Shown: in pieces, positions 1-64,000 of the stretch | How positions within the stretch are numbered: the stretch's first letter is position 1 | Layout: each line of letters starts with the position of its first letter | Assembly: GCA_947452535.1 (NCBI GenBank) | Contig: CANGCM010000004.1 | Location: forward strand, 1 to 64,000 | Source of the DNA: Burkholderiaceae bacterium | Lineage (GTDB): Bacteria > Pseudomonadota > Gammaproteobacteria > Burkholderiales > Burkholderiaceae | Length of the DNA stretch: 64,000 bases | Reading direction: 5' to 3' | Translations under genes and position numbers: made by a program | Notes under the pieces: generated by a model | Seen by the model: only the letters and a program-made list of their open reading frames with translations | The model's database searches: none | What the model was told of the DNA's origin: nothing

Positions 1-269
1 CTTAATCCAGATCCTCTTTATTAATTGCCTTTCGCCTCTTCAAAAGAGTTAACTAGAGCAATTACGTTTTAAAAAATAGGAGTAATGAGGCTTTTAGTTA
101 ACTTTGGAGCAACGAGGCGTTAGTTTTTTTTCCAAAAATCCTTTGGCTTTTAAAACCAAAGAGAGATCTAGGATTTCTTGTGATTACTTTAAATTAGTCA
201 CGCAAATACTCATACGCCGATAATGAGGCGACGTAAGCTCTTGAAATCCTAATTTTTCTTTGGATGTCT

Positions 270-317
270 GCCCTCATGATCCTTTGGTCCCAGGCTCAAG
301 TCCTGGTAGGCTCACCA
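270..317 (+). pseudogene. Degenerate 3' half of a tRNA, tRNA-Ile(CAU)-like
   Basis: CTCATGATCCTTTGGTCCCAGGCTCAAGTCCTGGTAGGCTCACCA: CAT in anticodon-loop position, T-arm CCAGG-CTCAAGT-CCTGG, acceptor 3' strand and CCA end. No D-arm or 5' acceptor strand upstream. Confidence 0.55.
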
Positions 318-619
318 ATGAAATCAAAGACTTAGGGGAAAATTCCTAAGCTGCTTTTCTTTCTATGCCACTAAATGTTTAAGTAATCCCCACATATTTT
401 TAGCGAGGCTCCAAAGGTGGATATTGAGTTCATTAATCGTCCTCATGAACCTTGTTTTGGGGTGGGTGAGGGGGTACTGGTCCGGTTGCTAACACAATGG
501 GGGTTCGAGTTTGTCACCTACCTATGACTAAAGAAAATGTCATCGCAGCCATGGGTTAGTAATCAATATCCGATGGCTGCGTTATTTGCCGTGCGCAGGC
601 ATAACCAATACAGAAGGGT

Positions 620-1255
620 TTAATCAATCCAAGTGATAAAGCTATCTTTGGGTCGCCTCACCTTTTTAAGCTTCACCAGCCAATCTTCATCGGCTTTTCT
701 GTATCCCAAGGGAAGCAGAAGAACGCTACGTAAGTTCTTTTCTTTTAAATTGAGGATCTGATCAACGGCTAAAGGGTTAAAGCCTTCCATGGGGGTGCAA
801 TCTACTTCTTCTTCGGCAGCAGCAATTAAAGCAGTACCAAGTCCGATGTAAGCCTGTTTAGTGGCATGGACGAAATTAATCTCAGGGCCTCTTGGGGGAT
901 AGCCTTCAAGTAGTTTTTGACGATATACCTCGCGATCTTTGAGAACCACATTACGAATCTCATTGGTCAAATCAAAAGCCCTATTAATGCGATCAGCGGT
1001 GTAGTCATCCCAAGCAGCAAATACTAATAAGTGGGAACAATCCGTCACTGGAGATTGGTTATTGGCAGCAGGTTTTATTTTTTCACGAAGCGCTTTATTA
1101 GTGATGACCAACAACTCATAAGGCTGCAGTCCGCTTGAGCTGGCAGTTAGTCTTACGGCCTCTAAAATTCGGTCAACTTTGTCTTGCGGGACAACTTTAC
1201 TGGGGTCCATCTTTTTAGTGGCATAGCGCCACTGTAATTTATCTATGAGACTCAT
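620..1255 (-). CDS. Nitroreductase-family NAD(P)H-dependent oxidoreductase
   Basis: ORF with nitroreductase N-terminus (RYATKKMD..., RLTASSSGLQPYELLVI) and C-terminal LLLPLGYRKADE. Confidence 0.88.
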   Translation of the reverse strand: MSLIDKLQWRYATKKMDPSKVVPQDKVDRILEAVRLTASSSGLQPYELLVITNKALREKIKPAANNQSPVTDCSHLLVFAAWDDYTADRINRAFDLTNEIRNVVLKDREVYRQKLLEGYPPRGPEINFVHATKQAYIGLGTALIAAAEEEVDCTPMEGFNPLAVDQILNLKEKNLRSVLLLPLGYRKADEDWLVKLKKVRRPKDSFITWID

Positions 1256-1312
1256 AAATCTTCCTTAAAATATGGTTTGTCTTGTTATCGTTACTATCAG
1301 AGCATCTTTGGG

Positions 1313-2482
1313 TTAGATGCCCTCAACAGAGCCACCCAAGCGCCTGCTAATCCAATCCGTCATATAGTCCACAACCATCGTGCTATTGTCGGCACCGCAG
1401 TGCTCGGCACCACCATCAAACAGCGAAAAAACCTTCAATTCTTTATCGGGGCTATTAATGGCCGCGGCAATCGTTTTTTCTGCATGCCATAAAGGAATTT
1501 GACGATCGTTCTCACCATGCACCACCAGTAACGGACATTTAATTTGATGTGCAATGGGCTCCAAAGTCATTTGCTTTACAACTTCCATTGTTTTTTCAAA
1601 AGTGTCCTGACCAAATACCCAATTAACATGCTCTGCATAACCTGGAACAGAGGGCTCTCCCTGCCCATTTAGTCGTCCCTGCACCGCATGACCGTAATCG
1701 AAGATCGCCCCCCAGGCTACGCAGCATTTAAAGCGGGGTTCAAATGCTGCAGCCCTCGGTGCGTAATAGCCGCCAAGGCTCAAAGCCATGATCCCAATTC
1801 TATTAGGGTCGACATCTGATCTGGTTTCTAAATAATCCACACAAGCAGATGCAGACCGTTCAGTATCGGGCCCGCTGGTTAAGTTCTGTAGGCGCAAGGC
1901 AGCCCCAATACCGGGGTGATCAACAATCAAAGCAGAAACGCCGCGTCTTTTCAATTCATCAGCGATGGCTGAATAGACGATCTCTTTGGTCAAGTCGAGT
2001 CCATTAAAGTGCACCATACAAGGTGTCTTTTCAGAGCCTGGCGCCTTCATAAATATAGCTGGTAAGTAGGTCCCCTCATATGGAACTTGGACATACTCAA
2101 TGGGCTCCTTACGAAACCGCAGTCCCTTTTCGTAGGCAGCTATTCCCTTTTTGTAAGCTACCAGTCGCCTTGGATCCTTATGACTCGGCATTCTTTCCGC
2201 TAATTGAAAATATAGCCCTACTCTTAGATATTTACGCCCAGCTGATAGCAAGTTGCCAGCTGCTTCATCTACTTGGGCTAAGCGCTCAACCCGCTCAGCC
2301 ATTTTGACCCAACTTTCAAACCAAGCATTTTGCGCTGTAACGTCGCCACCTAAAGCCTTGATTCCCGCATACTCTTTTAATGAGCGGCAGGCTTCATCGA
2401 CCTCAGCAATCTGACCGCCACGATTTAAGGCCGACATCACCGCTAAACTCCAGGTGTAATTATTCGGAAAATATTCAAACAT
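1313..2482 (-). CDS. Alpha/beta hydrolase, 2,6-dihydroxypseudooxynicotine hydrolase-like
   Basis: Helical N-terminal domain plus hydrolase core (IMALSLGGYYAPRAA, LLVVHGENDRQIP, GAEHCG). Paralogous to 26132-27304. Confidence 0.85.
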   Translation of the reverse strand: MFEYFPNNYTWSLAVMSALNRGGQIAEVDEACRSLKEYAGIKALGGDVTAQNAWFESWVKMAERVERLAQVDEAAGNLLSAGRKYLRVGLYFQLAERMPSHKDPRRLVAYKKGIAAYEKGLRFRKEPIEYVQVPYEGTYLPAIFMKAPGSEKTPCMVHFNGLDLTKEIVYSAIADELKRRGVSALIVDHPGIGAALRLQNLTSGPDTERSASACVDYLETRSDVDPNRIGIMALSLGGYYAPRAAAFEPRFKCCVAWGAIFDYGHAVQGRLNGQGEPSVPGYAEHVNWVFGQDTFEKTMEVVKQMTLEPIAHQIKCPLLVVHGENDRQIPLWHAEKTIAAAINSPDKELKVFSLFDGGAEHCGADNSTMVVDYMTDWISRRLGGSVEGI

Positions 2483-2520
2483 TTGCGTCCCCCGTTAAAA
2501 ATGGATGTGATCTATTTCAC

Positions 2521-3522
2521 TTACTGCTTAGCTACTTTGGCAATCTTAAAAAGGCTATCCTGATAAGCAATATCTTCTCGAATAAATTGAGCAAAATCTT
2601 TTGGGGATGATCCTACTGATATCAATCCAATCTCATTAAAATGAGCCTTAATATCTGGCATCTTTAAAATCTGCTGAGTAGCTTGTTGGACTCGATCCAC
2701 TCGATCTGCGGGCGTTCCAGCTGGGTACCATAGGCCATACCACCCAAAGATTTTTTCCATCTCCTTAAAGCCAAACTCTGAAAACGTCGCCACATCTGGC
2801 AAGGCGGGGGATCGGATGCTACTCGAAATAGCGATCGGTAAAATTCTTTTCTCCTTCATTACCTGAATGGAGCCGACAGTGGAGACAAAAGTCATATCCA
2901 CTTGACCTGCTAAAACATCTGTTAAGGCTGGTCCGCCCCCTTTATATGGAACATGGGCAATCTGAATACTAGCTGAATGATTGAATAATTCACCGGCAAG
3001 GTGAGTTAAGTTTCCCTCCCCGCCTGATGAATAATTGAGTTGCCCAGGTTTAGATTTTGCTAAGGCAATTAATTCCTTCAGTGATTTCGCTGGAACGGCA
3101 TCATTCAACACCAATACCAAGCCGTAACTTCTGCCGAGTTGTGTTACTGGTGAAAAATCTTTTATTGGATCAAACGGAAGCTTTTTATATAAAGCGGAGT
3201 TGGCTGTAAAAGACCCTGTCATGAATAACATCGTATATCCATCGGGCGCTGATTTTGCTACTAGATCGGCGCCAATAATGCCGTTTGCTCCAGCGCGATT
3301 TTCAACAATCACTGGCGTGCCCAAGATGTCGGTTAGTTTTTGCCCAAATTTTCTTGCTAAAGAATCTAAAGGACCCCCAGCGGGAAAAGGAATAATCATT
3401 TTAATTGGCCGAGTGGGCCATTTCTCCGAAGGGGTGCTTTGTGAAAGTGCCAAAGAGGAGCTTGTCAGGACAAGAGCCATCAGCAAAGCGCGAGTAAAAG
3501 AATTCCGAGAAATCATATACAA
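2521..3522 (-). CDS. Bug/TctC-family tripartite tricarboxylate transporter substrate-binding protein (1)
   Basis: Signal peptide; WPTRPIKMIIPFPAGGPLDSLAR, APDGYTMLF, HVPYKGGGPALTDVLAGQVDM. Confidence 0.95.
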   Translation of the reverse strand: MYMISRNSFTRALLMALVLTSSSLALSQSTPSEKWPTRPIKMIIPFPAGGPLDSLARKFGQKLTDILGTPVIVENRAGANGIIGADLVAKSAPDGYTMLFMTGSFTANSALYKKLPFDPIKDFSPVTQLGRSYGLVLVLNDAVPAKSLKELIALAKSKPGQLNYSSGGEGNLTHLAGELFNHSASIQIAHVPYKGGGPALTDVLAGQVDMTFVSTVGSIQVMKEKRILPIAISSSIRSPALPDVATFSEFGFKEMEKIFGWYGLWYPAGTPADRVDRVQQATQQILKMPDIKAHFNEIGLISVGSSPKDFAQFIREDIAYQDSLFKIAKVAKQ

Positions 3523-3913
3523 AAGTGTCTTTCCTTTGTGGCATCAGTGCAGGGGATTATTCAACCTAGAAAATCAGTCTACCAAATCTTCAATCGCATT
3601 GGGACCTTAATGAACCTCTGTTTTTGGCAATAACAAAAAGAACCTCTCTATAGTAAAAAGTTATAAACAATCGAAAATTTTGCGTTGAATTCTATTGCGC
3701 AATCCTCCATTGCGAGCCAAGGAGATTAGATCATTGAAAGTCATATCAGGATAAACCCCATGATTAGCACATGTTAGGCTCAATTTCCTTGACCTGCCAT
3801 TCTGCAGTATTAGAATAAAAATCAGTAGCTCGCAAAATTCTAGACGAGCATATTCTCGAGACAAGTCATGCTATTTAATTTCATATAAAAAATAAGACTC
3901 ACCGGAGACAATC

Positions 3914-5374
3914 ATGTTATCAATCACCGTTCGCTTTTTTTGTATTCTATTTGCTTTCATGGCCTATGGCGGCATGGCGCATGCAGCCGATGGTTCAAAG
4001 CCCGAAGCAAAAAACATGAGGCTTGTAGGTTACAGCGATCTTCAGGGTAGAACAGCATATCAGCCTACGATTCAAAAACAAGGTGATCGCTGGATTGCTT
4101 ATATTGGTCATCATGGCGACTATCGACTAAATTCCCAAAGTGGAAAAATGGAAAATAATGGCACGTCTATTATTGATGTAACGGATCCAAAAAAACCAAA
4201 GCTGTTAAAACATATTCCGGGGGAAGAGGGTAAGGCGGAACAAGGTGGAGCGCAGATGGTGCGGATCTGTTCTGGTGCAAGCTTACCCAAAGCAGACAAG
4301 AATAAATTCTATATGTTGCGCGTATTTGGTAACCAAGCCCATGAAATGTGGGATGTAAGCGAACCAGAAAATCCTAGCTTAATCACTACCATCGTAAAAG
4401 GTTTAAAAGGGACGCATAAGAATTTTTGGGAATGTGACACAGGTATAGCCTATTTAGTATCGGGAAATCCACAGTGGCGGACAAACCGCATGACCCAAAT
4501 TTATGATCTTTCTGACCCCACTAAACCTGTATTCATCAGAGACTTCGGACTTGCTGGTCAGCAGCCTGGCGCCGGCGGAGCAGTACCAATCTCATTACAT
4601 GGTCCAATCTCAACCGGCCCGAAAGGCAATCGAGTGTATTTTGGATATGGGACCAATACAGATGGAGTGTTGCAGATCGTAGATCGTGAAAAATTACTCA
4701 ATGGTCCTAAGGAGCCAACGCCTGAGAATTTAGCATATCCCCAAGTTTCTCGTTTAGAGCTGCCGCCAATGCATGGCGCACATACTACGCTGCCATTAAT
4801 GAATATGGATTTTCCAGCGTTTAAGAATAACTTGCTAGGCAACAAAGGCGATATCTTAGTTGTAACGAATGAGGCGATTCAAAAAGAATGTTTAGAAGGG
4901 CGTCAAATGATTTGGTTTCTTGACATTACAGCTGAAACTAAACCATTTGGTATTTCTAACTGGGCTGTCCCCGATATGCCTGGCAACTGGTGTAAGCGTG
5001 GGGGGCGACACGGCAGCCACTCATCCAATGAAAATATGGCTGAAGTTTATGCTAAGAAAATCATGTTTTTTGCTTACTTTAATGCGGGTGTGAGGGCATT
5101 AGATATTCGGGATCCATTTGCTCCGAAGGAGATTGCTTACTATATTCCTGCGATGAACGAGAATACTGTTGTGCTGGAAACTCCTGGAGGAATAGCGGGC
5201 TCTAAATTACCCTATACAAAAGCCGCTACAACAAAAGCCATTCAGACGAATAACGTTGAGGTTGATGAACGTGGCTATATTTATATAGTAGACCGAGCTA
5301 ATACTGGTATGCATATTTTAGAGTTGACTGGAGATGCTCGTAAAATTGCCAACTGGAATGCGGCCATCAAGTAA
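3914..5374 (+). CDS. Secreted LVIVD-repeat beta-propeller protein
   Basis: Signal peptide (MAYGGMAHAADG); repeats such as TSIIDVTDPKKPKLL, EMWDVSEPENPSLI, IYDLSDPTKPVFI, ALDIRDPFAPKEI. Confidence 0.8.
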   Translation: MLSITVRFFCILFAFMAYGGMAHAADGSKPEAKNMRLVGYSDLQGRTAYQPTIQKQGDRWIAYIGHHGDYRLNSQSGKMENNGTSIIDVTDPKKPKLLKHIPGEEGKAEQGGAQMVRICSGASLPKADKNKFYMLRVFGNQAHEMWDVSEPENPSLITTIVKGLKGTHKNFWECDTGIAYLVSGNPQWRTNRMTQIYDLSDPTKPVFIRDFGLAGQQPGAGGAVPISLHGPISTGPKGNRVYFGYGTNTDGVLQIVDREKLLNGPKEPTPENLAYPQVSRLELPPMHGAHTTLPLMNMDFPAFKNNLLGNKGDILVVTNEAIQKECLEGRQMIWFLDITAETKPFGISNWAVPDMPGNWCKRGGRHGSHSSNENMAEVYAKKIMFFAYFNAGVRALDIRDPFAPKEIAYYIPAMNENTVVLETPGGIAGSKLPYTKAATTKAIQTNNVEVDERGYIYIVDRANTGMHILELTGDARKIANWNAAIK

Positions 5375-5748
5375 TGAGGGGTAGATCATTTCCCTCTTTA
5401 CTAATTGGAGGCCTCATTATTCTGGTGGCATCATTTACTCAAGCGGCCCAGGAAAAAGTATTCATGATTGAGTTGCTTGATGGCAAGATGCTTGGCCCAA
5501 AGACAATGCAGGTCAAGCGCTATGATACGGTTCGCTGGAAGGTAAAAAGTAACGAAGCGGGCGAATTACATATGCATGCTTATCATATTGAAATTCCAGT
5601 CAGTTCTTCCAAAGTTTCTGAGTATTCCTTTAAGGCGCAGGCAAGCGGTAGATTTCAGTTGGAGTGGCATCCCGCGGTAAAAAGCGGCTCTAGTTATAGA
5701 GCTGCGCACCAGGAACCATTAGCACTTCTCGAGGTTTATCCCCAATAG
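5374..5748 (+). CDS. Secreted cupredoxin-like domain protein lacking the expected Cys ligand
   Basis: Signal peptide; ...DTVRWKVKSNEAGELHMHAYHIEI...GRFQLEWHP. Start overlaps the previous stop (TAATG). Confidence 0.55.
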   Translation: MRGRSFPSLLIGGLIILVASFTQAAQEKVFMIELLDGKMLGPKTMQVKRYDTVRWKVKSNEAGELHMHAYHIEIPVSSSKVSEYSFKAQASGRFQLEWHPAVKSGSSYRAAHQEPLALLEVYPQ

Positions 5749-5757
5749 ATTGCCGCA

Positions 5758-7194
5758 TTGAAGTTATCTAGCGCCCTACAGAAAATGATTGGTGCACTAT
5801 CTCTCATAGGGCTGATTGTGTTGCCACGTGCTTCCTTTGCACATGCTTTTGATGAGCGATACGACCTGCCTATTCCCTTGAGTTTTTTTATCTGCGGAGC
5901 AATTCTGATTGTTTTGTTTACTTATCTGCTTGCTATTCTTTTTGTTAAGGAAGACCAAAAGCTCAAGCAATGGATTTCTGGATCTCATACTACGGATTCA
6001 CTGCTTTTTCATATCCCACTAATATTACAAGCTCTAGTAAATGCACTCGTTATTTTCAGTTTGTGTTTTATTATCCTCCTGTCATTTTTCGGGCCGAGTA
6101 ATCCTCTGATGAATATGGCCTCCCACTTTATTTGGGTTAATTGGTGGGTTGGCGTACCACTACTCTTTGCAATGTTCGGGTCGATGATGCATGGCATTGA
6201 TCCTTTTCAGGCTATTGCCACCCTGTGTAAGACGGAATTAAGGGTGAATCTTTCTAGATCCTTAATAAATCTAATGGCTGCTCTAGGCAGATGGCCTGCA
6301 GTTATCGGTTTACTTTATTGGTGCTGGATTGAGGTGGTATACCCCAATGCGGCTTTACCGAAATATCTAGGTGTGTTGGTGACTATGTGGCTTATCTCAG
6401 GAATCATTGGGAGAATGATTTTGGGCAATCAAGGGTGGAATGAAAATTGGGATTTTTTTAGAATTTATTTTTCTTATTTTGGGAATATTTCACCCTTATA
6501 CCGCTTTAAAGGCTCGGTATATATAGGTAAGCCATTTGTTCGTTTGATTCAAGATGCAAGGCCTTATCCAGGAAATGTTGCATTTGTTATTGCCATGCTT
6601 TCCACCGTTCTATTTGATGGCCTTCATAGCAGTCCAGTGTGGCTAGGATTTCAAACACTCTTTGAAGGTCGGTTTGATAATAATGGCTACTTTCTTGGAT
6701 TTTTGGGGGTCCTTCTAGTTTGGGCTTTTTTTTATTTTGTCTTTTTGGGAGCTTGCTTATTGGTGCCCCAAAATTCTCATGCAAAAATAGGAGGTAGACT
6801 TTCAAATGCGATGTATATTGCTGAAATATTTGCGCCAACACTTATTCCTATTGCCCTTGCTTACCATATAGCCCATAACTTCTCTAGCCTCATTATTCAG
6901 GGCCAAAATATCTTCATTCTCTCTTCGGATCCTCTGAATCAGGGTTGGAATTTATTCGGCACCGCCAATTTTTATCCAAACATTTCAATATTGGATGCAA
7001 AAACAGTTTGGTATGTTGCCTTAATTTCTATTGTGATTGGTCATGTGGTTTCAATTTTTCTAACTCACTTGGTAGCTATAAAAGAGTTTAAAAATTCAGC
7101 GATAGCAGGTAAGGCAGTCCTTCCATTAACCATATTGATGATTCTATTTACAGCAGTAAGCTTAATGATTCTAGCCGAGCCACTCGTTAGCTAA
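5758..7194 (+). CDS. Polytopic membrane protein, resembles proteins annotated as fenitrothion-hydrolase-like
   Basis: TTG start; N-terminal HAFDERYDLPIPLSFF followed by many hydrophobic segments. Family recalled from memory, not searched. Confidence 0.55.
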   Translation: MKLSSALQKMIGALSLIGLIVLPRASFAHAFDERYDLPIPLSFFICGAILIVLFTYLLAILFVKEDQKLKQWISGSHTTDSLLFHIPLILQALVNALVIFSLCFIILLSFFGPSNPLMNMASHFIWVNWWVGVPLLFAMFGSMMHGIDPFQAIATLCKTELRVNLSRSLINLMAALGRWPAVIGLLYWCWIEVVYPNAALPKYLGVLVTMWLISGIIGRMILGNQGWNENWDFFRIYFSYFGNISPLYRFKGSVYIGKPFVRLIQDARPYPGNVAFVIAMLSTVLFDGLHSSPVWLGFQTLFEGRFDNNGYFLGFLGVLLVWAFFYFVFLGACLLVPQNSHAKIGGRLSNAMYIAEIFAPTLIPIALAYHIAHNFSSLIIQGQNIFILSSDPLNQGWNLFGTANFYPNISILDAKTVWYVALISIVIGHVVSIFLTHLVAIKEFKNSAIAGKAVLPLTILMILFTAVSLMILAEPLVS

Positions 7195-7356
7195 CTCATG
7201 GGTAGTAAGTATTGCTAAGTTCGCTTAGCTATCCTAAACCCCCTATGAAATCCTCTATTGACTCAATAGCTAGATCATCTAATCAATAACCAATGATTCA
7301 TATTCAAGTAAACGTTCATTTAGTATCATTTGGAAATACAAATTTAAGGGGGTTCC

Positions 7357-9060
7357 ATGGCTCAAATGACTGGATCACGTCTCTTTGCGGAGATGCTTCG
7401 TGATTACGAGGTAAGCCACGTTTTTTATATTCCAGCAATTATGTTGGGTGCGATAGCTGAGATGGAAGCAATGGGAATCAAGAGAATCATGACCCATGGT
7501 GAAAAATCTGCGGCATATATGGCAGATGGTTATGCTCGGGCGAGTCGCAAACCTGGTATTTGCATGTCTCAACAAATCGGAGGATCAAATCTCGCTGCAG
7601 GTTTACGAGATGCTTATATGGCATCCGCTCCTTTGATTGCAATTACAGGCGGACCACCTACTCATGCACATTATAAAAATGGTTATCAAGAAGTAGAGGA
7701 TATGAGCCAATTTGATAGCGTGACTAAATTTAATGCTCGTGTTGAGGATATCTCGAGGATTCCTGATTTACTTCGTCAAGCCTTTCGTGAAGCGACTAGC
7801 GGCTCTCCTGGCCCAGTGCATCTGGAGATTCGAGGGCCACATGGTCAGATTGCGAATGCACAAGCAAACCTCAATTCTTTAGTTGAGAAGCGCTACGTTA
7901 AAACACCGCCTTTTAGGCCCATGGCTGATCAAGCCGAAATCAAGCAAGTTCTAGCTTTTATTAAACAGTATAAAAAACCGATTATTGTTGCCGGCGGGGG
8001 TGTCATTGCATCCGGGGCAAGCGATGAACTCATTGCATTTGCTGAGATCATGCAAATCCCAGTAGCAACGTCTCTGAATGGCAAGGCTACCATTCCAGAT
8101 AGTCACCCCCTTGCGGTTGGTGTTGTGGGTTCATACTCCAGAGAGTGTGCTAATCGGGCGGTATGTGAAGCTGATGTTGTTTTCTTTATCGGTAGTAAAA
8201 CTGGTGGACAAACTACCGTTGATTGGGAGGTTCCTCAGACAGGGACTGCCGTGATTCAGCTGGATATTAATCCGGTTGAATTGGGTAGAAATTATCCTAA
8301 TTCAATCTCCCTAAATGGTGATGCTAAGGCTATTCTTCAGCAGCTAACATCAGCTGCACAGAATGAAATCAGGCCTGATTTCAGCTCATGGCTTAGTCAT
8401 ACACAAGAATTGGTGCGCCAATGGCGTGAACACTTTAGCTCATACTTAAATTCAAATGCTGTTCCCATTCGGCCTGAGCGTATTTGCCAGGAGATATCGA
8501 ATATGCTGCCTGAAAATGGTGTGGTGGTATCGGATACAGGGCACTCGGGAATGTGGACGGGTGCAATGATTCAGTTAAATCATCCGGGGCAATCTTATGT
8601 GAGATGTGCGGGTTCAATGGGGTGGGGATTTCCGGGTGCTATGGGTGTTAAATGTGCACTCCCTGACCAGGCAGTAGTGTGTTTTACCGGTGATGGAGCC
8701 TTTTACTACCATATCGCTGAACTAGAAACCGCTGCGCGATTTAATATTAATTTAGTTGTTGTTGTAAATAATAATGGCGCCCTAAATCAAGAGATTCCGT
8801 TATGGGATAGTGCCTACGGTAGTAAGGAAGCTGCAGCTAAAGCCGACCCCAACCCCTTGTGGAAATTTGAGCCAATCAATTTTGCTGAGTTAGCTGAGTC
8901 ATTAGGTTGCGTTGGCATTCGCGTGACCGATCCAAATGAACTTCAGGCTGCCCTGAAAAAAGCTTTTTCTTTAAACGCGCCAGTAGTCATTGATGTTGTT
9001 AGTGATATCAATGCATTTGCTAAAAAGGCCTGGACTCCAAAGGACACTTATGGATATTGA
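7357..9060 (+). CDS. ThDP-dependent enzyme, acetolactate synthase/IlvB-like
   Basis: HGEKSAAYMADGYAR (catalytic Glu region), GDGAFYYHIAELETAARFNINLVVVVNNNG (ThDP motif). Confidence 0.92.
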   Translation: MAQMTGSRLFAEMLRDYEVSHVFYIPAIMLGAIAEMEAMGIKRIMTHGEKSAAYMADGYARASRKPGICMSQQIGGSNLAAGLRDAYMASAPLIAITGGPPTHAHYKNGYQEVEDMSQFDSVTKFNARVEDISRIPDLLRQAFREATSGSPGPVHLEIRGPHGQIANAQANLNSLVEKRYVKTPPFRPMADQAEIKQVLAFIKQYKKPIIVAGGGVIASGASDELIAFAEIMQIPVATSLNGKATIPDSHPLAVGVVGSYSRECANRAVCEADVVFFIGSKTGGQTTVDWEVPQTGTAVIQLDINPVELGRNYPNSISLNGDAKAILQQLTSAAQNEIRPDFSSWLSHTQELVRQWREHFSSYLNSNAVPIRPERICQEISNMLPENGVVVSDTGHSGMWTGAMIQLNHPGQSYVRCAGSMGWGFPGAMGVKCALPDQAVVCFTGDGAFYYHIAELETAARFNINLVVVVNNNGALNQEIPLWDSAYGSKEAAAKADPNPLWKFEPINFAELAESLGCVGIRVTDPNELQAALKKAFSLNAPVVIDVVSDINAFAKKAWTPKDTYGY

Positions 9061-9943
9061 ATCTTATGCACCAGAGTTTCTAGATATTATTGACCCGCAT
9101 CCTCCCTTGATCAATATTGCACAAGGGTTCACCTTTGCCGAGGGGCCTGTCTGGGACAAACGAACTCAACAACTTTTCTTTGTTGACATTATTGGTAGCA
9201 AGGTATGGAAGTGGAAGCCTGGCGTTGGCAAAGAAACTATTTTGGATCCTTCTGGTCATATGAATGGTATGACTTTTGATCATCAGGGTCGATTGTTAGT
9301 TGCTGGATGGTGTAACCGATCAATCTTAAGATTTGAGCAGGATGGAAGCATCTCTACGATCGCATCTCATTTTGACGGAAAAAAGTTGAATAGTCCAAAC
9401 GATATTGTGGTTGACTCAAAAGGCGCTACTTATTGGACTGACTCTGCTGGAGGTTTGGTAATCCCTGGCATGGTTGCAAATGATGTGCAGCGATATTTAG
9501 ATTTTCAGGGCGTTTATCGACTGTCACCTGATGGAAAAGACGTTGACTTGATTATCGGAGACTGCACATACCCTAATGGTTTGGCATTTTCACCCGACGA
9601 AAAATTACTTTATGTGAATGACACTCGGCTTGCTCAAATTCGTGTATTTGATGTCATGCAAGATGGTAGTGTGGGCCCAGGTAGAGTCTTTCATCAACTG
9701 TCTGGTGTGGAAGATGGGGTTGCAGATGGCATGAAGGTTGATAGTAAGGGCAATGTCTATTGCACCGGGCCTGGTGGGGTACATGTCATTAGTCCCGCTG
9801 GCAAATTACTAGGGCGCATGAGAATTCATGAGCACTGCACCAATATGGCATGGGGTGATGAGGATTGGAAGTCTCTCTATATCACTACCTTTAATAATAT
9901 TTATCGCACGCGTTTGAATGTCCCCGGCATTGAAACTTGGTAA
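9050..9943 (+). CDS. SMP-30/gluconolactonase-family protein
   Basis: FAEGPVWDKRTQQLFFVDI, SPNDIVVDSKGATYWTDS, YPNGLAFSPDEKLLYVNDT. Start re-assigned to ATG 9050 (overlaps upstream stop); track start 8990 lies inside the previous CDS. Confidence 0.9.
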   Translation: MDIESYAPEFLDIIDPHPPLINIAQGFTFAEGPVWDKRTQQLFFVDIIGSKVWKWKPGVGKETILDPSGHMNGMTFDHQGRLLVAGWCNRSILRFEQDGSISTIASHFDGKKLNSPNDIVVDSKGATYWTDSAGGLVIPGMVANDVQRYLDFQGVYRLSPDGKDVDLIIGDCTYPNGLAFSPDEKLLYVNDTRLAQIRVFDVMQDGSVGPGRVFHQLSGVEDGVADGMKVDSKGNVYCTGPGGVHVISPAGKLLGRMRIHEHCTNMAWGDEDWKSLYITTFNNIYRTRLNVPGIETW

Positions 9944-9946
9944 GGA

Positions 9947-10831
9947 ATGCATATGACTAGGAATTTTGAATGTATTGCTGGCCCGTTTAATAGTCAGCTT
10001 GGTGGAATTTTATGGGATGACGGCGGACTAATATTTAGTTTGATTGATGAGTTGTTGTTGCAAAAATTTGATCCTACTAACGGTTCTATTTCAACATTCA
10101 GATCTTATACAGGTCGTATGAATGGAATGGCAAAAGCTAAGGATAATAGTATCTTTGTTTGTCAAGAAGGGGGTCGAAGAATCATTCAGCTACAAGCTGA
10201 TGGAAGTGCAAATGTCACCGCCACTCGTTTTGAAGGGCAAATCCATAATCATCCTTACGACCTGTGTATTGATAGTAAAGGCCGCGTTTGGTTTTCAGAT
10301 CCCCATAGTGGAACTCAAGCATTTGGCCCGCAAATCTTTCCTCCGCTCAATCATGCTTCAGTAATGCGCTTAGAGCGTGATCAAATTGGTCACTGGGTCA
10401 TTAGACGTATGAGTTTTGATACCGCTTTCCCTGGGGCAGTTCTACTTTCAGATGATGAGAAAACTTTATTTCTTGCCGAAAATTCAGATGATGAAGCTTG
10501 TAATCGTGAACTTCGCGCTTATCCCATTAAAGCAGATGGAAGTTTAGGTAAGTTCGAAGTCTTGCATAGCTTTGGTAGTGACTATCTCGGTTTGCACGCT
10601 GGCATCAATGGTCTGTGTAAAGATCATCTTGGCCAAATATACGCTTGCGCAGGAGATCTAAAGAGTGGGAGACACGCTGCTATCTATCAATATTCAAGTA
10701 CTGGCCAGTTATTGAAATGTATACCTTTTCCACATGGGACTCCAATCAGATGCACTTTTGCCGGGGATGGCAACAAACACTTATATGTGACTAGCAGCAA
10801 TCGGTCTATTTATCGCTTAGCTTTAGACTGA
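9947..10831 (+). CDS. SMP-30/gluconolactonase-family protein (second copy)
   Basis: GRMNGMAKAKDNSIFVCQEGGRRI, HPYDLCIDSKGRVWFSDPHSG. Confidence 0.88.
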   Translation: MHMTRNFECIAGPFNSQLGGILWDDGGLIFSLIDELLLQKFDPTNGSISTFRSYTGRMNGMAKAKDNSIFVCQEGGRRIIQLQADGSANVTATRFEGQIHNHPYDLCIDSKGRVWFSDPHSGTQAFGPQIFPPLNHASVMRLERDQIGHWVIRRMSFDTAFPGAVLLSDDEKTLFLAENSDDEACNRELRAYPIKADGSLGKFEVLHSFGSDYLGLHAGINGLCKDHLGQIYACAGDLKSGRHAAIYQYSSTGQLLKCIPFPHGTPIRCTFAGDGNKHLYVTSSNRSIYRLALD

Positions 10832-11362
10832 TTCTTGCTTTGCACAATGGGAAGAGATGGCGATAGTGCAATTTTCCAAACTCCTATTACTCCAGGCATG
10901 ACGAGTGGCTCGTTGCACAATTGAGTCGCCCTCATGCAGATCCACTTCAGTGGTATCTAGGATCAGGGTGATGCTGCCCTTTAATATGACACAGAGATCA
11001 AGCGTATCTGTTTTTTGCATATAAGGATGGGCGCCTTCACTTTGGTGGATGAGATGCTCTGCATTACTAGACTTAAAGTACTCTGCAATCTTTCGGGGGT
11101 TGATATTTTCCCGCCAGATCTTATCGGGTGGAAATTGATGGATATGGAAGATGGATCCTCCCGCTAGAGGTTCTAGAAGTTCTGGCGCAGCGTCTACCCA
11201 TGACACATCCTGTATTTTTGCTGGGCTGGAATCTGTCATCCATATTTTTTGACGAAAAAAACCTGGCCTTGCTAAATCTAGGAGAGGTGACTGTAGATCT
11301 TCGTCCGCTAAAGCGTATGACTTGTCATTCTCTCCGTCGATAGTAATGATGCGCCTCACCAT
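10823..11362 (-). CDS. Cupin-domain protein
   Basis: C-terminal cupin: LDLCVILKGSITLILDTTEVDLHEGDSIVQRATRHAWSN. Confidence 0.82.
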   Translation of the reverse strand: MVRRIITIDGENDKSYALADEDLQSPLLDLARPGFFRQKIWMTDSSPAKIQDVSWVDAAPELLEPLAGGSIFHIHQFPPDKIWRENINPRKIAEYFKSSNAEHLIHQSEGAHPYMQKTDTLDLCVILKGSITLILDTTEVDLHEGDSIVQRATRHAWSNRSLENCTIAISSHCAKQESV

Positions 11363-11946
11363 TAGGATTCATCCTTTTCGGGATGCGATCTGGGTTGCCC
11401 ACCCATCATAATGAAGGCCATTAAGCTCTCATCATTTGGGTTAGTCCAGCCATGCCAATTCGCTAACTGAACAACAGTATCTCCTGGTAGCATTTCTCGA
11501 TGGCCATCATCCAAGATTAATGTTCTTTTACCAAACATCATCACGCCATAGTCAATAGTTTCAGATTGATGAATCGGTGAGCTATAGGCATTCTGCCCAC
11601 CCCGATCCCATGTGTGACCATTTGGCCTTAGGCGAGGTTCATGTAAGGGAACTGCCGTCTTATCTAGTTCAGCACTATAGTTATCCTGCTTGCTTGCCGA
11701 CTGGACAATTCTGAGGTGCCCACCATTCGCTGGGGGGTCAAATGAAAACGGAAGATTGCCGTCATCACGATTACCGTCTACTGTAGCTGGGGCTTGGTGA
11801 TAAACCCAGATATCTGTCATTCCAGCGCTTGCTGCCACCGCGCCAACATTCACATTCGGGGCATAACTATCGAATAAAACCCCTGAACGACCCATCGCAT
11901 CATTGCTAGTAACTATCCTGCGGATAGGTCGCATTTTAATAGTCAT
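11362..11946 (-). CDS. Cupin-domain protein (tandem)
   Basis: ETIDYGVMMFGKRTLILDDGHREMLPGDTVVQLANWHGWTNP. Abuts and overlaps 10823-11362. Confidence 0.82.
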   Translation of the reverse strand: MTIKMRPIRRIVTSNDAMGRSGVLFDSYAPNVNVGAVAASAGMTDIWVYHQAPATVDGNRDDGNLPFSFDPPANGGHLRIVQSASKQDNYSAELDKTAVPLHEPRLRPNGHTWDRGGQNAYSSPIHQSETIDYGVMMFGKRTLILDDGHREMLPGDTVVQLANWHGWTNPNDESLMAFIMMGGQPRSHPEKDES

Positions 11947-11956
11947 AATATTTTGA

Positions 11957-12928
11957 TCAAAAGGGTTGTATGTTGCCAGTCTTAATGACTTCTAGAGAGC
12001 GCGAGATATCACGTTTTAAAAACTGAGTGAACTCTTCTACTGAGCTGCCTATGGGTTCAAATCCAGCTGCAATCGCCTTTTCTTGAACATCTTTTTGCCG
12101 CATAATTTTTACAAATTCTTTATTTAACTTTTCTATTACATTGGGCGGTGTCTTAGCGGGAGCATTAATACCATTCCAGCCAACAATGGCAAAGTTGGGG
12201 TAGCCTTCTTCCGCTACAGTTGGGACCTCGGGAAGTAAAGAGTATCTCTTGGGACTACTAACAGCTAATGCTCTTAATTGGTTAGAGCGAATAAAGGGTA
12301 ATGCCGATGGAGCCGGAACAAACATGACGTTCACTTGCCCGCCCAACACATCGGTCACTCCAGCCGCGGCACTCTTATATGGGATATGGGCAATATCAAT
12401 TCCGGTCATCTGCTTTAACATTTCACCAGCCAAATGAGCTGGAGTGCCATTGCCAGAAGAGGCGTAATTTAACTTTCCGGGCTGAGATTTTGCGTTTGCG
12501 ATCAAATCTTTTACTGATTTAATTGGTGAGTTTGAGTTCGCTACTAAGATAAAAGGTAGTGTCGCTAATAAACTCACTGGAGTTAAATCCTTTTGGAAGT
12601 CATAAGGCATTTTGGGCTGAAGAACGCTATTAATTGTGAATGATCCGGTACTCAATAAAAGCGTGTATCCATCGGCGGGTGCTTTTGCAACAAAATCTCC
12701 TGCGACAATACCGCCAGCTGCTGGTCGAGAATCTACGATAACTGGCTGTCCCCACTCCCCTGTGAGTTTTTCACCCGTAATTCTGGCTAAATTATCAGGC
12801 CCAGGACCAACAATAATTTTGATTGGTTTATCTGGATAGCTTTGCGCATTGCTAAGGGACGTGAAGACCAAAAAAAAGCTGAGAACAGGAATGATAAATC
12901 TGAGGATTGAAAGTTTCATTTGAGTCAC
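11957..12928 (-). CDS. Bug/TctC-family substrate-binding protein (2), shortened ligand loop
   Basis: Signal peptide; SYPDKPIKIIVGPGPDNLARITGEKL, HIPYKSAAAGVTDVLGGQVNVMF. Confidence 0.93.
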   Translation of the reverse strand: MTQMKLSILRFIIPVLSFFLVFTSLSNAQSYPDKPIKIIVGPGPDNLARITGEKLTGEWGQPVIVDSRPAAGGIVAGDFVAKAPADGYTLLLSTGSFTINSVLQPKMPYDFQKDLTPVSLLATLPFILVANSNSPIKSVKDLIANAKSQPGKLNYASSGNGTPAHLAGEMLKQMTGIDIAHIPYKSAAAGVTDVLGGQVNVMFVPAPSALPFIRSNQLRALAVSSPKRYSLLPEVPTVAEEGYPNFAIVGWNGINAPAKTPPNVIEKLNKEFVKIMRQKDVQEKAIAAGFEPIGSSVEEFTQFLKRDISRSLEVIKTGNIQPF

Positions 12929-13015
12929 CCACCTTTGATTAAATTTTTTTCATGTGTAGTATAAATTGAAGAAATATTGCGTTTATAACTATTTCTTATC
13001 AATTATTTGCTTGGG

Positions 13016-13933
13016 TTATAAGGCAATTTTCCCACTCGTTTTTTGGGGCTTTGCCTCCTTCACCATGGCAATAAAATCTTCCATATATTGCCTCAGATAC
13101 TTGCCTTGTCGGATTTGAATGAAAATTGGCGTTGGCGGAAAGAGATGGGAGGCATCTAGATGACGAATTCTACTATCTCGGATTGGGTCAAATGCAGTAG
13201 CAGGCACTATAGCGACTCCATGACCTATTTCCACATAGGTTTTAATGACATCTGTATCAGCCGCCCTTAAAACGATATTAGGTTTTAGGCCACTCTCCTC
13301 AAAAACTTCTTTGACCGATGAGCCACCTGCAAAATTCGTATCTAGGGAGATAAGTGGATATTTAGCCAAGACTTCAAGTGTTAGAGACTTTATCTTTTCG
13401 AGCGGATGCTTTGGTAAAAATAATATGCATCGATGAATTTTTGAGTGGGGTATGAGCACTAACTCTTCATGAGCTTCGCTGCCAGCAGCGCTAATAGCAA
13501 GATCAACCTCACCAGAAATAATCCAGTTCGCGATTTGAGCGGGATTACCTTGCCTTAGGCTGACAGTCACATTGGGGTATAGATCCCTAAATTTATTAAT
13601 AATTTTAGGAAGCGTATAGCGAGCATGAATATGGGTGGTGGCAACAATTAATAAGCCTTGATCTTTTGAGGAGAATTCCTCACCAATCTTTTTAATATTT
13701 CCTGAATCACTCAGCATTCTTTGGGCAATTACATAAACCTCTTTGCCGGGTTCTGTCAGACCAATAATGCGATTACCTCTGCGCTCTAATAAAGTTACCC
13801 CAAGCTCTCGTTCAAATAGCTGAATTTGTTTGCTGATCCCGGGTTGGGAGGTATAGAGACGATCGGAGGCTTTGGAGATGCTGAACTTTGATTCAACAAC
13901 GGCGCATAGATATTTGAGTTGTTGTAAATTCAT
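13016..13933 (-). CDS. LysR-family transcriptional regulator, CysB/Cbl-like
   Basis: N-terminal HTH MNLQQLKYLCAVVESKFSISKASDRLYTSQPGISKQIQLFERELG. Confidence 0.92.
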   Translation of the reverse strand: MNLQQLKYLCAVVESKFSISKASDRLYTSQPGISKQIQLFERELGVTLLERRGNRIIGLTEPGKEVYVIAQRMLSDSGNIKKIGEEFSSKDQGLLIVATTHIHARYTLPKIINKFRDLYPNVTVSLRQGNPAQIANWIISGEVDLAISAAGSEAHEELVLIPHSKIHRCILFLPKHPLEKIKSLTLEVLAKYPLISLDTNFAGGSSVKEVFEESGLKPNIVLRAADTDVIKTYVEIGHGVAIVPATAFDPIRDSRIRHLDASHLFPPTPIFIQIRQGKYLRQYMEDFIAMVKEAKPQKTSGKIAL

Positions 13934-14180
13934 CAGTGAGGATGTGGTTCAGAACGTTGAATCATAGGGTATATCATAAGCGGAATATTTTATATTTTCA
14001 GATTAAGTTGGCATGAGTAAATGCGCCAAATATGATGGAGTGACTTCTACTTTTTGCTTAAATAACTAAAATTAGTCCGTCCTCAGATAAAGCGATTAAA
14101 TTATGCTCAAAGCTGCAGGGCAAAAAATAACGCCGATCTAAGCTGCAGCGTAAAGGCGCTGGTGAAAGCTTCGCAAATTG

Positions 14181-14217
14181 AAATCCTGGTATCGGGCTCA
14201 AGTCATGGACTACCCAC
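14181..14217 (+). pseudogene. Possible second degenerate tRNA 3'-arm relic
   Basis: AATCCTGGTATCGGGCTCAAGTCATGG resembles ATCCTTTGGTCCCAGGCTCAAGTCCTGG at 279-306 (2-nt gap plus scattered substitutions). Confidence 0.25.
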
Positions 14218-14320
14218 AATAAAAAGCAAATCCTCATCAGAAATGTTGGAAATTGGGTGTTTTTTAGCGTTTCTCTGAGTAAGGCTTGATGGCGCTCTCA
14301 TTTTAGGCATATACTTTCCC

Positions 14321-14512
14321 TAAGCAGGAGAGTGAGGTTTTATCTCCACCGAAGGCGCAAACTCCCATGAACGCTCAGGTATCCGATAGGAAGGTACTGC
14401 TTATCCTAAATAGCCGTCTGGAGAGCCACCATCTTTATGGTGCACCGAAGGAGCAAGCACTCAGCCACGCTGTAGTGTGAATCTCTCAGGTATCAGGGAC
14501 AGGGGGAGCGGC
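14321..14512 (+). ncRNA. Tandem glycine riboswitch (gcvT element)
   Basis: Aptamer 1: P1 TAAGCAG/CTGCTTA (14321-14327/14397-14403), GGAGAG, ACCGAAGGCGCAA, CTCAGGTA. Aptamer 2: GCCG/CGGC (14413/14509), GGAGAG, CACCGAAGGAGCAA, TCTCTCAGGTATCAGGGACAG. Confidence 0.92.
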
Positions 14513-14633
14513 AGCCATATTGCTATGGCACTTTAGGAGATTTCGCATGCATACCCTTCCGAGCTAATTCAGTTTTGGCAATTCAAGTCGTTTGATTGAC
14601 CAATTTTTTATTTACTGAATAAGGATATACATC

Positions 14634-14822
14634 ATGACCAATAAACTAGTCCAAGAAGCCCCATTTCATCCTGGATATGAGGACGTCAGTTACAAAACCG
14701 AAGCTTCACCGGTGATTGCTGAATTAGAGAGCTTTAGAAAAATGAATGCCCACTACCTCAATTTTTCAGAGGTCATAGTGAATTTTTGTAAATCTCCAAA
14801 ACAAAGTTCAGCAAGCTCATAA
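14634..14822 (+). CDS. 62-aa protein downstream of glycine riboswitch, unknown function
   Basis: ATG preceded by AAGGA ribosome-binding-like site; MTNKLVQEAPFHPGYEDVSYKTEASPVIAELESF... Sits between riboswitch and terminator. Confidence 0.6.
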   Translation: MTNKLVQEAPFHPGYEDVSYKTEASPVIAELESFRKMNAHYLNFSEVIVNFCKSPKQSSASS

Positions 14823-14865
14823 TTCTTCGCCTCCCAGGTTTAGCTCCTGCTGGGCTTGCCTGAAA

Positions 14866-14902
14866 TAAAAAAATACTAACTTTCGGGTTGGTATTTTTTT
14901 AT
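14866..14902 (+). terminator. Intrinsic terminator, likely bidirectional
   Basis: AAAAAATACTAAC-tttcgg-GTTGGTATTTTTTT hairpin with T-run. Confidence 0.85.
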
Positions 14903-15149
14903 GTAAATCTTACTTAAAGTAAATCATTGGGAGAGTTTTGCTTTAAATTCTTATAAAAGCCATGTGATGTAGTCGGGTTAGTGCTGATGTCCGACTATAT
15001 TTAAGCGGGGTATGCTTGGATATTCAATAACTTCTCATAATTAATAAATTATTCACCAAGAAAGTTTTTTTCTTGCCAGTGAATCATAAAAAGATATATT
15101 AGAATAATTTTTTTAGAACAATATTGGTAGCTAAAATAAAAAAGGTTTT

Positions 15150-16232
15150 ATGAAGGCAAAAAAACAAATCGGTCTCGCCATTATTGGTTGCGGACGTATT
15201 GGTACCTTGAGGGCGAAGCTGGCAAAAATGCATCCTTCCGTCGGATATATTGCTGTTTCTGATGTAGATCCTAAAGCTGCCGAAAATTTAGCAAAAATAA
15301 TTGGTGCTGATTTTTGGAGCACGGATAGCAATGAGGTGATGTCCCGCCCCGAAGTGACTGCCATTGATATTGCTACAAGCGAGCATGAGCATACGAAGCC
15401 GCTATTAATGGCTTTGGAGAGGGGTCTCCCAGTGTTGGTTGAAAAACCGATTGCCCTATTAGAGGCTGATGCTGATTTAGTACTTAAAAGAGTTAGAGAA
15501 TTAAAGAGCGACTTACACATCGGATATAGTCGCCGCTACAAAAATCGTTACTTGATTGCTAAGGAGCAGATTGTCCAGGGTCGCTTAGGAGAGATTACAG
15601 GAGCTTGCGCACGTTTGTATAACTCGCGCTCCCAATGCTTTGCCATGCTTAAACGCAACAAAGGAGCAACCCCAGTGGTTGATGCATTGACATACTACGT
15701 CGACTTAATGGGGTGGTTGTTGGCAGATAATCCGGTCACAGAAGTATTTGCTAAAGGGCAAAAAGGGATTATTCATGAGGCTGGATACGATACTGAAGAC
15801 GTTACCTGGGCTATTCTGACTTGTAAAAATGGAGCAGTTGTTAATTTAGGGGTTAGCTATGCCTTGCCTGAAAAATGGCCATCCGTTGGACACAGTGCTC
15901 GCGTTGAACTGCTTGGGACGCATGGCGCACTTCTAATCAATGATGATCATACCGACCAAATCATGCAAACAGAAATTGGCTTTCCTCATGTGTATCTTTC
16001 GGATCATAAAATTGAAACGGTTTTTTTAGAAAGCTCAACTCCTGGAGATTGGGCATTGGGCGACTTTCTAGGACCTATTGCTGATGAGACTAGAGCGTGG
16101 CTTGATTATCTTGCGACTGGCAAAGCCTGTAATTTAGCTAAGCCTGAGGATGCAAGGAGAACTTTAGCCGTCACACTGGCGATTGAAGAGTCTGCCAGGT
16201 CTGGAAAAATCATTCACTTATCTCAAGATTGA
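15150..16232 (+). CDS. Gfo/Idh/MocA-family oxidoreductase
   Basis: LAIIGCGRIGTLRAKL Rossmann motif, VLVEKPIAL, HIGYSRRYKNRY. Confidence 0.92.
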   Translation: MKAKKQIGLAIIGCGRIGTLRAKLAKMHPSVGYIAVSDVDPKAAENLAKIIGADFWSTDSNEVMSRPEVTAIDIATSEHEHTKPLLMALERGLPVLVEKPIALLEADADLVLKRVRELKSDLHIGYSRRYKNRYLIAKEQIVQGRLGEITGACARLYNSRSQCFAMLKRNKGATPVVDALTYYVDLMGWLLADNPVTEVFAKGQKGIIHEAGYDTEDVTWAILTCKNGAVVNLGVSYALPEKWPSVGHSARVELLGTHGALLINDDHTDQIMQTEIGFPHVYLSDHKIETVFLESSTPGDWALGDFLGPIADETRAWLDYLATGKACNLAKPEDARRTLAVTLAIEESARSGKIIHLSQD

Positions 16233-17194
16233 TTATTTTGAAGAAATTCCTATTAGCAAGCTTTATTTTACTGAGCCCCGCTCTGGCAGGTGCGGCGTAT
16301 CCCGATAAGCCAATTCGCTTGGTTGTCGCTTATCCTCCTGGTGGCGGAACCGATATTATTGCTAGATTGATAGCCCCGGAGCTTTCTAAAAAGTTGGGAC
16401 AACCGATTACGATTGAAAATCGTGGAGGTGCCAGCGGGAATATTGGAACCGAGGCAGTTGTGAACTCGCCTGCTAATGGCTACACCTTATTAATGGGTAA
16501 CGTGGCCCCGAATGCGATTAATATCAGTGTTTTTAAAAAATTACCTTTTAATCCGGAGAAGGATCTAGCCCCTATTTCCTTAGTAGCAATTACACCAAAT
16601 ATCTTGGTGGCTAATATTGAATTGCCTGTCAGGTCTGCAACAGATTTATTAGCGCTTGCTAAGGCCTCTCCTGGAAAAATTAATTATCCCTCTGCTGGAA
16701 ATGGAACTTCATCCCATTTAGCGGGTGTGCTATTTGGCTCCATGGGTAATGTCAGCATGATCCACGTTCCTTATAAAGGAGGGGGTTTAGCTATGAATGA
16801 TTTACTGGGCGGCCAAGTTGAAGTTTTTTTTGCCACCATGCCTGCTGCTATGCCTTTTGTGAAGTCGGGCAAATTGAGGGCATTGGCTGTAACTTCAGAG
16901 AAGCGCTCCTTGCTGATGCCAGAGCTACCAACCATTTCAGAAGCAGGCTTAATGGGGTACAGTGCCACTACTTGGTATGGCCTATACGCTCCCAAGGGAA
17001 CTCCAGCTGAAATAATTAATAAAGTTAATCGCGCAACATTAGATATTCTTCAAGATAGTGAAATGAGAGAGCGCTTAATTCAGCGAGGCTTTGAGCCTGT
17101 CGGTAATTCGCCGAAACAATTTGCACTTTTTATCTCCTCTGAAATTGCTAAGTGGGCAAAAGTAGTGGCTATCGCTGGTATTGAGCCGGAGTAA
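16229..17194 (+). CDS. Bug/TctC-family substrate-binding protein (3)
   Basis: AYPDKPIRLVVAYPPGGGTDIIARLIAPEL, HVPYKGGGLAMNDLLGGQVEVFF. TTG start. Confidence 0.94.
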   Translation: MIILKKFLLASFILLSPALAGAAYPDKPIRLVVAYPPGGGTDIIARLIAPELSKKLGQPITIENRGGASGNIGTEAVVNSPANGYTLLMGNVAPNAINISVFKKLPFNPEKDLAPISLVAITPNILVANIELPVRSATDLLALAKASPGKINYPSAGNGTSSHLAGVLFGSMGNVSMIHVPYKGGGLAMNDLLGGQVEVFFATMPAAMPFVKSGKLRALAVTSEKRSLLMPELPTISEAGLMGYSATTWYGLYAPKGTPAEIINKVNRATLDILQDSEMRERLIQRGFEPVGNSPKQFALFISSEIAKWAKVVAIAGIEPE

Positions 17195-17227
17195 TTGAAG
17201 TAAGCTCTTGCAATCTTAGTGGCTACT

Positions 17228-18151
17228 CTAGGTACTAGTTTTCTTTTGACTTCTCACTCTTGCGATAGCTCTGCAGTGCTCTAAAAATCCCTGATTCCAT
17301 TTGGATATAACTTTATATTTATTTTGAATAATGTAGAAGTTCCTAGTGAGTGGCGGCAATGTTGTTGAAAGCTCCACTAATTTCCCGAGCTCAATTTGGT
17401 CAACCACTGCTGCGCGGGATAGGCATGCTATACCTAAACTCTCTGCGGCACCATGTTTAATGGCCTCCGAGTTACTAAATTCGCCAGCTGAGTCTAATTT
17501 CTCTAGATGGTTTGTTAGAAGTTGCTCCACTGCCTCCCGGGTACCGGATCGAGATTCTCGAAGAAGCCATTGGGCATTGGAGAGATCTTTGCTGGTAATT
17601 TTAGATTTGCGATTTTTTATTGCTAAGGGATGCTGTTTCGAGCTAACGATGATTAATTCATCTTCGAGCCATTTTTCAACCATCAGATCGCTTTCGTGAC
17701 ATGGTCCTTCAATTAAACCAAAATCAACTTCAAAGTTAGCCACGGCGATAGATATATTGGATGTATTGGCTATCTCTATTTTTGGCAGAATAGATACTTC
17801 CTTGGAGTATTGGCTGAGTAGCGAGGGTAGCAAGTAATTTCCTATGGTTGTACTTGCGCCTATGTGAAGCGTAGATTTTTTATGTCCTCCATTGAGATTG
17901 AATTGATCTTCAATTGAATGGCCAATATCCATTGCCTGCATTGCCTGCGGCAAGATTTGGCGCCCGTTTTCATTCAGAACTAACTTTTTACCAATCCGAT
18001 CAAATAGCTCAACCTGAAGAAGTGATTCAAGCTCATTGAGTGATGCGCTAGTCGCAGATTGGGATAGGGATACAAGCTCAGCCGCAGCGGTGGTGCTTCC
18101 GGATTTACAGATTGCGATGAAGATTTGAAGTTGTCTTAGGGAGATTTTCAT
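17228..18151 (-). CDS. LysR-family regulator, YeiE-like
   Basis: MKISLRQLQIFIAICKSGSTTAAAELVSLSQSATSASLNELESLLQVELFDRIGKKL. Divergent to a YeiH-family gene. Confidence 0.9.
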   Translation of the reverse strand: MKISLRQLQIFIAICKSGSTTAAAELVSLSQSATSASLNELESLLQVELFDRIGKKLVLNENGRQILPQAMQAMDIGHSIEDQFNLNGGHKKSTLHIGASTTIGNYLLPSLLSQYSKEVSILPKIEIANTSNISIAVANFEVDFGLIEGPCHESDLMVEKWLEDELIIVSSKQHPLAIKNRKSKITSKDLSNAQWLLRESRSGTREAVEQLLTNHLEKLDSAGEFSNSEAIKHGAAESLGIACLSRAAVVDQIELGKLVELSTTLPPLTRNFYIIQNKYKVISKWNQGFLEHCRAIARVRSQKKTST

Positions 18152-18179
18152 AATTAACCTATTTTAATGGTTAATTATA
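18151..18179. promoter_or_regulatory. Candidate LysR operator dyad
   Basis: ATAATTAACC-N9-GGTTAATTAT, perfect 10-bp arms in the divergent promoter region, touching the LysR start codon. Confidence 0.55.
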
Positions 18180-18262
18180 GATAAATAAGTTGTTTCATAG
18201 GTAAAAAATATCCCTACACTTGCTTGCATCCCGCTTTCTAAAGAAATGGTTTTCCTAAGCTG

Positions 18263-19354
18263 ATGAATACCTACTTTAATCCCCGTTTTTTAATTGGACT
18301 TCTCATGTGTAGTTGTCTTGGGTTTTTTGCCATGACGCTAACAGATCGATTTATTTGGCTTAGTAGCAATGGATTAGGTTCGCTGACGATAGCCATTATC
18401 TTGGGTATTACCTTGGGTAATCTGCCATTCTTGTCTTCTATTATCAAGAGGCACCTACCTGGCATTCAGTTTACAAAACAAAGAATTCTTCGATTGGGGA
18501 TTATTTTGTACGGCCTTAGGCTGACATTTCAAGATATAAGTGATGTGGGTTTTTTGGGTGCCGCGATTGATATTGCTGTATTTCTTTCTACGTTTATCTT
18601 GGCTGTTTATCTTGGTGTGAAACATTTCAAATTAGATAAAGATATTGCAATACTCATTGGGGCCGGGAGTGCCATATGCGGGGCAGCTGCAGTCCTAGCG
18701 ACCGAGCCTGTCGTAAAGGCTGAGAATGAAAAAGTAACTGTAGCCATATCAACAGTTGTGATATTTGGTACTGTTTCTATATTTTTATATCCTATTTTGT
18801 ATCAACTGAGCCACCATTATTTCGCCTCTATTGAATTCCCTATGCAATTTGGCATTTACATAGGCTCTACTGTTCATGAAGTTGCTCAGGTACTTGCTGC
18901 AGCAAAATCGGTTGGTAGTGATGTGGCTGATACCGCTGTAATTACGAAAATGATGAGAGTCATGATGTTGGGCCCATTCTTGATAGCCCTTTCAATCTAT
19001 TTCAATTACTTCAGTAAAGGCGAGAAAGTTACTCAGAGTTCACATGTCACCAAAAAAACACTTAGTTCTCGTATGATGGGATCAGGCATTCCATGGTTTG
19101 CATTTCTATTTGTACTTGTGATTGCGCTAAATTCTTTAGCTTTTTTACCAAAGCAATCAATTCAGCCCTTGGTTTATTTCGACAACTTTTTGCTTGCTGC
19201 TGCAATGGCGGCGCTAGGGCTAACCACTCATTTATCCGCCATCAAGAATGCGGGATTAAAGCCTTTATTTTTGGCCTTAATATTATTTTTCTGGTTGGTT
19301 TTTGGGGGCGCATTTATCAATATCATTGCAACAGTATTCTGGAATCTTTCATAA
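18263..19354 (+). CDS. YeiH-family (UPF0324) putative sulfate/sulfite exporter
   Basis: LTIAIILGITLGNLP, GIILYGLRLTFQDI, IGAGSAICGAAAVLATEPVVKA, GSTVHEVAQVLAAAKSV. Confidence 0.9.
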   Translation: MNTYFNPRFLIGLLMCSCLGFFAMTLTDRFIWLSSNGLGSLTIAIILGITLGNLPFLSSIIKRHLPGIQFTKQRILRLGIILYGLRLTFQDISDVGFLGAAIDIAVFLSTFILAVYLGVKHFKLDKDIAILIGAGSAICGAAAVLATEPVVKAENEKVTVAISTVVIFGTVSIFLYPILYQLSHHYFASIEFPMQFGIYIGSTVHEVAQVLAAAKSVGSDVADTAVITKMMRVMMLGPFLIALSIYFNYFSKGEKVTQSSHVTKKTLSSRMMGSGIPWFAFLFVLVIALNSLAFLPKQSIQPLVYFDNFLLAAAMAALGLTTHLSAIKNAGLKPLFLALILFFWLVFGGAFINIIATVFWNLS

Positions 19355-19401
19355 GTGCTTTTTAAGTGGTAAAACCTTTATTAATTAAGAAGGATCTATA
19401 G

Positions 19402-20265
19402 ATGACTAAATTAAAAATTCAAAAATTGGCAGATGCCTTGGGCGCCGAAGTTTCGGGTGTGGATATTTCTAAGCCGATTGCTAAGGATGATCTTCAAGAA
19501 ATCTTGGCCGCCTGGAAAGAGCACTTGGTATTAAGATTCAGAGGTCGCGAGTTATCGGATCCTCAGCTCCTTGAGGTTAGCCGTAATTTTGGGGAGATTG
19601 ATCCTCCTGGCCCAAATTCTTATGGAAAACCGTTTCTTGCGGACTTTCCGGATATCAACGTGATTTCTAACATTAAGGTAGGGGATCAGGCGCTTGGTGG
19701 ATTGGGTGATGGAGAGGCTGTTTGGCATGCCGATATGACCTATATTGAGACTCCACCCAAAGCATCTTTTTTGCATGCACTGGAGATTCCTGAGACCGGA
19801 GGGAATACTCAGTGGGGGAATATGTATCTAGCTTATGAGGCCCTACCAACGCATTTAAGGCAAGAGATTAAAGGGCGCGAAGCCATTCATGATGCTACTT
19901 ATAACAGTGCCGGCATGATTCGTAGGGGTATGAATGAGGTCACAGACCCGCGGGAGGCTCCAGGTGCCCGTCACCCCTTGGTGGCCAAGCATCCTGAGTC
20001 AGGTCTGCCCTGTTTATTCTTGGGTCGCCGTCGTAATAGTTATATCTTGGGAATGGATTTGGCTGCCAGCAATCAATTGCTAGATGAACTCTGGGATCAC
20101 GTAGACAATCCTGAATTTACTTTTACGCAGGTTTGGCAGTTGCATGATTTAATTCTCTGGGATAACCGCTGTACATTACATCGTCGCGATAGTTTTGATC
20201 CGCACTCTAGACGCTTGATGCATCGTACTCAAATCAAGGGTAGTCCAGTCATCCGCTTCGAATAA
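19402..20265 (+). CDS. TauD/TfdA-family Fe(II)/2-oxoglutarate dioxygenase
   Basis: ALGAEVSGVDISKP, WHADMTY (HxD), RRLMHRTQIKG. Confidence 0.92.
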   Translation: MTKLKIQKLADALGAEVSGVDISKPIAKDDLQEILAAWKEHLVLRFRGRELSDPQLLEVSRNFGEIDPPGPNSYGKPFLADFPDINVISNIKVGDQALGGLGDGEAVWHADMTYIETPPKASFLHALEIPETGGNTQWGNMYLAYEALPTHLRQEIKGREAIHDATYNSAGMIRRGMNEVTDPREAPGARHPLVAKHPESGLPCLFLGRRRNSYILGMDLAASNQLLDELWDHVDNPEFTFTQVWQLHDLILWDNRCTLHRRDSFDPHSRRLMHRTQIKGSPVIRFE

Positions 20266-20271
20266 GGCCAT

Positions 20272-21381
20272 ATGAAATCCATCATTACTAAAGTAGAAGT
20301 TTTTGGCGTAGCTATGCCGCTAGTCGGCGGCGGGTTCAAGAATGCCTATGTCACTAAGACTGTGCAAAAGAGCGCCGTTATCCGCATTACTGATAATGAT
20401 GGAGGTGTAGGTCTGGGCAATATAGACCCCTCCCCAGGCTACTCTGTTGAATCAATTGAAGACTCTCTGAAGATGCTGAAGGAGGTATTGGCTCCATCGA
20501 TGATCGGATTAGATGCTTTTAATATTCACGAGTTACTCAGTTCGATGAATAAAAAGGTAGAGCATTTTTATGATGCGAAGGCTGCTATTGAGATGGCTTG
20601 TACAGATCTCATTTGCAGAAAATTAGATATACCTGTGTATACCTATCTTGGTGGCGATGTGGTCGATACCCTGCTATTTAATGCATGGATAGGAATTTTG
20701 CCCCCGGATGAGGCGGCTGCAGAGGCAAGAAAATGGTTTGATAAGGGGTTTAAGTCAGCCAAGGTTAAAGTTGGCGGCAATATCCATGCCGATAGAGATC
20801 GTATCGCAGCAATTCGTGCTGCAGTAGGTCCTAGTATGAACTTACGGGTAGATGCCAATGCTGGATATCAAGTGGATGAAGCTATTGCCCTTGGAAAGTT
20901 GTTGGAGCCGTTTGATTTGCAGCTGTTTGAGCAGCCCGTCCATGCTGAAGATTTAGCTGGTATGGCCAAAGTAAGGCAGGCCGTTGGCATTCCAATCATG
21001 GCCGATGAGTCTATTATTGATCATGAGAGTTTGATTGCAGTCATCAAACAAGATGCTGCAGATATAGTAAAACTAAAAGTAATGAAGCAGGGTGGTTTTT
21101 TAAATGCTCGCCGCATGTTAGAGACGGCAAGTGCAGCAGGCCTTAAGGTGGTGATTGGACATGGCTTTGGCTTGGGCGTTAATACAGTGGCCGAGATCAT
21201 GTTTGCTTGTACCAGCCCCGATGTTCTGCCAGGACTAGAGTGCGTTGGCCCATTAAAAACTGTGGATGATATTGTTACTCATAAACTAGATATCACTAGT
21301 GGCTCGTTGACCTTACCTCGCGGACCCGGTCTTGGGGTTACATTGGATAATGAAAAGATGCAGAAATATTCGTTTTTTTAA
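20272..21381 (+). CDS. Mandelate racemase/muconate lactonizing enzyme-family protein (enolase superfamily)
   Basis: AKVKVGG, MNLRVDANAGY, LFEQPV, IPIMADESI, GHGFGLGVNT. Confidence 0.93.
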   Translation: MKSIITKVEVFGVAMPLVGGGFKNAYVTKTVQKSAVIRITDNDGGVGLGNIDPSPGYSVESIEDSLKMLKEVLAPSMIGLDAFNIHELLSSMNKKVEHFYDAKAAIEMACTDLICRKLDIPVYTYLGGDVVDTLLFNAWIGILPPDEAAAEARKWFDKGFKSAKVKVGGNIHADRDRIAAIRAAVGPSMNLRVDANAGYQVDEAIALGKLLEPFDLQLFEQPVHAEDLAGMAKVRQAVGIPIMADESIIDHESLIAVIKQDAADIVKLKVMKQGGFLNARRMLETASAAGLKVVIGHGFGLGVNTVAEIMFACTSPDVLPGLECVGPLKTVDDIVTHKLDITSGSLTLPRGPGLGVTLDNEKMQKYSFF

Positions 21382-21418
21382 TTCACAAAACCAGACATAT
21401 ATGACTAAAGGCAAGGTG

Positions 21419-22372
21419 ATGCATCTCAATAGCATGCTTAGTATTTTTCTTCTCTCTTTTTTGGGTCTAGCGAATGCCCAGACGAGTAAAACAACTACGA
21501 TCCTTGTTCCCTTTGCCGCTGGAGGAACTGTAGATATCGTGGCTAGGCAGCTTGCCCCAGATATGGGCAGGTATTTAGGTGATTCGGTTGTTATTGATAA
21601 TAAGGGTGGTGCAGGTGGCACTATAGCAACCGCAAAGCTTGCCACCTCGAATGCAGATGGAAAAACATTGATGTTCCATCATATGGGGTTCGTCTTTAAT
21701 CCAGTGCTATACGACAAGCTTCCGTTTGATACCCGCAAAGATATTATTCCTGTCGCGGATATCGGCGTAACTCCAAACGTCTTAGTCGTAACAAATTCCA
21801 TGCCTACAAAAAATATTGCAGAGTTTTTGGCATATGCGAAAAAGAATCCAGGAAAAATTAATTATGGTTCTGGCGGTATTGGTAGTGCAGGACATCTTGG
21901 AATGGAAATGTTTGAAGAGGCTGCAGGATTTCGGGCAACCCATGTTCCTTACAAAGGATCTGGTCCGGCGATTACCGATTTAATCAGTGGTCAGATTCAG
22001 GCAATGTTTATGACGATTGCATCCATTAAGCCTTATATAGAATCTGGACAAGTAAGGGCTCTAGCGACATCTGGCTTGGTTAGAACACCATCATTACCAG
22101 CACTTCCAACCTTAAATGAGAGTGGCTTAAAAGGCTTTAATTTTGAGCCATGGTATGGTGTATTTGCACCCGCAAAGACGCCGCAAAAAACACTAGAGCA
22201 GATTAATTTAGCTGTGAATGAGGCTTTAAAGAATCCCGAGAATCAAGCCAAGCTTGCTGGACAGGGGCTCGAGGTGAAGCCGATGACTATCGCTCAATTT
22301 GCGGGTATGGTCGATGCTGACTTAGTTAAATGGGATAAAGTGATTAAGCGCCTAAATATCAAGGCCGAGTAA
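21419..22372 (+). CDS. Bug/TctC-family substrate-binding protein (4)
   Basis: Signal peptide; TILVPFAAGGTVDIVARQLAPDMG, HVPYKGSGPAITDLISGQIQAMF. Start re-assigned to ATG 21419 downstream of AAGG. Confidence 0.93.
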   Translation: MHLNSMLSIFLLSFLGLANAQTSKTTTILVPFAAGGTVDIVARQLAPDMGRYLGDSVVIDNKGGAGGTIATAKLATSNADGKTLMFHHMGFVFNPVLYDKLPFDTRKDIIPVADIGVTPNVLVVTNSMPTKNIAEFLAYAKKNPGKINYGSGGIGSAGHLGMEMFEEAAGFRATHVPYKGSGPAITDLISGQIQAMFMTIASIKPYIESGQVRALATSGLVRTPSLPALPTLNESGLKGFNFEPWYGVFAPAKTPQKTLEQINLAVNEALKNPENQAKLAGQGLEVKPMTIAQFAGMVDADLVKWDKVIKRLNIKAE

Positions 22373-22400
22373 TTGCCACTCTCAATTATTAGGAACTGCA

Positions 22401-23960
22401 ATGTCGATTCAATCTGTTGATGCAAAAACTTTAAAGCAGTGGCTGCATGACCAATCTGAAATTGCTTTGTTTGATGTGCGTGAGCATGGGCAGTACGGCG
22501 AGTCACATCTTTTCTTAGCAACCTCTGTGCCCTATAGCCGACTGGAATTCGACGCTGCTCGATTGGCACCGCGTAAGTCGGTGAGATTAGTGGTTTATGA
22601 CGATGATGGCGCTGGGATATCAATCCAAGCAGCCGAAGCGCTTAGTAAGCAGGGCTATCAAAACATCTTTGTATTAATCGGAGGCACTAAGGGTTGGGGC
22701 GCTGCTGGATTTAATTTATTTGCCGGGGTAAATCTGCCTTCAAAAACCTTCGGGGAGTTAGTCGAGCATCAGTGTCATACACCTCGAGTAAGCGCTGATG
22801 AACTAACCCATATGATGCATGCAGATGAGGATTTCATCATCTTGGATGGCAGGCCTCAGAGCGAGTTTAAGAAGATGAGTATTCCTGGGGCTAAATGCTG
22901 TCCAAATGGGGAGTTAGCTTATCGCATTAAAAGTCATATCGACAATACAAACACTAAAATTATTATTAACTGTGCTGGTAGAACGCGCAGCATTATTGGT
23001 GCACAGACATTAATTAATTTGGGTATCAAAAACCCAGTTTATGCATTAGAAAATGGCACCCAAGGCTGGTACCTGAATGATTATGTTTTAGACCATGGAA
23101 AAGTTTCTGAATACGCTCCGCCCAAGGTTGATGATGAAATACTGCTCGGCTCTAAGGCCCTAGTTAATAAGTTTGATATTCCATTGATTTCTGATGAGCA
23201 ATTTTTATCTTGGGAAAAAGATAGCAGTAGATCCCTATATCTCTGTGATGTGAGGACTGCAGAGGAGTTTTCATTAGATGGACTACCAGGGGCGCAAAAT
23301 ACTCCAGGAGGTCAGATGATTCAGGCTACCGATCAATTTGTTGGGGTTCGTAATGCTCGCATCGTGTTGTATGACTCTGATGGAGTGCGAGCAATTACAG
23401 TTGCTAGCTGGTTAAAACAGATGGGGCATGATGTTGCAGTACTAAGGGAGGGGGTAAAGAGTAAGGTTAGCTTGCCGAAACTTGAAATTGATCATTGCCT
23501 CGGTCTGGTACCAATAAGCACTGCAGAGTTGCATGAAATTAATCGTAATAATTCCTCTATCCTCGTAGATATCCGCAGTAGCATGAAATATCGTGATGCT
23601 CATTTACCAAATTCACTTTGGACAATTCGTCCCCAACTACTGGATATTCTTCATGGCGCTCAAAAGCCGGCTGTTCTGATCTCGGATGATCCTGCGCTGA
23701 CATATGGCGCCTTATTAGAGCTTGAGAGACATCATTTGACTGCGCAAATCTATCAATTAGATGCCGCACGGTTTCCCAAAGAGCTCGATACCGTCTCTTC
23801 AGAGACGCAACCGCCAGATGCCGACTGCATTGATTTCTTATTTTTTGTTCACGATCGACATGATGGTAATAAGGATGCAGCGCGCCGTTATCTGGAGTGG
23901 GAGACCGGCCTTATTGCACAGTTAGATGCCGATGAAATTAATTTGTACTCAATTCAATAG
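22401..23960 (+). CDS. Four-domain rhodanese-like protein
   Basis: Four rhodanese-like units (LFDVREHGQY, IILDGRPQSEF, LCDVRTAEEF, LVDIRSSMKY). Catalytic Cys present only in unit 2 (INCAGRTRS). Confidence 0.87.
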   Translation: MSIQSVDAKTLKQWLHDQSEIALFDVREHGQYGESHLFLATSVPYSRLEFDAARLAPRKSVRLVVYDDDGAGISIQAAEALSKQGYQNIFVLIGGTKGWGAAGFNLFAGVNLPSKTFGELVEHQCHTPRVSADELTHMMHADEDFIILDGRPQSEFKKMSIPGAKCCPNGELAYRIKSHIDNTNTKIIINCAGRTRSIIGAQTLINLGIKNPVYALENGTQGWYLNDYVLDHGKVSEYAPPKVDDEILLGSKALVNKFDIPLISDEQFLSWEKDSSRSLYLCDVRTAEEFSLDGLPGAQNTPGGQMIQATDQFVGVRNARIVLYDSDGVRAITVASWLKQMGHDVAVLREGVKSKVSLPKLEIDHCLGLVPISTAELHEINRNNSSILVDIRSSMKYRDAHLPNSLWTIRPQLLDILHGAQKPAVLISDDPALTYGALLELERHHLTAQIYQLDAARFPKELDTVSSETQPPDADCIDFLFFVHDRHDGNKDAARRYLEWETGLIAQLDADEINLYSIQ

Positions 23961-23968
23961 GGTTTGAG

Positions 23969-24937
23969 ATGAAATTTTTTATCTATGTAGCTCTCTTTAG
24001 CACCTGGATTCTGGGCAGTCAGGCGACGGCTCAAGTAGCCGACGTTTACCCTTCTAAGCCAGTGAAAATTATTGTTCCCGTCTCTGCTGGAGGGAGTACA
24101 GATCGACTAGCAAGACTGTTAGCTGAGAAATTATCAGTTGCTTGGAAGCAGCCTGTCATTGTCGAAAATGTAACAGGCGCCGGCGGATCAATTGGTGCAA
24201 CACAGGCAGCCAAATCAAAACCAGATGGCTATACTTTATTGCTGCATAGTGATGCAGTGATCTTGAATCTTGCCTTACTATCAAAGCCCACTTATTCATT
24301 GACCGATTTAACTGGGGTGGTTAAGGTTGCCGCTAACCCGCAAATCTTAGTTGTACGCCCCAGCTTAGGTGTAAGCACACTCAAAGAGTATGCAGATTTG
24401 ATTAAAAGTAAGCCCGGCATTATTTCAGTAGGTTTACCAACCAATGGTGGTATCGGACATATTTCCCATGAAATGCTTAGTAGGGCTTTGAATCTGAATG
24501 TGAACTATATTCCCTACCCTGGTGGTGGACCGGCTGCACTTGCCGTTATGGGTGATCATGTAGACGCCACCATGATCACAACGGCGGCTGTAACGGAATT
24601 TATTAAAGCTAAGAAATTAATCCCCATCGCAGTGACTACTTCCTATCGCTCATCCGCACTGCCGGACGTGCCAACAATCGCAGAGGCGGGGATACCTGGA
24701 TTTAACGTAGAAAGTTGGCAGGGGATTCTTGCTCCAGCAGGCACGTCAAAAGACATTGTTAAAAAAATTAACCGCGATACCCTGCTTGTTTTGGATAACC
24801 CAGATTTTAAAAAGCAGATAGAAGCGATGGGCTACGGAGTCTCATTAGGAAGTGCAGAGCAATTCAATGCTTCTCTAAATGATGAGCTCAAGCGTTATAC
24901 CCAGGTAATTAAAGAGGCTAAGATAAGTTTGAAGTAA
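23969..24937 (+). CDS. Bug/TctC-family substrate-binding protein (5)
   Basis: YPSKPVKIIVPVSAGGSTDRLARLLAEKL, YIPYPGGGPAALAVMGDHVDA. Confidence 0.93.
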   Translation: MKFFIYVALFSTWILGSQATAQVADVYPSKPVKIIVPVSAGGSTDRLARLLAEKLSVAWKQPVIVENVTGAGGSIGATQAAKSKPDGYTLLLHSDAVILNLALLSKPTYSLTDLTGVVKVAANPQILVVRPSLGVSTLKEYADLIKSKPGIISVGLPTNGGIGHISHEMLSRALNLNVNYIPYPGGGPAALAVMGDHVDATMITTAAVTEFIKAKKLIPIAVTTSYRSSALPDVPTIAEAGIPGFNVESWQGILAPAGTSKDIVKKINRDTLLVLDNPDFKKQIEAMGYGVSLGSAEQFNASLNDELKRYTQVIKEAKISLK

Positions 24938-24954
24938 CTTAGCACTCCACTTTT

Positions 24955-25614
24955 TCAGCTTTTCTCAATTTCTCCTGCCTTCAAGCCCAATCGCTGAATA
25001 TCATCCATGCTAGGAATCCCTTTGGTGTATCGCTCACCTAGCCAAGCGTAATAATCGCCAAAGAGTCGAGCTATCGGAGAGTATTTTTCAGGAATGATTC
25101 TATTGGTTGCTGGGTCTATGATTTCATCTTTAATATAAATCGCCTTTATTTTGCCAAGCACCAAGGCTCTTCTTTCAGTTAGCTCAATGATCTGAAAAAG
25201 CTCGCATTCTAAGCTGGCAGGCGCCTCCGCTATTCTTTGAACGCTCACCGTTTTGCTATCTACAAGAGTAACTCCAGCGTAATCAATTTCACTCTCATCC
25301 GATGGAATTTCAGCAGAAGCAATATGCATTGCACCAATGATCGAGGCATCGACCATATTGATAACGAATTGCTTCACATCTTTGATGTTTTGAATCGTAT
25401 CCTTGGATTTCCCATTAGGTTTTACCCCAATACCTAGTATTGCAATCGCAGGATCCTCAGAAAAAACATTGAAAAAACTAAAAGGAGCTGCGTTACATAG
25501 ACCATTTCGATTTTTGGTGGTGACTAGTGCTACAGGCCTCGGTATAACAACGGCTGACAAAAACTTATAGCGATCCTGAGTACTTAAATCTTCTAACAAT
25601 AGCTCCATCTTCAA
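24955..25614 (-). CDS. Flavin reductase-like domain protein
   Basis: AVVIPRPVALVTTKNRNGLCNAAPFSFFNVFSEDPAIAILGIG, TIQNIKDVKQFVINMV. Confidence 0.9.
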   Translation of the reverse strand: MKMELLLEDLSTQDRYKFLSAVVIPRPVALVTTKNRNGLCNAAPFSFFNVFSEDPAIAILGIGVKPNGKSKDTIQNIKDVKQFVINMVDASIIGAMHIASAEIPSDESEIDYAGVTLVDSKTVSVQRIAEAPASLECELFQIIELTERRALVLGKIKAIYIKDEIIDPATNRIIPEKYSPIARLFGDYYAWLGERYTKGIPSMDDIQRLGLKAGEIEKS

Positions 25615-25783
25615 GGCTCCTTTTTAACAAAAATACGGCTTTTTTCGGGATAATGGTAGTGAGCTTATCACCATACTTGTCTATGCAAGCTTACAAAAAG
25701 AGATATATTATTTATAAAAATAAAAATATAGAAAAGTTATCAATGAAGATGTATCAATCAAAAATATCGGAGTGCAGATACTC

Positions 25784-26065
25784 ATGTATTCATTAGCAGA
25801 ATTTACGGAAAAAACGAGGGCCGATGGGTACGACAGTGTATCTATTCGGGAGTGGGGGGCGAACGCAATTAGTGAAACCCACACCCATGAGTTTGCTGTC
25901 CATGCTGTGATAGCAAAAGGTGAGATGTGGCTTACGCGCGGTAATGAGACCCAACATTTACAGGTGGGAGATACCTTTACGATGGACTCGGACACTCCTC
26001 ATGCCGAAAAATATGGCCCACAAGGAACTGTTTATTGGGCTGCTAGACGATTCCCAAAAATTTAA
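25784..26065 (+). CDS. Small cupin-domain protein
   Basis: SETHTHEFAVHAVIAKGEMWLTRGNETQHLQVGDTFTMDSDTPHAEKYG. ATG 25784 preferred over upstream GTG. Confidence 0.82.
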   Translation: MYSLAEFTEKTRADGYDSVSIREWGANAISETHTHEFAVHAVIAKGEMWLTRGNETQHLQVGDTFTMDSDTPHAEKYGPQGTVYWAARRFPKI

Positions 26066-26131
26066 ATTCAATCTGTAGTCACTGTTTTCTACAGTGATCC
26101 TCGCTTTAAACCTAGATAAAAGTAAATTATT

Positions 26132-27304
26132 ATGAAAATAGAAACGCCTGGAAAATATGAACCTTTTGGTTGGCATCATTGGCCCGATCATTTTTTTATG
26201 TCGTATCAATTTAGACGTACCTTAGGTGAGACCCAAGAGGGTGGCGGAGCAGTAAGCGAATGTTTTCAGGCCGCCAGCAGAATGATTCCGGGCGACTTAA
26301 ATAGTTGGCATGAAGAGTGGTTAAAAGTTGCCCATAGAAATGACGTTAAGGGAGATGAAGCTGAGAGGCAGGGCCATATTCAGACTGCTATGAATTGTTG
26401 GCTAAGAGCCACTGAATATTACAGATCAGCGGAGTTTTGGTTAGATGCAAATGACCCCAGGAGGCTTCCTACTTTTACCAAGTGTGAAAATGCTTCTCAT
26501 AAGTGGTTGAAATATTTACCTGGTGAGGTTGTCGAAATCCCCTACGAAGGAGGTAAGTCATTACCGGCATATTTTATTAAGTCTCCTGTAGGAGGACAGC
26601 AGCAGCCAGTATTGATTTCTTTTGGCGGGCTTGATTCATTCAAGGATGAGTTATGGTTTATGACGGGGCGGGGTGCGGTACAACGTGGCATTTCTGTTCT
26701 TTTAGTGGATGGCCCTGGTCAAGGGGGCGCATTAAGGCGTCACGGTATCGTATCTAGATACGACTATGAAGTTCCTGTTGGTAAATGTATTGATTGGTTA
26801 GAAAAGCGATCCGATATTGATCCTAAGCGGATTGCAGTCAGCGGCTCAAGCATGGGTGGTTACTACGCTGCTAGGGCTGGCTCAATGGAGCATCGCCTAG
26901 CTGCTTGTATATCTCACGGAGCTATTTGGGATATAGAAAAGAGATTTGCTGATCGCGGTGAAAATCATGCCCTTGCAGGACATATGAAATGGGTCATCGG
27001 TGCTAACGATATGGCTGAAGCGGTAGTGAAGGCAAAGCAATTTAAATTAGAGGGCGTATTAGATCACATGAGATGCCCCTATTTAGTCTTGCATGGCGGC
27101 CATGATGTGTTGGGCGTAGAGACTGTGCAACTCGTTCATGATTATGCTAAATCAAAGGGTATTAACGTGACCCTGCGCCTTACTTCTGCCGAGGAAACTG
27201 GTGCCGAGCATTGTCAGCATGACAATCCAACCTTGGGGCAGGAGATCATGATTGATTGGTTGGCTGATATATTTGGGATCGACCAGCGCAAGCTCTTTTT
27301 GTAA
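26132..27304 (+). CDS. Alpha/beta hydrolase, 2,6-DHPON-hydrolase-like
   Basis: IAVSGSSMGGYYAARAGSMEHR, YLVLHGGHDVLG, GAEHCQHDN. Confidence 0.87.
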   Translation: MKIETPGKYEPFGWHHWPDHFFMSYQFRRTLGETQEGGGAVSECFQAASRMIPGDLNSWHEEWLKVAHRNDVKGDEAERQGHIQTAMNCWLRATEYYRSAEFWLDANDPRRLPTFTKCENASHKWLKYLPGEVVEIPYEGGKSLPAYFIKSPVGGQQQPVLISFGGLDSFKDELWFMTGRGAVQRGISVLLVDGPGQGGALRRHGIVSRYDYEVPVGKCIDWLEKRSDIDPKRIAVSGSSMGGYYAARAGSMEHRLAACISHGAIWDIEKRFADRGENHALAGHMKWVIGANDMAEAVVKAKQFKLEGVLDHMRCPYLVLHGGHDVLGVETVQLVHDYAKSKGINVTLRLTSAEETGAEHCQHDNPTLGQEIMIDWLADIFGIDQRKLFL

Positions 27305-27404
27305 GTTAAAGACCTAGGGTTAGCCTACAGGATTAGATGACTTTTTTAGTCTTAAAGAGAATAGAATATTTTTTTAGCAAAAAACAAAATAATAGGAGAC
27401 AGTT

Positions 27405-29150
27405 GTGGATGCCTTGAAATCAGAGATTAGAGATGGAATGCATATTGATTGGGATATGCCAATTAAGATGGACGATGGACTGATTTTACGTGCGGATATA
27501 TTTCGTCCGGTGCGCGCAGGTAAGTTCCCTGTAATTTTGTCATATGGTCCGTATGGAAAAGGACTAGCATTCCAAGAGGGTTATAAAACTGCGTGGGAAA
27601 TTATGGAACGCGAGAACCCTGATGTCATTAGAGGGTCAAGTAATAAGTACCAAAATTGGGAAGTGGTAGATCCTGAGAAATGGGTTCCTGACGATTACGT
27701 TTGCATTCGGATTGATTCGCGCGGTGCAGGTAGATCGCCTGGTTTCATGGATCACAATAATGCTCGTGAGACTAAAGACATTCACTTATGTATTGAATGG
27801 GCCGCCAAACAGAAATGGTCTAACGGTCGTGTTGGCATGAATGGTATCTCCTACTATGGAAGCAATCAATGGCGTGCAGCAGCCAGTAAGCCAAAGCATT
27901 TAAAGGCTATATGCGTTTGGGAAGGCTGGAATGACAATTACCGTGAATCTAGTCGACATGGCGGTATTGCTTGCTCATTCCGTAAGAATTGGCTGGAGAT
28001 GCAAATTAAAACGGTTCAGCATGGTGTAGGCGATAGAGGTAAAAGAAGTCCTATCACTGGTGAAACAGTGTGTGGACCTGAGACTTTATCTGAGGCTGAG
28101 CTGCGTAATAATGTGGATGATATTTGGAAGCGTGTTCTTGATAATGAGATGACTGGCGACTGGTATGAAGAGCGATCCGCTAAGTTAGATCGAGTGGATA
28201 TCCCGGTTCTGAGCGCTGCAAACTGGGGTGGTCAAGGCTTACATACTCGCGGTAATTTTGAAGGCTTTGTGCGTTCAAAATCTAAAAATAAGTGGCTAGA
28301 AGTACATGGCGGTTCACACTGGGCGCCTTTCTATACAGATTATGGTGTTGCTATCCAGAAGCGCTTCTTTGATTTCTACCTTAAGGGTAAGAAAAATGGC
28401 TGGAATAAGACACCAACCGTCTCTCTCTTAGTCAGAAGTCCTGGTGAAAAATTTACCCCACGCCCTGAGAATGAATGGCCATTAAAGAGGACGCAGTGGA
28501 CCTCGCTGTATCTAGATCCGACCCAGAAAACTTTTTCCCAGTTTCCCTTAAAGCAGGAAGCAAGCGTTCAGTACGACATGATGGGCAAAGGTGTGACTTT
28601 TGCTTTTCCCCCTCAGACTCAAGACGTAGAGTTAACTGGCCCTATGGCTCTCAAACTCTTTATTTCTTCGTCAACTAAGGATGCGGATATTTTTGCTGTT
28701 GTGCGAGTATTTGATCCTGCTGGCAAAGAGGTCTTATTCCATGGTGCGCTAGATCCAAAGACACCAATTGCACAAGGTTGGTTAAGAGCTTCCCACCGCA
28801 AGCTGGATAAAAAGAAAAGTTTGCCTTACCGTCCTTGGCATAGTCATGATGAGAAGCAGCCCCTCACTCCCGGTGCGATCTATGAGTTGGATGTTGAAAT
28901 TTGGCCAACTTGTATAGTGGTTCCCAAGGGTTACAGTATTGCTTTATCTATTCTTGGCCGTGACTATGAGCATGATGATGCTGCAGCAGTCTTGTCAAAT
29001 ATGAAGAATCCGATGAAAGGTTGTGGACCGTTTACACATGACGATGCGCAGGATCGTCCACCAGCTATTTTTGGTGGAAAGGTCACATTGCATACGGGGC
29101 CAAAGCATCAGGCAAGACTGTTAGTACCCGTGATTCCGAAGAAAAAATAA
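27405..29150 (+). CDS. CocE/NonD-family hydrolase (X-Pro dipeptidyl-peptidase/cocaine esterase fold)
   Basis: CIRIDSRGAGRSPG, GRVGMNGISYYGSNQWRAAA, GGSHWAPFYTDYG. Confidence 0.9.
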   Translation: MDALKSEIRDGMHIDWDMPIKMDDGLILRADIFRPVRAGKFPVILSYGPYGKGLAFQEGYKTAWEIMERENPDVIRGSSNKYQNWEVVDPEKWVPDDYVCIRIDSRGAGRSPGFMDHNNARETKDIHLCIEWAAKQKWSNGRVGMNGISYYGSNQWRAAASKPKHLKAICVWEGWNDNYRESSRHGGIACSFRKNWLEMQIKTVQHGVGDRGKRSPITGETVCGPETLSEAELRNNVDDIWKRVLDNEMTGDWYEERSAKLDRVDIPVLSAANWGGQGLHTRGNFEGFVRSKSKNKWLEVHGGSHWAPFYTDYGVAIQKRFFDFYLKGKKNGWNKTPTVSLLVRSPGEKFTPRPENEWPLKRTQWTSLYLDPTQKTFSQFPLKQEASVQYDMMGKGVTFAFPPQTQDVELTGPMALKLFISSSTKDADIFAVVRVFDPAGKEVLFHGALDPKTPIAQGWLRASHRKLDKKKSLPYRPWHSHDEKQPLTPGAIYELDVEIWPTCIVVPKGYSIALSILGRDYEHDDAAAVLSNMKNPMKGCGPFTHDDAQDRPPAIFGGKVTLHTGPKHQARLLVPVIPKKK

Positions 29151-29174
29151 GTTTGTCAAAATGAAGGAGATCTT

Positions 29175-30161
29175 ATGAGTTATTTTTTAAATAAATACTT
29201 ATCGACTGCCGTTTTGGCCTTATTGCTTGGCCTCTTTAGTCAGTTGATAAGTGCTCAATCTGGAACATATCCCAATCGACCAATTAAAATTATTATTCCA
29301 TTTCCGCCTGGTAACACAACCGATATCATGACGCGTTTGATTGCCCCTAAGTTGCAGGAACGACTGGGGCAGGCAGTCATTGTGGATAATAAGGCCGGAG
29401 GATCTGGTGTAATTGGTATGGAATTTGTTGCTAAATCGAAGCCGGATGGTTACACCCTGGTTGCATCGCAGGGTGGCAATATGGTGGTACTTCCACACAC
29501 TAGTAAAAATATCGCTTACAGCCCTATTGCTGATTTCTCATCGATTGCCCTGTCTACCTATAACTATCAGGTGATTACAGCGGCCAACCAAGCTCCTTTT
29601 AAAACTTTTGCCCAAATGATTGATTGGGCCAAAGCCAATCCAGGGCAGCTGACAGTTGCCTCAAATGGTGAGGGTGGATTTCCACATCTTGTTTTTGAGC
29701 ATCTAGCAAAAACTGCGGGCATCACCTTTACGCATGTACCCTATAAAGGTAGCGCTCAGATTGTTACGGATATGATTGGTGGTCAGGTAATGACCTCGGT
29801 TGATGGGGTTAGCGGTCCTGCGCCGCATATTCGTTCTGGTGCGATACGTTTATTGGCGATTTCAAATAAGTCGAAAGTAACAGAGTGGCCAAATACACCC
29901 ACAGTATCTGAAACTATTCCCGGCTGGACCTCAAACGGCTGGTTTGCCTATTCTGGCCCTGCTGGTATGAATAAAGATATCGTGCGCAAGTTGAATATGG
30001 AAATTAATCGCGCCATGAACGCCCCTGAAGTGGTGGAGCAATTAAAGTCTTATGGATTAGAGGTGGTTTCAGAGTCTCCCGAGTATTTTGATCGGGTTCT
30101 CAAAGATGACTATGCTCGATATGGCAAGCTTGTTAAAGATATCGGTTATGTACCCCATTGA
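29175..30161 (+). CDS. Bug/TctC-family substrate-binding protein (6)
   Basis: YPNRPIKIIIPFPPGNTTDIMTRLIAPKL, HVPYKGSAQIVTDMIGGQVMTSV. Confidence 0.94.
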   Translation: MSYFLNKYLSTAVLALLLGLFSQLISAQSGTYPNRPIKIIIPFPPGNTTDIMTRLIAPKLQERLGQAVIVDNKAGGSGVIGMEFVAKSKPDGYTLVASQGGNMVVLPHTSKNIAYSPIADFSSIALSTYNYQVITAANQAPFKTFAQMIDWAKANPGQLTVASNGEGGFPHLVFEHLAKTAGITFTHVPYKGSAQIVTDMIGGQVMTSVDGVSGPAPHIRSGAIRLLAISNKSKVTEWPNTPTVSETIPGWTSNGWFAYSGPAGMNKDIVRKLNMEINRAMNAPEVVEQLKSYGLEVVSESPEYFDRVLKDDYARYGKLVKDIGYVPH

Positions 30162-30213
30162 GTGACTCTATACAAAGTATAGGATTGGGGAAATAAATCA
30201 TCCCTTAGTTGAA

Positions 30214-30247
30214 ATAAAAAAACTAACCCGAAAGGTTAGTTTTTTTA
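30214..30247. terminator. Bidirectional intrinsic terminator
   Basis: AAAAAAACTAACC-CGAAA-GGTTAGTTTTTTT between convergent CDSs 29175-30161 and 30278-31501. Confidence 0.92.
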
Positions 30248-30277
30248 TGTTCGCTAATAATTGAAAAATGACTAATC

Positions 30278-31501
30278 TTACGGCTTTCTAGATTGTTCGA
30301 TCAGTCGGAGCTGCCAAGGAATAATTACTTTTGTAAAAATGACAGGATCGATCCATCCTGTTGCTTCACGACCAAGGTGACCTCCACGAGGATTGATCCA
30401 GGCATCCTTTGGGATATCCCCACTACGCAATAAAAGTTCTGCATCCTGAATAGGCGTTTGAGTATCTTTGGCGCCAGCAACTATCAGCATAGGGGCTGTC
30501 GGTTTATCTAATAGCCCCTGCTTTTTTAATGACATTTCAGGAACTAGGCGATATAGATCGGATACCGTCTTTGCTCCCTCATACACATATAAGGTTGCAG
30601 GGATGTAGTCAAATAAATATTCTTTATTTCCATTTACTTTTGAAGTAATGACTGCCTCAGAAAAAGTGACATCAACGGCAGGAGACTGGGCTACGACACC
30701 TAGTAGCCGACTCTTTTCAGTGATGGCCAGCTTGGCTGCCCAGTGAGCACCAAAGCTGACACCAAAAGCCAGAATGCGCTTGTTATCTACTTTAGGATGT
30801 TTGTAGAGATAGTCAATTGCAGTGGAGAACATGCGATCCGCTTTATTGTCTACCTTGATTGGGGCTTGTCCTGTACCTGGCCCATCAATTGCTAAAAATC
30901 CAACACCTTGATCTAGGATTTGCGTATAACTTTCAGCGACAGTTTCTTTTCGACTATCTAAGCCATTAATGGCAAGAATCATTGGTACCGGACCCTTTGC
31001 ATCTTTTGGAAACCGGAGATAACCAGTAATAAATTTACCTTCAAAAGGAATTTTTACTACTTCAGTTGGGATATCTTGTGTATTGAGATATTTGATATAT
31101 GCATTAATCGCATTATCGTAAGAGGCCCGCTTACCTGGAGAGTTAGGCACTGGAAATTGTCCGAAGTAATAGAGGCGCCATGCACGTTTGAATGCAGCTC
31201 CTGCCTCCACTTTGCTTTTAGCATTAGCCGCGGCAGCCATGTATTTGCTTGCTACTTTGTCAAAGCCCTGCGCCCAATCATCTGGTTCGCGAGTAGTGAT
31301 ATAGGAAAATGCCTCCTCAATGTCTTTTTGGTCTAGGCCGCCTAGAGGGTATGAGCCTCTTTTTACTCGCTCTATAGATTCTTGTTTGATTTCATCAATA
31401 CTGCGGTCAGTTACTTGCGCATAACTATTAGCGCCGCTTAAAAGTAGGGTGACACTAGTGGCAATCAGGAATACTTTTGAATAGATGCGCATGAGTTGCA
31501 T
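30278..31501 (-). CDS. Exported alpha/beta hydrolase
   Basis: Signal peptide (FLIATSVTLLLSGANSYAQ); ILAFGVSFGAHWAAKLA, MLIVAGAKDTQTP, GGHLGREA. Confidence 0.85.
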   Translation of the reverse strand: MQLMRIYSKVFLIATSVTLLLSGANSYAQVTDRSIDEIKQESIERVKRGSYPLGGLDQKDIEEAFSYITTREPDDWAQGFDKVASKYMAAAANAKSKVEAGAAFKRAWRLYYFGQFPVPNSPGKRASYDNAINAYIKYLNTQDIPTEVVKIPFEGKFITGYLRFPKDAKGPVPMILAINGLDSRKETVAESYTQILDQGVGFLAIDGPGTGQAPIKVDNKADRMFSTAIDYLYKHPKVDNKRILAFGVSFGAHWAAKLAITEKSRLLGVVAQSPAVDVTFSEAVITSKVNGNKEYLFDYIPATLYVYEGAKTVSDLYRLVPEMSLKKQGLLDKPTAPMLIVAGAKDTQTPIQDAELLLRSGDIPKDAWINPRGGHLGREATGWIDPVIFTKVIIPWQLRLIEQSRKP

Positions 31502-31556
31502 GCTGTTCTCCTTAAATAATGATTTGTTTTGATATTAAAAAATAAGCGGCTGTATG

Positions 31557-32555
31557 TTACTGCGGAACAATGCCGATTGCTTTGACTAAGTCGCCATATC
31601 TCTTATGATCTTTTTTAATCAAGCTATCAAAATATTCTGCCGACTGCACAACTCCGAGTAAGCCGTAAGAGGCGAGTTTTTCTGAGGCGCCTGGAGACTG
31701 AATTGCTGTATTAATCGCTTGGTTCATCCGATTAACGATATCAACTGGCGTTTTAGCGGGAAAGACAAACCCAAACCAACCATTAACCACAAAACCGGGA
31801 ATCACTTCACTTAGGGTCGGAACACCAGGCCACTCTGCTGGGGGTGTGCCATTTGTGGTTGCCAGTAAACGTATATTTCCTCCTTTAACAAAGGGCGCGA
31901 ATCCAGAAATACCATCTACTGCCGCCATGATCTCGCCCGCACCTAAATCTGTTGCTAAGCTAGCTGTACCTTTGTATGGAATATGAGTGTAAGCAATTCC
32001 CAGCTGACGACTAAAGTCCTCAAACCATAAATGTGAAAAGCCTCCCTCACCAGTACTGCCAACAGTGAGTTTATTGGGGTTTGCTTTGGCCCAAGCAACC
32101 ATTTGCTGTAATGTTTTAAATGGGGCGTTATTGGAGCCCCCTAATGCGTTGTAATTCCAGGCGGACACTGTAACCGGAGCAAAGTCCGTAATAGTGTTGT
32201 AAGACAAGCCCTTGACTGTGTGTGGCTGAACAATCATGGGGCCGCCTTGAACTGCTCCCAGGGTATAGCCGTCGGGATTAGCGCGGGCAATTGCAGTCAT
32301 ACCAATACGCCCATACGCTCCACCAACATTCTCAATGATGACGGATTGATCTAGCACTTCGCTAACTTTGTTTTGCACTAGTCTTGCTAAGGTATCAATC
32401 GTATTCCCTGGTGGGAATGGAACAATAATTCGAATAGGCTTGACCTTGGGCCACGCGGTTTGTGAAAAGCCATATCGAGAGAGTGGCGCAAGCCCAGAAG
32501 CTAACGCCACCTTCAATATTGTGCGGCGATTAAAGATATTTCGATTACCCGTCAT
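31557..32555 (-). CDS. Bug/TctC-family substrate-binding protein (7), Tat-like signal
   Basis: NRRTILKVALASGLAPL; KPIRIIVPFPPGNTIDTLARLVQNKV, HIPYKGTASLATDLGAGEIMAAV. Confidence 0.93.
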   Translation of the reverse strand: MTGNRNIFNRRTILKVALASGLAPLSRYGFSQTAWPKVKPIRIIVPFPPGNTIDTLARLVQNKVSEVLDQSVIIENVGGAYGRIGMTAIARANPDGYTLGAVQGGPMIVQPHTVKGLSYNTITDFAPVTVSAWNYNALGGSNNAPFKTLQQMVAWAKANPNKLTVGSTGEGGFSHLWFEDFSRQLGIAYTHIPYKGTASLATDLGAGEIMAAVDGISGFAPFVKGGNIRLLATTNGTPPAEWPGVPTLSEVIPGFVVNGWFGFVFPAKTPVDIVNRMNQAINTAIQSPGASEKLASYGLLGVVQSAEYFDSLIKKDHKRYGDLVKAIGIVPQ

Positions 32556-32587
32556 CAGGATGCTCCTTTATTGGCAATCAAAATATA

Positions 32588-33817
32588 CTAAAAGTAAGCT
32601 TCGCCACGCTCTACCGGTGGCTCCCATTCACAGTCAGACCATGGGCCATCACCATTCTCTTTAATGTAAGAAATACTACCGTCTTTAGTGGGTTTATGTG
32701 AACCATTAAAGAAATTTTGGAGCCAGTCAAAGACATAATCATGACAATCCATGCCACCTAAGTTTGCAATACTCCACAGTGGATGGTATTGATTTTCAAA
32801 AACCCACATCTCCTTTGGAACCTTTAGGTCTTCATATGCCTCAATCGCATCTTCTAGAGGACAAAGAGGATCAAACTCACCAGTAACTAATAGGGTTGGA
32901 CATTTAATCTTGTCTAAATGACCTCGGACGGTCATATTCTTTGCAACCTCTTCATCGAAGCGCGCTTCATCTTCGTATCCAGCCATATACATAAACATTT
33001 GTTTAAAGCGTGGAGAGGATTGAGTAAAGATGGTGTTATTAGGATTAAAGCAAGCAACCGAAGACACTACAACTGCAGCACGATGATCGTAGCTTGATAA
33101 TCTGAGTGACCAATAACTTCCCATGCTGATGCCGTAGATAGCAATCTTATCTTTATCCACTTCAGGGCGAGTCATCAGGTAACTGATCACTGCGGCGCCT
33201 GCCCGCTCATAGTTATCGCCTACTGCTCTAATTTTTTGGATATTTGAGTTTCCTTGACCTGGGCCATCCATTGCAAGAACGTGGAACCCTCGTGCTAAGC
33301 CGATGTTGTGATAAGCCTTAGGAAATACTTCTTTTGTTTGATCCATTCCAGGAACATAGATTACGACTGGTGCTTTGCGACGATCTGGTAGGAGGTGCAA
33401 GAGGCAAGATATTGTTTTACCGTCGTCAAATTCAACCTCTACGCGCTCAATTGGATAGTCAGCAGTTTGATTACGTAAATCCACCATCTCTGATAGCTTT
33501 GCATATAACTTCTTCTTAACTGGATGGTCATCAAAATAAATCGGATGCTGAGCATGGCGATAAGATTCGATTGCATGATCAAAATGGTAAGTGGCAGAGG
33601 AGTTTGCACCACGCGCCTGAGCGGCCTTAGCTAAGCGCTCATGCCTCTCGGCGGCTTCAAGCCATACCTTTGGCAGCATTCGATAATTTCTTGCCCGCTT
33701 GCCTGTAGGGACTTCAATATCATCGCGTTCAAAGTTCTGAACACGTCCGCGCATATTCAACGCAAGATCCAGCATCCACTGCTGATTATCACGCTCTGTT
33801 CTGAGTTTTTTTAGCAT
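32588..33817 (-). CDS. Alpha/beta hydrolase, 2,6-DHPON-hydrolase-like
   Basis: IAIYGISMGSYWSLRLSSYDHR, LLVTGEFDPLCPLEDAIEAYED. Confidence 0.86.
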   Translation of the reverse strand: MLKKLRTERDNQQWMLDLALNMRGRVQNFERDDIEVPTGKRARNYRMLPKVWLEAAERHERLAKAAQARGANSSATYHFDHAIESYRHAQHPIYFDDHPVKKKLYAKLSEMVDLRNQTADYPIERVEVEFDDGKTISCLLHLLPDRRKAPVVIYVPGMDQTKEVFPKAYHNIGLARGFHVLAMDGPGQGNSNIQKIRAVGDNYERAGAAVISYLMTRPEVDKDKIAIYGISMGSYWSLRLSSYDHRAAVVVSSVACFNPNNTIFTQSSPRFKQMFMYMAGYEDEARFDEEVAKNMTVRGHLDKIKCPTLLVTGEFDPLCPLEDAIEAYEDLKVPKEMWVFENQYHPLWSIANLGGMDCHDYVFDWLQNFFNGSHKPTKDGSISYIKENGDGPWSDCEWEPPVERGEAYF

Positions 33818-33864
33818 GTTGTCCCCATTAAAAATAGTCTTTCTGATTTAATTTTATTTTCAGA

Positions 33865-33937
33865 CAATAATCATATACATTATTGATAACGACATGAGAA
33901 ATATTTGCTGGCCTCATATATTTATTGCATTGCAATA
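33865..33937. promoter_or_regulatory. Two dyads in divergent promoter region
   Basis: CAATAAT-N7-ATTATTG (33865-33885) and TATTGCA-T-TGCAATA (33923-33937) between the starts at 33817(-) and 33991(+). Confidence 0.4.
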
Positions 33938-33990
33938 TTTACTACGATATGAATCAGCATGAATAACTAATCACGAAAGAATTAATCAAG

Positions 33991-35016
33991 ATGAAAAAAC
34001 ATTCGCATATTCCTAGCGCATCCTTACTACGACTGTTCCTGCTTAGTTTCTTTGTGCCTTTATTAGGAACACTATTTTCTTTGCAAACTGCTTTCGCGCA
34101 AGATGCAAGCTTTCCAAATAGGCCAATTAAATTAGTCGTTCCATTGGCTCCAGGCGGCGCAACTGATACCGTCGCTCGCATTTATGCAAAACAACTTTCA
34201 TCCAAGCTAAACACCCCGGTTGTAGTAGAAAATCGCGTGGGTGCTGGCGGAATGATCGCGCTAGATTCCATGTCCAAGGCTCCTGCTGATGGTTACACTA
34301 TTTTTGTAGGGAATCTTAGTACCAATGCCTTGAATGAGACCGTTTTCGCTGAAAAGATCAAGCGTAAGCCATCTGAATACTTGACAGGGATTACCACTCT
34401 AGCAATCATCCCCCATATTTTCGTTGCTTCCGCTCAGCTAGGTATCAATAGTATTCCTGAGCTCATTAACTATGCCAAGCGCAATCCTGATGCGATCAAT
34501 CATGCCTCGCCCGGTGTTGGCACCTACTCTATGTTGGACATGCTCAACTTTGAAAAGGCCGCGGGATTGAAGATGACCCATGTTCCCTATAACGGTGGCG
34601 CCGGTCAATATATTGTTCCAATGGTTAGCAACGAAGTTCAAATTGCATTTATTAATGCATCCTCTGTCATTGAAATGATTCGCGCTCAAAAGTTACGTGC
34701 CTTAGCAGTGACAACGGAAAAGAGATTGCCTGAACTACCAAATACTCCCACCATGGGTGAGGTAGGTTTTCCAGGAGTTGGGACTAATGCATGGCAAGCA
34801 ATATTTGTACCGGTAGGCACTCCAAAAGCAACTATAGATAAATTATTTAATGCAAGCATAGATGCTTTAAATACCGAAGAGCTAAAAGAGGCATTCAAAA
34901 AGCAATTGATTAATCCTGCTTATAGTAAATCACCGGAAGATTTCAATCGCTTCGTACAGCAAGAAGTCAATCGGTGGGCGGCCATATTGAGTAATTTAAA
35001 TGTCAAGGCAGAGTAG
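33991..35016 (+). CDS. Bug/TctC-family substrate-binding protein (8)
   Basis: FPNRPIKLVVPLAPGGATDTVARIYAKQL, HVPYNGGAGQYIVPMVSNEVQIAF. Confidence 0.93.
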   Translation: MKKHSHIPSASLLRLFLLSFFVPLLGTLFSLQTAFAQDASFPNRPIKLVVPLAPGGATDTVARIYAKQLSSKLNTPVVVENRVGAGGMIALDSMSKAPADGYTIFVGNLSTNALNETVFAEKIKRKPSEYLTGITTLAIIPHIFVASAQLGINSIPELINYAKRNPDAINHASPGVGTYSMLDMLNFEKAAGLKMTHVPYNGGAGQYIVPMVSNEVQIAFINASSVIEMIRAQKLRALAVTTEKRLPELPNTPTMGEVGFPGVGTNAWQAIFVPVGTPKATIDKLFNASIDALNTEELKEAFKKQLINPAYSKSPEDFNRFVQQEVNRWAAILSNLNVKAE

Positions 35017-35053
35017 TAAATCCACTAGCCAGCATCTTACGTAAGCTGAATTT

Positions 35054-35836
35054 TTATGATGAAGGCTGAGGCGTTAATTTTGCCGTCAACTTGACGATCA
35101 ATTGGACTAGCACTTGAGCAAGGATTGCGGATAGCACTGAAGATAGAGCAGCTATCAAGATAGAGCTCATTGGCAGCAAGAGTGACAGGGTGACAAAAAA
35201 TGCGGTAAATGAATAGAAACCCTTAACCATTCCTCTGTAAACCTGTGTGACATAGGCTGGCCCTAATGTATTGTGGGTAAAAACAGCTAGTACTAATCCA
35301 ATCACTGGAAAAACTGCAAGGATGCCACTCCAAGTCTCACCCAAAAGTGTTGCTAAGGTAGTAACGGAAAGGGTTAATAAAGCGCCCACTAGCATGCGCC
35401 ATGGAAGATCGTGCAGTTTTGTCCTGGGCGGTGCAATTATCTTCATTTTTGGCAAAAGATAAGGCGTAACTAAAAGAGAGCCAATTGCTATTGCAATGGA
35501 AGTCTCCAAGCCGGGCGAGCACGTGGCCAAAATAAATGCTGAGACAAACCATGCAGATAGTGCAATCAGTAGGGCTAATGGCCAATCAAAGCGAATACAA
35601 CTCCATGAATAGGCTATCCCAAAAAGCATTAAGCAGGTAGTCGCAGAGATTGCTGACACTGCTGTCAATGTAGCAAATATAGAGCCTTGCTCAAGTGCGA
35701 TGAAAATAACAATAGGCCCTGCAACTACTGGGAAGGCGCCCATTAATCCTGCAATTCCAGATCCCCATTTCCGACCTGCTAAGGTAATTAAGCCAATAAA
35801 TAAGGGGACTATGCAAAGTTTGAGTATGAGGATCAC
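35054..35836 (-). CDS. Polytopic membrane protein, unknown function
   Basis: Multiple hydrophobic segments (LIALSAWFVSAFILATC, GILAVFPVIGLVLAVF). Confidence 0.75.
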   Translation of the reverse strand: MILILKLCIVPLFIGLITLAGRKWGSGIAGLMGAFPVVAGPIVIFIALEQGSIFATLTAVSAISATTCLMLFGIAYSWSCIRFDWPLALLIALSAWFVSAFILATCSPGLETSIAIAIGSLLVTPYLLPKMKIIAPPRTKLHDLPWRMLVGALLTLSVTTLATLLGETWSGILAVFPVIGLVLAVFTHNTLGPAYVTQVYRGMVKGFYSFTAFFVTLSLLLPMSSILIAALSSVLSAILAQVLVQLIVKLTAKLTPQPSS

Positions 35837-35930
35837 TGGTAAATTATAGATAGAGAGATTGATCCCTAGAGTAGCATATTAAGAACCCTATTTATTTGAT
35901 CATCTTATTTTGATTGTTTAAAAAATCATC

Positions 35931-36773
35931 ATGTTAAAAAAAATCACAAAAGCAAATTTGCTTAGGCAAGGGTGCCAAGCTGTTTTTATCTTTTTTACTT
36001 GTCTAGCTGTGGTTCATGCTCAAGGAAACTCTAAAGATCTGAGATCGTTAAAAACGATGGCGCTCATTCCAGGCGGATCTTTTGTTATGGGGTCTAGTAA
36101 TGGCCCCGATGATGAAAAGCCACAACATACTGTCTTTGTAAAAGCATTCCTGATGGATATTCTCCCTGTAAGCAATGCTGATTTTGCACAATTTCTGAAT
36201 GCTCGAGGTCTTCAAAATCAGCAGGCCGAGACTTTTTATGATCATCAGGATAGCGATGCCAAAATCCATCAGCGTAATTCAGTATGGCAAGCTGATCTTA
36301 CTTATGAATTACATGCAGCAAATGAAGTGAGTTGGGTGGGCGCGCGCGATTACTGTACTTGGTTCAATAAGCGATTACCCACTGAGGCTGAGTGGGAAAA
36401 GGCAGCGCGCGGTATTGATGGTCGGAAATACCCTTGGGGTAATGCGCCACCGAATGCAAAGTTTGCTCTTTTTGGGGCGCCCTATAACTCATCGGCACCC
36501 GTTGATGCATTTCCGGACGGGGCAAGCCCTTATGGCATTTTAGATATGGCTGGAAATCAATGGGAATGGGTATCCAGTGCCTATCAACCCTACCCCTATA
36601 GGGCGGATGATGGCAGGGAAAACCAGAATGCTGGGCCGGTCCGATCCACTCGTGGGGGTGGGCATGATTCAAATGCGGAGGAGATTAGTGCTACTCAGCG
36701 AGGCAGATTTTTATCCCGCAACCCGAAGGCTGGGCACCACAATATCGGTTTTCGTTGCGCAAGTAATTACTAA
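35931..36773 (+). CDS. SUMF1/FGE-family domain protein, exported
   Basis: ALIPGGSFVMGSSNGPDDEKPQHTVFV, LPTEAEWEKAARG, YPWGN, DMAGNQWEWVSS, GFRCA. Confidence 0.9.
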   Translation: MLKKITKANLLRQGCQAVFIFFTCLAVVHAQGNSKDLRSLKTMALIPGGSFVMGSSNGPDDEKPQHTVFVKAFLMDILPVSNADFAQFLNARGLQNQQAETFYDHQDSDAKIHQRNSVWQADLTYELHAANEVSWVGARDYCTWFNKRLPTEAEWEKAARGIDGRKYPWGNAPPNAKFALFGAPYNSSAPVDAFPDGASPYGILDMAGNQWEWVSSAYQPYPYRADDGRENQNAGPVRSTRGGGHDSNAEEISATQRGRFLSRNPKAGHHNIGFRCASNY

Positions 36774-36869
36774 TCGAATGCTTTAATTAAGTTGTACTAT
36801 CTTTTAATATTTAGCTCAATCAGCGATATCATGCTTGAGTGAATCTTTTTAATAAATTATGAGGCTGAC

Positions 36870-37325
36870 ATGACAATATCTATTCAAACAATATCGATTA
36901 AATCCGCATTAACGATTGCTCAAAATACATTGGAGTGCGCAAGGTCAGAAGGTATGCACCCAATTGCTGTTGTTGTATTGGATGTGCGCGGGGCTGTAAA
37001 GGCTTATTTGGCTGATGATGGAACTAGCTTACTCAGGTTTGATATTGCTCTCGGCAAAGCTGCTGGTACCTTAGGTATGGGTCTTGGGGGTCGTGAGCTT
37101 GAGCGGAAAGCAATTGCGGCACCTCATTTTATGAGCTCCCTGCCAGCTCTATCTAGCAAGGGAATGGTGCCTGTGCGAGGCGGTGTTTTGATAAAAAATC
37201 AACAGGGCGAAATTATTGGGTCTGTTGGGGTTAGCGGGGACACTTCTGTTAATGATGAGATTTGCGCCCTAAAAGGGATTCAGAGTGCTGGCCTACTGGC
37301 AGATCATGGTGATAAAGAGAGCTAA
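36870..37325 (+). CDS. GlcG/HbpS-family heme-binding-like protein
   Basis: PIAVVVLDVRGAVKAYLADDG, GGVLIKNQQGEIIGSVGVSG. Confidence 0.87.
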   Translation: MTISIQTISIKSALTIAQNTLECARSEGMHPIAVVVLDVRGAVKAYLADDGTSLLRFDIALGKAAGTLGMGLGGRELERKAIAAPHFMSSLPALSSKGMVPVRGGVLIKNQQGEIIGSVGVSGDTSVNDEICALKGIQSAGLLADHGDKES

Positions 37326-37355
37326 GTAAGAGAAAAATATACGTCTTACTTAGCT
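37320..37355. other. Perfect 12-bp inverted repeat at 3' end of the GlcG-like gene
   Basis: AGCTAAGTAAGA-N12-TCTTACTTAGCT, includes the stop codon. No clear T-run. Confidence 0.7.
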
Positions 37356-37372
37356 TGTCCAACTATCGCAAT

Positions 37373-38302
37373 TTATTTTAGTTTGCTCATCCTGCGCAGG
37401 ACATCGTAAACGGCCGCCGTATCATTTTCCGCATGACCTGCACCCATTGCGGCATTATAAATAGCTTGTGATGCAGCAAATAGGGGTGCGGGTGTATTGG
37501 TCTGGGCAAGTGCTGCAGTAATGAGTTTCATATCCTTTTGCCAGATTGAAACTTTCATCGTTGCTTCATCCCAATTTTCTTTTACCATCATTGGGCCGCG
37601 AACGCTAAACATCCTCGAACCACCAGCCCCGTCAGCTAACACCTTAACAGTCGTTGCGGGATCAATACCCCAATTTTTCCCCATTAGGATGGCTTCAGCT
37701 GTTGAGACATTGTGAATTGCAACTAATAGATTGGCCATGAGCTTTAACTTCATGCCATTTCCAAAGCTACCTACGTTGTAATTCGCTTTTGCAAAGCCAA
37801 AAAACACTGGCTCCATTTTTTTGATGGCTGCAGATTGCCCGCTAGAGTAAATTGAAAGATCTTTTGTTTTGGCTTGAGCGCCCGTTCCAGAAAGCGGGCA
37901 GTCCAACAGAATGATGCCTTTGGCGTCCAGAATTTTCTTGGCGGCCATCTTATCTTCTAGATCAAGAGTGCTTGCTTCAGCAATAATGAGCCCCTTCTTT
38001 CCGCTTGTAGCAATCGCCTTAGCGTTCTCAATGAGTGCGCTGGGGCTTGGTAGTGAGGAGATGATATAGGTCGCTTCCTTACCAAGATCGCCCGCTGATT
38101 TAGCTATTCTGCCGCCGGCCTTAATCAATCTTTTTTGGCAACGGGGGTCTGGATCAAATCCAATGACATCGAATCCAGCTACCAGAAGATTGCTTGAAAT
38201 GGCTGATCCCATAATGCCTAAACCAAGCACGCCAACGGTCTCTTTTGAATTCTGAGTATTTTTAGGTTCAGCTTTTTTAGAAGCCTTTTTTATCTTGGTC
38301 AT
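37373..38302 (-). CDS. NAD(P)-dependent oxidoreductase, 3-hydroxyisobutyrate dehydrogenase-like
   Basis: VGVLGLGIMGSAISSNLLVAGFDVIGFDP, LLDCPLSGTG, KLMANLLV. Confidence 0.92.
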   Translation of the reverse strand: MTKIKKASKKAEPKNTQNSKETVGVLGLGIMGSAISSNLLVAGFDVIGFDPDPRCQKRLIKAGGRIAKSAGDLGKEATYIISSLPSPSALIENAKAIATSGKKGLIIAEASTLDLEDKMAAKKILDAKGIILLDCPLSGTGAQAKTKDLSIYSSGQSAAIKKMEPVFFGFAKANYNVGSFGNGMKLKLMANLLVAIHNVSTAEAILMGKNWGIDPATTVKVLADGAGGSRMFSVRGPMMVKENWDEATMKVSIWQKDMKLITAALAQTNTPAPLFAASQAIYNAAMGAGHAENDTAAVYDVLRRMSKLK

Positions 38303-38430
38303 GGTTATCTCTGATGAATAAAAAATGAATAATAGCGGAAATCTGAAAGGAGCTTGCCTTGAGAGGGGGCTGCAATTGATTATGAATAGTTAGGGCTTGC
38401 ACTCATTTAATCATAAATTGATATAGTGAC

Positions 38431-38445
38431 CATACTATTAGTATG
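38431..38445. promoter_or_regulatory. Candidate operator palindrome
   Basis: CATACT-ATT-AGTATG between the divergent starts at 38302(-) and 38504(+). Confidence 0.35.
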
Positions 38446-38503
38446 TCGGCAATGAGGGCGGTAATTTTTGCTCTCGATCATGAAAAGAAAACAAGGAGAT
38501 AGA

Positions 38504-39391
38504 ATGAAAATAGGTCTAATTGGCACCGGAAGGCTTGGTGGGGGGATGGTCGAGCGACTAATTAATGTAGGCCATGATGTTTATATTTGGAACCGTTCAC
38601 CAGAAAAAGCTCAGCCCCTAGTCAAATTGGGCGCAACTTTAATGTCCTCGCCTGCCATGGTGGCTGAAGCGGCCGAAATTATCTTGTCCGTACTAACCGA
38701 TGCTATCGCAATTGATGCTGCTTACTCAGGCCAAAATGGTATTTTGTCTGCAAATTTGAAAGGCAAAGTACTCGTTGAGATGAGTACCGTGCGACCTGAA
38801 ACGCAAATTGCTTTGGCTGCTAAGGTAATTACTGCTGGGGGTGAATTTGTCGAGTGTCCAGTCGGGGGCTCAGTGATGCCTGCAAAAGAGGGGACTTTGT
38901 TAGGTTTGGTCGGGGGTGAGGATCTTTCCGTCAAAAAAGTGATGCCACTATTGCAGCAAATGTGCCGTCGTGTAGAGCACGTTGGCCCAGTAGGATCGGG
39001 ATCTAGCTTAAAGCTGGCAATTAATTTGCCGCTCTTGGTTTATTGGGAGTCTCTCTCAGAGGCGGTTGCACTTGCCCAGCACATTGGATTAGATCCTGAG
39101 CGTTTACTAGACATCTTGGCTGATACTTCTGGGGCTCCGAATGTAATGAAGGCGCGCTCACCCAAAATAGCAGCCGCGCTTAAAAGTGGACAGGCGGGCG
39201 CCACTTTTTTTAATATCGATTCAATTCGTAAAGATTTGCGAACGATGGTTGAGGAGGGGCAAAGCCTGGGTTATTCATTACCGGTTGCCCAGGCTGCATT
39301 AAGTTCCTATGACCGCTCTTCAGAAGCCGGCTATGGTAATTGTGATGGCTCAGAATTGGTTACGTCTTGGCTTGCAATAGCAAAAAAGTAA
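38504..39391 (+). CDS. NAD(P)-dependent oxidoreductase, 3-hydroxyisobutyrate dehydrogenase-like
   Basis: MKIGLIGTGRLGGGMVERLINVGHDVYIWNRS, VECPVGGSVMPA. Start re-assigned to ATG 38504 after AAGGAGA. Confidence 0.92.
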   Translation: MKIGLIGTGRLGGGMVERLINVGHDVYIWNRSPEKAQPLVKLGATLMSSPAMVAEAAEIILSVLTDAIAIDAAYSGQNGILSANLKGKVLVEMSTVRPETQIALAAKVITAGGEFVECPVGGSVMPAKEGTLLGLVGGEDLSVKKVMPLLQQMCRRVEHVGPVGSGSSLKLAINLPLLVYWESLSEAVALAQHIGLDPERLLDILADTSGAPNVMKARSPKIAAALKSGQAGATFFNIDSIRKDLRTMVEEGQSLGYSLPVAQAALSSYDRSSEAGYGNCDGSELVTSWLAIAKK

Positions 39392-39535
39392 GGTTATGAG
39401 TTCTGGAGGGGGTAATGCCCTTAGTGATATTGCATGCGATTAATGTCGCATTGCAACATTGGTTAATTCTACTTTTTATGCATAATAAGGATTAGCGTCC
39501 TCGATTAGAAGGACGAAATAATTGGAGTCAAATTC

Positions 39536-40525
39536 ATGATTACAAGTTGTCGATCTCATTTAACAAAGCTTTCTTTCATCGTGCTTACAGGCTTATGTGC
39601 CATTACGGCCACGAGTGTCTTTGCACAAGCATTCCCTTCTAAGCCGGTACGGCTAATCGTGACTTATCCACCTGGTGGTAGCTCAGATTTAATGGGTCGC
39701 TTAATGGGGAAGAAGCTCAGTGAGCTTTGGGGGCAACCTGTCATTGTTGAGAATAAGGGTGGTGCAGCGGGCTCTATAGGTATGGAATATGCATCACGAC
39801 AGGCGCCAGACGGTTATTCATTTGTATTGGGTAACTTTGGCCCCGCCTTGGTTAATCCGCTTATGAGTAAGGTGAGTTACAGCATGGATAAGGACTTTAT
39901 GCCTATTTCCTTGACTGCATCTGGTCCAAACGTGTTGGTTGTGCCAGCCAACTCTCCATACAAGAACTTACAAGAGTTATTGGATGCGGCGAAAGCAAAA
40001 CCTAATGCACTGAATTTTGGAACTAGCGGCCCAGGCAGTATGTCGCATATAGCAACCGAGATGATTATGCGTCAGACCGGCGTTCAAATGACTCACGTTC
40101 CTTACAAGGGCGGTGGCTTAGCGTTAATTGATTTAATGGCAGGGCAGATTGATTTTATTATTTCTGATGCCTTGCCTGCAGCTGAGCATATTAAGTCTGG
40201 AAAATTGCGCCCCTTGGCAATTACTAGTGGCTCAAGAACGTCTCTAGTTCCAGGAGTTCCTACTTTTTCTGAGGCAGGATTACCTGGCTTTGTTGCGTTA
40301 ACTTGGTGGGGTGTCTATTTACCAACGGGCACACCTAAGGATATACAGGATAAGTATTACTCTGCATTAGTAAAGGTGATGGGTGATCCTGAGATCAAGG
40401 AGCGCTTTGCAGGAATGGGAGTCCAAGCCCAAGCTACAACTCCAGATGAGTTCAAGACCTACCTGACATCTGAAAATAACCGCTATGCAAAATTAATCTC
40501 TGATAACAAGATTAAGGCGGATTAG
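39536..40525 (+). CDS. Bug/TctC-family substrate-binding protein (9)
   Basis: FPSKPVRLIVTYPPGGSSDLMGRLMGKKL, HVPYKGGGLALIDLMAGQIDFII. Confidence 0.94.
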   Translation: MITSCRSHLTKLSFIVLTGLCAITATSVFAQAFPSKPVRLIVTYPPGGSSDLMGRLMGKKLSELWGQPVIVENKGGAAGSIGMEYASRQAPDGYSFVLGNFGPALVNPLMSKVSYSMDKDFMPISLTASGPNVLVVPANSPYKNLQELLDAAKAKPNALNFGTSGPGSMSHIATEMIMRQTGVQMTHVPYKGGGLALIDLMAGQIDFIISDALPAAEHIKSGKLRPLAITSGSRTSLVPGVPTFSEAGLPGFVALTWWGVYLPTGTPKDIQDKYYSALVKVMGDPEIKERFAGMGVQAQATTPDEFKTYLTSENNRYAKLISDNKIKAD

Positions 40526-40545
40526 TCTAATACCGCCCAGCGATA

Positions 40546-41775
40546 TTAGACTTTTATTTTCAGAAGCTTCATTGCATTCAACCCTTGGATTTTTTGACGA
40601 TCCTCTTTAGTCAGTTTCTTGACTGAGTTGATTAATCCAAGGGGGTCTACTTCACCCATATCATAGGGATAATCAGTCCCTAGCAAAACATGATCAGCGC
40701 CGTAGACATCAATTAGATGCTTAAGCATAGTTGGATCAAATGTGATGGTATCGAAATAGATTTTCTTAAGGTAGCTAGAAGGTTTGGATTTGATAATCGT
40801 CCGACAATCAGGACGTGCGCGCCAAGCATGATCCATCCGCGCCCAATAATGCGCTAGATAGCCGCCGCCGTGGGCTGCAATAAATTTAATCTTTGGATTT
40901 TTGGCGATCACACCATCAAAAATGAGGTGACTCACTGCCAGCGTAGTATCCATGGGATTGCCGATAATATTATTGAAGTAATGATTAACGAGGCGATCGG
41001 CTTGAGAGGTCCCAACAGGATGCATGAAAATGGCAATGCCTAGTTCATTGGCCTTAGCAAAGAATTTATCGAGCTTTAGGCGTGGGTCAGTCAAGTCCAT
41101 CCCATTGACGTTCGTATTTATTTCTACGCCACGCAAGCCTAATTTTTTGACTGCATATTCTAATTCTTTTACAGCCAATTCAGCGTTTTGCAGTGGTACT
41201 GATCCGAGTCCAACAAATCGATCTGGATGATCGGCCACGATTTTGGCTATACCTTCATTCACCTCTCGAGCAAGACCGGCCCCCAGGTCTGGTTCCGTAA
41301 AATAAAAGTATTGAAATGGAGCTGGGCACACCGCTTGAATATCGATGCCCATTTTGTCCATGTCACGCATGCGTTCATCAATCCCTGTAAGCTTGGATGC
41401 TCGATCTGCCATTTGCTTGACATTCGTTTGGCGCGTTAAGTCATTGGCGAAAATAATTGAATTGTCATATTTTTCAGCCCCTAAGGATGCCGTTTTCTTA
41501 GCAACTTCAGGGTTAAGGTAGTGGCAGTGAATATCGACTACCTTTAACTTCCCTTTACTGTTTTTACTGATAACGCGGGTCGTCTCATTCGGCTTTATTT
41601 TTTTCTTTGTTGAAACGGCGTTTATTTTTTTGCTTGCATTGCCTGCTTTGATTCTATCTTTGAGGGCGGCAATAGTAAGGTCTGCTAAATTTTCTTGTGA
41701 TTTTGCAGAAAAGTGATCATCAGTCGAGTGCTGGTGAGTATGGTCGCTACAAAATGGGCCGCAGTTAAAAAACAT
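40546..41775 (-). CDS. Amidohydrolase-family protein, ACMSD-like metal-dependent decarboxylase/hydrolase
   Basis: VVDIHCHYLNPEVAKK, AAHGGGYLAHYWARMDHAWRARPDC, LGTDYPYDMGEVDPL. Confidence 0.88.
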   Translation of the reverse strand: MFFNCGPFCSDHTHQHSTDDHFSAKSQENLADLTIAALKDRIKAGNASKKINAVSTKKKIKPNETTRVISKNSKGKLKVVDIHCHYLNPEVAKKTASLGAEKYDNSIIFANDLTRQTNVKQMADRASKLTGIDERMRDMDKMGIDIQAVCPAPFQYFYFTEPDLGAGLAREVNEGIAKIVADHPDRFVGLGSVPLQNAELAVKELEYAVKKLGLRGVEINTNVNGMDLTDPRLKLDKFFAKANELGIAIFMHPVGTSQADRLVNHYFNNIIGNPMDTTLAVSHLIFDGVIAKNPKIKFIAAHGGGYLAHYWARMDHAWRARPDCRTIIKSKPSSYLKKIYFDTITFDPTMLKHLIDVYGADHVLLGTDYPYDMGEVDPLGLINSVKKLTKEDRQKIQGLNAMKLLKIKV

Positions 41776-42005
41776 GGTTTTCCCTCACAAAAAGTTAATA
41801 AATTCTATATCAATTTTTTAGAGTGTAAACGCAACTTCTATATTTAGTTAAATAACAGCATCTTTATGAGGTATCCGACTAGAAATTGTTGTGTAATAGA
41901 ACAATATTGCGTTCTACGGGATAAATAGTGGGATCGCTATATTCATTGATGTGAACTATTTACAAATTATGCGGGTAGCCCCTACTCCGAATTGAGGCTG
42001 TATGA

Positions 42006-43412
42006 TTGTCAAAAATGACGCCCAAAAAATTTGATCTCGTTATCTATTTAGTAGCAGCTACATTCTTTATGGAGAATTTAGACGGCACTGTTATTACTAC
42101 AGCATTACCGTCAATGGCAAAAGACTTTAATGTAAATCCCATAGATGTAGCTTCGGGTATTACGAGTTATTTATTGACTTTGGCCATCTTGATCCCTGTG
42201 AGCGGGTGGTTTTCTGATCGGTTTGGGGCTCGTCGTGTCTTTACTTTAGCTATTGCCATTTTTACTGCAGCATCCGTTCTCTGTGGTTTAAGTGAATCTC
42301 TTTCTATGTTCATTTTTTCCAGGGTATTGCAGGGGGTGGGTGGCGCACTCATGGTTCCCGTTGGTCGATCTGTTGTATTGCGTGGGACTCCAAAAGATGG
42401 GGTGATACGAGCGATTGCATTAATTACTTGGCCCGGTTTAATTGCTCCCGTACTTGGTCCAGCCATTGGCGGATTTATTGCGACATATGCAAGTTGGCAT
42501 TGGATATTTTTTATCAATGTCCCCTTAGGACTTATCGGAATTTTGATGAGTTTATCCCTGCTCGAGTCCGATAAAGAGCTTCAGCGCAAGCCCTTTGACT
42601 ACCTTGGATTCATTTTTAGCGGCTTAGCTTTGGCCACCTTAATATATGGACTTGAGTTATCCCAGCATCTTGAACAGAATTACTTAATAGTATTCGCTCT
42701 GATCTTCGTCTCTGGGCTAAGTGCTTATTTCACATACCATCACTTACGTCATTGCGCGCATCCTTTGGTAGATTTAAAGTTATTGAATATCCCAACTTTT
42801 GCCATCAGTATTCATGCCGGACTTTTCTTTAGATCTGCATTGAGTGCAGTACCTTTTTTGATGCCCTTAATTTTTCAGCTGGAATTCGGAATGGATCCTT
42901 TTTCGGCGGGCTTAATGGTCTTAAGTATTTTTATTGGCAATCTAGCAATGAAGGCCGCTACTTCCCCCATTTTGCATCGTTTTGGGTTCAAGCCAGTCAT
43001 GCTCATTAATGGAGTTTTATCAATCCTCTCCATTATTGCCTGTGCCTTGATAAGCCCAGCTATGCCGATTCCTATTATTTTTGCGGTCTTATTTTTAAAT
43101 GGTGTTTTTAGATCTATGCAATTTACTTCTATTAATACCCTTGGCTTTGCAGATCTTTCATCAGAGCAGATTAGCTCTGCATCTGCGATTACCAGTGCAT
43201 CCATGCAATTAAGCAACACCCTTGGGGTTGCTCTGGCATCTCTGGGTTTGGTAATTGCACATAGTTTTGTTAGTTCACAGTCCGCCACCTTGACCCTGAA
43301 AGATTTTCATCTAACGTTGATTTTCATCGCCCTCATCAGTTTGGCAGGACTAGTTTGCTTGTTAAAGCTTCCGGCTAATGCTGGCCAATCGATTAGAAAG
43401 AGTCAGGGCTAA
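42006..43412 (+). CDS. MFS transporter, DHA2 (EmrB/QacA)-like
   Basis: FFMENLDGTVITTALPSMAKDFNVNP, GWFSDRFGARRVF, RVLQGVGGALMVPVGRSVVLR. Confidence 0.9.
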   Translation: MSKMTPKKFDLVIYLVAATFFMENLDGTVITTALPSMAKDFNVNPIDVASGITSYLLTLAILIPVSGWFSDRFGARRVFTLAIAIFTAASVLCGLSESLSMFIFSRVLQGVGGALMVPVGRSVVLRGTPKDGVIRAIALITWPGLIAPVLGPAIGGFIATYASWHWIFFINVPLGLIGILMSLSLLESDKELQRKPFDYLGFIFSGLALATLIYGLELSQHLEQNYLIVFALIFVSGLSAYFTYHHLRHCAHPLVDLKLLNIPTFAISIHAGLFFRSALSAVPFLMPLIFQLEFGMDPFSAGLMVLSIFIGNLAMKAATSPILHRFGFKPVMLINGVLSILSIIACALISPAMPIPIIFAVLFLNGVFRSMQFTSINTLGFADLSSEQISSASAITSASMQLSNTLGVALASLGLVIAHSFVSSQSATLTLKDFHLTLIFIALISLAGLVCLLKLPANAGQSIRKSQG

Positions 43413-44809
43413 GTTGTCGTTGATTTTGCAAAGTCTCCAGCACTAGGTAGTTCGGCCATACGCCATGTATCTGCAAGCAGCCTTTTGCATTTATCGATAG
43501 GTAAAATATCTACGGTCAAATCTAAAAATTTCTCATCTAGCTGTTCGTTAGTCATCGGGTTTTCAAGACCTCCCACAGCGCTCTCAATGACTTTATTGAG
43601 TATTCTTCCGTCATTGAGAGTGATCGTCACCTCACCAGATTTTTTATGAAGACTATTATCTGTTTCAACGGTAATTTTGTCTCGGAGTGCAATTGTTTGT
43701 GGATTACGTACAGCCTCATCTGAATACTGCTTTTCACCCGCGCGACCATCGATTAATGCAATGGCAACTGAGTGATAAACGCTGAATTTTCCTTCTAGTC
43801 CTGTCTGCGGTGTTTTTTTACCGCATAGCTCTAATTGATATGGATTAGCTTTGATATGGATTGATTTGATTTGATCCGGCTGCAGGCTATATTGATCTCT
43901 CAGTTGTATAGCGCCGTCGATTGCAGGATGAATCACGATGCCACAGGCATACGGTTTATAGGTATCTTTTGCGATTTCAAAGCGAGAGCCAAGATCCCCC
44001 AGCATTTCCCGATAGTCTTGCTTGGTACTCATGGAGTTTGCCCAGCCAATACGAGACTCAATCATTTGATTTGAGCTTGTAAAGTTATTTTGAGCCAATA
44101 AAGCTGAGAAGAGGCCATTTTCTGCTGCTCGGCCAGGATTAAAGCTCTTATTCATAGAGCCAAAAGAATCCCGAAATCCAACTGGTTGTGAGGCGGCAAG
44201 ACCAAGAGCCCAAATCATCTGTTGTTCGCTAAGGCGCATCAGTCTTCCAACTGCTGCTGCGGCGCCTATGGTTGGGTGAGTGCCAGAGACGTGCCAGCCA
44301 ACATCTGCGTGATTGGGTGCTAATGAATTCGAGAGACGAATAGTGTATTCGACGCCCAAATAGAAGGCATTCATAAATTCACGGCCACTAACTGGCTTTA
44401 ATTCTGAGTAAGCTAGCAAAACTGCGGCAATCGGCCCGGCAGCATGAACATTGGTAACTAGATGAGTGTCATCGAAATCAAATACATGGCTGCTCACGCC
44501 ATTGATGAATGCGGCGTTTAGTGGATCAAAGCGCTCTTTTCGCCCCAATATGCTTGCCTGATTAGAGTTAGAGATTGGTCTCAGGCTATTGATAGAAATA
44601 TTGACAGCCTCGTGTTGGCAGCTGCCAACAGTGACGCCGACAAAGTTTACAAATGCTCTAGAAGCCTCTCTTTGAATATTCTCGGGTAAATCTTCATATT
44701 GGGTGTTTAGCGCGTATTGCGCAAGCAGTCTAGTCGCATCTTTGCCGTTTTCATATTGTGGATTTTTCCCAATATCAGCGCTACTAGATTCTGTGTGCTT
44801 AATACTCAT
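43409..44809 (-). CDS. MmgE/PrpD-family protein
   Basis: AAFINGVSSHVFDFDDTHL, HVSGTHPTIGAAAAVGRLMRLS, YKPYACGIVIHPAIDG. Confidence 0.9.
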   Translation of the reverse strand: MSIKHTESSSADIGKNPQYENGKDATRLLAQYALNTQYEDLPENIQREASRAFVNFVGVTVGSCQHEAVNISINSLRPISNSNQASILGRKERFDPLNAAFINGVSSHVFDFDDTHLVTNVHAAGPIAAVLLAYSELKPVSGREFMNAFYLGVEYTIRLSNSLAPNHADVGWHVSGTHPTIGAAAAVGRLMRLSEQQMIWALGLAASQPVGFRDSFGSMNKSFNPGRAAENGLFSALLAQNNFTSSNQMIESRIGWANSMSTKQDYREMLGDLGSRFEIAKDTYKPYACGIVIHPAIDGAIQLRDQYSLQPDQIKSIHIKANPYQLELCGKKTPQTGLEGKFSVYHSVAIALIDGRAGEKQYSDEAVRNPQTIALRDKITVETDNSLHKKSGEVTITLNDGRILNKVIESAVGGLENPMTNEQLDEKFLDLTVDILPIDKCKRLLADTWRMAELPSAGDFAKSTTT

Positions 44810-44861
44810 CGTGAGGTCTCCGGATTGATATTTTTTATGTAAACTTGGCTACAGTATACTA

Positions 44862-44881
44862 ATTTAAACGCTTGTTTAAAT
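44862..44881. promoter_or_regulatory. Candidate operator dyad
   Basis: ATTTAAAC-GCTT-GTTTAAAT between divergent starts at 44809(-) and 44990(+). Confidence 0.45.
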
Positions 44882-44989
44882 GTGGTCATAGTACGGTAAT
44901 TTCTGCCCGCTTTAGAGGATGCTGAAGTGTTAAAGTCAAACTTGCTAAATATAACAACCTTGTAAAAATTAAAAACTACAGCAAATTAT

Positions 44990-45982
44990 ATGAATCTACT
45001 ATTTCAAACTACATTTAAACGAATCTTGCTTAGCTTCAGTTTTTTAGGCCTCCTCTTTGGTTCTAGCTCGATCATCCGTGCGCAGGATTTCCCCAATCGA
45101 ACTATCAAGGTGGTGATTCCATCTTCTCCAGGCGGACCCTCTGATATTTTTGGTCGATCACTCATGCAGCAGCTTAGTGAAAACCTTGGCAAGCCAATTA
45201 TTATTGAGAATAAGCCAGGAGCTGGCTCTAAGATTGGTATTCAACAAGTTGCAAAATCTGCGCCAGATGGATACACCCTGTTATTGGTGAGCAGTACCTT
45301 TGTTATTAATCCCTCGCTATATGCTGATCCAGGATTTGAGGCGCTGAAGGATTTTGTGCCGGTTGCCTTGCCGGTGAGCTCTCCAAATGTCATTGTTGTG
45401 CACCCCAGCTTTCCAGCAAAAGACATTAAAGAATTTTTTGCCATTGTTAAAGCCAATCCCGGTAAATACAATTACGCCTCTCCAGGCGGTGGTACCGGTC
45501 CTCATCTCAGTGCTGAATTATTAAAGCTCAAAATGAATTTAGATATTGCCCATATTCCATACAAGGGCGGTGGACCAGCATTACAAGCTGTGCTTGCGAA
45601 TCAAGTGCCTGTTGGTTTGTCAGCAATTCCTCCTGCAACACCCCAAGTAAAAGCTGGCGCACTCAGAGCGCTAGCCTTAACGAGTAGTACCCGCTCAACA
45701 TCCTTACCAGAGGTGCCAACTCTCAATGAATCGGGGGTCACTGATTTTGAAGGAGATACCTTGAGTTTTATTATGGCTCCGGCAGGAACTCCTCCAGCAA
45801 TTGTTCAGAAGCTGAATCGAGAGATCACTAAGGCGCTGGAAAACTCAGAATTGCGTAATAAGTTAACGGGGATGGGTTATCAAATTTATAGCAGCACCCC
45901 AGAACAAGTGGCGCAAAAAATTAAATTCGATATTGATAAATGGGCTAAGGTGATTAAAAGCGGAAATATCAAGCCAGATTAA
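44990..45982 (+). CDS. Bug/TctC-family substrate-binding protein (10)
   Basis: FPNRTIKVVIPSSPGGPSDIFGRSLMQQL, HIPYKGGGPALQAVLANQVPVGL. Confidence 0.94.
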   Translation: MNLLFQTTFKRILLSFSFLGLLFGSSSIIRAQDFPNRTIKVVIPSSPGGPSDIFGRSLMQQLSENLGKPIIIENKPGAGSKIGIQQVAKSAPDGYTLLLVSSTFVINPSLYADPGFEALKDFVPVALPVSSPNVIVVHPSFPAKDIKEFFAIVKANPGKYNYASPGGGTGPHLSAELLKLKMNLDIAHIPYKGGGPALQAVLANQVPVGLSAIPPATPQVKAGALRALALTSSTRSTSLPEVPTLNESGVTDFEGDTLSFIMAPAGTPPAIVQKLNREITKALENSELRNKLTGMGYQIYSSTPEQVAQKIKFDIDKWAKVIKSGNIKPD

Positions 45983-46023
45983 TAATTTCACCTGCTTTAT
46001 CAACCGCTGATACTTATTCCCTA

Positions 46024-47103
46024 TTACTTCATCAGGCCGAAATGCTTTAGGCGATGATAGAGCGGCTCAGCCAGAAATAGAACGGCAATAATTCGGCAGG
46101 CCTGTAAGGCCGTCACAATTGCGACTCCTAATTGCATCACTTTTGCAGTAATGGCCATCTCCGCAATGCCGCCTGGTGCAGACGCCAAAATAATAGTTGC
46201 TGTTGGCAGCGGAATCAGCATATTAAGACCAAAGCTTGCTAGTGCGCACAGGACCATCATGGCAAAGGTGCCAATAGCCACACTAAATAACCAGCGTGGT
46301 GCTGAATGAATAAATTCAGGCCTAAAGCGAACTCCAAGACTAATGCCAATCGCTATTTGCGCTGCGTTTGTGAGCCAAGACGGAATGCTAGAGAGTTCAA
46401 CTTGATTAATGGCTAGGGCAATAGAAACAATTAAGGGTCCAATAAACCATGCATTTGATCGACCTAGCATTTTCATCGCCAATCCACCAAGCCCCGTTAG
46501 CAGACCTAGGGTCAGAATACCCATGGTGTCGAATAGGTGGATATTCGGTGGGGTGATATCTAGGCCGTGCCATCCAATCCACTTTACGGCGAAGGGTATC
46601 GTGATAGTTACGATGAGAACTCGTAGTGTGTGCGCAGAGGCAACCAAATCTGTGCGCGCATGCTCTCGCTCAGCCAGCAAAGTCATTTCAGATGCTCCGC
46701 CAACTACGCTAGCAAAGTACGCTGTAGTGCGATCTAGTTTGGGAAAGCGAGATGCGTTAAACCAATAGAGCCATAAGCCATAGCCATAGCCAATGGCTAA
46801 TGACCAAGCAATACTCAGAATTACAAGCCACCACAAGCTGACAACTAGGGCGCTCACTTGGGGAGTGAAGTAAAGCCCTAGGGCTGAGGCAATTATCCAT
46901 TGCGCGCCATTACGAAATGGGTCGTAGCTTAAGGTCTTGATGCCCAAGATGGAGAGCCCGGCAGTGATCAATAAGGGGCCAATCATCCACGGAATGGGTG
47001 TTTTTAGAAATACACATGCCAATGCTGCAATATATCCCGCCAATAAGGTGCATACGACTTGTAGGGTGGAAATTAGCAGTTGACGGGAAATCATCTCATT
47101 CAA
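46024..47103 (-). CDS. AbrB-family (duplicated) membrane protein
   Basis: IPWMIGPLLITAGLSILG, YFASVVGGASEMTLLAE, ASAPGGIAEMAITAKVMQLGVAIVTALQACRII. Confidence 0.87.
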   Translation of the reverse strand: MNEMISRQLLISTLQVVCTLLAGYIAALACVFLKTPIPWMIGPLLITAGLSILGIKTLSYDPFRNGAQWIIASALGLYFTPQVSALVVSLWWLVILSIAWSLAIGYGYGLWLYWFNASRFPKLDRTTAYFASVVGGASEMTLLAEREHARTDLVASAHTLRVLIVTITIPFAVKWIGWHGLDITPPNIHLFDTMGILTLGLLTGLGGLAMKMLGRSNAWFIGPLIVSIALAINQVELSSIPSWLTNAAQIAIGISLGVRFRPEFIHSAPRWLFSVAIGTFAMMVLCALASFGLNMLIPLPTATIILASAPGGIAEMAITAKVMQLGVAIVTALQACRIIAVLFLAEPLYHRLKHFGLMK

Positions 47104-47243
47104 TAAGTAGCAGTAGGCGAAAAATCTATTCCTTGCCTACATTGTAGACGGAGGAGCCTCGACTTAATGACAAGTGATACAGCCCTGAAATTTTTTCAAG
47201 AGAATACTGCTAGAGGATGCCGCTAGATTTGCTATCAAGTTAA

Positions 47244-47978
47244 CTAGATTAAAGGTGCAACTGAAGCCCCAAAAATATGATGTCTTTTAAGCGATTCAGC
47301 GATAAAACCACTGGCCTTCATTTCTTCAACAAACTCAGACAATAGTCGAGACGCCACTTCACCTCGGCTCTTAGGTAAGCCCATTGCCTGCTGAATCACC
47401 ATAAATCGCCCAGGCAAAATGCGTAAACCAGTGTTTTTAGCGGCATCTGATTCAAGTTGCTGACGTACGCCAGCAGCTACCTCATAAGCTCCCTTCAGGA
47501 AGACATCCACCACTGTTGGGGATGTGGGAGACCGCACAATTTCTGCTAATTTTATTTCTCTACTCAGAAATAGATCATAGGCACTACCTTTGCCTACCAC
47601 TACCCGTACACCCTGAGTATCTACCTCACCATTTTCTTGGATTGGAGAATCTTCTTTCACAAGATAGGCGCCTTCAATTAATACATAGGCTGCTGTAAAT
47701 GCAATTCCTTCGCCTCGCAATGGATCAATGGCAAAGAAGCCCATATCTGCTTCTTCTTGTGTAACCGCCTCCACCGATTTCCCGGCTGAATCAAAAACAA
47801 CTAATTCAAGATCAAGCCCTAATTTTTTTGCATAGGCATGCGCTAAGTCAACCGAGACGCCAAATGGTTTTCCAGAAGCGGAATCTTTATTTGCCAAAAT
47901 TGGATTGCCCAAGTTAATCGAGGCGCGTAATTTTCCTGTAGGGGCAATCTTCTGAAGTAGTTCTTGGGATAAGGGCAT
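47244..47978 (-). CDS. SBP_bac_3-type substrate-binding-fold protein without signal peptide
   Basis: GKLRASINLGNPILANKD...PFGVSVDLAHAYAKKLGLDLELVVFDSAGKSVEAVTQEEADMGFFAIDP. In-frame TAA (47988-47990) four codons upstream of ATG. Confidence 0.82.
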   Translation of the reverse strand: MPLSQELLQKIAPTGKLRASINLGNPILANKDSASGKPFGVSVDLAHAYAKKLGLDLELVVFDSAGKSVEAVTQEEADMGFFAIDPLRGEGIAFTAAYVLIEGAYLVKEDSPIQENGEVDTQGVRVVVGKGSAYDLFLSREIKLAEIVRSPTSPTVVDVFLKGAYEVAAGVRQQLESDAAKNTGLRILPGRFMVIQQAMGLPKSRGEVASRLLSEFVEEMKASGFIAESLKRHHIFGASVAPLI

Positions 47979-47996
47979 ATAAGTAAATTAAAAAGT

Positions 47997-48764
47997 TTAA
48001 GGGTGGGTGAGGTCAATTGAATCCGAATGCTCGATACTTTCAGTAAACCAAACCCGAATTCCAGCCTCACGCACTCCTAGGTATTGGGGTTGGCCTTCTG
48101 AGTCTAATGACATTGTTAAATCATGTCCGGGGATCAATAAATTGCCAGGCTTTTTTCTCCAATGCTGCCAAATCAATTCAATAGACTGAGCGCTCTCTGC
48201 GGCATCATCAGTGTCAATTACTTTTCTAGAGAGGAGTTCTGCTCGATTTTTTGCAGAATCACCCGTAAACAAAATATCCTGCCCGCCGTTGTTTAAGACA
48301 AAGAGCAGGTGTCCAGGAGTGTGACCGGGAACGGCATACGCATAAATCCCCGGGATAAATTCTTGTCCAGATGTCACTTTAGTAAGCTGCTTAGAGCGAA
48401 CCAGTTCTTGCACATACAGCTCTGGTAAAGGATTGAAGCCAGGCGGCTGAGCGGCGGCCCAATCCATCTCAATTTCACCAATCCAGATCCTTGCCTTAGG
48501 GAAGAGTGTGAAATTCACTATGTGGTCATAGTGCGCGTGAGTTAATACCACATCAGTAACGTCTTCTGGATTAACTGAGAATTCATTAAGTCGCCGCTCT
48601 AGAGGCTTACGCATACCAAATGCACCAACATCAAGCAGGATGGTGCGGCCTTCGCCACGAATGAGGGTGACCGTACTCCATCCTAGACCACCATGACAAA
48701 TAGATCTACCCGGAAACCCTTGGATCAGAACATCAACTTGATAGCGATGCATGCTTACTCTCAA
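47997..48764 (-). CDS. Metallo-beta-lactamase-fold hydrolase
   Basis: VVLTHAHYDHIVNFTLF (HxHxDH), VPGHTPGHLLFVL, LFTGDSAKN, IPGHD. Confidence 0.92.
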   Translation of the reverse strand: MRVSMHRYQVDVLIQGFPGRSICHGGLGWSTVTLIRGEGRTILLDVGAFGMRKPLERRLNEFSVNPEDVTDVVLTHAHYDHIVNFTLFPKARIWIGEIEMDWAAAQPPGFNPLPELYVQELVRSKQLTKVTSGQEFIPGIYAYAVPGHTPGHLLFVLNNGGQDILFTGDSAKNRAELLSRKVIDTDDAAESAQSIELIWQHWRKKPGNLLIPGHDLTMSLDSEGQPQYLGVREAGIRVWFTESIEHSDSIDLTHP

Positions 48765-48781
48765 TAAAAAAGATTACGACA

Positions 48782-49789
48782 TTACTCTGCATTAATATTC
48801 GCCGCTGTAATGAGCTTGCCATATAAGCGCAAGTCAGATTGAATTTGTTGTGCAAATTCCGCTGGTGTTCCACCAACAATTTCATTGCCACCATCATCCA
48901 CTAAGCGACGAATCACGGCGGGGGACTTCAATGCCTTTACAGCCTCAGCATTGAGGCGACGAATAATGGCAGGATCAGTTCCTGCGGGCGCTAATAAACC
49001 CTGAAACTGAGTGATATCAAAGCCTTTATAACCCAACTCATTCATTGTGGGGAGATTGGGTATTCCTTTACTTCGCTTTATGCCAGAGACAGCAAAACCT
49101 CGTAACTTATTTGCCTTGATCATCGGAATTCCGGTAACCAATGGTTCAAATGTAAACGTCAGCTGGCCACCTAATAAATCTGCTAAAGCTGGTGCAGCGC
49201 CTTTATACGGAACATGTGTAAATTCGGCATTAGCTAATAAGCCAAATAGTTCGCCGGCTAAATGACCGCCACCGCCAATACCAGTTGAGCCATAACTAAA
49301 TTCTTTTGGTTTAGCTTTAGCGCCTGCAACCAACTGCCCAATATTTTGAATCGGGGAGGCGTACGGCACAGCCAAAACATACTGATAAGTAATCAGCATG
49401 CTAATGGGAGAAAAGTCTTTTACGGGGTCAAAAGGAACCTTTTTATACAGTACAGGATTGATTACCAAAGGTCCGCTCGCTGTGAGCAATAGGGTATAGC
49501 CGTCTGGCGCAGCCTTGGCCACTAAGTCTGAGCCTATAGTTCCATTAGCGCCAGGTCGATTTTCAACCACCACGGTTTGCCCCATGCTCTCAGACATTGA
49601 CTGAGCAACTAAACGTGCTGTGATGTCGGCAGCGCCGCCTGCCACATAAGGAACAATCATCTTGATTGGCCTGTCAGGGTAATTTGAGGATGCAGTCGTC
49701 GATTGCGCAGCTAGGAATTGAGAGGTCGAAAAGAGGGCGCTACCAACCAAAAATATTCGTAATAAACGAGCAAAAAATAATGACTTCAT
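48782..49789 (-). CDS. Bug/TctC-family substrate-binding protein (11)
   Basis: YPDRPIKMIVPYVAGGAADITARLVAQSM, HVPYKGAAPALADLLGGQLTFTF. Confidence 0.94.
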   Translation of the reverse strand: MKSLFFARLLRIFLVGSALFSTSQFLAAQSTTASSNYPDRPIKMIVPYVAGGAADITARLVAQSMSESMGQTVVVENRPGANGTIGSDLVAKAAPDGYTLLLTASGPLVINPVLYKKVPFDPVKDFSPISMLITYQYVLAVPYASPIQNIGQLVAGAKAKPKEFSYGSTGIGGGGHLAGELFGLLANAEFTHVPYKGAAPALADLLGGQLTFTFEPLVTGIPMIKANKLRGFAVSGIKRSKGIPNLPTMNELGYKGFDITQFQGLLAPAGTDPAIIRRLNAEAVKALKSPAVIRRLVDDGGNEIVGGTPAEFAQQIQSDLRLYGKLITAANINAE

Positions 49790-49793
49790 ATTC

Positions 49794-50837
49794 TTATTCT
49801 CCGGCGTATTGTTTTAACAGCTCCAATGTTTCAGAACTCATCTCAATTCCATCTCTACGTTGTCGCTCTAGTTTAGCCAGCTCAATCATTCCGGGAACGA
49901 TCACTGGCTTACTTGGATCAGCGGGAGGGCTCTCCATTAAGATATTAGCAAAATCAATCATGCGCTCGCTTAACCATTGGCTTGATCCTAGGCGCTTGGT
50001 ATCAACTAAGATAAAGAAGTGACCAAGATTCTGGGGCTCATCAGGAGCATCCTGCCAAGACTTAATGTGAGTTAAGTAAGCAGCATTCGATAAAAGACCG
50101 GCGAATAGGTCAACCATGAGGGCTAGTCCATAACCTTTATGTCCACCAATAGGCAATAAAAATCCATCTAAAGCCGCTTTAGGATCCGTTGTTGCATTGC
50201 CCTTTGCATCTGTGCCCCAAGTATTTGGGATTTGCTCGCCGAACTTTAGTGCGTTTCTAATTTTTGCGCGCGCCACTACGCTCATGGCCATATCCAAAAG
50301 AAATGGCTTTCCATTTGGATTGGGAACACCAAAGCCCAATGGACTGTTGCCTAAGCGGGCATCCGAACCACCCCATGGGGCAATCGTAGTAGTGGCATTG
50401 CTACCAATGATGCTAGCAAAACCTTTATCCGCAGCAATCAAGGAGTAGGGAGAGATTGGGCCAAAATGATTGCTACCACGAGCGAACGCAATAGCAATCC
50501 CAAATTCTGTAGCTGCTTCCATAGCAGCATTGAGAGTGCGCATACCCACTACTGGACCAACACCGTTATCGCCATTTACTCCAATAATGGCTGGGGCCAA
50601 ACGCTCAATTTGAATATGCGGTTGGGAATTGATACCGCCAATCTTTAAGCGATCGCCATATGATTCAATGCGACTTAAGCCGTGGGTGGATAAACCAAAT
50701 AAATCTGCCAATACCAAAATGCGCGTCAAATCATCAGTGTCTTGATCGCTCATACCAAGCTTTAAAAAGGCACGTTTCCCCAGCGCATGAAGCTCTGATT
50801 CTTGAATAATTTGGTTTTTGCTGGCTTTGGTGTTCAT
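49794..50837 (-). CDS. Ldh-family (malate/L-lactate/ureidoglycolate dehydrogenase-like) oxidoreductase
   Basis: FGLSTHGLSRIESY, ARGSNHFGPISPYSLIAADKGF, GFGVPNPNGKPFLLDMAMSVVARAKI. Confidence 0.9.
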   Translation of the reverse strand: MNTKASKNQIIQESELHALGKRAFLKLGMSDQDTDDLTRILVLADLFGLSTHGLSRIESYGDRLKIGGINSQPHIQIERLAPAIIGVNGDNGVGPVVGMRTLNAAMEAATEFGIAIAFARGSNHFGPISPYSLIAADKGFASIIGSNATTTIAPWGGSDARLGNSPLGFGVPNPNGKPFLLDMAMSVVARAKIRNALKFGEQIPNTWGTDAKGNATTDPKAALDGFLLPIGGHKGYGLALMVDLFAGLLSNAAYLTHIKSWQDAPDEPQNLGHFFILVDTKRLGSSQWLSERMIDFANILMESPPADPSKPVIVPGMIELAKLERQRRDGIEMSSETLELLKQYAGE

Positions 50838-50858
50838 GGATGTTGAGATCTGAAAGAA

Positions 50859-51659
50859 TTATTTAGAAGGCTTGGTAGGTAGTAAGCCAGCATTGATGAT
50901 AACTTCGCGAGCGCTTGGCGAGCTTAAAAAACGAATGAGCGCTGCTGCTGCCTCGGGCTGAGTAGACTTAGAGGTGATGGCGCCAGCAAAGCTAAACCCA
51001 GGTTGCATCTCTGGAGGAATCGGCCCTAAATAGCTAATGCCCGGCGTATGAATAACTTCGCTCACTTGCTGGAAGCCAATCTCCACCTCACCCCGTGCAA
51101 CTACTGAAGCGACTGCCTCGCCCGATGGAGGTCCGCGCACCTTGATACTTTTGTCTTTAACTTGATCCAAAATACCTAGCTTCTTAAACATGGTGTTGGA
51201 AATGTAAGTACCACTGCCACTATCAGAATAGCCAATTGATTTTGCCGCTAGTAATGTTTTACGAAATGCATCTACAGTACTGATGTCGGGCTTGGGTGCG
51301 CCTAACTTTACCGCACCACCTATTTGCGATAGAGCCAGAATCACAACAGAATCATGCTTAACAAATCCAAGTTTTTCGAGATTTTCTGCAGACTCACCAT
51401 CCAAAATTACCATATCTGCCTGCTGACCCTGAGCCAGGCGAGTAGGAATCGCTTCTGGAGAATCTCCAATAGATGGTCCGCGGATAGTAATCAGTTTATT
51501 TCCTGTATTGCGTTCAAACACAGGGGCAAGCTGTTCATATGCCCCATAAAAACCAGCTGAGATCATGATCTTAAGATCGGCAGCCAGAGCATGGCCTCCT
51601 AAAATCAACATCAAAAAACATGAATACAGAAAATATTTCAGCGTCAATTTTGGTTTCAT
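50859..51659 (-). CDS. ModA-like extracellular substrate-binding protein
   Basis: Signal peptide; LKIMISAGFYGAYEQLAPVFERNTG, ARGEVEIGFQQVSEVIHTPGISYLGPIPPEMQ. Confidence 0.88.
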   Translation of the reverse strand: MKPKLTLKYFLYSCFLMLILGGHALAADLKIMISAGFYGAYEQLAPVFERNTGNKLITIRGPSIGDSPEAIPTRLAQGQQADMVILDGESAENLEKLGFVKHDSVVILALSQIGGAVKLGAPKPDISTVDAFRKTLLAAKSIGYSDSGSGTYISNTMFKKLGILDQVKDKSIKVRGPPSGEAVASVVARGEVEIGFQQVSEVIHTPGISYLGPIPPEMQPGFSFAGAITSKSTQPEAAAALIRFLSSPSAREVIINAGLLPTKPSK

Positions 51660-51800
51660 TACGATGCCCTTTTCGTCTCTAAGAGTACTTTTTAATGATG
51701 ATTGCTATTAACGATATTGCTCATCGCTATTGGCATTTATTTAGTATTGATATTAGCATTTTTACAGGGCTAATGAACTGAGGAGAGGGATTTGACCTAC

Positions 51801-53186
51801 TTAACTTTTTAATAGATTCCCAAGTAGAGAAACATCGGGCATCGATGGCAGGGAAATAACTGCATCAATGAATTGACTCAACTTCTCTTTTGGTAGGCGA
51901 CTGCTCAACTCGGATTCCGCCCTAAAAATATGATCCTCGATGGTGAAGGGTCTGGCAATACTCCCTTTGGGGGATATTACAAATGCACTCAATTGTTGAC
52001 CATTTCTCATTGTCACAATTACCTTCGCACTAACGGACTCTTCTGAGCTGGTCTTTTCAACTTCGTCATCTAGCTTACATTTTACTAATTGGGTTAGTTG
52101 CATCACTCTTGAGTCTTGCAATCCGATTACAAAATCATCCACCCCAAAAGAAAATGTAGTGCTACTAGATTGACGTAACAAACTGAGAGCGACTGCAAAA
52201 GGGGCGCTCATTTGAGCTGCCTGTAAATCAGTAGGATGGTTAGTTGTTAGACGCCCTTGAATGACCTTGGGTATCCCCAGATAGATCGATTGAATCTCGG
52301 AGGGATCAAAGGTAGGTTGATTACGAATTTCAGTACTGGCCTCAATCGCTGAAAGCACACGAGCACTGCAAGCATGCGGCTTCACAGCTACTTCTGCAAT
52401 TCGATAGCTATCTCCCAGGCCATTTTCTAGTAAGGTGAAATCGACTGCATCAGCATACGCCCTAGCGAAACCATCTTTACCCTCAAAAATATCATGCGGT
52501 CCCGTAAAGCCAGACTCTACAAGTAGGGCCGCTTTGGTTCCTGAACTCGCTGCCTGTGCAGCATGCAAACGTTTCACAGTGGAACCAGAATGATAAAACT
52601 GGGTTAACCCACCCGCGAAAGAGGCAGCAATACCTAAACTGGCTGCGATTGATTTTTCGCCTGCAGATCCGGGAAAGAGTAACTTGGCTGCGGTGACTGC
52701 CGCGCCAAACACGCCCATAGTGGAGGTGCTCTGAAAGCCTCGACTAAAGTGGCTGGGTTGAATGCACAGTGCTAAACGGATCATCGCTTCATAGCCCGCA
52801 GCAATGGCCGCTAAAACTTCTGCGCCAGATTGACGTCGCGCTTGGCCAATTGCTAATCCCGTTGAAAACATAATGCAACCAGGATGCAGCATTGCACCCA
52901 CATGGACATCGTCTGCATCTAAGCTGCCGGCATATAAGCTATTTAGAAAAGCTGCACTAACTGGATCGTAATGGGTATCAGAGAATAAAACGGGACTAGA
53001 TCCATTTCCTGCAGTGCTTTGGGCATAGCGACGCCCCCACTGACTCCACTCCATACGCTCACCAATAGAAGCTACACGAAAGTAATCTAAGGCGAAATGA
53101 ATTAATGAATTTTGTATGGGCGCCGGCAAATCAGAAAAACTTAAGTTTGCCGAGAATTGAGAAATAATCTGAGTTGCTTGAGTCAT
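51801..53186 (-). CDS. MmgE/PrpD-family protein
   Basis: AAFLNSLYAGSLDADDVHVGAMLHPGCIMF, FQSTSTMGVFGAAVTAAKLL, KPHACSARVLSAIEA. Confidence 0.9.
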   Translation of the reverse strand: MTQATQIISQFSANLSFSDLPAPIQNSLIHFALDYFRVASIGERMEWSQWGRRYAQSTAGNGSSPVLFSDTHYDPVSAAFLNSLYAGSLDADDVHVGAMLHPGCIMFSTGLAIGQARRQSGAEVLAAIAAGYEAMIRLALCIQPSHFSRGFQSTSTMGVFGAAVTAAKLLFPGSAGEKSIAASLGIAASFAGGLTQFYHSGSTVKRLHAAQAASSGTKAALLVESGFTGPHDIFEGKDGFARAYADAVDFTLLENGLGDSYRIAEVAVKPHACSARVLSAIEASTEIRNQPTFDPSEIQSIYLGIPKVIQGRLTTNHPTDLQAAQMSAPFAVALSLLRQSSSTTFSFGVDDFVIGLQDSRVMQLTQLVKCKLDDEVEKTSSEESVSAKVIVTMRNGQQLSAFVISPKGSIARPFTIEDHIFRAESELSSRLPKEKLSQFIDAVISLPSMPDVSLLGNLLKS

Positions 53187-53204
53187 TTATTGGGGGTCGT
53201 TAAT

Positions 53205-54599
53205 TTATTTTCTTAGAGCAAATAGGGGGTTTAAGTCTTTTAAGCGCTCTATCCTAAAAGCCTCTTCAAGCCACGCCTTACATTCTGTTTCACCTAACAT
53301 CTGTGCGCTTAAGGCCAAAAAGCGCTCCGCCACTTCTGCCGTTGTCATCGGGTTTTGTGGACAGCCCTTAGGACTAATCTCAAAATACTCTTGATTGCGA
53401 CCATCATGCAGGTGCACGGTCACTCTTCCTGCAACAGACTCAGTAGTCGTTTGCTGTTCTACTTCTTGGTCTACTACACAGCTTGTACGTCGACATAAAT
53501 TCCAGACAGAATCCATATTGAGTGCAGATTCATAATCATCAACCGACAAAGCTAGCGGACTCGGCTTACTTGGAGCCATCACAAAAGCCATGGCAACTGC
53601 AAATGGGGTACTCAATTGAGCCTGCTGAATATCAATTGGATTATTTGATGCCAACTTACTCATCATGGCCCCATGCACGCCGATCGTGATGGACTCTATA
53701 TCTTGAGCTCTTACGCCTGATTTTGATAAATAGTTGGCCGCCTCAATAGCTGCTTGCATGCGTACGCTACCAACATGAGGCTTTAATGAAACCCATTCAG
53801 TTGGAAACGCTGAGCCCAAATTTTCGATACATACCTTAGGATCAAATCGATCAGAAAATGCTCGCGCGAAACCCTGTGTTCCTTCAATCGCATCATGTGG
53901 ACCAGTGAGCCCAGCATGTGCTAATAATGCAGCCTCGACACCATTAGCAGCAGCTTTACCAGCATGAAAACGCTTAATATCAGAGCCAGAGACAAAGAAT
54001 TGCGAGAGGCCACAAGAAAAGGTAGCAGCAATACCAAGTGCATTGCTACAGCCCTCGGGGGATAACTTTAGTAAACGCGCGCACGCAGCTGCTGCGCCAA
54101 ATACACCGCAGGTAGGCGTACCTTGAAAACCTCGCAGTGAATGCTCTGGCTGGATTGACATTCCAATCCGGATAGCAGACTCATAGCCTACCAAGACCGC
54201 AGTAAGCAATTCTTCTCCTGTGCATTTGACTATCTCTGCCATCGCCAAAGCTGCTGGCCAAATAACTACCCCAGGATGAATAATGGCAGCCACATGAGAA
54301 TCATCCCAGTCTAAACTACCAGCAGCCACACCATTAATGAATGCAGCTCTAGCGACATCTACCTGAGTGCCTGCATATAAAATACTAGCCTCTCGATTTG
54401 ATACGTGAGATTGGTAAAGCTGAGTAACTGCATTTGTCCATGAGCGATCTTGTCCCGCTGACAAAGCGCGAAAAAAATCAATCATCAACACTGGCATCAA
54501 ACTTTTTACTTTAGGACTCGCTTCGGACCACTGAAAGGTAGAAACAAATCTACCTAATGCTTGAGTGACAGGTAGAGTAGTTGATGAGGCATGATTCAT
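53205..54599 (-). CDS. MmgE/PrpD-family protein (tandem paralogue)
   Basis: AAFINGVAAGSLDWDDSHVAAIIHPGVVIW, FQGTPTCGVFGAAAACARLL, KPHVGSVRMQAAIEA. Confidence 0.9.
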   Translation of the reverse strand: MNHASSTTLPVTQALGRFVSTFQWSEASPKVKSLMPVLMIDFFRALSAGQDRSWTNAVTQLYQSHVSNREASILYAGTQVDVARAAFINGVAAGSLDWDDSHVAAIIHPGVVIWPAALAMAEIVKCTGEELLTAVLVGYESAIRIGMSIQPEHSLRGFQGTPTCGVFGAAAACARLLKLSPEGCSNALGIAATFSCGLSQFFVSGSDIKRFHAGKAAANGVEAALLAHAGLTGPHDAIEGTQGFARAFSDRFDPKVCIENLGSAFPTEWVSLKPHVGSVRMQAAIEAANYLSKSGVRAQDIESITIGVHGAMMSKLASNNPIDIQQAQLSTPFAVAMAFVMAPSKPSPLALSVDDYESALNMDSVWNLCRRTSCVVDQEVEQQTTTESVAGRVTVHLHDGRNQEYFEISPKGCPQNPMTTAEVAERFLALSAQMLGETECKAWLEEAFRIERLKDLNPLFALRK

Positions 54600-54609
54600 A
54601 AAAGTAACC

Positions 54610-55584
54610 TTAATTAGAGACGATATTGCCAGCTTTAACTACCTTGCCCCATTTCGCAAAATCTACTTGCAAATAAGAACTTAAATCTGCGGGGCTACCA
54701 CCACCAATCTCTATTCCTTCTTCGGCAAAACGCTTCCTTAGCTCTGGTGACTTCAGTGCTTTATTCAACTCCAGATTCAAGCGAGCTACTATTTCAGGCG
54801 GCATATCAGCCGGGCCAAAAAGACCCCACCACTGGTTTGATTCAAAACCTGGCAAGCCAGACTCTGCCAAGGTTGGCAGTTCGGGTGCAATTTTGATACG
54901 CTTTACACTTGTTACACCCAGAGCCTTTAATTTCCCAGCCTTCACCATTGGACCTACGCTTGCATATGCAGCAAACAATAGTGAAACTTGCCCACCTGCA
55001 ACATCTACGACGGCTGGCGCAGCTCCCTTATAAGGCACGTGTAAAAAATCAACACCACCAGCTTGCTTATAAAGCTCACCAGTAAGATGACTGAGCGTCC
55101 CGCTACCATTTGATGCAAAGGTATAAAAATTAGGTTTTGCTTTTGCTGCGGCAATCAACTCGGACGAATTCTTAAATGGCAGAGTAGGATTAATCACTAA
55201 AACGTTTGGGGAGTAGCCAATAAATCCAATCGGTGCGAAACTTTTTAAGGGGTCAAATCCGAGCTTTGCGCTTAAATGCGGATTGATTGACATTGTGCTA
55301 CTTGAGGTTAAGAGCAGGGTGTAACCATCTGGTGCTGCTCGCGACACAAATTGCGCGCCTATTGCACCACCAGCACCTGGTTTGTTATCAACCACAAATG
55401 AACTCTTAAAACCTTCGGTCAATTGTTGGGTAACTAATCGCACAACCACATCCGCCGCACCACCTGGAGGAAATGGCACCACCACTTGAACTGGTCGACT
55501 TGGATAAGCATCCGCTAAAGTTAAACCCGGATAAATAAGGGCAAGAAAAAATAAGAAAAATTTATATTGAGTAAATAGGCGCAT
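54610..55584 (-). CDS. Bug/TctC-family substrate-binding protein (12)
   Basis: YPSRPVQVVVPFPPGGAADVVVRLVTQQL, HVPYKGAAPAVVDVAGGQVSLLF. Confidence 0.94.
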   Translation of the reverse strand: MRLFTQYKFFLFFLALIYPGLTLADAYPSRPVQVVVPFPPGGAADVVVRLVTQQLTEGFKSSFVVDNKPGAGGAIGAQFVSRAAPDGYTLLLTSSSTMSINPHLSAKLGFDPLKSFAPIGFIGYSPNVLVINPTLPFKNSSELIAAAKAKPNFYTFASNGSGTLSHLTGELYKQAGGVDFLHVPYKGAAPAVVDVAGGQVSLLFAAYASVGPMVKAGKLKALGVTSVKRIKIAPELPTLAESGLPGFESNQWWGLFGPADMPPEIVARLNLELNKALKSPELRKRFAEEGIEIGGGSPADLSSYLQVDFAKWGKVVKAGNIVSN

Positions 55585-55670
55585 TTGTTTTTTGTGAATT
55601 GGTTTGTATCTGACATTCTATAACGCCCAGCTCTAAGTTGTAGCTGGGCGCATTCTTTATTCAGTCTTGC

Positions 55671-55705
55671 TGAAATAAAAAAACTCAACGACCTGGGCGT
55701 TTGAA
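55671..55705 (-). terminator. Candidate intrinsic terminator for the minus-strand TctC at 55801-56778
   Basis: Minus strand: TCAAACG-CCCAGGT-CGTTGAG followed by TTTTTTTATTTCA. Stem is short with a bulge. Confidence 0.5.
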
Positions 55706-55800
55706 AAATAGAATACTATTGGCCGATGAGTTTGCAGAAACGAATCTTTTCACTATTTAGGGTGAATAGATGTTTGGTGGATACATGGAGCTCAAAAAGT

Positions 55801-56778
55801 TTAATTTTTGCTCTTAGACTTCACTTCCTTAATCGTTTTATCCCAGCGGTCTGTTTCAGAGAGAATGTAGTCAGTAGTTTGTTTAATGCTGCCCCCAAAA
55901 GGAAGTAAGTCGTTCTGATCAAACTTCTCCAGTAGGTCTGGATATGTCAAGGCACGATTGATTGCTTGGTTCATTTTCTCTTTTATATCTGCTGGAGTCT
56001 TAGCTGGCGCAAATATAGCGGTCCACAAATCATCTCTTAGATTTGGATATCCCAGTTCAACTACCGTTGGCACATTTGGTAGGCTAGCCAAGCGCTTATC
56101 GCTCGAGACTGCTAATACCTTAACTTTACCTTGCTTCGCAAAAGGGGTAACTCCTGTCATTGCTCCACAGGTAATTGGCGTCTCTCCAGCAACGGTTGCT
56201 AATAATGCGGGGCCAGAACCTTTGTATGGAATATGAGTTACATCTGCTTTCCAAATTAAGCGAAACAAGTTTTCACAGGTAATGCTTGGTGGCGTTCCGT
56301 TTCCTGCGGTGGCAAACGACAGATTTTCTTTGCTTGCCAACTGCTGTAATTCTGACAAGGTATTGGCATTGACTTTTTCCCCAACAAAAATTCCCATCGG
56401 GAGCGTACTTGCCATTGAGACTGCTGCAAAGTCTTTTTCAGGGTTGTAGCCAGCAGATCCACTCCAAGCTGGGTTTACTAAGAATGCTGGCGATGTTACT
56501 AAAAATGTATAGCCGTCTGGAGCGGCGCTGGCCACAGCTTGGACACCAATGCTGGCTCCAGCACCAGCTCGATTCTCAACAAAAACGGGTTGCTTGAGTA
56601 TTTCGGTGAGTTTTTGCGCTAAGACACGAGCGGTAACGTCTGTAGACCCGCCGGGCGCAAAAGGAACAATAAAGCGTATCGGCTTATTCGGATATGTTCC
56701 CGATTGAGCAAACACCGTTGATGCGATTGGAGAAAACCCTAAGAGCAAAACTAATAAAGATAAGATCTTGCGATACAT
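55801..56778 (-). CDS. Bug/TctC-family substrate-binding protein (13)
   Basis: YPNKPIRFIVPFAPGGSTDVTARVLAQKL, HIPYKGSGPALLATVAGETPI. Start re-assigned to ATG at 56778 (signal peptide MYRKILSLLVLLLGFSP, GGGAGG upstream). Confidence 0.94.
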   Translation of the reverse strand: MYRKILSLLVLLLGFSPIASTVFAQSGTYPNKPIRFIVPFAPGGSTDVTARVLAQKLTEILKQPVFVENRAGAGASIGVQAVASAAPDGYTFLVTSPAFLVNPAWSGSAGYNPEKDFAAVSMASTLPMGIFVGEKVNANTLSELQQLASKENLSFATAGNGTPPSITCENLFRLIWKADVTHIPYKGSGPALLATVAGETPITCGAMTGVTPFAKQGKVKVLAVSSDKRLASLPNVPTVVELGYPNLRDDLWTAIFAPAKTPADIKEKMNQAINRALTYPDLLEKFDQNDLLPFGGSIKQTTDYILSETDRWDKTIKEVKSKSKN

Positions 56779-56882
56779 GCCTGCCTCCCGACCAATAGTT
56801 TTTTTGATAGTAATGTATTTTAGGCATAGAATGAAAAAAAATTGCCAGACACGTTCTGGCATTAAAAAATTCAGGAGACAAT

Positions 56883-57779
56883 TTGTTTGCGACCTTTGCT
56901 GAGGCTGCCCATGAGCAGTCCCTTTCTGGATTATCGGCGGCCGATCCATTGCTATCCCCGATTGAGGAAGCTCGTGCCAAGCAAGATCTTTATTTTCAAA
57001 CTTTGAATCAGAACTTGCCTGAAGTGAGCTCTGTAAAGGATCTCGAGATTAGTGGACCAGTTGGTAATATCCCTATTCGATTAGTCTATCCAATGGCATC
57101 TGGTCCGCTCCCCTGTATTATTTTTATTAGAGGCTCAGGATTTTGGGCTGGCTCACTTGATTCTCATGCGAGAACGATGCGCAGCCTATCCTTGCTTAGT
57201 AATTGTGTGGTGTGCGCTATTGACTATCGCCGTACACCTGAATTTCAATACCCAACCCAAAGAGATGAGGTCTTGCAACTTATTTCTTGGCTAAAGCAAA
57301 ATGGTAACCAGTTTGGTATTAGCCAAAAGTTCGCATTGTTTGGAGAATCTGCAGGGGCAACGATCGCGCTCTCTTGCGCACTTTCTTTGAGGGATAGAGG
57401 TGATCAAGACATCTCTGGGTTAACGCTGTTCTATAACAATGCTGGCGGCCCAAATCCAACTGCTAGAGCCTACTCGCAATGGGTTTGGAAGCAATATCTT
57501 GGTCACGATGGATTATCAACAAATTCAAATGCAGTGCCGCTCTTGGATGATCTGCATGGTCTTCCGCCTGTCTGGCTTGGAGTTGGCGAGGATGACCCAT
57601 TAATGAAAGATACCCTTGAAGTGAATAGCAAAATTATTGCTTCCGGCGGAAAGTCGACTCTCGTAAGTTACCCAAAACTCCCGCATGCTTTTGTGATGTA
57701 TAGCGGCACCTTAAAGCCTGCTTATGAGGCGCTTGAAGCGGCCGCACTTGCATCTAAAAATTTTCTGAAGCACTCATAG
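56883..57779 (+). CDS. Alpha/beta hydrolase, lipase/HSL-like
   Basis: IFIRGSGFWAGSLDSHARTMRSL, FALFGESAGATIALSCAL, LGVGEDDPLMKD, LPHAFVMY. TTG start after AGGAG. Confidence 0.86.
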   Translation: MFATFAEAAHEQSLSGLSAADPLLSPIEEARAKQDLYFQTLNQNLPEVSSVKDLEISGPVGNIPIRLVYPMASGPLPCIIFIRGSGFWAGSLDSHARTMRSLSLLSNCVVCAIDYRRTPEFQYPTQRDEVLQLISWLKQNGNQFGISQKFALFGESAGATIALSCALSLRDRGDQDISGLTLFYNNAGGPNPTARAYSQWVWKQYLGHDGLSTNSNAVPLLDDLHGLPPVWLGVGEDDPLMKDTLEVNSKIIASGGKSTLVSYPKLPHAFVMYSGTLKPAYEALEAAALASKNFLKHS

Positions 57780-57821
57780 ATAAAATTCACGCAAGATCAA
57801 TACTTTATTAAGGGAATCCTA

Positions 57822-58409
57822 ATGGAACGTTGGACACCAACTCAAGAAGAGATGAAATCTCGGATTGCGCGCTTTAAAGAAGTAGCTTCGGTAAAAAAAT
57901 TACATCTAGAGGAAAAAGGAATTCCTCCTGATGTCCTAGAGATGATTATGGCTAAGACTACGCGCAACATTATGTCGCCAGGACCTCTGCCGGGTCAGTT
58001 ATCGCCAAAGCCAGCTGTTGAAGGCGGTGATTCTGGGGTCTTCCGTCTTGGTATTGCAACTTGCCCCCCTAATCAAGGTCCAGGACTGCATGTCCATTAC
58101 TACACCCATGAAACTTTTATGGCGCTAACAGGGAAATGGGAAGTGCAGTGGGGTGATCATGGTGAAGAATCCGTAATACTGGATCACCTTGATTTAATTG
58201 CAGTGCCCCCCCGTGTAACCAGACGATTTATTAATCGCTCAAATGAAGATGCGCATCTGATGGTCATTATTCAAGGTCAGCGAGAAGAGTTTGATGATGT
58301 AGATCGAGTCCCTGAGACAGCTGAAGCTATTGCAAAAAAATATGGCCAGGGTATGGTCGATAAATTAGAGAATCTGGGTTGGAAATTTACGATTGGAAGG
58401 GAGCTCTGA
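57822..58409 (+). CDS. Cupin-domain protein
   Basis: PGLHVHYYTHETFMALTGKWEVQWGDHGEESVILDHLDLIAVPPRVTRRFIN. Confidence 0.87.
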   Translation: MERWTPTQEEMKSRIARFKEVASVKKLHLEEKGIPPDVLEMIMAKTTRNIMSPGPLPGQLSPKPAVEGGDSGVFRLGIATCPPNQGPGLHVHYYTHETFMALTGKWEVQWGDHGEESVILDHLDLIAVPPRVTRRFINRSNEDAHLMVIIQGQREEFDDVDRVPETAEAIAKKYGQGMVDKLENLGWKFTIGREL

Positions 58410-58410
58410 A

Positions 58411-59430
58411 ATGAGCCTAAATGATCGCGCAGATACAAAACGTAGATTAGTTATCAAAGGTGTAGGAGCAGCCTTAACAGGAATGGCGACTGGATACCCA
58501 GTTGTTTCAGGCGCTCAGTCATCCTACCCAAACAAACCCATTCGTATTGTTATCCCATTTGCTGCAGGTGGAACTTTGGATGTTGCTGTCCGCCCCCTCA
58601 GTCAACAAATGTCAAGCATTCTTGGTCAGAACGTCTATCTGGATAATCGCGCAGGCGCAAATGGAGTGATTGCCGCAGAATATGTGGCTAATGCACCTGC
58701 GGATGGTTATACCCTGATAGCGACGTCAGCCTCTTTTGTATTAAATCCAAGTATTTATAAAAACCTCAAATATGATGTGCTGCAAGATTTCACGCCAATC
58801 TCCGCACTAATGCAAGGGGTCGGCTTTGTTGTGATTGTTAATAGCGCAGTGCCCGCTAATTCGCTGCAAGAGCTGATCGCTCTAGGTAAAAAAAGTGGTA
58901 ACAATATGACCTATAGTTCGCCCGGCATTGGAAATACTATCCATATTGCAAGTGAACTATTTAATCAAAAGGCCGGCACCGATTTTTTACATGTTCCTTA
59001 TAAGGGTAGCGCTCCATCCCTAAACGCCATTCTCTCTGGGGAAGCTCAAATAGGCATCATGCCTCCAGGCATTGTGATGCAATTTATTCGTACTGGACAG
59101 TTAAAGGCTTTGGCATTTACAGGCAAAAAACGCTTGTCTGATTTGCCGGATGTACCAATTATGGCGGAGGCTGGATTAAATGATTTTGTCTTTGAGGGTA
59201 CGTGGATGGGCATGCTTGGGCCTAAGGGTCTTTCGCCAGCCATCGTCAATCGTTTGCACCAGGCTGTTACTAAATCGATCCAGCAACCCGCATTAAAACA
59301 ATCCTGGGCTAGTGGGGTGTCTGGATATGTGGCTGATGGCAGCACTCCGGTTGAGTTTGCAAAACAGCTCAAGGATGATGTGCGTCGTTACAGCGACATC
59401 ATGAAAAAAATCAATATTCAACCTAGCTAA
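58411..59430 (+). CDS. Bug/TctC-family substrate-binding protein (14), Tat-like signal
   Basis: KRRLVIKGVGAAL; YPNKPIRIVIPFAAGGTLDVAVRPLSQQM, HVPYKGSAPSLNAILSGEAQI. ATG 58411 preferred. Confidence 0.93.
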   Translation: MSLNDRADTKRRLVIKGVGAALTGMATGYPVVSGAQSSYPNKPIRIVIPFAAGGTLDVAVRPLSQQMSSILGQNVYLDNRAGANGVIAAEYVANAPADGYTLIATSASFVLNPSIYKNLKYDVLQDFTPISALMQGVGFVVIVNSAVPANSLQELIALGKKSGNNMTYSSPGIGNTIHIASELFNQKAGTDFLHVPYKGSAPSLNAILSGEAQIGIMPPGIVMQFIRTGQLKALAFTGKKRLSDLPDVPIMAEAGLNDFVFEGTWMGMLGPKGLSPAIVNRLHQAVTKSIQQPALKQSWASGVSGYVADGSTPVEFAKQLKDDVRRYSDIMKKINIQPS

Positions 59431-59453
59431 TCACTAATCCTCAAGGAAGAGAA

Positions 59454-61130
59454 ATGTCGAACAAGATGACTGGAGCAAAGTACTTTGCAAAACTATTGGA
59501 AGCCTATGGTGTTACCCATATTTTCTTTATGGACGCAATTTTGCGTCGCGCTTTGGCAGAAGTAGAAGATACAAAAATCGTGCGCGTACTTGGTCACTCA
59601 GAAAAAGGGGTTGGCTATATGGCTGATGGTTATGCGCGGATTTCTGGTCGTCCAGGAATTTGCATGGCGCAGTCTGTTGGTGCAGCCAATTTAGCTGCTT
59701 CCATGCAGGATCCCTATCTTGGTCATTCGCCTGTGATTGCCTTGACGGGTAGGCATATTGCAGCAATGCAATATCGCAATTCTTATCAAGAAGTGGAGCA
59801 TGGCCCGCTATTTACGCCAGTGACTAAATTTCACGCACAAATGGAGGTTGTCGAGCAAATGCCCCATTTGATTCGCCAGGCATTCCGTGAAGCGACAACT
59901 GCCACTCCAAGGCCGGTTCATCTTGATGTTGCTGGATTTACTGGTGACGCATTAACGCCTCTAGAGCTTGATGCGGATCTTTCGGTTGATGATTGCCATA
60001 CCAAGTTTCCAGCCTTCAGGCCTGCGCCTGATGTTGGCTCAATTGATCGCGCGGTAAAAGCAATTCAAGTTAGCAAAAAACCGATCATCATTGCTGATCG
60101 TGGCGTCATTATTTCTGGTGCAAGGGATGCTCTAAAGGCGCTGGGAGAAAAAATTCAAGCTCCGATTGCCGCAACGCTAGATGCTAAGTCGGCTATCTTG
60201 GAAACGGATCCTCTCTTTAGGGGGATGGTCGGCTTATATGGTCGCAGCTGTACTAATCACATAGTAGATGAAGCAGATCTCATTATTTATGCTGGTAGTA
60301 ATACTAGTGATCACACTACAGCCAATTGGAAGTTACCAAAAATGGGTACTCCAATTATTCAGATTGATTTAGATCCTGTTGAGATTGGTAGAAATTATCC
60401 GGGTACGATTGGCATCCAGAGTGATGTAAAGCAAGGGCTAGAAGTGCTAAGCAGTAAAGCGGTGGCTGCCAAACGTGATGAATGGCTTAAGCATACTCAA
60501 TCTCTGGTGGATGATTGGAAGGCTCAAATGCATAAAGAGCTGACTCGGACTGAGATTCCAATGCAACCACAGAGACTTTGTCATGAACTCACTAAGGTGC
60601 TTCCGAGCGATGCAATTTTGGTTGCCGATACTGGATACTCCGCCCTTTGGACTGGAAATTTAGTAGATATGCTTCATCCAGGTCAAACCTATATGCGCGC
60701 AGCGGGTTCATTGGGGTGGTCTTTTCCTGCCTCCATTGGTGCAAAGGCAGCGGCTCCTAAGAGGACTGTAGTTTGCTTTACAGGCGATGGTGGCTTTTCA
60801 TACCACTTGCCTGAACTTGAAACAGCTAAACGCATGGGCTTAAATGTGATCGTGATTGTGAATAACAATGAATGTCTGTCGCAAGGCGTGAAGAATCTCA
60901 ATATTGCTTACGGTAATAGGCCTGAAGGACGCAAGGCTGAATGCTATGTTTACGAAAAAACAGATTTTGCAAAGATTGCACAGGCATTTAATTGCTTTGG
61001 TACTACCGTTGAAGATCCCAAGGACTTTAAGGCTGCATTTGATGCAGCAGTAGCGAGTAATTTACCTGCCGTGATTGACGTTAAAACAGAGTTTGCTTAT
61101 CAAGCTCAAATGGCCTGGGTACCTGCGTAA
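59454..61130 (+). CDS. ThDP-dependent enzyme, acetolactate synthase-like (paralogue of 7357-9060)
   Basis: GHSEKGVGYMADGYARISGRPGICMAQ, GDGGFSYHLPELETAKRMGLNVIVIVNNN. Confidence 0.92.
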   Translation: MSNKMTGAKYFAKLLEAYGVTHIFFMDAILRRALAEVEDTKIVRVLGHSEKGVGYMADGYARISGRPGICMAQSVGAANLAASMQDPYLGHSPVIALTGRHIAAMQYRNSYQEVEHGPLFTPVTKFHAQMEVVEQMPHLIRQAFREATTATPRPVHLDVAGFTGDALTPLELDADLSVDDCHTKFPAFRPAPDVGSIDRAVKAIQVSKKPIIIADRGVIISGARDALKALGEKIQAPIAATLDAKSAILETDPLFRGMVGLYGRSCTNHIVDEADLIIYAGSNTSDHTTANWKLPKMGTPIIQIDLDPVEIGRNYPGTIGIQSDVKQGLEVLSSKAVAAKRDEWLKHTQSLVDDWKAQMHKELTRTEIPMQPQRLCHELTKVLPSDAILVADTGYSALWTGNLVDMLHPGQTYMRAAGSLGWSFPASIGAKAAAPKRTVVCFTGDGGFSYHLPELETAKRMGLNVIVIVNNNECLSQGVKNLNIAYGNRPEGRKAECYVYEKTDFAKIAQAFNCFGTTVEDPKDFKAAFDAAVASNLPAVIDVKTEFAYQAQMAWVPA

Positions 61131-61696
61131 TGACAATATCACCAAAACGTTTTGCACCCATTCCTCTTGAGGAGATGACTCAAGAGCAGAAGATTGCCGC
61201 AAATGAGTTAATTAATGGCCCGCGCGGAGGAATTCGGGGGCCATTCAATGCGCTCTTACGTAATCCAAAGTTGGCTGATCGTGTTCGTCAACTCGGTGAC
61301 AGTATTCGTTTTGAAAATTCTCTCCCTGCAGCGTTAAGAGAGTTTGCAATTTTGATCACAGCGCGATTCTGGTCAGCAAGATATGAATGGCATGCCCATA
61401 GCAAACTTGCTCTGGAGCTAGGAATCAGTCAAGAAGCTATCGATGCAATTGGCGTGGGCGAGGTACCTAAAAATCTCACCGAAGATCAGGCCCTCATTTA
61501 TCAATTCTGTTCGGAGATTCTGAACGATAAAGATATTAGCGATGCAACTTATGCGGCAAGTGTGGCAAGATTTGGCGAGCTTACCGTGCTCGATATTTTG
61601 GCTACTACCGCCTATTTTGGATTCGTCTCCGTCATACTGAATGCCATTCGCCAGCCTGTACCTGAGGGCGGGATTCAAATGCCGTCGCTGAAATAA
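61130..61696 (+). CDS. Carboxymuconolactone decarboxylase-family protein
   Basis: LREFAILITARFWSARYEWHAHSKLALELGISQEAIDAIG. Confidence 0.9.
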   Translation: MTISPKRFAPIPLEEMTQEQKIAANELINGPRGGIRGPFNALLRNPKLADRVRQLGDSIRFENSLPAALREFAILITARFWSARYEWHAHSKLALELGISQEAIDAIGVGEVPKNLTEDQALIYQFCSEILNDKDISDATYAASVARFGELTVLDILATTAYFGFVSVILNAIRQPVPEGGIQMPSLK

Positions 61697-62490
61697 TGGG
61701 CTTTATAGAACTTGGGCAGGATTCCAAATTATTCTACTCAGTAGATGACAACACCAATCCATGGGAAGAGCCTGAAACCATCATTTTTGTCCATGGCTAT
61801 ACAGAAAGCACTGAGGCGTGGCGTTGCTTCATTCCCCATTTCTCTAGAAACTTTCGTGCGGTTCGATTTGATCAAAGAGGTTTTGGTCGCTCGGGAGCAG
61901 TTGAGCAGTCTTTCCATTATTCAACTGAGCTCTTGGTGAATGATTTATTCCAACTCATTCAAGCAGTATCACCAAACAAACCGGTACATTTAGTAGGAGG
62001 CAAGAGCGGTAATATTTGCGCTATTGCAACTGCTCTAAAGCACCCTCATCGGGTGAAGACCATCTCTATGGTGAGCCCTGCGATCAAGGCTCCAGAATCT
62101 TCAGGATGGCTAGACCATATTGATCAGAATGGAGTAGCTAGCTGGGCCAGATGGACAATGGGGGCAAGGCTGGGTAGCAAGATGCCTAAGGAGGGAGTTG
62201 AGTGGTGGATCAATCTCATGGGGCAAACCGCTAGCAGCACAACTCATGCCTATCTGAGATGGGTGTCAGGTATTAACTTGGAAACAAGCTTGCATGCGTT
62301 ACAGCAACCCATATTGATTGTTGGTAATGAATCACAGCGTCGGGGACGTGCTCAGTTTGAGCAATATGCCAACGCAATACCAAACTCTGAGCTCGTCATG
62401 ATTGATGTCGATGGCTACCATACGGGCGCCGTTGCGCCCGATCAATGCAGTCAAGCCATCCTTCGCTTTCTGGCAAAACATCCTATTTAA
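61696..62490 (+). CDS. Alpha/beta-fold hydrolase, enol-lactonase/haloperoxidase-like
   Basis: IIFVHGYTESTEAWRCFIPHFS, VRFDQRGFGRSG, HLVGGKSGNICAIATAL. Confidence 0.85.
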   Translation: MGFIELGQDSKLFYSVDDNTNPWEEPETIIFVHGYTESTEAWRCFIPHFSRNFRAVRFDQRGFGRSGAVEQSFHYSTELLVNDLFQLIQAVSPNKPVHLVGGKSGNICAIATALKHPHRVKTISMVSPAIKAPESSGWLDHIDQNGVASWARWTMGARLGSKMPKEGVEWWINLMGQTASSTTHAYLRWVSGINLETSLHALQQPILIVGNESQRRGRAQFEQYANAIPNSELVMIDVDGYHTGAVAPDQCSQAILRFLAKHPI

Positions 62491-62501
62491 AAGCGAATGA
62501 A

Positions 62502-63476
62502 ATGAAGTGTATCTATCGAAATATTTTTTGCTATAGCTTGATTATTTTTGGCTTACTATTTGTGCCGCATGCAAATGCAGTATTCCCTGACCATCCAATT
62601 CGCTTGGTTGTTCCCTCGGGTGCTGGTGGCATCACTGACAGCTTGGCGCGCCTATTAGCTACAGAGCTGAGTCAAAATTTAGGTCAGCAAGTTTTTGTGG
62701 AAAATCGACCTGGTGCTAGTGGTATTGCCGGCACCCAATTTGTTGCTAGTTCGCCTCCTGATGGCTACACACTTTTAATGGTGTTCCCTTCTCACGTATC
62801 CAATCCCTCATTATTTAGCAAACTTCCTTACGACACCATTAAGGCTTTTGCGCCCATCTCCATGGTGAGTAATGTCTCGATGGTTTTTGTGGTGCCAAAA
62901 GATTCCCCGGCTAATAACATCAAAGAATTCATACTCTATGCAAAATCCAATCCTGGGAAATTAAATTTTGCAACAGTGGGCAGCGGTAGTTTGGGGCATC
63001 TTGGGGCTGAACTATTTAATTCAATGGCAGGTACCTCTATTGCCCATATTCCTTATAAAGGGAGTCCTCAGGCAATGACAGCATTAATCAGTGGTGAGGC
63101 CAATATGTATTTGGTTGCATCCGCTAGTAGCGCGCTACCACTCATTAATGCCAAGCAAATTAAAGCCCTGGGTGTTAGTACAAAAGAGAAGTTACCCATT
63201 TTGCCAAATACCCAACCCATCTCTGAAACTGTTAAGGGTTATGACGTACAAGGTTGGAATGGAATTATGGCGCCAGCTGGAACATCGCCAGAGATCATTG
63301 AAAAGTTAAATAAGGCAATTATTAAATCCGTTGCCTCTGAAGAGTTCGCAAAAAAATTACGTCAAGAGGGTGCAACTGGGTTTACTAGCACACCGGCAGA
63401 ATTTCAAAATCTGATTATGAGAGATATTGCGAAATGGGCGAAGGTCATTAAGAATGCAAATATACAATTAGATTAA
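62502..63476 (+). CDS. Bug/TctC-family substrate-binding protein (15)
   Basis: FPDHPIRLVVPSGAGGITDSLARLLATEL, HIPYKGSPQAMTALISGEANMYL. Start re-assigned to ATG 62502. Confidence 0.94.
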   Translation: MKCIYRNIFCYSLIIFGLLFVPHANAVFPDHPIRLVVPSGAGGITDSLARLLATELSQNLGQQVFVENRPGASGIAGTQFVASSPPDGYTLLMVFPSHVSNPSLFSKLPYDTIKAFAPISMVSNVSMVFVVPKDSPANNIKEFILYAKSNPGKLNFATVGSGSLGHLGAELFNSMAGTSIAHIPYKGSPQAMTALISGEANMYLVASASSALPLINAKQIKALGVSTKEKLPILPNTQPISETVKGYDVQGWNGIMAPAGTSPEIIEKLNKAIIKSVASEEFAKKLRQEGATGFTSTPAEFQNLIMRDIAKWAKVIKNANIQLD

Positions 63477-63540
63477 TGTGCCCTAAATAAGCTTGTAATT
63501 TATAGTTAGGCATAAAAAAATATTTATAGATGGAGGAAAT

Positions 63541-64000
63541 ATGTGGCAATTAAGAATGCAAGGTGTGCTGGCCTGCCTTATGTTACTGATGATTCAGGGC
63601 GTTCATTCAGCAGAGTCTTCCGATAAGAATGTAAGATTAATTGTGCCGCTGGCTCCTGGTGGAATAGCAGACATTACTGCGAGACCATTAGCAGTTCCCT
63701 TATCTAGGGAGCTGGGTCAGTCAGTGATTGTTGAAAATAAAATTGGCGCTGGTGGAGCTATAGGGATGGCTTATGCGGCAAATCAAAAGCCTGACGGAAA
63801 TACTCTATTGATGGCCTTGTCTAGCATCTTGATTATTCCAGAGGCAGATAAAGTATCGGGTAGACCGCAGTCTTATACGATGGCCAATTTCACTCCGATT
63901 GCTTTGGTTAGTGCTGATCCTACTGTTCTAGTGGTTCGAGCTGATAGCCCGTGGAAAACCGTAAATGATTTAATCAGAGATGCTAGGGAAAACCCCAAAA
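63541..64000 (+). CDS. Bug/TctC-family substrate-binding protein (16), 3' end beyond window
   Basis: Open to window end, not in the ORF track: MWQLRMQGVLACLMLLMIQGVHSAESSDKNVRLIVPLAPGGIADITARPLAVPLSRELGQSVIVENKIGAGGAIGMAYAANQKPDGNTLLM. GGAGG upstream. Confidence 0.93.
   Translation, partial: MWQLRMQGVLACLMLLMIQGVHSAESSDKNVRLIVPLAPGGIADITARPLAVPLSRELGQSVIVENKIGAGGAIGMAYAANQKPDGNTLLMALSSILIIPEADKVSGRPQSYTMANFTPIALVSADPTVLVVRADSPWKTVNDLIRDARENPK

Follow-up and report, generated by a model that had tools for sequence, protein, structure and literature searches.

A stand-alone, probably glycine-responsive unit with a mini-ORF and a conserved 62-aa protein in Polynucleobacter-type bacteria

What does a tandem glycine riboswitch control when it stands in front of nothing larger than a 62-aa ORF and a terminator? 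The genomic contexts of glycine riboswitches have been binned as glycine cleavage, transport, other glycine metabolism and Other (Crum et al. 2019, PMC6944388). In the 64-kb window (the whole stretch of DNA that was analysed), we found a pair of RF00504 aptamers that resembles those upstream of gcvT and transporter genes in its tandem arrangement, its scores above the family threshold and its cis-regulatory position; however, the gene downstream encodes a genus-restricted small protein and a mini-ORF lies between the two. Our main reading, to which we give a probability of roughly 60%, is that this is a self-contained, probably glycine-responsive unit, present in many freshwater Polynucleobacter species, that acts by a relay through the mini-ORF and an RNA helix, with the small protein as its product.

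The Rfam covariance search placed both aptamers well above the gathering score of 32, with 42.1 bits for aptamer 1 and 57.5 bits for aptamer 2. The original prediction of two intact glycine aptamers thus passed the check that had been proposed against it, a cmsearch score below threshold. The window has no Rfam match besides these two, the source genome, which is 75% complete, has no further glycine aptamer, and by their Rfam match boundaries the two are 3 nt apart. Judged by sequence they are ordinary members of RF00504, and we infer that they bind glycine. Directly before aptamer 1 is a promoter-like TTGATG-18-TATACT, the last base of which is the first base of the aptamer 1 match. Taken alone, the scan score of this element is not above that of shuffles; in 63 of the 64 units examined, a -10-like TAnAnT is no further than 28 nt upstream of aptamer 1. 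On the other side of the aptamers, the hairpin that would form the expression platform is kept 3' of aptamer 2 in the consensus folds of three clades despite sequence change.

Table 1. Positions in the window of the elements of the unit, with the basis on which each was called
Feature	Position	Strand	Basis
Sigma-70-like promoter TTGATG-18 nt-TATACT	14286..14315	+	consensus scan
Glycine riboswitch aptamer 1	14315..14404	+	RF00504, 42.1 bits, E 3.4e-5
Glycine riboswitch aptamer 2	14408..14512	+	RF00504, 57.5 bits, E 2.9e-9
Hairpin GCCAUA-UUGC-UAUGGC, putative expression platform	14514..14529	+	directly 3' of aptamer 2, from sequence
Shine-Dalgarno AGGAG of mini-ORF	14535..14539	+	conserved in leaders
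Mini-ORF ATGCATACCCTTCCGAGCTAA (MHTLPS*)	14547..14567	+	5-6-codon ORF conserved in leaders
Helix 5' arm AUUCAGU, begins at mini-ORF stop	14567..14573	+	cognate vs swapped arms
Helix 3' arm ACUGAAU, abuts Shine-Dalgarno of 62-aa ORF	14614..14620	+	cognate vs swapped arms, folds
Shine-Dalgarno AAGGA of 62-aa ORF	14621..14625	+	sequence
62-aa small protein ORF, conserved EAP(Y/F)HPGYED motif	14634..14822	+	homologues, dN/dS
Intrinsic terminator hairpin, 9 bp, loop UUUCGG, with U-run	14872..14902	+	sequence

The predicted transcript carries no other gene of annotated size besides the 62-aa ORF and would end at a terminator hairpin, AAUACUAAC-UUUCGG-GUUGGUAUU, followed by a U-run. A stock terminator scan missed this hairpin, which is too poor in G+C for the scan; under a stricter rule, by which the window's own terminator is not counted, a terminator-like hairpin is present 3' of the ORF in 59 of 73 units. 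The unit is flanked by a LysR gene on the minus strand (13016-13933) and by a Gfo/Idh/MocA oxidoreductase gene that starts at 15150, past the terminator. Genes for TctC-type substrate-binding proteins are present on both sides (11957-12928 and 16229-17194). Gene neighbourhoods vary by clade, and that of the window matches none of the others examined. By this layout the unit is monocistronic and stand-alone. The earlier view that the riboswitch drives only the 62-aa ORF and a terminator is right in that both elements are present; however, it missed the mini-ORF and the helix between the ORFs (Table 1).

The 62-aa ORF lies where the original prediction had placed it, and we ran the checks for conservation and selection on which that prediction was to stand or fall. 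Using tblastn, we found the small protein in 78 of 186 Polynucleobacter-type genomes (61 of the 144 near-complete ones), and among 398 Burkholderiales genomes the matches were confined to this genus. The median dN/dS is 0.094 (433 pairs with unsaturated dS), compared with 1.2 and 1.4 in the shifted frames. When we searched for the pattern EAP(Y/F)HPGY with one genome per species, 47 loci were confirmed, of which 46 are in Polynucleobacter records or betaproteobacterial MAGs and the 47th, from a Chlamydiales MAG, matches only in part. The EAP(Y/F)HPGYED motif is near-invariant among the homologues, and in a 38-sequence alignment the invariant residues are M1, E8, A9, P10, H12, P13, G14, Y15, E16, D17, E30, R35, I48 and V49. 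The homologues have a purine-rich, Shine-Dalgarno-like stretch ahead of the start codon. By these codon-level signatures the ORF is a real gene under purifying selection. RF00504 aptamers are present in 70 of the 78 genomes with the small protein, and in the leaders that we read aptamer 2 is directly upstream of the small-protein ORF. Conservation of the ORF, purifying selection and these shared aptamers support the earlier suggestion of a glycine-responsive small protein.

Profile searches of Pfam and NCBIfam with the small protein matched no family, and a PDB sequence search gave no match. A fold search of PDB with the predicted model also found nothing, as expected for a single helix. PHROGs gave weak, scattered matches to unannotated families only (best E 0.008), and a search for phage and plasmid homologues found none that is convincing. 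The AlphaFold2 model has one confident helix at residues 26-53 and a motif-bearing N-terminus of low confidence (mean pLDDT 76.5, pTM 0.41). Because the conserved motif is probably unfolded and adjoins the helix, the model suggests a partner-binding protein.

Between aptamer 2 and the small-protein gene, we found that 61 of 64 distinct leaders contain [AG]GGAG, a start codon 6-8 nt further on and a stop after 5-6 codons. When the sequence after the Shine-Dalgarno was shuffled, the expected number of such mini-ORFs was 1.3 on average and at most 5. The peptides differ among leaders (MHTLPS, MQILIE, MTRYSG, MNTTPS, MHNST) and the mini-ORF of L013 starts with GTG; it is for these reasons that the act of translating the mini-ORF, rather than its product, appears to be what is kept. 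At the gcvT and dehydrogenase-like riboswitch loci of the genus, the structural gene starts about where the mini-ORF stands here, and the mini-ORF is the predicted immediate target of the expression platform. The mini-ORF is missing from one unit (L101, in G153), and no riboswitch was detected in eight of the genomes that carry the small protein, so neither of the two layers is indispensable.

The stop of the mini-ORF and the Shine-Dalgarno of the small protein are joined by a helix. We compared the pairing of cognate helix arms with that of arms swapped between lineages, and found that cognate arms pair at a mean of -8.5 kcal/mol and swapped arms at -5.7 kcal/mol, with the cognate pairing better in 56 of 61 leaders. 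In 19 divergent leaders the values are -7.9 kcal/mol for cognate and -5.4 kcal/mol for swapped arms, and none of 100,000 permutations was as good. Partition-function folding gave at least 4 expected helix pairs in 45 of 61 leaders, as compared to 10% of shuffled sequences. The helix is also found in the minimum free energy fold of the window and in the consensus folds of three clades. In these comparisons the helix behaves as a covarying one. With a terminating ribosome on the mini-ORF, the 5' arm would be covered, which makes unmasking of the second Shine-Dalgarno (SD2) or helix-bridged reinitiation the natural readings.

We infer from the leaders a two-step translational relay that would run from glycine to the mini-ORF and from the mini-ORF to the small protein. 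The aptamers would control ribosome access to the mini-ORF, whose start would stand where related riboswitches of this genus have the start of the structural gene. On finishing the mini-ORF, a ribosome would then sit on the 5' arm and open the helix, and the opened helix would free the adjacent small-protein Shine-Dalgarno or permit reinitiation there. The product would be a soluble one-helix protein with a conserved, probably unstructured N-terminal motif, and we propose as its most likely role that of a partner or inhibitor of a glycine, serine or one-carbon enzyme or transporter in cells that lack a glycine cleavage system. The broader statement that a sequence-independent 6-codon relay makes a dedicated small regulatory protein managing glycine in bacteria without a glycine cleavage system is a tentative one, which we consider possible and still doubtful.

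The glycine riboswitches of gcv genes are ON switches, and by analogy with them we lean towards an ON switch here. When aptamer 2 P1 was forced or left open in folding, the Shine-Dalgarno of the mini-ORF was better exposed in the bound state in 20 of 61 leaders. Consensus folds of some clades had raised the idea of an anti-P1 switch in which the P1 G-run of aptamer 2 pairs with the region of the mini-ORF; such pairing was no better than in shuffled sequences (23 of 61 leaders), and we rejected it.

The riboswitch could also control the small protein with no relay involved, through a mechanism such as Rho-dependent termination or co-transcriptional attenuation; the mini-ORF would then be the leftover start of a lost structural gene. 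The closest aptamers do precede a 358-362-aa dehydrogenase-like gene whose start is at the place of the mini-ORF, the L101 unit has no mini-ORF at all, and in the thermodynamic relay model SD2 becomes more accessible with a ribosome on the mini-ORF in only 38 of 61 leaders. However, a mere leftover sits poorly with a Shine-Dalgarno, start, 5-6-codon length and stop that are kept across clades while the peptides differ, or with covariation between the mini-ORF stop and SD2, and we regard direct control as rather unlikely. We consider it improbable that the transcript serves chiefly as a riboswitch-derived regulatory RNA in which the ORF is secondary: the ORF is conserved at the codon level and the protein persists in eight genomes where no riboswitch was detected, with a strong GGAGG Shine-Dalgarno at such loci that we read, although a short monocistronic transcript with promoter-like and terminator-like sites of its own would suit an RNA.

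The remaining alternative is that a chance ORF stands behind a riboswitch left over from a displaced gcv operon or transporter gene, a relic of the kind raised with the original prediction. It can draw on the absence of gcvP from all genomes with the unit and on the source genome (75% complete), in which we looked for gcvT and gcvP and found neither. Among the genomes, 30 have gcvP, and the small protein is missing from every one of them (a hypergeometric P of 1e-8 when phylogeny is disregarded); this exclusion is a correlation confounded by phylogeny, because the gcv genomes probably represent few lineages. Glycine riboswitches are present in 29 of the 30 gcvP genomes. When aptamer pairs were compared, they formed a gcvT group, a D-amino-acid-dehydrogenase-like group and a third group that holds the aptamers of the small protein together with those of the 358-362-aa dehydrogenase-like gene. 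The window aptamers fall outside the gcvT clade, with the 62-aa ORF downstream rather than gcvT or gcvP, and because unit aptamers group apart from gcvT aptamers, the aptamer tree indicates that the unit did not arise by decay of a gcv leader. A chance ORF would also have to be reconciled with strong purifying selection on an ORF found in 78 genomes. The relic explanation, already contradicted by dN/dS and the aptamer tree, is therefore very improbable, and the relay through the mini-ORF remains our preferred reading.

Two other kinds of glycine riboswitch locus came into view in the genus. At L057, L166, L168 and L169, a tandem glycine riboswitch precedes the gene for the 358-362-aa dehydrogenase-like protein, which has no sequence match in Pfam, NCBIfam or PDB; the gene is unannotated and probably glycine-regulated. 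In many genomes, as at L036, L042, L043, L050 and L167, glycine riboswitches precede a DadA-like FAD amino-acid dehydrogenase, assigned by eye from the protein sequence.

An amino-acid riboswitch is known before a small inhibitor protein in cyanobacteria, where the glutamine riboswitch precedes the glutamine synthetase inactivating factor. That system would be a functional analogue of ours. In the M. tuberculosis ppe2 B12 riboswitch, the controlled uORF serves as a landing pad, with the main ORF translated mainly by termination-reinitiation; the ORFs overlap there, and B12 turns expression OFF, as found by experiment (Kipkorir et al. 2024, PMC11260477). Our unit likewise has a riboswitch and a uORF before the main ORF; in contrast, its ORFs are separated by 66 nt in the window and linked through a helix, its presumed ligand is glycine and its relay is predicted from leader sequences. 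The M. tuberculosis pe20 Mbox controls a conserved small ORF, Rv1805A, that has a homologue outside the riboswitch context (D'Halluin et al. 2026, PMC12810186). A small ORF under a riboswitch and a copy without one are common to both systems, the latter being the MNSKLV clade here, whereas the Mbox responds to magnesium, acts by Rho-dependent termination and is part of a larger operon (PMC12810186). The passages on Polynucleobacter, glycine and uORFs in a structured-RNA survey that includes Polynucleobacter necessarius (PMC8632094) describe no such unit, and in the open-access literature we found no paper that links Polynucleobacter to a glycine riboswitch, and none that links such a riboswitch to a hypothetical protein in Burkholderiales. 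The dedicated small protein would be a new target for one of the best-studied riboswitch classes, and we found no report of it in that literature. The unit offers a compact natural case of a riboswitch that appears to work via a minimal uORF of irrelevant peptide sequence. Its known ligand class also provides an entry to an uncharacterised small-protein family, with a role to be sought in glycine metabolism.

Natural variants without the mini-ORF or without the riboswitch exist. The eight genomes with the small protein and no detected riboswitch (G194, G195, G196, G200, G203, G264, G265 and G266) form the MNSKLV subtype clade, represented by L145, L147 and L154; the MNSKLV-type loci read have the strong GGAGG Shine-Dalgarno and no detected glycine riboswitch. 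At L083 (G179), the aptamers and mini-ORF are lost upstream of the small ORF and the core motif is changed to GYKD. Of 67 riboswitch-type loci, 4 have a broken protein motif, and the second aptamers of these four all belong to the 6 with the lowest scores (Fisher P 2e-5, only indicative since the pattern was noticed before the test). Broken motifs together with weak second aptamers fit a joint decay of riboswitch and protein.

On contig JAJFUY010000148.1 (L156:137-364), which is labelled as a Chlamydiales MAG, there is a 76-aa ORF starting MKKLVDEAPYHPGYEDA. The contig is 2.4 kb long and has a phage-like look, with short ORFs and a methyltransferase; no phage record matched it. The 76-aa ORF has KLVDEAPYHPGYEDA in common with the small protein of L154 and little similarity beyond, and judging from this ORF the EAP(Y/F)HPGYED-type motif may be a portable docking peptide.
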